A DNA stretch of 35,736 nt, from positions 54,751 through 90,486 of the forward strand of contig MEKU01000079.1 of assembly GCA_001767195.1 (NCBI GenBank), given 5' to 3'. Within the stretch, counting starts at the first letter, position 1, and every line of letters begins with the position of its first letter. This document shows, in pieces, positions 1 to 35,736 of the stretch. The translations under genes were made by a program, and so were the position numbers. Below the pieces are notes generated by a model. That model saw only the letters and a program-made list of their open reading frames with translations, did no database searches and was not told the DNA's origin. The DNA is from Acidobacteria bacterium RIFCSPLOWO2_02_FULL_67_21 (lineage in GTDB: Bacteria > Acidobacteriota > Vicinamibacteria > Vicinamibacterales > UBA2999).

Positions 1-28
1 GCCGGGCTGAAGCCCGGCCTCTACGACC
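1..28. repeat. REP-like palindrome (GCCGGGCT-GA-AGCCCGGC plus tail)
   Basis: Bases 1-8 and 11-18 form a perfect 8-bp inverted repeat around a GA loop, followed by the tail CTCTACGACC. The same design (palindrome with GA or TTC centre, then a CTACGACC tail) recurs at 13555-13623, so this is one copy of a dispersed family. It sits just past the stop codon of the pyruvate kinase-like gene and may act as a transcript-end hairpin. It may continue past the left edge of the window. Confidence 0.7.
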
Positions 29-42
29 AAATGAAATAGACC

Positions 43-1914
43 CTACGTCTCGAAGAATCGGTCCGCAAGACTGAGCTCCCGCAGCATCGCGCTCTTCTTC
101 CGCTGGTGCGCCTGCATCCGCGTCAGGATGTCGTGGAGCACACGGACCGCATCGACCACATATGGCCCCTTGTTCAACATCACGCATTCGGCCCGCTCGG
201 CCATCGCGGCGTCGGTAATCTCCGCACGCGACGGAATGCCGTCCCGGGCGAGTTGCTCGAGCACCTGCGTGGCCCAGATGACTGGCGTGTGCGACGCTTC
301 GGCCATCCAGAGGATCTCCTCCTGCACTTCGGCCAGCCGCTCGTAACCGCATTCCACCGCGAGGTCGCCCCGCGCGATCATGACCCCCGCCGACGGGCTG
401 CGCATCGCGGCGATCAGCAGCTCCGGCAGACGCTCGAAGGCCCGGCGCGTCTCGATCTTCAACACGATCCCGAGGTTCCCGCCGCCAAGGGTCGCCAGGT
501 GCGATTGAAGCTCGTGCACGTCGGCGTCGGTACGGACGAACGAGTAACCCACGAGATCGGCGCGGCCGTTGATGAAGCGGAGATCCTCGCGATCCTTCGC
601 CGTCAGGGCCGGCAAGCGCAAGTTGCTCTCCGGCAGGTTCACACCCTTGTCCGGGCCAAGCTTCGAGCCGCCCGGCTTGGTCCGGGTAATCTCGACCTCC
701 AGCTTCGCCGCACTGACGGCGCGGATCACCCCGCCGATGCTGCCGTCGTCGAGCCAGATCGGCTCGCCCGCTCTGAGGTCGTCGAAGACCTCGGGGAGGG
801 TCAGACCGATCGACGCCGGCTCAACGACCTCCCCGTGCTTGTCGCGGATCGCGGGAGCCCCCGGCTCGAGGTCGCGCCGGAGGATGAGCGTGTTACCGGC
901 CGCGAGACGAATGGTCTGCGGAGACGGCGACAGGTCGCCAACCTCGGTCGAACCGCGCGATCGCCCGCGCGTCAGGTGGAGCGTCGTGCCCGGCACAATG
1001 TACGCCGTCTGCTGGGACTCCGCCCACACGCCGCCGTCTGCCCGGGCGGCGATCTCCAGCTCGCGCATCGACCCGCGCGCGTCGAAGAGCTTGACCAGGT
1101 CGCCGACAGCCAAGCCGGCAAGCCACTCGCGCGAGACGGGCAGGACGGCGTCAGCAGGCTGTGGGGGCGGCGCCGGCTGACGCGCGGTCAGCCACACGCG
1201 GGCCGGGGCGACGACCTGGCCATGGTCGTCCCGGCGCGGACGCCAGTGGATGACGGGAGGCCCGGACCGAATGGGGCCGGTGCGCAGCTTCGGTCCTGCC
1301 ACGTCCATCAGCACGCGACACGGTCTGCCGGTCGCCGCTCGCGCCTTCTCGAGATGCCGCAGCATGCGGTCCCACGCATCGGGACCGTCGTGTGCCGCGT
1401 TGATGCGCATGCAGTCCATACCGGACGCCAGCAGATCGTGGATGAGCGCACAATCGTCGGCCGCCTCGCTGGGCATCGTCACCATGATGCGGACGGCTCG
1501 CCCGGGCGGCGCCGGTCCCAGGAGCGCCCGGGTGTTCGCTTCGAGCAGCGCCCGGCCCGCCACAAAGCCCGGAACCGGCGGGACCTCGTCGCACGACGCA
1601 GCTCGGTCTGCGCGAAGACAGCGCACGACTCCGAGCACGGCCGTGACAGCGGCCATCGCCTGCGATTCGGCTCTGCCGAGCGACGACAGGCCGCGCATCG
1701 CAAGCTGGGTCTGGAGCGAGCGGAGATCGCGACGACGCATGGCGAGGTAGTGCAGTAGATTGCGTGCGCTGTCGTGCCGCGCCTCCGGCACGCTGTTCCA
1801 CCGGGCAGACAAATGGCTTTCGGCCGCGCGCATGTCGGCCTCGATCGCGCTCAGCTCCTGTTCGAGGTCGTCGAGCGTGCGATCGACGCCGATGGCCGCC
1901 AGCGAAGGACCCAT
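43..1914 (-). CDS. pyk: Atypical pyruvate kinase with N-terminal extension and no C-terminal regulatory domain
   Basis: Pyruvate kinase transfers phosphate from phosphoenolpyruvate to ADP in the last step of glycolysis, in the cytoplasm. The 623-residue product carries the barrel signatures: MRINAAH (169-175; usual form MRINFSH), DVAGPKLRTG (204-213), KGVNLPE (423-429), the catalytic lysine in LKIET (K486), metal ligands E488 and D517 (ARGDLAVE), and WATQ (548-551). It departs from classical enzymes in four ways: about 140 extra N-terminal residues, helical and coiled-coil-like at 10-75; a longer B-domain region (240-425); MLNKGPY where MLSGETA is usual; and no C-terminal allosteric domain after about residue 600. 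The ATG at 1914 is chosen because longer in-frame starts give Arg/Pro-rich translation overlapping the next gene. Fold and signature residues are clear; true pyruvate kinase activity is likely but not certain. Confidence 0.82.
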   Translation of the reverse strand: MGPSLAAIGVDRTLDDLEQELSAIEADMRAAESHLSARWNSVPEARHDSARNLLHYLAMRRRDLRSLQTQLAMRGLSSLGRAESQAMAAVTAVLGVVRCLRADRAASCDEVPPVPGFVAGRALLEANTRALLGPAPPGRAVRIMVTMPSEAADDCALIHDLLASGMDCMRINAAHDGPDAWDRMLRHLEKARAATGRPCRVLMDVAGPKLRTGPIRSGPPVIHWRPRRDDHGQVVAPARVWLTARQPAPPPQPADAVLPVSREWLAGLAVGDLVKLFDARGSMRELEIAARADGGVWAESQQTAYIVPGTTLHLTRGRSRGSTEVGDLSPSPQTIRLAAGNTLILRRDLEPGAPAIRDKHGEVVEPASIGLTLPEVFDDLRAGEPIWLDDGSIGGVIRAVSAAKLEVEITRTKPGGSKLGPDKGVNLPESNLRLPALTAKDREDLRFINGRADLVGYSFVRTDADVHELQSHLATLGGGNLGIVLKIETRRAFERLPELLIAAMRSPSAGVMIARGDLAVECGYERLAEVQEEILWMAEASHTPVIWATQVLEQLARDGIPSRAEITDAAMAERAECVMLNKGPYVVDAVRVLHDILTRMQAHQRKKSAMLRELSLADRFFET

Positions 1915-2000
1915 GGCCGATTCGGTCTTTTGCAAGCTGTTCGCCGCGCCGATTGACAGCGCGTGGCGTCCCGCTTCTTGCACTGGATGCCTGCACCCAG

Positions 2001-2519
2001 TTGGAGGGGACTTTAGGCGAGGAGGCCGACGCCCTGCGGCATTTTCGGACCGCTGTGGAGGCGTCTGCGCGCCTGCACCGCGACGTCGAACAGCAGGTCC
2101 CGCCGGTGGACATTTCCTCGGACGCGCGAAAGATTCACCACGCCGTCGACGCCATGGCAGCCGCGATACGCACGGCTCGTCCGGCCGCCCACGAGGGCGA
2201 CCTGTTCGACGCCGACGCGAGCGAGTGGTTCCGAGCACGGATCCGCGAATCGCTGCTGGAGAACGAGTGTGATGCGATCGCGATTCTGGCCTCGGCTCGA
2301 GACGAAGACGCGGTGGCCGCGCCGCGTCCGGTGGTCAACGGCCGGTTTGCCTGGGAGCAAGGGTCGTTCATGCCGCCGTCGCTACTGGCGACGTTTCCCC
2401 CGCTGCCGCGCGAACTCGAGTACCGGTTCGTGGAGCGCGACCTCGTGTTAGTCGACGTTCGCGCAAGCCTCGTTGTCGACGTGCTTCCTGGCGCGCTGCC
2501 GGTTGCCGAGTCGCAATAG
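2001..2519 (+). CDS. Unrecognised family protein, probably lacking its signal peptide
   Basis: I do not recognise a named domain. The product resembles the gene at 3228-3806: both have a conserved helical part (AIRTARPAAHEGDLF here, AIRAARRTAAPGEVF there), an RxRI segment, an LP..L.YR motif and an ending with VVDVLPGAL or VVDVLPDAF. The paralogue has a clear signal peptide; this copy shows none, and no ATG lies in frame close to the conserved part. The TTG at 2001 is a guess; GTG at 2055, or a CTG at 2034 preceded by GGCGAGGAGG, are alternatives. The N-terminus may have been lost where the gene meets the divergent kinase gene. It is followed 12 bp later by a porin remnant with a good ribosome site, so the two probably formed a transcription unit. 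A periplasmic role is inferred from the paralogue only. Confidence 0.55.
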   Translation: MEGTLGEEADALRHFRTAVEASARLHRDVEQQVPPVDISSDARKIHHAVDAMAAAIRTARPAAHEGDLFDADASEWFRARIRESLLENECDAIAILASARDEDAVAAPRPVVNGRFAWEQGSFMPPSLLATFPPLPRELEYRFVERDLVLVDVRASLVVDVLPGALPVAESQ

Positions 2520-2531
2520 GCAGGAAGGCGG

Positions 2532-2831
2532 ATGACCGACCACCAGCGAACGATCCCTTGGTGTGCGACGGCGGCGCTGGGTGCGACGCTCGTTCTTGTT
2601 TCACCAGTGTCGGTCGCAGCGCAGATCGCGCTCGAGTCGGGCGGGATGCTGCGAGCCGAATTCCACGCGCTGGCGCAGGCGGACTGGCGTGACTTCTCGA
2701 CACCCTGGCGTGATGCGTTTCTCAACGCAGTCGTCGGCCGCACGCTCGAAGTCCGGGGCGGCCGTTTCAAGATTCCGTTCAGCCTGGATCAGCTCACCGG
2801 GGCGGCGGAGCTCGATTTCGCCTACCGGTGA
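2532..2831 (+). pseudogene. Truncated, internally deleted OprP-type porin
   Basis: The frame begins with a strong ribosome site (AGGAAGGCGG) and encodes a signal peptide (to about residue 30, ending VSVAAQ). Two short stretches typical of phosphate-selective porin O/P proteins follow: an early strand (LRAEFHALAQADWRDF) and the later GRFKIPFSLDQLT...LDFAYR segment. In intact porins of about 400-450 residues these are roughly 60-80 residues apart and are followed by about 300 more barrel residues. Here they are almost joined (internal deletion) and the frame stops after 99 residues. The product cannot make a pore. Assignment to the family rests on the RFK.PF..(D/E)QLT motif and position after a signal peptide; I am fairly sure of the family and of the truncation. 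Confidence 0.65.
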
Positions 2832-2967
2832 CGCTGCTGCCCACGGCGACCGTGAGGACGATCTCCACGGTCACCGTACGGTTCGCCACCACCATGAGGC
2901 CCGACCGGCCCGCGGCGGCAGACGCCACGCAGGCAAACCACAGGAGGCCGGCCAGCCGGCGTGCCAC
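2794..2967 (-). CDS. Short signal-peptide ORF, probably a truncated gene
   Basis: A GTG at 2967 follows the stop codon of the YtxH gene without any gap (TAGGTG), with GAAGG a few bases before it, so translation could be coupled. The 57-residue product starts with a basic stretch and a hydrophobic segment (LAGLLWFACVASAAA), a plausible signal peptide, then VANRTVTVEIVLTVAV and an Arg/Pro-rich tail. The tail overlaps the porin remnant on the other strand. The simplest reading is a secreted-protein gene whose 3' part was lost in the same deletion that cut the porin. No family recognised. Confidence 0.35.
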   Translation of the reverse strand: MARRLAGLLWFACVASAAAGRSGLMVVANRTVTVEIVLTVAVGSSVTGRRNRAPPPR

Positions 2968-3204
2968 CTACGCCTTCGCGGAAGTCCGGTGTGCAAGCTC
3001 CGCCGCCGCACGTGCGGCGGCCCGTTTGAGCATGCGCTCGCTTGCCGCGCTCATCGTGCGCCACTGCTCTTCCGCTCTCCACTCGAGACGGCGCCTCATC
3101 TCCTTCCCGGAAGCCGGCGCGCACAGCGTTCCCACCGCCCATCCCGCCGCCCCGGCCGCAAGTGCGGCACAGCCGGCAATGAAGGCGACCTTTGCACGTG
3201 ACAT
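2968..3204 (-). CDS. YtxH-type small membrane-associated protein
   Basis: The 78-residue product starts with a hydrophobic glycine/alanine-rich helix (VAFIAGCAALAAGAAGWAVG, about 6-25), then LCAPASGKEMRRRL, which matches the LLAPxSGxExR turn of YtxH proteins, then a charged helix rich in Arg, Glu and Ala. YtxH proteins are small general-stress or envelope-associated proteins of unclear mechanism. A strong ribosome site (GGAGGAGG) precedes the ATG at 3204; a longer in-frame start would read Arg/Pro-rich junk. It lies 23 bp after the secreted-family gene, so the two are likely co-transcribed. Two more YtxH-type proteins occur at 17266 and 18132. Confidence 0.75.
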   Translation of the reverse strand: MSRAKVAFIAGCAALAAGAAGWAVGTLCAPASGKEMRRRLEWRAEEQWRTMSAASERMLKRAAARAAAELAHRTSAKA

Positions 3205-3227
3205 GACCTCCTCCTTCCCGTCCCGAT

Positions 3228-3806
3228 TCACCGGGCGGCAAACGCGTCCGGAAGCACGTCGACGACAATCTCGGCGTCCACATCCCAGAGCACGAGGGCG
3301 CCGTTGACGAGGCGGTACGCGAGGCCGCCTGCCAGTTCGGGCAGGCGGTCGGCGATCGCCGACGGCACCGGATCCAGCGCCCACACAGGGAGCGGCTCGT
3401 TCACGACCACGTCCACCACGGGCTCCCGATCGCGGTCATCCAGCCCTTCGACGTCGACCTCGTAGATGGCCTCGCCAATCCGGCGGCGGAAGACGTCGGC
3501 GACCGCCGGCGTGAACACCTCACCGGGCGCCGCGGTGCGTCTCGCGGCGCGGATCGCAGAGGCGAGATACCGTCGCGTCAGCAGCATGGACCAGCTCGAT
3601 CGACGCGCGTCGGTGGGCGGCAGCGGTTCTGCCAGTCGGGAACGAAGGCTCGCGTAGCGATCGACCCGTTCGGTGAACGCCCGGACCGCGGCTGATTCGT
3701 CATCGGCCGCCTGAGGCCAGGCCGCCGCTGCGCCCGATGCAGCCGCTGCAAGGCCTGCACAGAGCACCGACCAGCCGACGATTCTCGAGAGCCTGCGTGC
3801 GCGCAT
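3228..3806 (-). CDS. Secreted protein of unrecognised family (paralogue of 2001-2519)
   Basis: The 192-residue product has a clear signal peptide (Arg-rich start, hydrophobic core VGWSVLCAGLAAAASGAAAA, likely cut near residue 30). The mature part is mostly helical, with FTERVDRYASLRSRL near 45-60, AIRAARRTAAPGEVFTPAVADVFRRRI near 85-112, and a small C-terminal region with LAYRLVNGALVLWDVDAEIV and VVDVLPDAF. The ending and the AIR.AR motif are shared with the gene at 2001-2519. GGAGGAA precedes the ATG. Probably periplasmic or lipid-facing; function unknown. I recall similar secreted proteins being common in Acidobacteriota, but cannot confirm that here. Confidence 0.75.
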   Translation of the reverse strand: MRARRLSRIVGWSVLCAGLAAAASGAAAAWPQAADDESAAVRAFTERVDRYASLRSRLAEPLPPTDARRSSWSMLLTRRYLASAIRAARRTAAPGEVFTPAVADVFRRRIGEAIYEVDVEGLDDRDREPVVDVVVNEPLPVWALDPVPSAIADRLPELAGGLAYRLVNGALVLWDVDAEIVVDVLPDAFAAR

Positions 3807-3969
3807 CGGCGTTCCTCCGGCGCCTCATGCTTTGCAGGGCAACCGGTGTGCCGCCGGGGCCGTGCTGAATGCCCGGCGAAAACGGCGCTGAAGGGAGCGC
3901 ACGCCGGCGGCGCCCGCGATCTTTCCCGGCGGGCCCGGATTTTTTACCGTCGGCGTTGTTCTTGTTCCT

Positions 3970-4050
3970 GGCGGACCTGACCGCCTCCGCCAAGGCTATG
4001 GCGGTCCGCCGAAGCTTCATGCGAAGGCGGAAGGTCCGCCTCTACGACCG
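3970..4050. repeat. Dispersed palindromic repeat (GACCGCCTCCGCCAAGGC type)
   Basis: A 9-bp outer inverted repeat, GGCGGACCT (3970-3978) and AGGTCCGCC (4032-4040), encloses ACCGCC...GGCGGT and a second half starting CCGAAGC. The segment CTGACCGCCTCCGCCAAGGC occurs again at 10502-10521. The element ends with CTCTACGACC, the tail seen after the palindromes at 1-28 and 13555. The stretch 3807-4085 holds no gene that I can support: it contains this repeat and, at 3850-3960, sequence without visible structure. The repeat directly adjoins the NirK-like remnant. Confidence 0.7.
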
Positions 4051-4085
4051 CGCCCCCTCCGCGGACCGCAGGTTCACCCACCGCC

Positions 4086-4342
4086 AGCAGCCACGTCGTC
4101 GGGACGATCTTCGACCGGGTCTGGCACGAAGGAAACCCACACAACGACTGGCGCGGCATGCAGACGGTCCTGCTCGGCGCGAGCAACGGCGCCGTCGTGG
4201 AGTTCCTCGTCCCCGAGAAGCGGGCGAATACCTCCTCGTCGATCACGAGTTCGCCGACGCAGCCAGGGGTGCCGTTGGCCGCATTCGCGTCGTCGCGACC
4301 GACGGCCCGTCAGCGCGTGCGACGCCGCCCATGGCGCATTGA
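4086..4342 (+). pseudogene. C-terminal remnant of a copper nitrite reductase/multicopper oxidase (NirK-like), frameshifted
   Basis: From 4086 one frame reads SSHVVGTIFDRVWHEGNP, then GMQTVLLGASNGAVVEFLVPEK. This is the second-cupredoxin part of copper nitrite reductases and related oxidases; the usual form is FHVIG.IFD.V...GNP..N..G.QT...G...AIVEF. Near 4218 the homology changes frame and continues GEYLLVDHEFADAARGAVG to a stop at 4342, as in the C-terminus of the same family. Two extra bases (or one lost base) between GAGAAG and GGCGAATAC explain the shift. Everything upstream, including the first cupredoxin domain and copper ligands, is absent, and the 5' break lies next to the repeat at 3970-4050. 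Not functional. Confidence 0.75.
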
Positions 4343-4522
4343 TCCCGGGCACCGCGGAATTCTCCGCGGCGCGCGGAATTGATCCCGCGCCGGCCGGCGG
4401 CGATGCCGGCAATACGCGCCCACATGCGCGCCCGGCGGATCGAATCGCGGCGCCGGACGTTGGCGCGCAATCTGCACACGTCACTGATTCGAGAAACAGC
4501 TTCTTGAGAAGTGGGGGACGCG

Positions 4523-4963
4523 ATGGCCGAACGAACTGAACGAGAGGTGCTCCAGCATCTCATCGAGATCTGCCGGGACGGCGAGCGGGGATTCCGCGCG
4601 GCCGCGGAGCACGTGAGCCAACCGGAGCTGCAGACGCTCTTCAAGCACCTGGCGGTCCAGCGGAAGCGTTTCGCGGACGACCTGGTGCCCCACCTGCAGC
4701 GCATGGGTGCGAACCCCGACGATGGCTCGGGCGCCGCGACGCTCCATCGCGGCTGGATCCACCTGAAAGCTGCCGTGCCGGGCAGTCACGATCACGCCAT
4801 CGTGACCGAGGCCAAGCGTGGCGAGCACGCCGCGCTGGACACGTACAAGGACGCGCTGAACGGCATGCTGCCGCCGACGGTGAGCGATCTGGTCGAGACG
4901 CAGTGCGATGCGATCGAAGCCGCGACCGAGCGCATTCGGACGATCGACATGGGGTACGCGTAG
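4523..4963 (+). CDS. DUF2383 / PA2169-type four-helix-bundle protein
   Basis: The 146-residue product is all helical and fits the ferritin-like PA2169/DUF2383 family: an N-terminal helix (VLQHLIEICRDGERGFRAAA), a second helix with LQTLFKHLAVQRKRFADDL, a GWIHLKAA helix and a last helix with ATERIR. Family members are about 140-150 residues and are associated with stress; their ligand is not settled. The ATG at 4523 is preceded by GTGGGGGACG; a GTG 12 bp upstream is an alternative. The spacer to the dehydrogenase-like gene is 21 bp and holds its strong ribosome site, so the two genes probably share a transcript. Confidence 0.8.
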   Translation: MAERTEREVLQHLIEICRDGERGFRAAAEHVSQPELQTLFKHLAVQRKRFADDLVPHLQRMGANPDDGSGAATLHRGWIHLKAAVPGSHDHAIVTEAKRGEHAALDTYKDALNGMLPPTVSDLVETQCDAIEAATERIRTIDMGYA

Positions 4964-4984
4964 GAGGGGGCAAGGGGGCAGGAG

Positions 4985-6010
4985 ATGCAGACTGCGACCT
5001 CCTACCTTGGGTTCCGGCTGCCGCACCCGTTCATCGCGGGTGCGTCGCCGTTTGGCCATCAGCTCGAGACCATCAGGCGCCTGGAAGACTCCGGCTGCGC
5101 CGCGATCGTGCTCCACTCGCTGTTCGAAGAGCAGCTCACGAGCACCATGGAAGGCCGCATCCGGCACATGGACCCCGGAGACGCCACGTTCGCGGAGACG
5201 CTCGGCGTCTTTCCAGGCGACCGCGACTACCCCTTCGGCCCGGATCGGTATGCCGAGCACCTCCGGCGAGTCAAGGAGGCGGTCGGCATCCCGGTCTTCG
5301 GCTCGCTGAACGGCACCTCTCCTGAATCATGGCTGAAGTTCGCGCGGATCATCGAGCAGGCGGGTGCCGATGCGCTCGAGCTGAACCTGTATGAAGTGTT
5401 CAGCGACCTCCACACGCCCGCGGCGGCCGTCGAGATGCAGCTCGCCGGCATCGTCCGCGAGATGAAGCACATCGTCGGCATCCCGGTCGCGGTCAAGATC
5501 ACGCCATTCTTCACGGCGTTCGGCAACATGGCGCGCCAGCTGGACGAAGCGGGCGCCGACGGCCTCGTGCTGTTCAACCGGTTCTATCAGGCGGACCTCG
5601 ACATCACGACGATGAAGATCAAGCCGCATGTCGAGCTGTCGGATACGGGCGAGCTGCTGCTGAGGCTGCACTGGCTCGCCATTCTGTTCGGCCGGGTCCG
5701 GCCATCGCTGGCGGTCACGGGCGGCATCGCGACGCCCGAGGATGGCATCAAGGCCATCCTGTCGGGGGCCGATGCCGTGCAGATGGTCTCGGCGCTGCTG
5801 CGCCACGGCTCGGGCTACATCCAGACCATGCGTGAGGGGCTGGAGCGGTGGATGGAGCGGCACCAGTTCCTCACCGTCGACGAGATGCGCGGCGTGGCGA
5901 GCTTCGAGCGCGCGCTGGACCCGGCCGCGGCCGAGCGGGCCGGCTACATTCGAACACTTCAAAGCTGGACACGCGAAGGAGAGACTCATGGCTACGACGC
6001 TCGCCGGTAG
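4985..6010 (+). CDS. Dihydroorotate dehydrogenase-like flavoprotein
   Basis: The 341-residue product is a TIM-barrel flavoprotein of the dihydroorotate dehydrogenase-like group. The N-terminus reads YLGFRLPHPFIAGASPF, as in PyrD/PreA proteins. Later come ALELNLYEVFSD (about 136-147), IPVAVKITPFF (about 165-175), and the FMN-phosphate site GGIATPEDGIKAILSGADAVQMVSALL (about 245-272). Family members annotated this way are about 330 residues, are often found near pyruvate:ferredoxin oxidoreductase genes, and their substrate is not established; no such oxidoreductase is in this window. AGGAG lies just before the ATG. The 3' end overlaps the next gene by 23 bp, so translation is probably coupled. 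A role in pyrimidine synthesis should not be assumed. Confidence 0.85.
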   Translation: MQTATSYLGFRLPHPFIAGASPFGHQLETIRRLEDSGCAAIVLHSLFEEQLTSTMEGRIRHMDPGDATFAETLGVFPGDRDYPFGPDRYAEHLRRVKEAVGIPVFGSLNGTSPESWLKFARIIEQAGADALELNLYEVFSDLHTPAAAVEMQLAGIVREMKHIVGIPVAVKITPFFTAFGNMARQLDEAGADGLVLFNRFYQADLDITTMKIKPHVELSDTGELLLRLHWLAILFGRVRPSLAVTGGIATPEDGIKAILSGADAVQMVSALLRHGSGYIQTMREGLERWMERHQFLTVDEMRGVASFERALDPAAAERAGYIRTLQSWTREGETHGYDARR

Positions 6011-6197
6011 GCGGCCCTCCGTCGACACCGGGACGACCGACGATCCGTTTCACGATCCCGTCCTGCTGGGCATCGGCCTCGCCTTCGTGCTGATGATCGT
6101 GGCGATCCTGGCGCTGACCGGGCTGTTCTACTGGGGCGTGCAGCACCACCTGCCGGCGTGGAGCGCGAACAGCTTCCCGCCGCCGGTCGTCCACTGA
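5988..6197 (+). CDS. Small single-helix membrane protein
   Basis: The 69-residue product has a polar N-terminus, one strong transmembrane helix (VLLGIGLAFVLMIVAILALTGLFYW, about 25-50) and a short tail with AWSANSFPPPVVH. The ATG sits behind AAGGAGAG, an excellent ribosome site, inside the last 23 bases of the flavoprotein gene. No family recognised. Its position between the flavoprotein gene and a decayed DUF4389 membrane gene suggests a small membrane-protein cassette; nothing in the sequence gives a function. Confidence 0.7.
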   Translation: MATTLAGRRPSVDTGTTDDPFHDPVLLGIGLAFVLMIVAILALTGLFYWGVQHHLPAWSANSFPPPVVH

Positions 6198-6205
6198 CGC
6201 GCGCC

Positions 6206-6432
6206 ATGGAACGCATCCAGCGATGTACTGGTCGTCGCGGACGGCCGGGGCCGGCCTGCTGGGCGCCGCCGCCTACGTGCTGGCGATCGTGAGCTGGTTC
6301 ACGATTCTCGTCACCGGCGAGCACTACCGCACGATCCGCGGCTTCTGTCTCTTCTACCTGCGGTGGCGCACGCGAGCGCCCGCCTACATGTCGCTGCTCG
6401 TCGACGCGTATCCGCCGTGCGCGCTCGACTGA
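6206..6432 (+). pseudogene. DUF4389 membrane-protein remnant
   Basis: The frame from 6223 encodes a transmembrane helix (LLGAAAYVLAIVSWFTILVTG) followed by FCLFYLRWRTRAPAYMSLLVDAYPP, the core of DUF4389 (usual pattern: W..IL.TG....I..F....LRW..R..AY..LL.D.YPPF). The stop comes right after this motif. The start at 6223 has no ribosome site; ATG at 6206 (MERIQR) would be a typical beginning but is in another frame, which suggests a frameshift between 6225 and 6245. Possibly a short expressed protein from 6223, but loss of frame and missing tail favour decay. Confidence 0.5.
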
Positions 6433-6520
6433 GGCCCGGGAGCAGCGGCGAGCGGTGTCTTGAGAATGATTCTGAGACTGAATCTCCGGTTGGAGCCTCA
6501 GTTGGAGACAGTGCTAACGA

Positions 6521-6589
6521 GGCCCTGCCTCAGACCGTCGAGCATGTGGTGGTGTAGGCCGAAGACGCCGGCCGGTCTGAGGCAGGGCC
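6521..6589. repeat. Perfect 17-bp inverted repeat
   Basis: GGCCCTGCCTCAGACCG (6521-6537) is repeated exactly inverted at 6573-6589, with a 35-base loop, followed by AGAAAAAGAG. It lies in the 269-bp gap between the DUF4389 remnant and the unknown gene at 6702. It could be a terminator for the upstream unit (the following run is A/G-rich on the plus strand, not T-rich), a processing hairpin, or the end of a mobile element. No second copy in this window. Confidence 0.75.
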
Positions 6590-6701
6590 TAGAAAAAGAG
6601 GAGCCCCGGGAGCATGGCAGGGGTTGTACCCTGCGCCTACGTAATAGACCCTGTTCGGGTCGGTGGCCACATGGGCCGCGCTCTCCGGGAGCTCCAGCAT
6701 C

Positions 6702-7892
6702 ATGGTACGCAAAAACGTCGCTGAGATCCTCACCAATCATGTGACCTTCGAGCTGGAAGCGATCGACCGGATGTATCTCAACGCCTACGTGCCGTCGCTC
6801 CAGACCGGCGGTGGGGTCGTCTGGTTCATGCAGACGCAGCTGGGGGCGCGCGTGCCCTCCACGATGATGGTCGCGCCGATGAGTGAGCGGTTCGTCGACG
6901 CGATCGACGGCTTCGTTGCGCGCGAAGGGATCGACCTGGTGACGTTCGAAAAGGGGCAACGCAAAGACGACATCGCGCAGCAGTACCTCGCGGCGTTCGA
7001 GGGCGAGGAGGGCGTGCTGTTCATCGGGAAGGCGCAGGAGAAAGCCAGTGTCTTCCGCACCGAGAAACGTCGCGACGCGCACGGGAAGACGTCCCCGTGG
7101 ATCATCCGGTCGACCGCGATGCCCAATCATTACTACGTCTACATTCTGGACCGCGACTTCGGTCCGCTCTTCATCAAGTGCTGCTCCTCCTTCCCCTCTC
7201 CCGCCAAGCTCTGTCTGAATGGGCACGAGTGGTTGAAACGGCAGCTGACGCAGCGGGAGATTCCGTTCGAGCCCTTGGACAACGGCATTCGCTCGAGCGA
7301 CGCGCCGGCCCGCGTGCAGCGGATCGCCGACACCCTGGACGCCGCCAAGATCGACGCGGTCTTTCGCAAATGGCTCCGGCGCATCCCGCATCCGTTCGCG
7401 CCCGCGCACCGCGCCGCCGGCTATCGCTATCAGCTCTCGGTCCTGCACGCCGAGTTCGCGCTGACCCAGGTCCTGGATCGTCCCGTCACCGGCCGCTGCT
7501 TCTTCGAAGAGGTCATCCGCGAGAATCTCGACCTCGGGCGTCCCGATCAGATGCAACTGATCTTCGATCGACGCGGCACGCGCCGCACCCCGGGATCCTT
7601 CCGGACCCGGGTGCTGACGGAGGGCGTCGTGCCCTCGCTCCACGTGCAGTACAAAAAGTCCAAGGTCAAGCAGTACCACAAAGAAGGCCAGGCCCTTCGC
7701 ACCGAAACCACCATCAACGACACCTACGACTTCGCCATTGGTCGTGCGCTCCACAATCTGCCTGCCCTGCGGGAGATCGGCTTTGCCGCCAACCGACGGT
7801 TGTTACACGTCGAATCGCTGAGCCACGACTGCCTGATTGGTGAAGACCGCTTGCGCACCGTCACCGCTCCCGTGGGGGCAACAGCCGGATGA
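6702..7892 (+). CDS. Conserved protein of unknown function, possibly C-terminally truncated
   Basis: The 396-residue product matches a conserved bacterial family that I know only as hypothetical. Dense conserved blocks include IDRMYLNAYVPSLQ (about 20-33), FEKGQRKDD (83-91), VFRTEKRR, STAMPNHYYVYILDRDFGPLF, LCLNGHEWLKRQL, GYRYQLSVLHAEFALTQVLD, FFEEVIRENLDLGRP, IFDRRGTRRTPGSFRTRVLT and KQYHKEGQALRTETTINDT. These blocks are rich in His, Arg, Lys, Glu and Asn, as in a nucleic-acid-acting enzyme, but I see no named catalytic motif. From memory, homologues are longer by 100 or more residues, with a C-terminal part that is absent here; the frame ends soon after SHDCLIGED and a different gene remnant begins 9 bp later. 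The ATG at 6702 starts the conserved part; an in-frame ATG at 6663 is possible. Confidence 0.7.
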   Translation: MVRKNVAEILTNHVTFELEAIDRMYLNAYVPSLQTGGGVVWFMQTQLGARVPSTMMVAPMSERFVDAIDGFVAREGIDLVTFEKGQRKDDIAQQYLAAFEGEEGVLFIGKAQEKASVFRTEKRRDAHGKTSPWIIRSTAMPNHYYVYILDRDFGPLFIKCCSSFPSPAKLCLNGHEWLKRQLTQREIPFEPLDNGIRSSDAPARVQRIADTLDAAKIDAVFRKWLRRIPHPFAPAHRAAGYRYQLSVLHAEFALTQVLDRPVTGRCFFEEVIRENLDLGRPDQMQLIFDRRGTRRTPGSFRTRVLTEGVVPSLHVQYKKSKVKQYHKEGQALRTETTINDTYDFAIGRALHNLPALREIGFAANRRLLHVESLSHDCLIGEDRLRTVTAPVGATAG

Positions 7893-7901
7893 TTCACCTT
7901 T

Positions 7902-8547
7902 ATGAAACGACACCTGTCCGCCATCACTCTGGCAGCAGGCATGCTGCTGGCCGGTGCCCTCCTCGCTTTCTGATCTCCATCAGGAAGTCACAGAGCAGGT
8001 CCTCTCGCAATTCAACGAATCTCAACTCCTGATTGCCCGGCAGGCCGCCAGGCAAATCGAGTCGTATCTCGATGCCCGCTCCCAAGATGTTCGATATCTT
8101 TCCTCGCTCACTTCCCTGCGCCGCCTCGACGTCAAGACGATGCCCGCCGACGTTCAGGCAATGTTCACACGTCTGAAAGTGGCATACGTCAACAACATCG
8201 TCGTCCTCGAGGCGGTTCTCCACAGGCCGGAGTTCACCGAGGCGCTGCCCGCGCTGCAGAAGAGCGGCCTCGTGACGACCTCCGGTGACAAACTGGACAA
8301 CGTCCGGCTCTTCCGTGGCAGCGGGTGCACGCGCTGCGGTGGAACTGGCTACAGGGGGCGGATCGCCATCTGCGAACTGTTCGAGGTCGACACCGAAATC
8401 CGCCAGATGATTTCCAAACACTCGAACGCGGCCCTCTTCCGAACGACCGCTATCCGTCAGGGCATGCGCACGATGTTCCAGGACGGCCTGGAGAAAGCCC
8501 TGCTTGGCGAAACGACGATCGATGAACTGATTCGCACGACCGCCTGA
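7902..8547 (+). pseudogene. Chimeric remnant: membrane sensor-kinase N-terminus joined to GspE/PilB C-terminus
   Basis: An ATG at 7902 starts a 23-residue signal-anchor (ITLAAGMLLAGALLAF) that hits TGA at 7971-7973. In the next frame the sequence goes on with LSDLHQEVTEQVLSQFNESQ and ARQIESYLDARSQDVRYLSS, which looks like the periplasmic sensing region of a histidine kinase. A one-base shift at about 7965-7975 therefore broke the gene. After about 85 residues the protein changes into the end of a type II secretion/type IV pilus ATPase: GCTRCGGTGYRGRIAICELFEV, then GMRTMFQDGLEKALLGETTIDEL. The ATPase core (Walker A and B) is missing. Two unrelated genes have been joined by deletion; neither activity can remain. 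Confidence 0.7.
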
Positions 8548-8747
8548 ACGGCGACCTCGCACCTGAGGAAGACGCCTGGATTCCTGGAGGTTATCCTGAG
8601 CCGAAGAAACCTCCGTCGAGCGGCGCACGCGCGTGAACAGTCTAAAGTAGGCGTACGAGCAGCATGACCGTTCGCGCATTGTCCCACCTGGATGATTAGC
8701 CGCGAAGGACGCGTAGATCGTACGTCGCGCTAAGTCGTTGGTAAGAT

Positions 8748-8836
8748 TGGTGCCGGGGGCGGGGATCGAACCCACACGTCCCTTGCGGGACCCGGGATTT
8801 TAAGTCCCGTGCGTCTGCCAGTTCCGCCACCCCGGC
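8748..8836 (-). tRNA. tRNA-Leu (UAA anticodon), CCA encoded
   Basis: Read on the minus strand, the 7-bp acceptor stem GCCGGGG pairs with CCCCGGC, followed by discriminator A and an encoded CCA (8750-8748). The anticodon arm is CGGGA-CTTAAAA-TCCCG, giving anticodon TAA. A long variable arm (GGGTCCCGCAAGGGAC) marks a class II tRNA, as expected for leucine, and the T arm contains GGTTCGATCC. The gene diverges from the dehydrogenase at 8898. Its 3' end faces the decayed region 6433-8700, the usual geometry for element insertion at tRNA genes. The 200 bp on that side (8548-8747) hold no gene; I see only a 7-bp inverted repeat, GGAGGTT (8586-8592) and AACCTCC (8608-8614). Confidence 0.97.
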
Positions 8837-8897
8837 GTATCTTGTAACCTGCGTATTGTCGCAGGGTTAGCGACATCCTGCAGCCCTGGTTCCCATC

Positions 8898-9857
8898 ATG
8901 AAGATCATCCTCTGTGGGCACACCTTTCCGGCGGCACGCGAGGCGCTGTCTACCCTCCTGCCGGACGATGACCTGGTGCCGGTGGACGGGGCTGATCTGC
9001 CGCAGGTCGTACGGACCGCCGACGTCCTGGTCCCGCTGATGGCCCGACTCGACGCCGCGCTGATTGCGGCCACGTCGGCTCGATTGATTCAGCAGTGGGG
9101 CGCCGGGCTGGACGGCGTCGACCTCGCGGCAGCGACTGCGCGCGGGATTCCCGTCTGCAACGTGCCGAGCGACGCGACGCTGAACGCGGAATCGACCGCC
9201 GAGCACGCGCTGCTCCTGATGATGGGCGTCGCGCGGCGGCTGCGATCCTGCCCGCGCATGTTCCAGGAAGGCTCCTGGGGCATTCCCCGGGGTGAGGCGC
9301 TCGTTGGCGGCGTGGCGCTGATCGTCGGCTTCGGCCGCATCGGCAAGGCGCTGGCGCGGCGGCTCCGCGCGATGGGAATGCGTATCGACGCCATCCGACG
9401 CATCCCCGAGCCGGGCGAAGCCGAGCGCCATGGGCTGCGGCGGCTGGGCACGCCCGACGATCTCGTCCGCTTCGCCGCCGACGCCGACTTCGTCATCTGC
9501 ACCGCAGCCGCCGATCACGCCGCCCGCGACCTCATCAACGCTCGCGTGCTTCGGGCGATGAAGCCGACGGCCATCCTGGTCAACGTGGCGCGCGGCGCGC
9601 TCGTCAACGAGGCCGATCTCCTCGCCGCCCTGGCCGACGGGACCATCGCCGGCGCCGGCCTCGACGTCTTCCAGCAGGAGCCGCTGCAGGCGGACCACCC
9701 GCTGCTCGGAATGGAGAACGTCCTGGCCACGCCGCATATCGGCGGCGTCACGCGCCAGAGCTACGAGGGGATTGTCGGAATTGTGGCGGACAACGTCAGG
9801 CGGGTAAAGGTCGGCGAGCCGCTGCGCTACTGCGTCAACCTGCCTTCGACCGCGTAG
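8898..9857 (+). CDS. D-isomer-specific 2-hydroxyacid dehydrogenase
   Basis: NAD(P)-dependent oxidoreductase that interconverts a 2-oxoacid and a D-2-hydroxyacid in the cytoplasm. The 319-residue product has the usual two-domain layout: a substrate domain, the AEHALLLMMGVAR helix (101-113), the dinucleotide site VGFGRIG (143-149), and the catalytic triad R232 (NVARGALVNE), E261 and H280 (TPHIGG). Length matches glycerate/phosphoglycerate-type dehydrogenases without the ACT domain. No basic residue pattern lets me separate NAD from NADP, and the substrate cannot be read from the sequence. It stands alone, with a tRNA upstream and tiny convergent genes downstream. Confidence 0.9.
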   Translation: MKIILCGHTFPAAREALSTLLPDDDLVPVDGADLPQVVRTADVLVPLMARLDAALIAATSARLIQQWGAGLDGVDLAAATARGIPVCNVPSDATLNAESTAEHALLLMMGVARRLRSCPRMFQEGSWGIPRGEALVGGVALIVGFGRIGKALARRLRAMGMRIDAIRRIPEPGEAERHGLRRLGTPDDLVRFAADADFVICTAAADHAARDLINARVLRAMKPTAILVNVARGALVNEADLLAALADGTIAGAGLDVFQQEPLQADHPLLGMENVLATPHIGGVTRQSYEGIVGIVADNVRRVKVGEPLRYCVNLPSTA

Positions 9858-9957
9858 TTACCGATGACCGCCTGTTGAACGGGCATTCCCATCACAACAG
9901 CCTGAGCTTCACCGGGCCCCACGCTGGAGAGAGTCAGGACGCCCGGACCGTCCCCGT

Positions 9958-10074
9958 TCAGGCCGGGCGGTGGTGCTCGGATCGGCGGCCCTTACGGCGC
10001 CCGAGCAGGTCGAGCAGCATGATGATAAACGCAACAAGGACAACGCCTCCGAGAAGCACGTACACGCCGGTCAT
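9958..10074 (-). CDS. Tiny one-helix membrane protein
   Basis: The 38-residue product is a single hydrophobic helix (VYVLLGGVVLVAFIIMLLDLLG) with a basic tail (RRKGRRSEHHRP), the topology of small accessory subunits or regulators. The start overlaps the stop of the gene before it as ATGA (10071-10074), and GGGAGGG sits about 6 bases upstream, so translation is very likely and coupled. In size it recalls KdpF-like peptides, but no kdp genes are present. Function unknown. A longer in-frame open frame upstream overlaps the partner gene and is not used. Confidence 0.65.
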   Translation of the reverse strand: MTGVYVLLGGVVLVAFIIMLLDLLGRRKGRRSEHHRPA

Positions 10075-10268
10075 CTGTGCCCTCCCGCAATCACCAACGT
10101 AATCACAATCAGTGCCGACCAGGCGGCAATTCCGGCGGCAGCGAGCGCAAGCGAATACGACTCCGACCCCAGAAATTGCCCGAACACCAGCGCGCCGACC
10201 GCCAGATTTGCGACATCCGGAAACTTGTCCAGGACAACAGCGCGTTGATCCTGCGTCAAGCGTAGCAT
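10071..10268 (-). CDS. Small two-helix membrane protein
   Basis: The 65-residue product begins with a short amphipathic part (LRLTQDQRAVVLDKFPDVAN), then two hydrophobic segments (LAVGALVFGQFL and LALAAAGIAAWSALIVITLVIA). I believe it belongs to a widespread group of uncharacterised small membrane proteins with a DxAN(L) motif before the first helix. GGGGAGG lies 7-8 bases before the ATG at 10268; an ATG 15 bp further upstream is less well placed. It is followed by the 38-residue membrane protein through an ATGA overlap. The pair may form one complex; function unknown. Confidence 0.7.
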   Translation of the reverse strand: MLRLTQDQRAVVLDKFPDVANLAVGALVFGQFLGSESYSLALAAAGIAAWSALIVITLVIAGGHR

Positions 10269-10283
10269 CGTCGGCCTCCCCAC

Positions 10284-10602
10284 GTGTGCCGCAGCCGTGT
10301 GCTACGATCGTGCCGCACGGAATCTCGGGAAATCCGCGGTCCGGTTGGTCGATCTCGCCGCTTCTGCACCACTGCGCCGGCGATGCGTGGGCAGGAACTG
10401 CCATAGCGTCGAGGCGCTGCTCGACCAGGCGCGCGCGCTCGCCGCCCTCAACCACCCGAACAACTGGGCCGCGACGCTCAGGAAGTAGCGCGACGGCCTG
10501 GCTGACCGCCTCCGCCAAGGCTACGGCGAGTCAAGAAGCCAAGGCACTACGTGCTACGTACGCGTCGTGAACGAATGGCCCCGGGCGGTCGTATTCAGAA
10601 CA
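10284..10602. other. Gene-poor interval with a repeat copy and a possible kinase scrap
   Basis: No intact gene is supported here. At 10502-10528 lies a second copy of CTGACCGCCTCCGCCAAGGC plus TACGGCG (first copy 3977-4003). Just before it, a plus-strand frame ending at 10488 reads LLDQARALAALNHPNNWAATLRK; ALAALNHPN resembles the LxHPNI motif of bacterial Ser/Thr kinases, but it is too short to assign. The promoter of the DUF5916 gene should lie here, but I see no convincing -35/-10 pair. Confidence 0.45.
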
Positions 10603-12885
10603 ATGTCCCTTCGTGGTGGAATGCGGCCACTCCTGTTCGTGCTCGCCCTGGCCGCGCCGGCCGAGTCTCTCGCTCAATCAGACGATGCGCGGAGCCCGCA
10701 GGACCCGCCGGTCGCCAGCCAGGCCGCACCCGACAACGGCGGCCGCCGGACGATGACGGCAGTGCGTCTTCCCGCCGGCGCGTCGGTCGTGCTCGACGGC
10801 CGGCTCGACGAAGCGTTCTGGCAGCAGGCAGCGCCAGCCGCCGACTTCATCCAGATCGATCCCGACAACGGCACGCCCGCCACCGAGCCCACCGAGGTCC
10901 GCATCGTCTTCGATGACGACGCCCTCTACATGGGCGTGACCTGCTTCGACTCGGACCCCGAAGGCTGGATCGGCTTCGAACGGCGGCGCGACCAGACGCT
11001 CGGCTCCGACGACCGCTTCATGTGGACGATCGACACGTTCCTCGACGGCCGCAGCGGGTACTTCTTCGAGATGAATCCGTCGGGCCTGATGGCCGATGCG
11101 CTGATGGGCACCAACGGGCAGAACCGGCAGTGGGACGGTATCTGGAACGCGCGCGTCCACCGGAGCGGCATCGGGTGGACGCTCGAGATCGAGATCCCGT
11201 TCCGCACGCTCAACTTCAACCCGAACAGCGACACCTGGGGCATCAACTTCCAGCGCACCGTCCGGCGCAAGAACGAGGACAGCATCTGGATGGGATGGGC
11301 GCGTAACCAGGGGCTGCGCCGGATGACCAACGCGGGGCACGTGACCGGCATACGCGAGGTGAGCCAGGGGCACGGGCTCGATATCAAGCCGTACGGGCTC
11401 CTCTCGTCGCAGGCGTCTCCCGGACGCGGCCGCCCCGCCATGGACGGATCGGCCGACGCCGGCGTCGACCTCTTCTACAATCCGACTCCCCTGCTCCGCG
11501 CCAACCTGACGATCAACACCGACTTCGCGCAGACGGAGGTCGACCAGCGGCAGGTGAACCTGACGCGGTACTCGCTCTTCTTCCCGGAGCGGCGCGACTT
11601 CTTTCTCGACGGCGCCACGTTCTTCGACTTTGGCAGTGACAGTGCCCCGCAGACGGGCAACCCCAACGCCGGGCGTCAGGAGCGGATTATTCCGTTCTTC
11701 AGCCGTCGGATCGGCCTCACCGATCGGGGCGAGCCGCAGCGCATCGACTTCGGCACCAAGATCACCGGCCAGATGGGCGCGCAGGACGTCGGCGTGCTGC
11801 ACGTCCGCACCGGCGAGGACGCGGATGCCGATGCCGCCAGCGAGGACTTCACCGTCGTGCGGCTCAAACGACGCCTGCTGCAGCAGTCCTACATCGGGGC
11901 GGTGTGGACACGGCGCGACCCCCGGATCGCCGGCGGCGGAACATCGCAGGCGGCCGGGATCGACGCCAAGCTCGCCACGTCAAGCTTTCTCGGCAGCGAG
12001 AATCTCGAGGCCGGCGGCTGGTTCCTCCATACAAGCCGGCCCGGCGTGTCGACCGGCACATCGGCCTTCGGCGCGACGCTCGATTACCCGAACGATCTCT
12101 GGAACCTGCGCGCCGACGCGCTGGAGGTCCAGGAGCACTTCGACCCGGCCGTCGGGTTCATCACGCGTCAGGCGTACCGCCAGTACACGCAGCTCGTGGA
12201 CTACGGGCCGCGGCCGCGCAGCCATCGGTACATCCGCCAGTTCACGTTCGGGGGCGCCGGCGATATTCAGACCGACCTGCAGAACCGGCTGCTGACGCGC
12301 TACGTCGAGCTCACACCGTTCCAGATACAGTTGCACAGCCAGGAGATGGGTGGCGTCGTGCTGATGCGCCGCTACGAGCGACTCGACGCGCCGTTCGAGA
12401 TCTCGCGTGACATCACGCTGCCGATCGGCTCGGAGTACACCTTCGATCGGATACGGCTGTGGGGGCAGACCGCCAACCGGCGCATGCTCGCCGTGAACGC
12501 CCGCTACGAGACGGGCGACTTCTACAGCGGCACGCGCAGCGAGCGCAACCTGACGCTGAACATGCGGCTGCGGCCCGGACTGATCCTGTACCTGACCGGT
12601 CAGTGGAACAGCATCAAGCTCCCCGAGGGGTCCTTCGCCACGCGGCTGTATCGCGTCGTCGGCGAAACGCAGTTCACACCGTTCATCGCGCTCGTCAACA
12701 ACATCCAGTACGACTCGCAGAGCGCGGTGCTTGGCTGGCAGTCACGCTTCCGCTGGATCGTCACGCCAGGCAACGATCTGTACATCGTCTACACGCACAA
12801 CTGGCTCGACGACCCGCTGCACAACCGCCTGGCAACGCTCGACAAGCGGATCGCGTCGAAAGTGCTGTACACCTACAGGTTCTAG
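10603..12885 (+). CDS. DUF5916 outer-membrane protein with N-terminal CBM9-like domain
   Basis: The 760-residue product begins with a signal peptide (PLLFVLALAAPAESLAQ). From about residue 45 a carbohydrate-binding-family-9-like domain follows: VVLDGRLDEAFWQQA, then VRIVFDDDALYMGVTC and the FMWTIDTFLDGRSGYFFEMNPSG and IWNARVHRSGIGWTLEIEIPF stretches. The DUF5916 part then follows with FNPTPLL-like FYNPTPLL, INTDFAQTEVDQRQVNLTRY and LFFPERRDFFLDG, and the last 300 residues alternate as in a beta-barrel and end in YTYRF, an outer-membrane-like C-terminal aromatic. Proteins of this family are outer-membrane proteins of unknown substrate in Acidobacteriota and Bacteroidota. ATG 10603 is used; GTG 10567 or ATG 10621 are possible. 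A 51-bp repeat pair follows directly after the stop. Confidence 0.85.
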   Translation: MSLRGGMRPLLFVLALAAPAESLAQSDDARSPQDPPVASQAAPDNGGRRTMTAVRLPAGASVVLDGRLDEAFWQQAAPAADFIQIDPDNGTPATEPTEVRIVFDDDALYMGVTCFDSDPEGWIGFERRRDQTLGSDDRFMWTIDTFLDGRSGYFFEMNPSGLMADALMGTNGQNRQWDGIWNARVHRSGIGWTLEIEIPFRTLNFNPNSDTWGINFQRTVRRKNEDSIWMGWARNQGLRRMTNAGHVTGIREVSQGHGLDIKPYGLLSSQASPGRGRPAMDGSADAGVDLFYNPTPLLRANLTINTDFAQTEVDQRQVNLTRYSLFFPERRDFFLDGATFFDFGSDSAPQTGNPNAGRQERIIPFFSRRIGLTDRGEPQRIDFGTKITGQMGAQDVGVLHVRTGEDADADAASEDFTVVRLKRRLLQQSYIGAVWTRRDPRIAGGGTSQAAGIDAKLATSSFLGSENLEAGGWFLHTSRPGVSTGTSAFGATLDYPNDLWNLRADALEVQEHFDPAVGFITRQAYRQYTQLVDYGPRPRSHRYIRQFTFGGAGDIQTDLQNRLLTRYVELTPFQIQLHSQEMGGVVLMRRYERLDAPFEISRDITLPIGSEYTFDRIRLWGQTANRRMLAVNARYETGDFYSGTRSERNLTLNMRLRPGLILYLTGQWNSIKLPEGSFATRLYRVVGETQFTPFIALVNNIQYDSQSAVLGWQSRFRWIVTPGNDLYIVYTHNWLDDPLHNRLATLDKRIASKVLYTYRF

Positions 12886-12887
12886 CC

Positions 12888-13002
12888 CGACGGGTCCGCC
12901 GGTCGATGCGATAGGATCTCCGGCGTAACCCGCCCCACATTCCTCTTGTACGTGGGGCGGGTCCCCGGCACGTTTCAAACCACCGAGCCGTGGACCCGCC
13001 GG
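12888..13002. repeat. Inverted pair of 51-bp GC-rich repeats
   Basis: Copy one (12888-12938) is in reverse orientation; copy two (12952-13002) is forward and has the same ends (GTGGGGCGGGTCC...GGACCCGCCGG) but a diverged centre. They are 13 bp apart, a BIME-like arrangement, starting 2 bp after the stop codon of the DUF5916 gene and ending at the stop codon of the small convergent frame at 13003. Each unit can fold on itself because its ends (GGCGGGTCC and GGACCCGCC) are complementary, and the two can also pair with each other. A role in transcript ends between convergent genes is plausible. Confidence 0.8.
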
Positions 13003-13167
13003 TCAGTGAATCGAGATGGGGGTCGAACGCTGGGCGGCCGTGACGCGCGCGATGGCGCCGCTGAGAGTGCTCTCGGGCACGTCGAACGGCCCGGCCACCA
13101 CGGCGCCGAGCGTCAGCTCGAGGGCGATCACCACGCCCCCGCTCTCGAAGGGGCTGACGATCCGCAT
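13003..13167 (-). CDS. Small ORF downstream of the YyaL-type gene
   Basis: A 54-residue frame begins 6 bp after the stop codon of the YyaL-type gene and ends exactly at the 51-bp repeat. The product (starting MRIVSPFESGGVVIALELTL, with VVAGPFDVPESTLSGAIARV) has no signal peptide and reads like a compact alpha/beta piece with normal codon use, but no ribosome site is seen and no family recognised. It may be a real small protein, or the leftover of a larger gene whose end was replaced by the repeat. Confidence 0.35.
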   Translation of the reverse strand: MRIVSPFESGGVVIALELTLGAVVAGPFDVPESTLSGAIARVTAAQRSTPISIH

Positions 13168-13173
13168 TGAGCA

Positions 13174-15408
13174 TTAGGCATTGTCCAGAATAGCGTCGAG
13201 CTCCTCTGGTGAGGTGGTCGGCGCCTGGCAGGCAAAGTCGTGGCAGACGTACGCCGTCGCACGGCCTTCGCGGGCGCGGAGCGCCCCGGTCCACGGAAGA
13301 AGCGCCGCAAGCGCGCGGCGACGGGTCTCTGCCACCGGGACGAGGACGGCAGTCGGCAGGTACCGACGTCTGATCACGGCCGTCAAGGCAGCCGTATCCG
13401 CCGCATCCGGCTCGCCCGCGACCACGATCTGAGAGATGCCGGCATGATAGGTGGACAGCGCCGCCAGCAGGAACGGGACGACCCGCCCGTGGATCGTGCC
13501 ACCGGCGCTGAACAGGCCGATCGCCCGCTCGATCCGTTCGGCCATGGTCTGGTCCGGCGGGGCTGAAGCCCCGCCGCTACGACCGGAGGGGTGGGATCGT
13601 AGTGGCGGGCCTTCAGGCCCGCCTGTCAGATGCGACAGCACGAGCAGGTTCAGGACTGCCACCGAGCTGGCCGCCGGCTCCGCGCCGTCGTACTCCTCCT
13701 TCAACCGCAGCAACACCGACGTGTCCCTGCCGGTGGTGCTGTACCAGCCGCCGTGCTCGGCGTCCCAGAAGAGCTCGTCCATCCGGCGCTGCAGCGTCAG
13801 CGCCCACTCGAGCCATCCTGGATCGCCGCCGGCCTGGAACAGTTCCAGCAGCCCGAAGATCAGGTAGGCGTAGTCTTCGGCATACGCCTCGACGGCCGCA
13901 TCGCCCTGCCGATAGCGCCTGAGCAGCGTCGCGTCGCTGCTCCGCCACAGGTGCGTCTGAAGAAACGCGGCCGCACGCCTCGCGTCCTCGAGGTACGACC
14001 GTCCCCCGTCGAGCGTGCGCGCCGCGCGGGCGAACGCGCCGATCATGAGGCCGTTCCATGCGGTCAGGATCTTGTCGTCCAGGTGCGGGCGAGGCCGAGT
14101 GGCGCGGATTCCACGCAGGATTCCCCTCGAGCGTTCGATCGCGGCAGCAGCCGCGTCAGGCGTCCTGCCGGTGATCGACGCCACCTCCTCAAGGGACCGT
14201 GCCGTGTACAGCAGGTTCTTGCCCGTGAACTCGTCCTGCGGATCGAACGGCGCATTGCCGTCCGGCAGCACTCCGTACCGCAGCCGAAACAGGTCCGCCT
14301 CGTCGCCAAGCGCGTCGCCGATCTCCTCGTCGCGCCAGATATAGAAGGCGCCCTCGCTCTTGGGCGGGACGCTTTGGGATTTGGGATTTGGGGTGTGGGA
14401 CTTGTCCGCTTCTTCCGGAGGCACGCTGTCGGCGTCCTCAGCCGAATAGAAGCCGCCGCCGGCGTCTGTCAGGTCCCGCCGGATGTACTCGAGGGTATCG
14501 GTGGCAACGTCCGCGAAGAAGGGCTCGCCGGTGACCTGCGCGGCCTCGAGATACGCCAGGACGAGCTGCGCCTGATCGTACAGCATCTTCTCGAAATGGG
14601 GAACCCGCCAGTCGGCGTCCACGGAATACCGGTGGAACCCGCCGCCGAGGTGATCGCGCATCCCTCCCATGGCCATCGCGCGGAGTGTCGTCACGGCCAT
14701 CTCGAGCGGGTCGTCTCCCGCCCGGCTCGCCGCCCGGGCACCGCCGGCCCGATGGTGCTCGCGGAGGAGGAACAGCAGTTCGCTCGGCCGCGGGAACTTC
14801 GGCGCGCTGCCGAACCCGCCGCGGCGGCTGTCGAAGGCGCCGGCATACTCACGAACCGCCTGCGTGAGGACCCCGGGGCCGGGCACCGCACCGCCACGGA
14901 GGCGGCCGCCCAGCGATCGGAGGCGCTCGACCGTGTCGGCGGCCGACTGCAGGATGCGGTCGCGCTCCTCGCGCCAGAGGCGCGCGATCTCCTCGAGCAC
15001 TTCGACAAAGCCCGGCCTGCCCCATCGGGACGTCGGCGGAAAGTACGTCCCTCCGTAGAACGGCTCGAGCGAAGGCGTCAGCCAGACACTCATCGGCCAT
15101 CCGCCGGAGCCGGTCGTGACCTGCACGTACGTCATGTACACGCGGTCGACGTCCGGACGCTCTTCCCGATCGACTTTGATCGATACGAAGTGCTCGTTGA
15201 GCAGACCGGCCACCGAGCCATTCTCGAAGCTCTCGTGCTCCATGACATGGCACCAGTGACAGGTCGAGTAGCCGACCGAGAGGAAGATCGGCTTGTCCTC
15301 GCGGCGCGCGCGCTCGAATGCCGCATCGCCCCAGGGGTACCAATCGACCGGGTTGTCCTTGTGCTGGAGGAGGTAGGGGCTCTGTTCGGTTGCGAGGCGA
15401 TTGGGCAT
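13174..15408 (-). CDS. YyaL/spermatogenesis-associated protein 20-type thioredoxin-domain protein (DUF255)
   Basis: The 744-residue product starts with the DUF255 thioredoxin-like domain: [41 protein letters not shown] with the CxxC pair C50/C53, then [14 protein letters not shown] and [13 protein letters not shown]. The rest is an alpha/alpha-barrel as in N-acylglucosamine epimerase-like folds, including [28 protein letters not shown], which is diagnostic for this family. Family length is about 650-700; the excess is partly explained by two repeat-derived insertions, at residues about 337-350 ([13 protein letters not shown]) and about 596-618. Cellular role is unknown; a redox or sugar-related function is proposed for the family. 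AGGGG precedes the ATG, which lies 4 bp after the M48 stop, so it is the third gene of a yihY-M48-yyaL operon. Confidence 0.88.
13555..13623. repeat. Inverted pair of REP-like palindromes inside a coding sequence
   Basis: CGGCGGGGCT-GA-AGCCCCGCCG (13555-13576) and GGCGGGCCT-TC-AGGCCCGCC (13604-13623) are two perfect palindromes, linked by GCTACGACC and TCGTAGT, which are themselves inverted. This is the two-headed form of the single element at 1-28. It lies inside the YyaL-type gene and is translated as a low-complexity Gly/Pro/Ser stretch without breaking the frame. Confidence 0.8.
14371..14400. repeat. In-frame TTTGGGATTTGGGA-type simple repeat
   Basis: The plus strand reads TTTGGGATTTGGGATTTGGG here, a short tandem motif unlike the surrounding GC-rich codons. 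On the coding (minus) strand it gives Pro/Asn/Lys/Ser residues ([13 protein letters not shown]) that interrupt a well-conserved part of the YyaL-type protein just before AFYIW. Related A/C-rich sequence (AATCCCAAAACCCAAA) appears at 17661-17676 between genes. It therefore looks like an inserted dispersed element that kept the frame. Confidence 0.6.
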
Positions 15409-15412
15409 TCCC

Positions 15413-16234
15413 CTATTGTCGCGGCATTGCCTTCGGCGGGGCCATGCGCTGCAGGCGCGACTTGATCGACTGGAACTGCGCGGTGTCGCGCGTTCCACCG
15501 CGGCCCACCGACTCCCGCAGCCTCGCCATCCGGTCCTGCGGCGATGGATGGCTCGAGAAGAACAGCTCGACGCTGCCCGGGTTGCGGCTCGCCTCGCGTT
15601 GGAGAATCTCGAACAACTCGACCATGCCGCGGCCATCCCAACCGGCACGGCGCAGCAGCTGGAGGCCCACCCGATCCGCTTCCCGCTCGTCGTCGCGGCT
15701 GAACTTCATGAAGACGCCGTTGGCGAGCAGACCCGCGGCTGCCTGTGCCGTGCTCGCACCGGCGCCGTTGCCGAGCACCGCCCCGAGCAGGCCCAGGCCC
15801 AGGTTGGCCATGATGCCCTTCGTGAGCTGATCGGCCGCATGGCGCTGCGCGATGTGGGCGACTTCGTGCGCCAGCACGCCGGCCACCTGCGACTCATTGG
15901 TCGCTGCATGGATCGCCCCGCGATGCAGCCAGACGGGGCCGCCCGGCAGCGCAAACGCGTTGATCTCACGGTAATCGGCCACAGAAAAGCTGTACGGGTA
16001 CTTCGGCCCCTGCGCTTGCCGCACGAGCCGCTCGCCAATCCCGCGCACGTAGGCGGTCACCTGCGCGTCGCGAAGCTCCGGAATCTTTCTGCGGACCTGC
16101 GCGTTCGCCTCCTGGCCGATCTCGATCTCCTGTTGAACCGATACCAGTGAGAACTGCCGCGCCTGCAATGTGGCCACGAAGCACACGAAGACGACGATGG
16201 CCACAGAGGACACGAAGAACACGCTGGGCCTCAT
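15413..16234 (-). CDS. M48-family periplasmic zinc metallopeptidase
   Basis: The 273-residue product has a signal peptide ([20 protein letters not shown]) and the M48 catalytic motif HEVAH at 123-127, with the third zinc ligand in EREAD (183-187). [19 protein letters not shown] and [13 protein letters not shown] before it, and [15 protein letters not shown] near the C-terminus, are typical of BepA/LoiP-like proteases that degrade misfolded outer-membrane proteins in the periplasm. No TPR domain follows, so it is the short LoiP-like type. The start overlaps the stop of the yihY-like gene as ATGA. The signal-peptide coding region consists of two 27-bp direct repeats related to a dispersed repeat (listed separately). 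Confidence 0.9.
16172..16223. repeat. Two 27-bp direct repeats forming a signal peptide
   Basis: GGCCACGAAGCACACGAAG starts at 16172, and the related GGCCACAGAGGACACGAAG starts at 16199, exactly 27 bp later. On the minus strand they encode FVCFVATLQ and FVSSVAIVV, together most of the hydrophobic core of the M48 peptidase signal peptide. The wording CCACGAAG/CACGAAG/CCACAGAG is that of the dispersed repeats at 21948-22050 and 22850-22915. Confidence 0.65.
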
Positions 16235-17133
16235 ACTCGTGGTGTCGGGGCGGCCGGCATTTCATCCGGCCGCCGGCGTCTGAGGCGGGCGTAGGCCGCC
16301 GTGAACTCCACTCCGTACATCAGAATGATCGACGAGACATAAACCCACAGCAAGAACACGACCACCGCGGCAATCGACCCGTGTATGAGCGTGAAGCCTC
16401 CGCTCCGGCCGATGTACCACGAAAAGCCATCGAATGCGAACCGCCAGAGGACGCCGGTCAGCACCGCGCCGACCCAGACGTCACGAAACCGCGTCTTCGC
16501 GTTCGGAATGAAGTAATAAAGGAGCCCGACGGCGAGGATCAGCAGGATCGTCGCCGAGTAGGTGAAGGTCAGCGTCTGCAGCGCCCGCAGCCATTCGAAC
16601 CGGGCCAGCATCACGCCGAACCAGGACGCGCCGGCCACCTCGATGGCGCTCACGAGCAGCAGCGCCACAATCAGCACGCCGCCGCTGGCCACGAGCATCA
16701 GGAAGGAGACCATGCGGTGCTTGAAGAAGCTGCGCTGCTTCTCGACCCCCCAGGCCTCGTTGACCGCGCTCGTCACCGCGCCGAACACGCCGAGCGACGC
16801 CCAGATGAGCGCCAGCCCTCCCGCGACGCCGAGCTGCAGGCGCGTCTGGCGGAACGCCTCGAGTTGCGTGTTGACGAATTCGAACTGGGTCGGAAAGTAC
16901 CGGAGCACGAAGCCGAGCACCGCGCGGCGGTCGCCTTCGTCCGCGGTAATCGACGCGAAGATCGAGATGACGAGGAGCAGGAACGGAAAGAGCGAGAGCA
17001 GCGCGTAATAGGCGATTGCGGCGGCGTGGGTCAGGTCGTTGCCGTTGATCAACCGCACGAAGCCGCGCCACGCGGCGAGGCCCGAAAAGCGAAGCTCCGC
17101 CCGGAAGCGCAGCAGGGTCCGGATGAGCGTCAC
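16231..17133 (-). CDS. YihY/BrkB-family inner-membrane protein
   Basis: The product (about 300 residues) is a polytopic membrane protein with six predicted helices and the family signatures: LTHAAAIAYYALLSLFPFLLLVISI at the first helix, GVFGAVTSAVNEAWGVEK in the middle, LLYYFIPNAKTRFRDVWVGAVLTGVLW, and YGVEFTAAYA at the end. YihY/BrkB proteins sit in the inner membrane; their role is not settled despite the old name ribonuclease BN. The GTG at 17133 is chosen because the longer ATG start (17202) lies inside a dispersed repeat and adds only Arg/Pro-rich residues. The 3' end overlaps the M48 start as ATGA. It is the first gene of the three-gene operon. Confidence 0.85.
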   Translation of the reverse strand: MTLIRTLLRFRAELRFSGLAAWRGFVRLINGNDLTHAAAIAYYALLSLFPFLLLVISIFASITADEGDRRAVLGFVLRYFPTQFEFVNTQLEAFRQTRLQLGVAGGLALIWASLGVFGAVTSAVNEAWGVEKQRSFFKHRMVSFLMLVASGGVLIVALLLVSAIEVAGASWFGVMLARFEWLRALQTLTFTYSATILLILAVGLLYYFIPNAKTRFRDVWVGAVLTGVLWRFAFDGFSWYIGRSGGFTLIHGSIAAVVVFLLWVYVSSIILMYGVEFTAAYARLRRRRPDEMPAAPTPRV

Positions 17134-17211
17134 ACTGCGATTATGACGGACGGCGGGGCCACGGCTCGACGTCTTGACGAGTCGCCGCGGGACCCGCCCC
17201 ACTCATGAGGC

Positions 17212-17262
17212 GTGGGGCGGGTTCCGCCGGAGACTCAATCGCCTCGACCGGCGGACCCGCCG
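17212..17262. repeat. 51-bp GC-rich repeat, forward copy
   Basis: Full forward copy, GTGGGGCGGGTTCC at its start and CCGGCGGACCCGCCG at its end, with AGACTCAATCGCCTCGA as loop. A partial reverse copy (GGGACCCGCCCCAC, 17189-17202) lies 9 bp to its left, so this is again an inverted pair. It occupies the gap between a YtxH gene and the yihY-like operon and ends 3 bp before the YtxH stop codon. Confidence 0.8.
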
Positions 17263-17265
17263 AAC

Positions 17266-17631
17266 CTACGACCTCCCGTAGTCGCTGCCCGAGCCGGGCG
17301 GCGTCGGACCAGGGCTGTAGCTGCTGTCGGTAGTGGCGCCGGTCTGGCCGCGCGCTTCCTCGGCGCCCCGTGCCACGGCGTCGCGTGCCTGGTTGACCAT
17401 GTCGCGGCCGCGCTCCGCCCAGCCGCTTGCCGTCTCGGACGCCCGCCGGTACTGCTCGGATGCCTTCGACCCGACGTTGCGCGCCTGCTCGCCCAGCTGG
17501 CCGCGCAGGTCCGCGCCCGCCTTCGGCGCCAGCAGGATGCCGAGCCCCGCGCCGAGCACCGTGCCGGCCAGCAGGCCCATGATGAATCCTCCGCCCCCTT
17601 CACCCTCGTACCGATCGTAGTTGTCGGCCAT
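17266..17631 (-). CDS. YtxH-domain protein
   Basis: The 121-residue product has an acidic start (MADNYDRYEGEGGGG), a glycine-rich membrane helix ending in the YtxH signature (GFIMGLLAGTVLGAGLGILLAPKAGADLRGQLGE, about 15-48), a long charged helix (ARNVGSKASEQYRRASETASGW, then RDMVNQARDAVARGAEEA) and a Gly/Pro/Ser-rich tail. AAGGGGGG precedes the ATG. YtxH proteins are stress-linked envelope proteins of unknown mechanism. Lying downstream of DUF948-like and YtxH-like genes on the same strand, it probably belongs to one stress-response group. Confidence 0.85.
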   Translation of the reverse strand: MADNYDRYEGEGGGGFIMGLLAGTVLGAGLGILLAPKAGADLRGQLGEQARNVGSKASEQYRRASETASGWAERGRDMVNQARDAVARGAEEARGQTGATTDSSYSPGPTPPGSGSDYGRS

Positions 17632-17639
17632 GTTGTCCC

Positions 17640-17690
17640 CCCTTTAATCCAATAATCCAAATCCCAAAACCCAAAGACTCGAATCTGAAA
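17640..17690. repeat. A/C-rich spacer sequence
   Basis: The 66-bp gap between two stress genes holds AATCCAATAATCCAAATCCC and CAAAACCCAAAG, a low-complexity A/C-rich run that contrasts strongly with the GC-rich surroundings. Its wording is close to the reverse complement of the in-gene repeat at 14371-14400. No promoter or terminator can be assigned. Confidence 0.45.
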
Positions 17691-17697
17691 ACGCGCG

Positions 17698-18126
17698 TTA
17701 CACGGCGGTCGGCGTCGTGCGACGGCCGTTGCCGGCCCCGCCGATCACCCCACGAAGCCCCCGCACCAGTGCGGCGAGCTGGCTGACGCGCGACGCCACC
17801 GACGCGCGCACGCGCCCGGCGGTCTCGTCCACGCGGTGGATGGTCTGGTCAATGGCCGCGTCGACACGTTCGGTCCGGTGGGTCACGAGGGCGGTCACGT
17901 TCCTCACGTCGCCGAGGATGTCGTCGACGCGGACGATCAGGGCATTGACTTTCGCGGCGAGCGGCGCGATCTGCCGCTCTTCCAGGCCGCGAATGACCGC
18001 CATCGACCGCCGGTACATCCGGTAGCAGACGACCCCTCCCGCAACCAGCAGCAGCGCCTGCAGCACGCTGACCGCCGCCATGATCCCGAGCAGCAGATTG
18101 GTGGTGTCCAGATTCGCTTCAATCAT
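17698..18126 (-). CDS. DUF948-like membrane-anchored coiled-coil protein
   Basis: The 142-residue product has one N-terminal membrane helix (LLLGIMAAVSVLQALLLVAGGVVCY, about 10-34), then a long helix with heptad character (VIRGLEERQIAPLAAKVNAL, VDDILGDVRNVTALVTHRTE, AIDQTIHRVDETAGRVRASV) and a short basic tail. This resembles DUF948 proteins, which often neighbour YtxH genes. The ATG at 18126 is chosen; a TTG at 18135 would overlap the stop of the preceding gene. Role: likely envelope stress or membrane organisation, by neighbourhood only. Confidence 0.7.
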   Translation of the reverse strand: MIEANLDTTNLLLGIMAAVSVLQALLLVAGGVVCYRMYRRSMAVIRGLEERQIAPLAAKVNALIVRVDDILGDVRNVTALVTHRTERVDAAIDQTIHRVDETAGRVRASVASRVSQLAALVRGLRGVIGGAGNGRRTTPTAV

Positions 18127-18131
18127 GGCGG

Positions 18132-18392
18132 TCAATGTGACGTGGTCCCGGTCGGGTACTGCATCCGGGCCGCCTTGAATTCCTCGACGACCCGCATGCT
18201 GTCGTTGGCCAGGTCCCCCATCTTCTCGAGCGTCTTCTGGAATCGGCCGAACTCACGGCGCAGGTCGTCGATCGCCGGCTCGAGGCGGTCGCGCATGATA
18301 CGCCCATGTTGAGTAAAGAAGAGGTAACTGACCGCCGCGCCGCACAGCGCGCCCGCTACGGCTCCGACAATGACGCGAGATTGTTCGTTCAC
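18132..18392 (-). CDS. YtxH-like small membrane protein
   Basis: The 86-residue product begins VNEQSRVIVGAVAGALCGAA, a glycine-rich membrane helix, and then has a charged helix (HGRIMRDRLEPAIDDLRREF, then FQKTLEKMGDLANDSMRVVE). It fits the YtxH-like layout but lacks the LLAPxSG turn, so I call it YtxH-like only. The GTG at 18392 is well supported by AGGAGGT just upstream. The frame is open for another 270 bases upstream, where it encodes an MlaE-type fragment; the ribosome site shows where the real gene starts. It is followed 5 bp later by the DUF948-like gene. Confidence 0.75.
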   Translation of the reverse strand: MNEQSRVIVGAVAGALCGAAVSYLFFTQHGRIMRDRLEPAIDDLRREFGRFQKTLEKMGDLANDSMRVVEEFKAARMQYPTGTTSH

Positions 18393-18419
18393 ACTACCTC
18401 CTGCATTGGACCCCAGCGG

Positions 18420-18662
18420 TATACGCTTCCAAAACGGGTGCCACGCGCAGCCGTTTCCGATCGCAAACCCGGACGTGGCGATGAGCGGGACCGACCGCCA
18501 GCCGATCTCGCAGACATGGCGGGTGACTTCCCGGACCTCGTACGGCGGGAGGACCATGTCGCGGAGCGCGCGGGCGCCGAAGAGCGACAGCTCTCCAATC
18601 CACCCGAGCGCCGCGAGGATGGCAAGGCCGACGCGCTCGAACACGCCCCAACCGTGGTGCAA
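18420..18662 (-). pseudogene. N-terminal fragment of an MlaE-type ABC transporter permease
   Basis: The frame encodes ERVGLAILAALGWIGELSLF, then ARALRDMVLPPYEVREVTRHVCEIGWRSVPLIATSGFAIG. This is the beginning of MlaE/YrbE permeases (G...L....L...R......PPY.......Q...IG..SLP), which move phospholipids across the periplasm with MlaD and MlaF. After SGFAIG the homology ends and the next residues (NGCAWHPFWKRIPLGSN) do not fit, so about two thirds of the permease is missing. Only TTG is available as a start. No mlaD or mlaF is in the window. Remnant, still in frame with the YtxH-like gene. Confidence 0.55.
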
Positions 18663-18699
18663 CGGGTGGGCCAGATGACTTAGAACTTGGGGGGATGAG

Positions 18700-20130
18700 C
18701 TACCGCGTCGTCGCCGCCTGGGCCGCCGCGGCCCGCTGCTGGGCGCGCTGATCCTGGATCTCGTGCTTCTTCATCTTGCTGTAGAGGGTCGGACGATAGA
18801 GGCCGAGAATCTGCGCCGCCTCCTGCTTGTTCCAGTTCGTGCGCTGCAGCGTCTGCAGGATGGCCATCTTCTCGATCTCGGCCAGCGTCCGGTGCGGCGG
18901 AACCGTGAACTCCTGCGCCGGGCTCCCCTCTTCGCGAATCGACTCGGGCAGATCGCCCGGCTGAATCTCGCCTGTCTTACAGACGAGCACCGCGCGCTCG
19001 ATCGCGTTCTCCAGTTCCCGCACGTTGCCCGCCCACCGGTTACGGATGAGCAGGTGGTAGGCGGCCGGCGAGATCGAGCGGACGTTCTTCTGGTACCGCT
19101 CGTTGAACTTCGAGAGGAAGTGATTGCACAGCAGTGGAATGTCCTCGGTCCGCTCCCGGAGCGGGGCCACCCGCAGCGTGATCGTGTTGATCCGGAAATA
19201 GAGGTCCTCGCGAAGCTTCCCCTCGCGGAGCGCCACTTCGAGGTCGATGTTGGTGGCGCAGATCAGCCGGAAGTCGACGTGCACCAGGCGGTCGCTGCCG
19301 ATGGGTCGGTACTCCCGCTCCTGGAGCACCCGCAGCAGCTTCGTCTGCAGGTACGACGGCATCTCGCCGATCTCGTCGAGGAGGAGCGACCCGCTCTCGG
19401 CCATCTCGAACAGGCCGATCTTGTCGGTGTTGGCGCCGGTGAAGGCGCCCTTCTTGTAGCCGAACAGCTCGCTCTCGATGAGGTCCTTCGGGATCGCCGC
19501 GCAGTTGATCTTGATGAACGGGCCCTTCACCCGGTTGGAGTTGTAGTGGATCGCGTTCGCGATCAGCTCCTTGCCGGTACCGTTCTCCCCCTGAATCAGG
19601 ATGTTCGCGTCGCTGGCCGCCACGCTCTCCACCAGCTCGAACAGATCCTTCATCTTCTTGCTCTGTCCGATGATGTTGGCGAAGCTGTACTGGCCGCGGA
19701 TCTGCTCCTTCATCTGCTTGTGCTCCGCCCGCGCCTGCGTCTGCTCGATCGCGCGGCGGATCAGATCCATCAGGCCGTCCTGGCTGACCGGCTTCTCGAG
19801 GAAGAAGAAGGCGCCCGCCTGCCCGGCTTCCACCGCCCGCGCCAGCGTCCCCTGCCCGCTGATGATGATGACTTCGGGTGCCGCGTCGATCTCCTTGAGG
19901 CGCCGCAGCAGGGCGATGCCGTCGAGATCGGGCAGCATCAGATCCGTGACGACCACATCCGGCCGCCACTGCTTGAAGATCTCCTCGCCGCGCGTGCCGA
20001 TGAGCGCGGTGCGGACTTCATACCCGTCGGCTTCGATGACCATCTTCAGCCACTCGGTCATCGCCGGCTCATCGTCGATCGCAAGCACTCGCCTGCGGCG
20101 TTTGTTCGAGGGGGTCGGGAGACTGGACAT
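18700..20130 (-). CDS. NtrC-family sigma-54-dependent response regulator
   Basis: The 476-residue protein has the three domains of NtrC-type activators. The receiver (about 14-125) has D19/D20, phospho-acceptor D63 (VTDLMLPD) and K113. The AAA+ domain has Walker A GENGTGKE (181-188), the sigma-54 contact loop GAFTGA (228-233) and Walker [10 protein letters not shown] (249-257). A Fis-type helix-turn-helix follows (about 418-462, [24 protein letters not shown]), then an Ala/Gln-rich tail. It should activate sigma-54 promoters after phosphorylation by a histidine kinase, but no intact kinase lies in this window. It is divergent from the leucine-degradation genes, sharing an AT-rich 200-bp region with them. 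I see no clear -24/-12 element (GGCAC-N5-TTGC) there. Confidence 0.93.
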
Positions 20131-20171
20131 ATTCGGCCTGCGTCGGCGAAGGAGGGCTATGCTAGCACAAG

Positions 20172-20273
20172 ACCGTTTCCAAACAATACAGAACCATGAG
20201 CAACCAGCGGAAACGGTACATGCTGTATATATTAAATACAGTTATCCACCGTTCGCTAATTCAGCCCTATAAT
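20172..20273 (+). promoter_or_regulatory. AT-rich divergent control region with inverted repeats and a -10 box
   Basis: In an otherwise GC-rich window this stretch is AT-rich. ACCGTTTCC (20172-20180) is repeated inverted as GGAAACGGT (20209-20217), and CTGTAT (20223-20228) as ATACAG (20236-20241). A perfect TATAAT lies at 20268-20273, 60 bp before the chosen start of the carboxylase beta gene; no good -35 is seen, so activation may be needed. The two inverted repeats are candidate operators for either divergent gene. Confidence 0.5.
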
Positions 20274-20333
20274 GCCGCCGATGTCGGACTTCAAGGCCCA
20301 GTCGGCCTCGGCCAACCGCTCCGACTGCTGGGG

Positions 20334-21947
20334 ATGGTGAGCCCCCGCCTCGAGAGCCACATTCGCCCCGAGTCCGAGGAGTTCCGCGACAACCACGCCC
20401 GCATGGCCGGTCTCGTCAAGCAGCTGCGCGACCGGATCACCGTCTGCCGTCAGGGGGGTGGCCCCCGGTACCTCGAGCGCCATCGCCAGCAGGGCAAGCT
20501 GCCGGTCCGCGAACGGCTCGACCTGCTGCTCGACCCGGGCTCTCCGTTTCTGGAGCTGTCGCCGCTGGCGGCCTGGGAGATGTACGAGAACGAGGCGCCG
20601 GGCGCCGGCCTTGTGACCGGCATCGGCCGTATCTCCGGCCGCGAAGCGATCGTCGTGGCCAACGACGCCACGGTGAAAGGCGGCACGTACTATCCCGTCA
20701 CGGTCAAGAAGCATCTGCGCGCCCAGCAGGTGGCGCTCGAGAACCGCCTGCCGTGCGTCTATCTGGTCGATTCGGGCGGCGCGTTTCTGCCGATGCAGGC
20801 CGAGGTCTTCCCCGACAGGGAGCACTTCGGGCGCATCTTCTTCAATCAGGCACGGATGTCGGCGGAAGGCATCGCGCAGATTGCAGTGGTCATGGGCTCG
20901 TGCACGGCCGGCGGCGCGTACGTCCCGGCGATGTCCGACGAGACCGTGATCGTCCGGGGGACCGGAACCATCTTTCTCGGCGGGCCTCCCCTCGTCAAAG
21001 CCGCCACCGGCGAAGAAGTGAGCGCCGAGGAGCTCGGCGGCGCCGACGTCCATACGCGCCTGTCGGGCGTGGCCGACTATCTGGCCGACGATGATGCGCA
21101 CGCACTCCAGGTGACGCGAACGATCGTCTCGACGCTGACCGGCCGCAAGGCGATGCCGGCCGACGTGGCGACGCCCGAGGCTCCCGCGTACGATCCGGAA
21201 GAGATCTACGGCATCGTGCAGGCCGATCCGCGCAGGCCGTACGACGTGCGCGAAGTCATCGCGAGGCTCGTGGACGGCTCCCGGCTGGACGAGTTCAAGG
21301 CGCGGTACGGGCAGACGCTGGTCACGGGCTTCGCCCGGCTGCACGGATTTCTCGTCGGCATCCTCGCGAACAACGGCGTGCTCTTTTCCGAGTCGGCGCT
21401 CAAGGCCACGCACTTCATCGAGCTCTGCAACCAGCGCGGCATCCCCCTCGTCTTTCTCCAGAACATCACCGGCTTCATCGTCGGCCGCCAGTACGAGCGC
21501 AGCGGCATTGCCAAAGACGGCGCCAAGATGGTGCATGCCGTCGCCAACTCGGTCGTGCCGAAGTTCACGGTCGTCATCGGCGGCTCCTTCGGCGCGGGCA
21601 ACTACGGCATGTGCGGCCGCGCCTACGAACCGAGGCTCCTCTGGATGTGGCCCAACGCCCGCATTTCGGTCATGGGTGGCGAGCAGGCGGCAGCCGTGCT
21701 CACCACGGTGAAGCGGGATCAGCTCGCGCGCGACGGCGGCACGCTGAGCGATGACGAAGAGCGCGCCATCCGCGAGCCGATTCTCGAGAAGTACGAGACG
21801 GAGGGCTCGCCCTACTACTCCACCGCGCGGCTCTGGGACGACGGCATTCTGGACCCGGCGCAGACGCGCGAGGCGCTGGCGCTCGGAATCTCCGCGGCCT
21901 TCAATGCGCCGATTCCGCCGGCCAGGTTCGGCGTCTTCCGGATGTAA
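20334..21947 (+). CDS. liuB: 3-Methylcrotonyl-CoA carboxylase, carboxyltransferase (beta) subunit
   Basis: Transfers CO2 from carboxybiotin to 3-methylcrotonyl-CoA in leucine breakdown. The 537-residue product matches the family length (about 535) and carries both carboxyltransferase halves: [52 protein letters not shown], the [20 protein letters not shown] block typical of MCC beta, then [35 protein letters not shown] and [11 protein letters not shown]. The ATG at 20334 is chosen from family length and because it lies after the -10 box at 20268; an upstream in-frame ATG would put odd residues ahead of it. It heads a cluster with the hydratase, the alpha subunit and HMG-CoA lyase, which fixes the substrate as methylcrotonyl-CoA rather than propionyl-CoA. 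Confidence 0.92.
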
Positions 21948-22050
21948 CCACGAAGGCACGAAGATCACGAAGGGCACGAATCAATCGTCTTCTCCTATGC
22001 TGAAAGCGCTCCGCGACCTTCGCAGCCTTCGTGATCTCCGTGGTTGACGT
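21948..22050. repeat. Dispersed CCACGAAGGCACGAAG-type inverted repeat between liuB and liuC
   Basis: The whole gap between the beta subunit and the hydratase is one element: a left arm beginning CCACGAAGGCACGAAGATCA, a centre (about 30 bases) and a right arm (CTTCGCAGCCTTCGTGATCT, then CCGTGGTTG) that is largely complementary to the left. The same wording is common as dispersed repeats in environmental bacterial genomes (my recollection). In mRNA it would fold into a long imperfect hairpin just before the hydratase start. Confidence 0.75.
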
Positions 22051-22053
22051 CTT

Positions 22054-22881
22054 ATGACGTATCAGTTCATCCAGACGCGTCGCGACGGCCCCGTCGAATA
22101 CGTCACGCTGAACCGGCCCGACGTCCGGAACGCGTTCAATGAGGTCGTGATCCGGGAGCTGACCGAGTGGGCGGCGCGGACTGCCGCCGATCGCAGCGTG
22201 CGCGTGGCGGTGCTGGCCGGGGCCGGGCAGGCGTTCTGCGCCGGAGCGGACCTGACCTGGATGGCGCGGATGGCGTCGTTCACGCTCGGCGAGAACGTGC
22301 TGGATGCGACCGCCGCGGCGGCCATGTACGCGGCGCTCAGCCGCCTGCCGATCCCGCTCATCGGCCGCATTCACGGCGCCGCCCTCGGCGGCGGGGCGGG
22401 CCTCGCCGCCGTCTGCGACGTGGCGGTCGCCGACGACCGCGCGGTCTTCGGGTTCACCGAGGTGAAGCTGGGGATCGTGCCGGCCGTGGTGTCGCCGTAC
22501 GTGATCGCCAGGATTGGCGTGTCGGCCGCCGGCGAGCTCTTCCTGACCGGCATGCGCTTCGACGCGGCCCACGCATTGAAGATTGGACTCGTCCACGCGG
22601 TGGTGCCCGCCGAGCAGCTCGATGCCCGGGTGAAGGCCTACGTTCAGGAGATGCTCGGCGGCGGCCCCGAGGCGATTGCCACCGCGAAAGAGCTGATCCG
22701 GACGGTCTCGGAGCGCCGCACCGAAGAGACGATCGGCCTCACCGCGGAGACGATCGCCGAACGGCGGGCGTCCTCGGAGGGGCAGGAAGGCATTCGGGCG
22801 TTCCTGGAGAAGCGCAAGCCAACATGGCACCACGACATTCAGCGCGACAAGCCACAGAGCCACAGAGACACAGAGAAATAG
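22054..22881 (+). CDS. liuC: Methylglutaconyl-CoA hydratase (enoyl-CoA hydratase family)
   Basis: Hydrates 3-methylglutaconyl-CoA to HMG-CoA, the step between the carboxylase and HMG-CoA lyase. The 275-residue crotonase-fold protein has GPVEYVTLNRPDVRNAFNE, the oxyanion segments AGQAFCAGADL and GRIHGAALGGGAGLAAVCD, and FGFTEVKLGIVPAVVSPYV, which is typical of LiuC-type hydratases. The C-terminal tail (after TWHHDIQRD) and the stop codon are encoded by a dispersed repeat, making it about 10 residues longer than usual. No Shine-Dalgarno sequence is visible: the start follows directly after another repeat, so the hairpin or coupling may control translation. The specific substrate is inferred from the operon. 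Confidence 0.88.
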   Translation: MTYQFIQTRRDGPVEYVTLNRPDVRNAFNEVVIRELTEWAARTAADRSVRVAVLAGAGQAFCAGADLTWMARMASFTLGENVLDATAAAAMYAALSRLPIPLIGRIHGAALGGGAGLAAVCDVAVADDRAVFGFTEVKLGIVPAVVSPYVIARIGVSAAGELFLTGMRFDAAHALKIGLVHAVVPAEQLDARVKAYVQEMLGGGPEAIATAKELIRTVSERRTEETIGLTAETIAERRASSEGQEGIRAFLEKRKPTWHHDIQRDKPQSHRDTEK

Positions 22882-22915
22882 ACAAGTCCCGCTCTGTGAC
22901 TCTGTGCCTCTGTGA
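22850..22915. repeat. Dispersed CCACAGAG-type inverted repeat at the liuC-liuD junction
   Basis: CCACAGAGCCACAGAG plus ACACAGAG forms the left arm and CTCTGTGACTCTGTGCCTCT the right arm, with the hydratase stop codon (TAG, 22879-22881) in the loop. The left arm is translated (KPQSHRDTEK) as the end of the hydratase; the right arm ends about 13 bp before the alpha-subunit start. It would place a strong hairpin in the operon mRNA exactly between the two genes. Confidence 0.8.
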
Positions 22916-22927
22916 CCCCGTATCGGT

Positions 22928-24418
22928 ATGTTCAAACGCCTGCTGATTGCCAACCGCGGCGAGATTGCGGTGCGCGTGATTCGCGCGTGCCGCGAGCTCG
23001 GGACCGAGTCGGTGGCCGTGTACTCCGACGCCGACGCGCGCGCCCTGCACGTGCTGCTGGCCGACCGCGCCGTACGCCTCGGCCCTGCGTCGCCCGCGGA
23101 GAGCTATCTCTCCATTGACGCAGTCCTCGCGGCGGCACGCCAGGTGCAGGCCGAGGCGATTCATCCCGGGTACGGGTTCCTGGCCGAAAGCGCTGCGTTT
23201 GCGGCCGCCTGCGCCCGCGCCGGGATAGCCTTTGTTGGCCCGCCGGCTGACGTCATCGCGCGCCTCGGTTCGAAGATCGCCGCCCGCGCTCTCGCCGCCG
23301 AGGCCGGAATCCCGGTCGTCCCGGGGAGCGTACCGATCGATCAGCGCGACGAGACGATTGCCGGGGCGGCCCGCCGGGTCGGGTTTCCGCTGCTCGTCAA
23401 GCCGTCGGCGGGGGGCGGCGGCATCGGGATGAAGACGGTGCGCGAGGAGGCGTTGCTCCCGCCGGCGATTGCTCAGGCGCGGCGCGAGGCGATCGCGGCA
23501 TTCGGAGACGGCGCGTTGTATCTGGAGCGCCTCATCGAACGCCCCCGCCATGTCGAAGTGCAGATTCTCGCCGACCACCATGGCGGCGTCGTGCACCTGT
23601 TCGAGCGCGAGTGCTCGCTCCAGCGGAGACATCAGAAGGTGGTCGAGGAGACGCCGTCGCCGGCCGTGACGCCGGCGCTCCGCGCACGTCTGGGAGAGGC
23701 GGCCGTCAGGCTCGCGCAGCAGGCAGGCTACCGCAACGCCGGGACCGTCGAGTTCCTTCTCGAGGGCACCGGCGACCAGGCACGCTTCTACTTTCTCGAA
23801 GTGAACACGCGGCTCCAGGTCGAACATCCGATCACCGAGCAGGTCACCGGCGTCGATCTGGTCCGCGCGCAGATTGCGATCGCCGCTGGCGAGCCGCTCG
23901 CCTGGGCCCAGGAGAACCTCCGTCAGCGCGGGCATGCGATTGAGGTCCGCGTGTATGCCGAAGATCCCGCCCGGGACTATCTGCCGCAGGCCGGGAGACT
24001 GCTGCTGTATCGCCAGCCGTCGATGCCGGGCGTGCGCATCGACAGCGGCGTGGCAGAAGGTGACGACATCTCCGTGCACTACGATCCGCTGATCGCGAAG
24101 CTGGTGGCGCAGGCGGAGACGCGCGAGGCTGCACGGCGGCGCGCACTGGCGGCGCTGCGGGAGTTTCCGGTGCTCGGCATCCGCACCAATGCTTCCTTTC
24201 TGATGGCGCTGCTCGAGCATCCACGCGTCGTCGGCGGCGACACCGACACGCGGCTGGTGGACGAAGAACGGGACGCGCTCATCGCCCGGCTTGCCGGGAC
24301 ACCGCCCGCAGAGGCCATGGCGGCCGCGCGAGCCGTACCGGCGGCTGAGACCGGTGCCACAGGTGCCGACTCCCCTGCCGCGGACCCGTGGAGCGCGCTG
24401 CGAGGCTGGCGTGGGTGA
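22928..24418 (+). CDS. liuD: 3-Methylcrotonyl-CoA carboxylase alpha: biotin carboxylase part
   Basis: ATP-dependent biotin carboxylase that loads CO2 on the biotin carrier. The 496-residue protein begins FKRLLIANRGEIAVRVIRAC and has HPGYGFLAES, the ATP-grasp lid KPSAGGGGIGMKTV, ERPRHVEVQILAD, the ECSLQRRHQKVVEE segment and the active site EVNTRLQVEHPITEQVTG; a standard biotin carboxylase C-terminal domain follows (AIEVRVYAEDP). It ends with an Ala/Pro-rich linker and PWSALRGWRG, where fused MCC alpha proteins (about 660 residues) continue into the biotin carrier domain. Here the carrier is a separate frame. The start lies just behind the repeat at 22850-22915 and has no obvious ribosome site. 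Confidence 0.92.
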   Translation: MFKRLLIANRGEIAVRVIRACRELGTESVAVYSDADARALHVLLADRAVRLGPASPAESYLSIDAVLAAARQVQAEAIHPGYGFLAESAAFAAACARAGIAFVGPPADVIARLGSKIAARALAAEAGIPVVPGSVPIDQRDETIAGAARRVGFPLLVKPSAGGGGIGMKTVREEALLPPAIAQARREAIAAFGDGALYLERLIERPRHVEVQILADHHGGVVHLFERECSLQRRHQKVVEETPSPAVTPALRARLGEAAVRLAQQAGYRNAGTVEFLLEGTGDQARFYFLEVNTRLQVEHPITEQVTGVDLVRAQIAIAAGEPLAWAQENLRQRGHAIEVRVYAEDPARDYLPQAGRLLLYRQPSMPGVRIDSGVAEGDDISVHYDPLIAKLVAQAETREAARRRALAALREFPVLGIRTNASFLMALLEHPRVVGGDTDTRLVDEERDALIARLAGTPPAEAMAAARAVPAAETGATGADSPAADPWSALRGWRG

Positions 24419-24797
24419 GGTGACGGATCTCGGTCATGGGCGATATCTCGTCGCCGGCCGGCTTGCGTACGCGGCCGGGCCGCCGCAGGCGCGATGGGTG
24501 TTCCTGGACGGCCACGTCTATGTGATCGACGTACGGCCGGCTGCCGGTGACCCGGCCACTGCCCCTGACCGCCGGCATGACGACGAGCTGGCGCTGGCCT
24601 CACCCATGCCGGCAACGGTCGCCGCCGTCAACGTGGCGCCGGGCCAGACGGTGGCCAGGGGGGATGTGCTCGTCATGCTCGAAGCGATGAAAATGGAGCT
24701 GCCGATCCGCGCGCCGCGTGCCGGCCGCGTCGCGCGCGTGGCATGCAAGCCCGGCCAGCTGGTGCAGCCGGGGATTGCGCTGGTCGAGCTGGAATGA
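24411..24797 (+). CDS. Biotin carboxyl carrier part of 3-methylcrotonyl-CoA carboxylase
   Basis: The product (128 residues from GTG 24411; GTG 24420 is also possible) has a short beta region (RYLVAGRLAY, RWVFLDGHVYVIDV) and a complete biotinyl domain: SPMPATVAAVNVAPGQTV, then LEAMKMELPIRAP with biotin lysine K94, and VACKPGQLVQPGIALVEL. It overlaps the end of the biotin carboxylase gene by 8 bp in another frame. Either the alpha subunit is naturally split and expressed by coupled translation, or one frameshift separated an ancestral fusion; both domains look intact, so a working split enzyme is likely. Confidence 0.85.
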   Translation: MGEVTDLGHGRYLVAGRLAYAAGPPQARWVFLDGHVYVIDVRPAAGDPATAPDRRHDDELALASPMPATVAAVNVAPGQTVARGDVLVMLEAMKMELPIRAPRAGRVARVACKPGQLVQPGIALVELE

Positions 24798-24803
24798 GAG
24801 GGT

Positions 24804-25724
24804 ATGCACAACGCAGTTCTGCCGTCGAAAGTCCGGCTGGTTGAAGTCGGCCCGCGCGACGGTCTTCAGAACGAGCCGGTCTTCGTGCCGGCCGCCCACA
24901 AGATCGCCTTCGTCAACCGGCTTGCCGACGCGGGGCACTCGACGATCGAGGTCACGGCGTTCGTCACGACGAAGTATCTGCCGCAGATGGCCGATGCCGC
25001 GGAGGTGTGTGCCGGTATCACCCGCAAGGCGGGCGTCCGCTACACCGCGCTCATCCCGAACCTCGTCGGCCTGTCGCGCGCGCGCGACGCGGGCGTCGAC
25101 GAGGTGGCCATCTTCCCCGCCGCGACGGAGGCGTTCAGTCGACGCAACCTGAATCAGACCGTAGAGGAGGCGCTCGCGACCGTGGCGGACGTCTGCCGGG
25201 AGGCGCGAAGCTCTGGCCTGCCCGTCCGCGCGTACCTCTCGACGAGCTTCGGGTGCCCGTTCGAGGGGCCGGTCGCGCCTTCACGGGTTCGCGATCTGAC
25301 CGCGCGCCTGATCGACGCCGGCATCTACGAAGTGGCGCTCAGCGACACGATCGGCGTCGCCCATCCGCGGCTAGTGCTCGACGTCCTCGAACAGGTGACG
25401 AGCCGGGTGCCGCTGACGAGCCTGGCGCTGCACTTCCACGACACGCGCGGGACCGCGCTCGTCAACGTGTACACGGGGCTTCAGGCCGGCATCACCAGGT
25501 TCGACGCGTCGGCCGGCGGCCTGGGCGGGTGTCCGTATGCGCCCGGCGCGACCGGAAATCTGGCAACCGAGGACCTCGTCTACCTGCTGGATGGGCTCGG
25601 GATCGAGTCGGGCGTCCAGCTCGACCGTCTGATCGAGGCCTCGCGGCCGCTCGAGCCGCTCGTCGGCCATCCGCTCCCCTCCCGCGTGTTTCGCGCCGCT
25701 CAGGCCACGGCCAACCAGCGGTAG
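24804..25724 (+). CDS. liuE: Hydroxymethylglutaryl-CoA lyase
   Basis: Cleaves HMG-CoA to acetyl-CoA and acetoacetate, the last step of leucine degradation. The 306-residue TIM-barrel protein shows VEVGPRDGLQNE (14-25, with catalytic R18 and metal ligand D19), the metal histidines HFHDTRG (H210, H212), and the active-site cysteine loop GGLGGCPYAPGATGN (C243). GAGAGGG precedes the ATG, 6 bp after the carrier stop. It completes the beta-hydratase-alpha-lyase set; isovaleryl-CoA dehydrogenase (liuA) and the regulator liuR are not in this cluster. Also known as mvaB. Confidence 0.93.
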   Translation: MHNAVLPSKVRLVEVGPRDGLQNEPVFVPAAHKIAFVNRLADAGHSTIEVTAFVTTKYLPQMADAAEVCAGITRKAGVRYTALIPNLVGLSRARDAGVDEVAIFPAATEAFSRRNLNQTVEEALATVADVCREARSSGLPVRAYLSTSFGCPFEGPVAPSRVRDLTARLIDAGIYEVALSDTIGVAHPRLVLDVLEQVTSRVPLTSLALHFHDTRGTALVNVYTGLQAGITRFDASAGGLGGCPYAPGATGNLATEDLVYLLDGLGIESGVQLDRLIEASRPLEPLVGHPLPSRVFRAAQATANQR

Positions 25725-25788
25725 GATCGGGGATCGATGCGGGGTCGTTGCCGATCTCGAACCATCGCCGCACGAGCTCGACGCCGTA

Positions 25789-25820
25789 TTGACGTCCCGC
25801 ATCCCGCGTCGGACTATGCA
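25789..25820 (+). promoter_or_regulatory. Weak promoter candidate for the OsmC gene
   Basis: TTGACG at 25789-25794 is followed after 17 bp by GACTAT, overlapping TATGCA (25815-25820), about 46 bp before the OsmC start. The -35 is good and the -10 is weak. The 141-bp gap after HMG-CoA lyase suggests a separate transcript, which is the main support. Confidence 0.3.
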
Positions 25821-25865
25821 ATACTCATTGCCTTCATCCCTTACGCACACACTGGAGTAGACGCT

Positions 25866-26309
25866 ATGGCAACGTTCGCGCGGCATGCTGATGTGGACTG
25901 GACTGGTACTCTCATGGAAGGCAGCGGCACGGCCAAGGCGGGCACCGGCGCATTCTCGCTGCCGGTCACGTTCCCCAGCCGTATCGCGCCCGAAGGCGAC
26001 GGCAAGACGACGCCGGAGGAGTTCATGGCCGCGTCACACGCCGTCTGTTACGCGATGGTGCTGACCAATACGATCGGCAAGCAGGGCGGGAAGGCGCGGC
26101 GCGTCCGCGTGACAGCCACGATCGCCGGCGACAAGAGCGATGCCGGCCTCAAGGTCGTCAGCTCGCATCTGAAGGCCGTGGTGGAGGGGCTCGAAGGCAT
26201 CGACCGCGCCACGATTCAGGAGCTGGCGACCGGCGCGGAAAAGGGGTGCCCGATCTCGAACGCCATCCGCGGCTCCGTGAACATCACGGTGGAAGCGTCA
26301 GCCACCTAA
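25866..26309 (+). CDS. OsmC-type organic hydroperoxide peroxidase
   Basis: The 147-residue product fits the OsmC family (about 140): an N-terminal beta part (ADVDWTGTLMEGSGTA), the first redox cysteine in EEFMAASHAVCYAMVL (C61), and the second in TGAEKGCPISNAI (C128). These cysteines reduce organic hydroperoxides through a disulfide in the cytoplasm. The SHA-C-x-M motif with GCPISN points to OsmC rather than Ohr. GGAG lies 11 bp before the ATG. It converges with bacterioferritin, another oxidative-stress gene, with a perfect inverted repeat between them. Confidence 0.9.
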   Translation: MATFARHADVDWTGTLMEGSGTAKAGTGAFSLPVTFPSRIAPEGDGKTTPEEFMAASHAVCYAMVLTNTIGKQGGKARRVRVTATIAGDKSDAGLKVVSSHLKAVVEGLEGIDRATIQELATGAEKGCPISNAIRGSVNITVEASAT

Positions 26310-26329
26310 ACCCCTCGATGGATCGGTGG

Positions 26330-26371
26330 ATCGATGATCGATGATCGATGACCAGATCATCGATCATCGAT
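26330..26371. terminator. Perfect 17-bp inverted repeat between convergent genes
   Basis: ATCGATGATCGATGATC (26330-26346) and its exact reverse complement (26355-26371) enclose an 8-base loop. It fills the gap between the OsmC and bacterioferritin stop codons and almost touches the latter (26373). The arms are built from repeated ATCGATG units. As a long symmetric hairpin it could end or protect transcripts from both sides; there is no clear T-tract, so it may be a dispersed repeat rather than a classical terminator. Confidence 0.55.
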
Positions 26372-26372
26372 G

Positions 26373-26849
26373 TTACTCGTTCTTCCCTTCCATCTGCATC
26401 GACAGGTACCGCTCGTAGCCCATCTCCTTGATGAGATGCACCTGAGCCTCGAGCCAGTCGACGTGCGCCTCCTCGTCCTTGAGGAGCTGCGAGAAGAGAT
26501 CGCGCGACTGGTCGTCGCCCTGATCGCGGGCGACCTTGATCGCCTTGTTGTACATCGCCACCGCGTTGATCTCGAGCTTGAGGTCCGCCTCGATCTGCTG
26601 GCGCACGTTCTCGCCGACGTTCAGGTCGAGGTATTCCATCTTCGGCGTGCCGTCGAGGAACAGAATCCGCTCGATCAGCCCTTCGGCATGCTTCATCTCG
26701 TCGATCGCCTGCTTCCGGATGTACGAGCCGAGACGATGGTATCCCCAGTTGTGGCACATCTCGCCGTGAATGAAGTACTGGTTGATCGCCGTCAGCTCCT
26801 CCCGGAGCGCTTCATTGAGCTCAGCTATGACCTTGTCGTTTCCACGCAT
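26373..26849 (-). CDS. bfr: Bacterioferritin
   Basis: Heme-containing ferritin that oxidises and stores iron in a 24-subunit cage in the cytoplasm. The 158-residue product matches E. coli Bfr in length and aligns from the start (KVIAELNEALREELTAINQY). Ferroxidase ligands are visible: E18, E51, H54, E93, E126 and H129 (DEEAH), and heme-ligand M52 in IDEMKHAE. GGAGG stands before the ATG at 26849; the longer open frame upstream lacks homology. No bacterioferritin-associated ferredoxin is adjacent. Confidence 0.95.
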   Translation of the reverse strand: MRGNDKVIAELNEALREELTAINQYFIHGEMCHNWGYHRLGSYIRKQAIDEMKHAEGLIERILFLDGTPKMEYLDLNVGENVRQQIEADLKLEINAVAMYNKAIKVARDQGDDQSRDLFSQLLKDEEAHVDWLEAQVHLIKEMGYERYLSMQMEGKNE

Positions 26850-27002
26850 GCCGCCTCCTTCGCCGCACGGCCGCTGCGGACCTTCGCAGGCCGCCGCGCG
26901 TAAAGAAGATCGTACGTGCGGAGCCGCGTACACGCAAGCACGGCGACCGGCGGGCCGCAGCTTGCATCCGAGACTCAGTCTCAGTCGCTCCTTGTGACCG
27001 CT

Positions 27003-27197
27003 GATATTCATATTCACCTCCAGACGCTGGCGCACGACTTCGTATTCGATGCGTGCCAGATCCCGCTCAATTGCTTCGACGCGCCGTTCCGGTCGTTCGA
27101 GGCGGAGGTGCTGCCGGTGCTCCTGAGCCGCGGTATCGCGCCGATCGGCATGAAGAGCCTGGGAGGCGACGCGCGGCAGGTGGCTCAGAAGGTGGTC
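27003..27197 (+). pseudogene. Internal fragment of an aldo/keto reductase
   Basis: The frame reads IHIHLQTLAHDFVFDACQIP, then LNCFDAPFRSFEAEVLPVLLSRGIAPIGMKSLGG. This corresponds to the segment of aldo/keto reductases where homologues read roughly D.VQMPLN.FDA...SFE..VLP.L...GI...GMKS.GG. The N-terminal catalytic Tyr/Lys part and the C-terminal cofactor-binding part are absent. The rest of the 555-bp gap between bacterioferritin and the TPR gene (26850-27002 and 27198-27404) shows no gene that I can support. Clearly a remnant; no ribosome site. Confidence 0.6.
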
Positions 27198-27404
27198 GAA
27201 AACGACCCGGCCTACGGTTGCGTTGCCGATGGCGATCAGGCCCCGTCCTGCCGTTCGATCCTCGATGGTGCGAAAACCGGACAGATTCAGCACGGCGGCC
27301 TCGTTGTCCCTGTCCCTGCCGTAGCGTTCGAAACGGGTCACGTTGGCACGATAAGCGCAACACGTGCCGTACAATCAGGCACTAGGTGGGCCGGAGCCAC
27401 GACC

Positions 27405-27995
27405 ATGAAAAGAATTGTCTTCGCTTTCGTTTTGGTTCCGGCGCTCGCCGGCGCCCAGGATGCGGCCGAGGTCAGGAAGCTGTACGAAGCCGGCCGGTAT
27501 CAGCAGGTCGTCGAAGCCAGCGGCGACACCGACACGCCGGCCGTCGTCTACACCGCTGGCCAGAGCCACCAGAAGCTCGGCGCCACCGATCAGGCGCGTG
27601 AGACGTACGGGCAGCTGGCCGCGCGCGCCGAAGACGACCCGTGGCACTTCATCGGCCTCTCCGCACAGCAGCTGCTCGACGAGCAGACGGATGCGGCCCT
27701 CGCCTCGGCAACACAGGCGGTCGCCATGGCCGGACGCCTTGCCGAAGCGCACTTCCAGCTGGGGCTGGTGCTGGCGAAACAGGAGGACTGGCGCGCGGCG
27801 GCCGACGCCTTCGATCGGGCCGCCGAGATCAATCCCGCGCTGGCGTACGCGCACTACTACGGCGGCCTCATGCACTACCGCGCCGGCCGGCCGGATCGCA
27901 TGGCCATCCACTTCGAGCAGTTCCTGAAGCTGGCGCCGGAGGCGCCCGAGCGCCCGGAGGTGATGCAGATCATGCGAACCGTGCGCGGCAGGTAG
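27405..27995 (+). CDS. Secreted TPR-repeat protein
   Basis: The 196-residue product has a signal peptide (KRIVFAFVLVPALAGAQ) and then tandem helix pairs of the TPR type: VRKLYEAGRYQQVVEA, VVYTAGQSHQKLGATDQARETY, AHFQLGLVLAKQEDWRAAADAFDRAAEINP and AYAHYYGGLMHYRAGRPDRM. It is probably a periplasmic scaffold for protein contacts. The ATG at 27405 has GGAG about 9 bp upstream. Its stop is only 2 bp from the stop of the convergent TamB/Omp85 fusion gene. An envelope-assembly role is possible by neighbourhood, not shown. Confidence 0.82.
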   Translation: MKRIVFAFVLVPALAGAQDAAEVRKLYEAGRYQQVVEASGDTDTPAVVYTAGQSHQKLGATDQARETYGQLAARAEDDPWHFIGLSAQQLLDEQTDAALASATQAVAMAGRLAEAHFQLGLVLAKQEDWRAAADAFDRAAEINPALAYAHYYGGLMHYRAGRPDRMAIHFEQFLKLAPEAPERPEVMQIMRTVRGR

Positions 27996-27997
27996 CC

Positions 27998-30900
27998 TTA
28001 GAAGGCCTGTCCGATCCCGAACGTCCAGCGCCCTGACGGTTCGGCCGCACCCCAGGCCGTCCGCCCGTAATCGATCCGCAGCAGCGCGAACGGTGTCGTC
28101 AGCCTCAGGCCGAGGCCGAGCGACCCGACGAGATCCCGCAGGCTGGCGTCTCGCGACCGGGCGAAGACGTTGCCGGCATCGACAAACGCGATCCCCCGCA
28201 GCCAGCGATAGAGCGGTACCCGGACCTCCTGGTTCAGCACGACCATCAGCCGCCCTCCGGCCGCGCCAAAGAAGTCGCGCGGGCCGAGACCGCCTTCCTG
28301 AACACCACGCACGGTGCGCGAGCCCCCAGCAAAGAAGCGCTCCGAGGGGATCAGCTCCTGGCCGCCAATCGGAACGACCGTCCCGAGCCGGGCGGCCGAC
28401 GCCAGCACAATGCGGCGCCACGGCCTGAAGTAGTACGCCTGCTGGACCTGCCGCACGAAGCGGATGTCCGACCCGACCGCCTCGGGCGCGAACTCGATCG
28501 TGGACGACGCGAAGAGGCCGCGGGCCGCGTCGATCGGGTCGTCGCGCGTGTCCCAGGCGGCGGCGCCGTTCAGCCGCGCGATGTTGACGGTGATGTCGAA
28601 CGCCAGCGGGTCGGACTCGGTGCTCTTCGTATCGAAGGTGTGGTTCCGCTCGAACGTATAGGCGTACGACAGGCTCAGGCGATCCCCGACGCGCGTCCGC
28701 TGCTCCCAGGTGACGCCGCTGCGGCTCGTCACCAGCGTCGCCGCTTCGAACGTTTCACGGGACCGCTCGCCGATGAGCGACGATTCCACCGGAAGACCCA
28801 GGAATGTCGGGGCGCTCACAAACAGGCGGCCGCGCTGCTCGCGGCGCTGCAGCGCCGCCGAGGAGCCGATCGTGAGGGCCCGGCCGAACAGCGTCCGCCG
28901 CGTGATGTCGGCGGAAAACCCCGGCACCAGACCGCGCCCCTCGATGTCGTTCTCGGGCCGCTCCTCTGCCACGACGAACCCGTAGCGCAGCCGGGCGGCC
29001 GGCCACTCCTCCACAACGATGCGAAGACGCATCGGGAAAGTCGGCGGATCCGCTCGCGGCTGCTCCGCTTCCCGCTTCGCGGAATCCGCCCCACTGGAAA
29101 GCGGCTCGGACGTCACGTCGAGGCGGCGGAAGAGCCTCGTGTCGAACACGCGCGAGCGCGCCCGCAGCACGTCTTCCGCTCTCATGGGCGAGCCGGCCGG
29201 AAAGTCGAGCGCACGGGTGATCACGTCCGGGTCGATCGCGCGGTTGCCGCTGATGACGACTTCGGCCAGAACCTGCCGCGCGCCCTCATCGACCGCGAAC
29301 ACGATGTCCACCGCCGGCCGGTCCGGCCGCACCGCCGGACGCGCCGCCACCGTCGCGGCGGCGAACCCTTCGCGCCGGTGAAGGGCGACCAGCCGCTCGC
29401 GCGCCGCTTCGAGCGCCGCCGGGGCGTAGGGCTCCCCTTCGGTGAGCGCCATCGCGTCCCGAAGAACGTCGGCGGGCAGGGACTCGGCGCCTTCGAACGC
29501 GACACGCGCAATCGTGAACACCTCACCCGCGCTGACGGTCAGCGGTACGACGGCGGTCCCGCCATCGAACAGCGGCGCCCCGGCGGTGGCTCGAGCCTGA
29601 AGGTATCCGCGCGCGTGCAGATAGGCGGTGGCCTCGCGCTCCGCCGCGCCCGGATCGACAACGGCGCGCTCGCTCACGCCGAGCGACGCAAGGTGGCCGC
29701 CGACATCGGCCGCCAGCGCGTCGGCGATCCCCTCAATCCGGACACGCGTCTCCGTGCTGCGCTCGCCGGCCTGGACGCCGATCTCCAGCGTCGTGCGCGC
29801 CTCCTCGCTCCGAATCCGCGCGTCGATGGCGGGCCGGAGGTATCCCGACCGCGCAAGATCGCTCCGGACGATCTGAACGGCCTCGTCCACCAGAAACTCG
29901 TCGAAGACCGCTTCCACCCACGCGCTCTCCAGGCGGCCCATGAGTGCGCTGCCGGCGTCGATGCCGATCAGGGTGACGATCGTCAGGGGGCCGGCGGCAA
30001 TCTCATATGTGAGCGCGACCCCGTCCGCTCCGTCCGATCGGCGCGCCGACACTCGTGCGGCAAGATGGTGCTCGCGCCGGTACAGCGCCTCGAGGCGGTC
30101 GCGGTCGTCCTGCCAGGCGCCGAAATTGAACCGATCGCCCGGCTGCAGCCGAAGCAGGTCACGAATCCGCGCCTCGGGAAGCGCCGGATCGCCGGCAATC
30201 GTCACCGACGCCACGCGCAGAGACTCCCTCGCTGCCGATGACGGCCGCGCGGCACTCCGTGGCGCTCCGCCAAGCGAGAGATCGTGACGGAACCCGTACG
30301 ACCGGAAGTCATCGTCATCGGAGACGAGCCGCAGCTCGAGGCCACGCACCGGCAGGTACTCGACGATCCACGTCTGTGCGTCGCTCTCACGCAGGCTCTG
30401 CGAAAACGTGATGTCGACCTCCGACCCGAGACTCTTGCCGAACGTCATCCGCGTGGCCGGGTCGAGCTCGATCGCCACTTCGCCCGGGTCCCGGCGGACC
30501 GTCTGCCCTTCGACACCGCCCAGCCGGAGCGTATCGAGGCCGACCGCGCGGCTGGCGAAGCCGAGGACTTCGGCCGAGAAATTGCCGAGCACCTGGGTGC
30601 CCACAAACGTCGCGTCGCCGGGCGCCAGCTCGTCGAGCGGCCGGCCGGTGAGCAGCAGCGACGCGATCTCCGCCTGTCCAAGATCGGGACTGGTGCTCGA
30701 ACGCATGGTCACCGAAGGGCTTTCGGCGGGACCGGTGATCGTCACTTCGATGTCTTCGCCGCCGGCCCGCGTGGTGGCCGCCACATTCAGGTTCGGCTCA
30801 ATCGCAACCGGGTTGGCGAAATCGACAGCGCCGAACGTCACCGCGTAGACGTTGCGGCCGACGAAGAGCTGACCACCTTCGCGCACTTCAGCGCGGCCCG

Positions 30901-33900
30901 AAAGGGCCGGCGCGGCGGCGGTTCCAATCAGGCGCAGGTCCGCCCCGAGCTGGAACCGCCCGTAGTTGTTGTCGACGATGACGTCCTCGTCGGTGATCAC
31001 GCGGATATCGAGCGCCAGCGCATCGAGCGCATCCGGGGCGTCGGCGCTCGCCGCCAGCCGCTGCGTGCGCAGCCCGGCAAGCAGCCCCGTGACCACGGCC
31101 ATCGGCTCGCGGTACGTGCCTCGAAGCACCGTCACCGTTCCCGACACACGCCCTGCGTACGCAGAGCGCAGCGGTGGACGTGGGGCGGGTCCCGCCGGAG
31201 ACTCGTTCGCATCGACCGGCGGACCCGCCGTCAACGTCAGCTCCGCATCGAGCTCGCTGCGGAGCCCCTGCGGAAACTCGAGCGCCATCCCTCTGACGTC
31301 GGCCGTCAGACTCGCGTCCACGCCGGACCCCGCGGTGTATTCGACGGCCCCCTCGCCACGCATCGAGCCGCCATTGATCGAGCCGGCCATCGCCGTCACG
31401 CGAGCGGTCGTTCGCGTCAGTACGGTGCGAACGCTCAGATCCGACACCACAACCCGCGGGTCGACCAGCCGGATCTCTCCGTCGGTGATGGTCAGGTCGC
31501 CGTCGATACGCGGACTCGTCAGCTCCCCGGTAATCGAGAGCCTCGGCTCGAGCCTCCCGGCCGTCGTCATCCCCGCCGCCCGTACGAAGGGCGTGAGCAT
31601 CCTCAAGTCGAGCACGCCGTTGGCAAGGATCGCGGTCTGGCGATCGCTCAGCCGCACCTGTCCTCGCACGCCGAGCGTGGCGCCCTGGCCGACCCACTCC
31701 CACGCCTCGACACGGGCGAAACCGTCGCGCGCGACGATGCGCGTAGGGATGCGCTGCGTGACGGGAAGGCCGGCAATCCTCAGGTCGAACCGGTCGATGC
31801 GAAGCTCGCCCGTGAGCGCGGCCACGTCGGCCGTCACGGCCGCAGCATCGAGCGTTGCATCGAGCGACCCCGTGACCTCGTCCAGCGTGCCCGGCTCGAC
31901 AAACGGTGCGAGCACGGCCGGCGTGAGGTTCGTGGCGGTCACCCGCAGGACGGCGGGTCCGCCGGTCGATGCGATCGCGCCTCCGGCGGGACCCGCCCCA
32001 CGTACCGCCACCCCCGCTCCACTGGCCGCCCCAGCGAGAAAAGACAGTGGCGCCTTGCCGACGGCAGACACCTCGGCGCCCTCGTACGACAGCCGGGCCT
32101 CGCGCAGCTCGACCCAGCCTTCCTCTGCATGAGCCCTGACCCGAAGCCCCGAGACCGGAGGCAGACCCTCGAGCGCGATCGAGCCGGGGCCGACGTCGAG
32201 ATCGCCGGCCACGACCGGCGCCCGCAGCGCGCCCGTCACGCGCGCCCGCACGGCAAGCGGGCCCGTGCCGCCCGTCACGGCCAGCCTCGTCAGGCCGGTT
32301 GCGGCGACGGCGCGCGCAACGGCATCGACGTCGCCGGTCACGGTGACGGCGAGACCAGGCCCGCCCGGCGCCGGCTCGAATGCCGGAAGAGTCCCAGAGG
32401 CCGAGAGCCGCACGTCCCCGGCGGTCATCTCGAGCGAGTCCAGCTGGACCTGCTCCGCCTCGTAGCGGGCGCGCGCCGGCTCAACGAGGCTCAGGCGCAG
32501 CTCACCGGTCACTCCGTCGAACGACTCCACGACGACTGCCGCCGATCCGCTGCGCCAGCGCTCGAGCGGCGTCTCCGCGTGCAGACGGACCGTTGCAGTG
32601 CCCGTGAGCATCGTGCCGGTGTCCATGTAGTCCCGGAGGAGCGAGAGGTCGAGCCCCGCCGCACGCGCGTCGATCACCGCCCCGTAGGGTGCCTCGAGCT
32701 GAACGCGCGCATCGGCCGCCGCGACGAAGCGCGGCGCCTCTGCTTCGATGCGCGCACTTCGGCGATCCAGCGTGACGGACGCGAGCACCGAGCCGACCGG
32801 CAGGTCCTGCCAGCGCCCTTCACGAACGGTGATCTCGCCGGTGCCCTGCGGGTCGTCAATCGTGCCGCTGCCGGCAAAACGCAGGCTGACGATTCCCGCA
32901 GCCGGTACCTCCGCGGTCGGCATCAGCCGCCAGTCCGTTCCCTCGAGCGACGCCGTATACCGGCCGGCTCGTGTGTCGTAGGTGCCGGCAGCCACGAGCC
33001 GGCCCGGCGCAGACGGCTGTCGCGCCGTCAGCTCCTCCACCGTGAGGATCGTGCCGGCGAGACGCCCGGCGGTCCGGACGTCGGCGATGGCCTCGCCCGA
33101 TACGCTGATCTGAGGTGCCGCCGCCGTGAACTGCAGCTGCGACTGAACGGGCTGACCGGACACCGTCGCCTGCACGTCGGACGCTTCGATCTCCGGCCCG
33201 CTCACATCTTGGAGACGCGCCTGGGCATCGATGCGCGGTGCGTCCAGCGTTCCCGCAACCTGAAGATCCACCCGGCCGGTGCCGCTCCTCAGCAGATTCG
33301 GCGGGATGTCTGCGAGGCCCGTTGTGCGAAGCACCGCCAGCAGCTGCGGCAGCCCGGTGTCGGCCACACGAACGGTCCCCGCGATCGCATCGTCGCGAAG
33401 GACGCCCTCGAGGCGCACCTGAATCGGCGCCACACCGCCGGCCACATGCCGGCCTACGTACCGCCATCGGCCGTTCGTGAGCTCGAGTGTGCCGTCACCC
33501 GAGAGCGCAAGCCGGCCCCGCGCGTTGCGGCCCGGCCGCAGCGTCGCCCGCAGCGTGGCCGACCAGCTCTCGACATCCGACCCGAACCCGCGAGCGTTGA
33601 GCTCGCCCGACGTGGCGGCTGCCGGCGCCATCGCAGCGTCGGGGGCCATCATCAAGACTGCGGCTGCAGCGTCGACGCCGGTCCACGACGCCCTCCCCTG
33701 GCCCGCACCATCGTCGTCCAGTGGCAGGACGCCGCCCGCCGTCACGCGCCCACCGGCAAATGCCAAACGCAGATCGCTCACCTCGACCGCAGCCGTACTG
33801 ATACCGACGTCTGCGGCGACGTCCGTCATGGACGCGCCCTGCCATCCGATGGCATCACTCGAGAGCCTCATCTGCGCGCCGAGGCTGTCGAGCGCGCCGC

Positions 33901-34723
33901 TAACGGTCGCGTCGAAGTCGACGTCGCCGCGAGGCAGCTCGCCGTTCGCCACGACCCACCTTGTGAGTCGCGTCAGATCGGTGCGGCCGCGCGCGCGGAT
34001 GTTCACGGACGGCTCCTGCGCGACGATCGTGACCGAGCCGTCAAGCTTCAGACCGCCTTCGGGCGCTTCGATGTTCACCGCCTCGAGGCCCAGCGTCCGG
34101 CCGTCGAAGCTTGCGCCCCCTTCAAGCCGAAAGATCGCGGTGAACTGTGTTTCTGTATTCAGCTCGGCGGGCTGGCGCAGCGCGATATGCCCTTCGTTCC
34201 GGGTCAGCAGGAGGTCGACCGAGGGCATCCAGAGATGGCGGATCGCCTGCTCGTCGCGCAGCTCCACGGCCAGCTGCGGCACCGCGAGTCGTGCAATCCG
34301 CAACGGCGGCGGCTCCCCTACACGCTCCTCCGTCGTGCGTGGAAGATTCGTGGTCCCGTCGCTCCGTTTGCGGGCGACGACGTGCATCCGGTCGGCCGTG
34401 ACGTCATCAAAGGCGATCTCGCCGAGCAGCGCCCGCCAGGGCAGCGTCACGGCCACGTAGTCGGCGGTCAGGAACGGGTCGTACGGTGAGTCGACCGCGG
34501 CCACACTCAGCCCGGCGACACCGAGCCGGAGCGTCGCGAGGTTGTAGTCGAGGCGGCCGGCGGCGACAATCAGCCCGTACTGTTCCTCGATGACGGGTAG
34601 CACGCGACGAAGCACGGTGCGGCGTACGGGCGGCGCGTGCAGCAACAGCACGAAGCCGGCAGCCACGCCCAGAAGGGCCGCCAGCACGCGCACGGAACGA
34701 GACCGAAAGACGCCGGACAACAT
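27998..34723 (-). CDS. Single-polypeptide TamB-Omp85 (TamA/BamA-like) fusion
   Basis: This uninterrupted 2241-residue frame joins two usually separate proteins. Residues about 10-30 form an inner-membrane anchor (VRVLAALLGVAAGFVLLLHA). From 30 to about 1480 comes a TamB/AsmA-like repeat region of beta-rich units, including the TamB C-terminal (DUF490) signature near 1320-1480 (EDIEVTITGPAESPSVTMRS, then DLGQAEIASLLLTGRPLDEL). From about 1500 to 1890 POTRA-type repeats follow (VASVTIAGDPALPEARIRDL, FTIARVAFEGAESLPADVL, EVVISGNRAIDPDVITRAL). From about 1898 there is an Omp85 barrel with the loop-6 motif SRTVRGV near 2136 and a terminal phenylalanine. In E. coli TamB and TamA are two proteins and the TamB C-terminus contacts TamA POTRA1, so the order here makes sense. 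Two 51-bp repeats are inserted in frame (residues about 908-924 and 1165-1181). Confidence 0.9.
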   Translation of the reverse strand: MLSGVFRSRSVRVLAALLGVAAGFVLLLHAPPVRRTVLRRVLPVIEEQYGLIVAAGRLDYNLATLRLGVAGLSVAAVDSPYDPFLTADYVAVTLPWRALLGEIAFDDVTADRMHVVARKRSDGTTNLPRTTEERVGEPPPLRIARLAVPQLAVELRDEQAIRHLWMPSVDLLLTRNEGHIALRQPAELNTETQFTAIFRLEGGASFDGRTLGLEAVNIEAPEGGLKLDGSVTIVAQEPSVNIRARGRTDLTRLTRWVVANGELPRGDVDFDATVSGALDSLGAQMRLSSDAIGWQGASMTDVAADVGISTAAVEVSDLRLAFAGGRVTAGGVLPLDDDGAGQGRASWTGVDAAAAVLMMAPDAAMAPAAATSGELNARGFGSDVESWSATLRATLRPGRNARGRLALSGDGTLELTNGRWRYVGRHVAGGVAPIQVRLEGVLRDDAIAGTVRVADTGLPQLLAVLRTTGLADIPPNLLRSGTGRVDLQVAGTLDAPRIDAQARLQDVSGPEIEASDVQATVSGQPVQSQLQFTAAAPQISVSGEAIADVRTAGRLAGTILTVEELTARQPSAPGRLVAAGTYDTRAGRYTASLEGTDWRLMPTAEVPAAGIVSLRFAGSGTIDDPQGTGEITVREGRWQDLPVGSVLASVTLDRRSARIEAEAPRFVAAADARVQLEAPYGAVIDARAAGLDLSLLRDYMDTGTMLTGTATVRLHAETPLERWRSGSAAVVVESFDGVTGELRLSLVEPARARYEAEQVQLDSLEMTAGDVRLSASGTLPAFEPAPGGPGLAVTVTGDVDAVARAVAATGLTRLAVTGGTGPLAVRARVTGALRAPVVAGDLDVGPGSIALEGLPPVSGLRVRAHAEEGWVELREARLSYEGAEVSAVGKAPLSFLAGAASGAGVAVRGAGPAGGAIASTGGPAVLRVTATNLTPAVLAPFVEPGTLDEVTGSLDATLDAAAVTADVAALTGELRIDRFDLRIAGLPVTQRIPTRIVARDGFARVEAWEWVGQGATLGVRGQVRLSDRQTAILANGVLDLRMLTPFVRAAGMTTAGRLEPRLSITGELTSPRIDGDLTITDGEIRLVDPRVVVSDLSVRTVLTRTTARVTAMAGSINGGSMRGEGAVEYTAGSGVDASLTADVRGMALEFPQGLRSELDAELTLTAGPPVDANESPAGPAPRPPLRSAYAGRVSGTVTVLRGTYREPMAVVTGLLAGLRTQRLAASADAPDALDALALDIRVITDEDVIVDNNYGRFQLGADLRLIGTAAAPALSGRAEVREGGQLFVGRNVYAVTFGAVDFANPVAIEPNLNVAATTRAGGEDIEVTITGPAESPSVTMRSSTSPDLGQAEIASLLLTGRPLDELAPGDATFVGTQVLGNFSAEVLGFASRAVGLDTLRLGGVEGQTVRRDPGEVAIELDPATRMTFGKSLGSEVDITFSQSLRESDAQTWIVEYLPVRGLELRLVSDDDDFRSYGFRHDLSLGGAPRSAARPSSAARESLRVASVTIAGDPALPEARIRDLLRLQPGDRFNFGAWQDDRDRLEALYRREHHLAARVSARRSDGADGVALTYEIAAGPLTIVTLIGIDAGSALMGRLESAWVEAVFDEFLVDEAVQIVRSDLARSGYLRPAIDARIRSEEARTTLEIGVQAGERSTETRVRIEGIADALAADVGGHLASLGVSERAVVDPGAAEREATAYLHARGYLQARATAGAPLFDGGTAVVPLTVSAGEVFTIARVAFEGAESLPADVLRDAMALTEGEPYAPAALEAARERLVALHRREGFAAATVAARPAVRPDRPAVDIVFAVDEGARQVLAEVVISGNRAIDPDVITRALDFPAGSPMRAEDVLRARSRVFDTRLFRRLDVTSEPLSSGADSAKREAEQPRADPPTFPMRLRIVVEEWPAARLRYGFVVAEERPENDIEGRGLVPGFSADITRRTLFGRALTIGSSAALQRREQRGRLFVSAPTFLGLPVESSLIGERSRETFEAATLVTSRSGVTWEQRTRVGDRLSLSYAYTFERNHTFDTKSTESDPLAFDITVNIARLNGAAAWDTRDDPIDAARGLFASSTIEFAPEAVGSDIRFVRQVQQAYYFRPWRRIVLASAARLGTVVPIGGQELIPSERFFAGGSRTVRGVQEGGLGPRDFFGAAGGRLMVVLNQEVRVPLYRWLRGIAFVDAGNVFARSRDASLRDLVGSLGLGLRLTTPFALLRIDYGRTAWGAAEPSGRWTFGIGQAF
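31180..31230. repeat. 51-bp repeat, forward copy inside the TamB half
   Basis: This copy (GTGGGGCGGGTCCCGCCGGA at its start, GACCGGCGGACCCGCCG at its end) differs from the intergenic copy at 17212 at only a few positions. It lies within the coding region at residues 1165-1181 and is translated as a Gly/Pro/Ala-rich linker (GPPVDANESPAGPAPRPP). Being 17 codons long, it does not shift the frame. Confidence 0.85.
31951..32001. repeat. 51-bp repeat, reverse copy inside the TamB half
   Basis: Reverse-orientation copy (CGGCGGGTCCGCCGGTCGAT at its left end, GGCGGGACCCGCCCCAC at its right end), nearly identical in its outer parts to 12888-12938. It encodes residues 908-924 of the fusion (around VRGAGPAGGAIASTGGPAV), again a flexible Gly/Ala stretch, in the opposite orientation to the copy at 31180. 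Confidence 0.85.
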
Positions 34724-34734
34724 GGGGCCGCTGT

Positions 34735-34750
34735 GTTACCCTACTGTAAC
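34735..34750. promoter_or_regulatory. Small inverted repeat between divergent genes
   Basis: GTTAC (34735-34739) and GTAAC (34746-34750) form a dyad with 6 bp between, centred in the 33-bp gap between the divergent starts of the fusion gene and the YjbQ-like gene. The gap is too short for two ordinary promoters, so at least one transcript must start within the neighbour or be leaderless. The dyad is a candidate operator; chance occurrence is possible. Confidence 0.3.
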
Positions 34751-34756
34751 GCCCGC

Positions 34757-35736
34757 GTGTCTCACCAGAATCTGAAGGCCGCGCAGCCACTCGACGTCAC
34801 GCTGGAGCTCGTGCCCCGAGCGCGATTCGACGTCCTGGAGCTGCGATCCCATTTCGCGACCGAGCACCAGGCGTTGGCCGCCTACCCGCACTGCCTCTAC
34901 TGGTCGTCGCATACGACCGCGGGATTTCTCGACCGCAGCCTCGCCACTCGGCTGAAGCCGGAGGCGGTTCCTACGTATCTCGAGGCCTTCCGGGCGCTGT
35001 TTCCCGAAGGCGCCGGCTACGAGCACGATCGGCTCGAGCGGCGGAACGACCTCGATGCCGACCAGCGGGCCGTCGAGCCGCGAAACGCCGACTCGCACCT
35101 CGCGTTCATCGCCGGCGGCCTGCGGGCGTGCGTCACGCACCCGAACCGGCCGGGCGAGTCGGTGTTCTTCGTCGACCTGGACGGGATGATCGAAGGAAGG
35201 CCCCGGCGCCGGCTGACGCGCCTCATCGGCTACAACCGCGAACGGCTCGTGCGCACGACGCGGATCGAAGTGCCGGTCTCGGCGCACCCGATCGACTCGG
35301 TGAACCTCAAGGACCCGCGCCTGGGCGTGTACGCGCAGCTCTCGGAGTTTGTCGCCGCGTCGGGCATCGGCAAGGGCCAGCTCCGCGTGGTGCTCGACCC
35401 GACGGAGCGGCATTCGGCGCTCACGATCAACGAGTACGAGACGCTACTGATGAAGCACGATCTGGCGGAGGTGATGCGCAACCCGCTTCGGTTCTTTGCC
35501 GAGAAGAGCCGCCATGCCTTCGCCAATCCGCGCGCCGTTCCGGCCAAGACGCTCGACTACGCCAAGTACGACTTCGTCCGGCTCCTCAACAAGAGCCTGG
35601 ACACGCTCGGACTGCGCGGGTCGATGGTTGAACGCCTGCTCGCCCGCACGCTGGCCGTGCCGGCCGCGCGCCTGTTCCGGATGCGCCGCTCGGTCAGCCT
35701 GCTCGTCTCGGAGCGCCCCGACGGCACCCACGGCCT
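34757..35736 (+). CDS. YjbQ-like (UPF0047) protein, incomplete at the right edge
   Basis: The frame is open to the end of the window (326 codons seen). The first half shows YjbQ/secondary thiamine-phosphate synthase features: SSHTTAGFLD (51-59), GYEHDRLERRND (88-99), NADSHLAFIAGGL (110-122) and FFVDLDGM. Ordinary YjbQ proteins are only about 140 residues. From about residue 190 a second similar segment appears (EFVAASGIGKGQLRVVLDPT, then ALTINEYETLLMKHDL), recalling the start of YjbQ again, so this may be a degenerate tandem version. GTG 34757 is used; GTG 34733 is also in frame; no ribosome site is seen. Function unknown beyond the fold. Confidence 0.65.
   Translation, partial: MSHQNLKAAQPLDVTLELVPRARFDVLELRSHFATEHQALAAYPHCLYWSSHTTAGFLDRSLATRLKPEAVPTYLEAFRALFPEGAGYEHDRLERRNDLDADQRAVEPRNADSHLAFIAGGLRACVTHPNRPGESVFFVDLDGMIEGRPRRRLTRLIGYNRERLVRTTRIEVPVSAHPIDSVNLKDPRLGVYAQLSEFVAASGIGKGQLRVVLDPTERHSALTINEYETLLMKHDLAEVMRNPLRFFAEKSRHAFANPRAVPAKTLDYAKYDFVRLLNKSLDTLGLRGSMVERLLARTLAVPAARLFRMRRSVSLLVSERPDGTHG

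Follow-up and report, generated by a model that had tools for sequence, protein, structure and literature searches.

A TamB–Omp85 fusion encoded in a single reading frame in Acidobacteriota

The fusion gene and its surroundings

The window, that is, the whole stretch of 35,736 nucleotides analysed here, carries on its minus strand a gene (34723..27998) that translates as one unbroken frame of 2241 amino acids, beginning with an ATG at 34723 and ending with a stop codon at 27998-28000, with no internal stops and no ambiguous residues (Table 1). The initial annotation had described this uninterrupted frame but left its strand unstated; the frame stands and is now placed on the minus strand. From the N- to the C-terminus, the product is composed of an inner-membrane anchor, a long TamB-type groove, the C-terminal strands of TamB, a linker, five POTRA domains and a 16-strand barrel. 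All parts of the domain order that had been proposed from the DNA letters were recovered: the anchor as helix 6-28 of an AlphaFold2 model, the TamB-like region as a PF04357 match with an intact TamB C-terminus, and the POTRA repeats, now counted as five, and the Omp85 barrel by both Pfam and AlphaFold2. In the suggested search with DUF490, POTRA and Omp85 profiles, every Pfam match lies above its curated cut-off. Antisense open frames overlap the DNA of the fusion (e.g., 30284-34489 on the plus strand); such frames are commonplace in coding DNA that is rich in G+C.

Table 1. Features of the fusion gene in the window (residues numbered along the 2241-aa chain)
Feature	Position	Strand	Basis
TamB-Omp85 fusion, entire gene, 2241 aa	27998..34723	-	one frame, conserved across 25 families
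N-terminal signal-anchor helix, inner-membrane, residues 6-28, RVLAALLGVAAGFVLLLHA	34640..34708	-	AlphaFold2 helix 6-28
TamB/AsmA-like beta groove, residues 51-1342, ~76 predicted strands	30698..34573	-	AlphaFold2; alternation test; Pfam in relatives
Pfam TamB (DUF490) domain, residues 1115-1469	30317..31381	-	PF04357, E 2e-29
TamB terminal OMP-like strands, residues 1425-1486, end RHDLSLGG	30266..30451	-	conservation; alignment with unfused TamB C-terminus
Junction linker, residues 1487-1502 (about 16 aa), no signal peptide	30218..30265	-	linker comparison; pLDDT <50 at 1488-1500
Five POTRA domains, residues 1503-1906	29006..30217	-	five beta-alpha-alpha-beta-beta units, pLDDT mostly 80-90; PF07244
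Omp85 16-strand barrel, residues 1910-2241, last residue F	28001..28996	-	PF01103; DSSP of model; Foldseek

An AlphaFold2 model of residues 1-1200, built from 25 sequences (model 1, mean pLDDT 86.5), consists of the membrane helix, a second helix at residues 31-49 and then near-continuous beta strands, and a hydrophobic N-terminal segment is present in nearly all complete fusions. Along the groove strands, the hydrophobicity of odd and even positions differs by more than in all 2000 shuffles, as would be expected of a groove with one greasy face. The Foldseek matches of model 1 were weak and confined to lipid-carrying beta grooves (apoB, LptD), and DUF748/YhdP/AsmA/TamB Pfam matches occur across relatives. 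PF04357 scores 103 bits on the fusion against a curated cut-off of 22.4 and occurs in 21 of 21 aligned family members; the score for the proteobacterial TamB equivalog NF047952 (NCBIfam), 51 bits, falls short of its cut-off of 825. The OMP-like terminal strands of TamB contain some of the best-conserved positions in the fusion family, yet they are internal, being followed by the linker and POTRA1.

A second model, covering residues 1042-2241 and built from 24 sequences (model 2, mean pLDDT 74.2), begins with the end of the groove. This gives way to a stretch that is helical and in part disordered, and then to five short strands (1425-1484); beyond a disordered linker come the POTRAs, which number five, and a barrel of 16 strands, with POTRAs and strands counted by us from the DSSP string of the model. 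Foldseek matched this model to BamA (E 1e-37) and TamA (3e-30), with TMt up to 0.68, and the POTRA array (PF07244; Pfam E 2e-31) and barrel (PF01103 at residues 1945-2241, E 2e-41) place this half within the Omp85 superfamily. It is neither a canonical BamA nor a TamA: its scores of 180 bits for the BamA equivalog TIGR03303 and 83 bits for the TamA equivalog NF047950 lie below the cut-offs of 297 and 625, respectively, and it has five POTRAs rather than three. In a tree of Omp85 halves, neither E. coli BamA nor the BamA of Acidobacteriota falls into its group.

The fusion gene stands alone between divergent and convergent neighbors, because the conserved gene upstream lies on the opposite strand. 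An operon with the 225-aa frame at 34736-35413 (minus strand) was considered and rejected on this ground, the plus-strand frame of that region sharing 70-84% identity with relatives versus about 42-59% for the minus-strand frame. On the other side, a TPR protein gene (26916-27995, plus strand) converges on the fusion, the two stops lying 2 bases apart. The part of this protein conserved in relatives is ~200 aa long and begins with the signal-peptide-like MKRIVFAFVLVPALAGAQ, so its true start is probably internal. This synteny recurs in at least 10 loci of close relatives, and the genomic context is little conserved beyond them; in G088, for example, the fusion has glyQS and a gene for a PEP-utilising enzyme upstream and mutL downstream. 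Elsewhere in the window (20196-25724, plus strand), carboxyl transferase, enoyl-CoA hydratase, biotin carboxylase and HMG-CoA-lyase-like genes lie in a row, which looks like a cluster for leucine degradation (methylcrotonyl-CoA).

The junction of the two halves

The C-terminus of unfused TamB proteins of the phylum (...YALDVRVRHAF) aligns with ...RSYGFRHDLSLGG of the fusion, directly after which the linker begins. Because the junction matches the natural end of unfused TamB, the TamB half is, judged from this alignment, complete, including its OMP-like last strand. The linkers of the main fused groups are short (7-29 aa), polar and of low hydrophobicity, with Kyte-Doolittle values over 15 residues mostly from -1.0 to 1.4 (one 1.9), whereas most N-termini of unfused Omp85 proteins, with their hydrophobic signal segments, reach about 1.6-2.9. 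The Omp85 half thus lacks a signal peptide of its own, and its export must use the TamB anchor. A lipobox-bearing signal is likewise absent at the junction. The contact between TamB and the POTRAs, which the initial annotation had taken to be covalent, is so at the level of sequence, since the TamB end, the linker and POTRA1 follow one another in one chain. A structural check of this passage from TamB into POTRA1 returned a linker predicted to be disordered and terminal TamB strands with a pLDDT of 45-73, and model 2 leaves the relative placement of the two halves unfixed (pTM 0.53).

In G276, a genome of the same order as that of the window, an unfused pair shares one frame: directly behind the tamB stop come the start codon of the Omp85 gene, ATG, and its signal peptide. 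In this genome the unfused pair is thus a single in-frame stop codon away from fusion, a small step between the two states. The gene order tamB→omp85 makes a single chain topologically possible, whereas the E. coli order, tamA→tamB, would not.

Distribution and origins

A search of 40 relatives and 297 genomes of the phylum, in which loci were fetched and translated individually, identified 54 complete single-frame fusions (1855-2779 aa) in 51 genomes from 25 families, including the single-contig 6-Mb genome G088. These counts rest on our own translations, as the automated frame length overran the stop codon in G276 (2362 = 1371 + stop + 990). Neither a stop codon nor a frameshift was found at the junction in the translated fusion loci. 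In addition, one TamB-end motif was scanned against 84,980 named genomes, a search sensitive to close relatives only; it yielded 26 loci, of which every complete one is fused, and added another 10 or so loci from named Acidobacteriota MAGs. The titles of these loci are Acidobacteria except for four public MAGs labeled Acidimicrobiia or Cyanobacteria (L061, L066, L080 and L081). At least three of the four (L061, L066 and L081) correspond to G013, G007 and G024, of the window's own family, and their titles look wrong. Two different fusions per genome were observed in G020 (L037/L038), G024 (L045/L046) and G058 (L131/L163); L163, a shorter fusion of 1855 aa, apparently contains fewer POTRAs.

In the tree of Omp85 halves (63 rows), the window falls in a group of 29 rows, all 29 of which are fused, and relatives are thus not always encoded as two adjacent genes with a stop near 30230. 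All 12 rows of a second group are also fused. In a third group, which holds the unfused tamB→omp85 pairs, fusions are nested in families f36 and f24; f36 holds an unfused member (G240) beside its fusions, and the f24 fusion has a full frame of 2269 aa. The groups of the TamB-half tree are largely the same, and this agreement implies that the two halves travelled together. A single clade of all fusions was rejected by the AU test (p-AU 3e-6). The fusion therefore arose more than once, with separate fusions inside an unfused tamB→omp85 lineage, and is a phylum-wide trait of Acidobacteriota.

A probable single-chain module and its alternatives

The fusion is probably a single-chain translocation and assembly module (TAM), in which TamB and Omp85 are fixed at 1:1 and held in both membranes. 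The N-terminal helix would target the chain to Sec and remain in the inner membrane, ~1,300 residues of TamB-type beta groove would cross the periplasm, and the native C-terminal strands of TamB would lead through the short flexible linker to the five POTRAs and to the barrel in the outer membrane, into which a separate BamA presumably assembles it. The hydrophobic groove may move phospholipid towards the outer membrane and/or feed beta-barrel precursors to the Omp85 gate: it would shield the lipid or hold unfolded barrel strands, the POTRAs would receive the TamB end, and the gate would open. We infer that the chain is uncleaved, placed in both membranes, 1:1 in its halves and, by analogy, TAM-like in its working, the last of which is reasonable because pairings of separate TamB and Omp85 proteins have been published (PMC12800296, PMC11361582, PMC13382580). 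The feature that characterizes a TAM, a TamB joined to an Omp85 partner across the periplasm, is present here as a covalent link in the encoded chain.

The tether bears on how such a module may work. By our estimate, a linker of about 16 residues reaches at most some 55 Å. Of the five POTRAs, POTRA1 lies furthest from the barrel, and the last TamB strand is tied to it; this strand would therefore reach the barrel seam only via a folded-back POTRA arm or a partner molecule, and a “hybrid barrel” state of the E. coli type would be constrained or transient. We lean slightly towards a broader proposal, that in large parts of Acidobacteriota a covalently closed, single-chain TAM serves both as the sole TamB and as the functioning bridge from inner to outer membrane, having arisen at least 2-3 times, and operates without the free TamB C-terminus on which the hybrid-barrel model of E. 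coli depends.

Other TamB and Omp85 genes in the fused genomes are relevant here. The window's genome also has separate tamB and omp85 genes in two pairs, in the order tamB→omp85 on contig C36 and omp85→tamB on C20, and its fusion may be redundant given these separate loci. This coexistence, together with the two fusions found in some genomes, would fit a specialised paralogue that serves one substrate class, for example certain barrels or a given lipid, and leaves the general work to separate tamB and bamA genes. Such a role is nevertheless unlikely, because the fusion is the sole PF04357 match in at least 10 genomes, one of them complete (G056, G159, G152, G122, G218, G175, G088, G137, G042 and G075), and in these genomes a general TamB role, if there is one, must fall to it. 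Both fused genomes examined in detail, G088 and G020, keep a separate, ordinary BamA-like gene. As separate observations on the window's genome (G000), the third tamB, on C20, is preceded by an Omp85 gene (L051; 12702-13838 and 11972-12790, minus strand) that is broken into two frames that overlap, suggesting a frameshift that is either genuine or a sequencing error. The probable canonical bamA on contig C26 (L160) is split over two frames (830 + 482 aa); that of relatives is one frame of ~890 aa, and assembly indels are likely.

Periplasmic cleavage at the linker, yielding an ordinary separate TamB and Omp85, so that fusion would only ensure equal synthesis and co-export, is rather improbable. 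It would suit a linker that is short, polar and predicted to be disordered, and an Omp85 half that needs co-export through the TamB anchor. However, no conserved cleavage motif was found in the linkers, which vary in length (7-29 aa) and sequence, and repeated independent fusion with loss of the signal peptide suggests that linkage is tolerated or favored. An assembly or sequencing error joining two adjacent genes can be rejected with near certainty: the window's genome assembly is fragmented and two other Omp85 genes in it look frameshifted, but the same single frame recurs in 51 genomes of 25 families, one of them single-contig, and in independently named MAGs. Thus, a single-chain module remains our preferred reading, and the repeated natural fusion strongly supports, at the genomic level, an obligate pairing of TamB with Omp85 at 1:1.

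Comparison with known systems

No TamB-Omp85, TamB-BamA or TamB-TamA fusion was found described in the literature searched; as far as that literature goes, the parts are known and the single-chain form is undescribed. In 2015, the TamB-BamA interaction was still to be addressed (Heinz 2015; PMC4494059). Outside Proteobacteria, the identity of the Omp85 partner of TamB, their ratio and the need for the TamB C-terminus in the barrel are questions on which the fusion bears. It provides an already linked complex for structural work and a natural setting in which to test the hybrid-barrel mechanism with its free C-terminus; more generally, it is a ready-made natural test of how TamB and Omp85 cooperate in building the outer membrane.

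The fusion and the E. coli TAM share an anchored TamB groove, OMP-like end strands and an Omp85 protein with POTRAs and a 16-strand barrel. In E. coli, however, cryo-EM shows separate TamA and TamB at 1:1, with the last strand of TamB, a free C-terminus, paired with strand 1 of TamA (PMC12800296). That system consists of two proteins encoded in the order tamA-tamB, and TamA has three POTRAs; the fusion is one chain in the opposite order, with five POTRAs and no free TamB end. The TamB-BamA operons, or BAM-TAM, of Spirochaetes and other phyla resemble it in encoding tamB followed by a five-POTRA, BamA-type Omp85, with physical contact between TamB and BamA (PMC4494059, PMC13382580). In Borrelia, TamB binds BamA, and its DUF490 domain bound POTRA2/3 and not POTRA1 (PMC11361582), which counts against a picture of contact through POTRA1. 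These operons consist of separate genes, and the Borrelia partner is the only BamA, in contrast to the separate BamA-like gene of the fused genomes examined.

The Bacteroidota TamL-TamB system likewise pairs TamB with an Omp85, but TamL is a separate lipoprotein (PMC12045153), whereas the fusion junction carries no lipobox signal. The long MlaD of Veillonella parvula has also been proposed to be a single chain fixed in both membranes, involved in lipid traffic and ending in a C-terminal barrel; it is, however, an unrelated, hexameric MCE/helical protein with a small barrel, and neither TamB nor Omp85 (PMC10665443). Both halves have their closest homologues in the unfused tamB→omp85 pairs of the same phylum (e.g., on C36 and in G276), which share the gene order and the TamB C-terminal motif of the fusion and differ in the stop codon between the genes and the signal peptide of Omp85.
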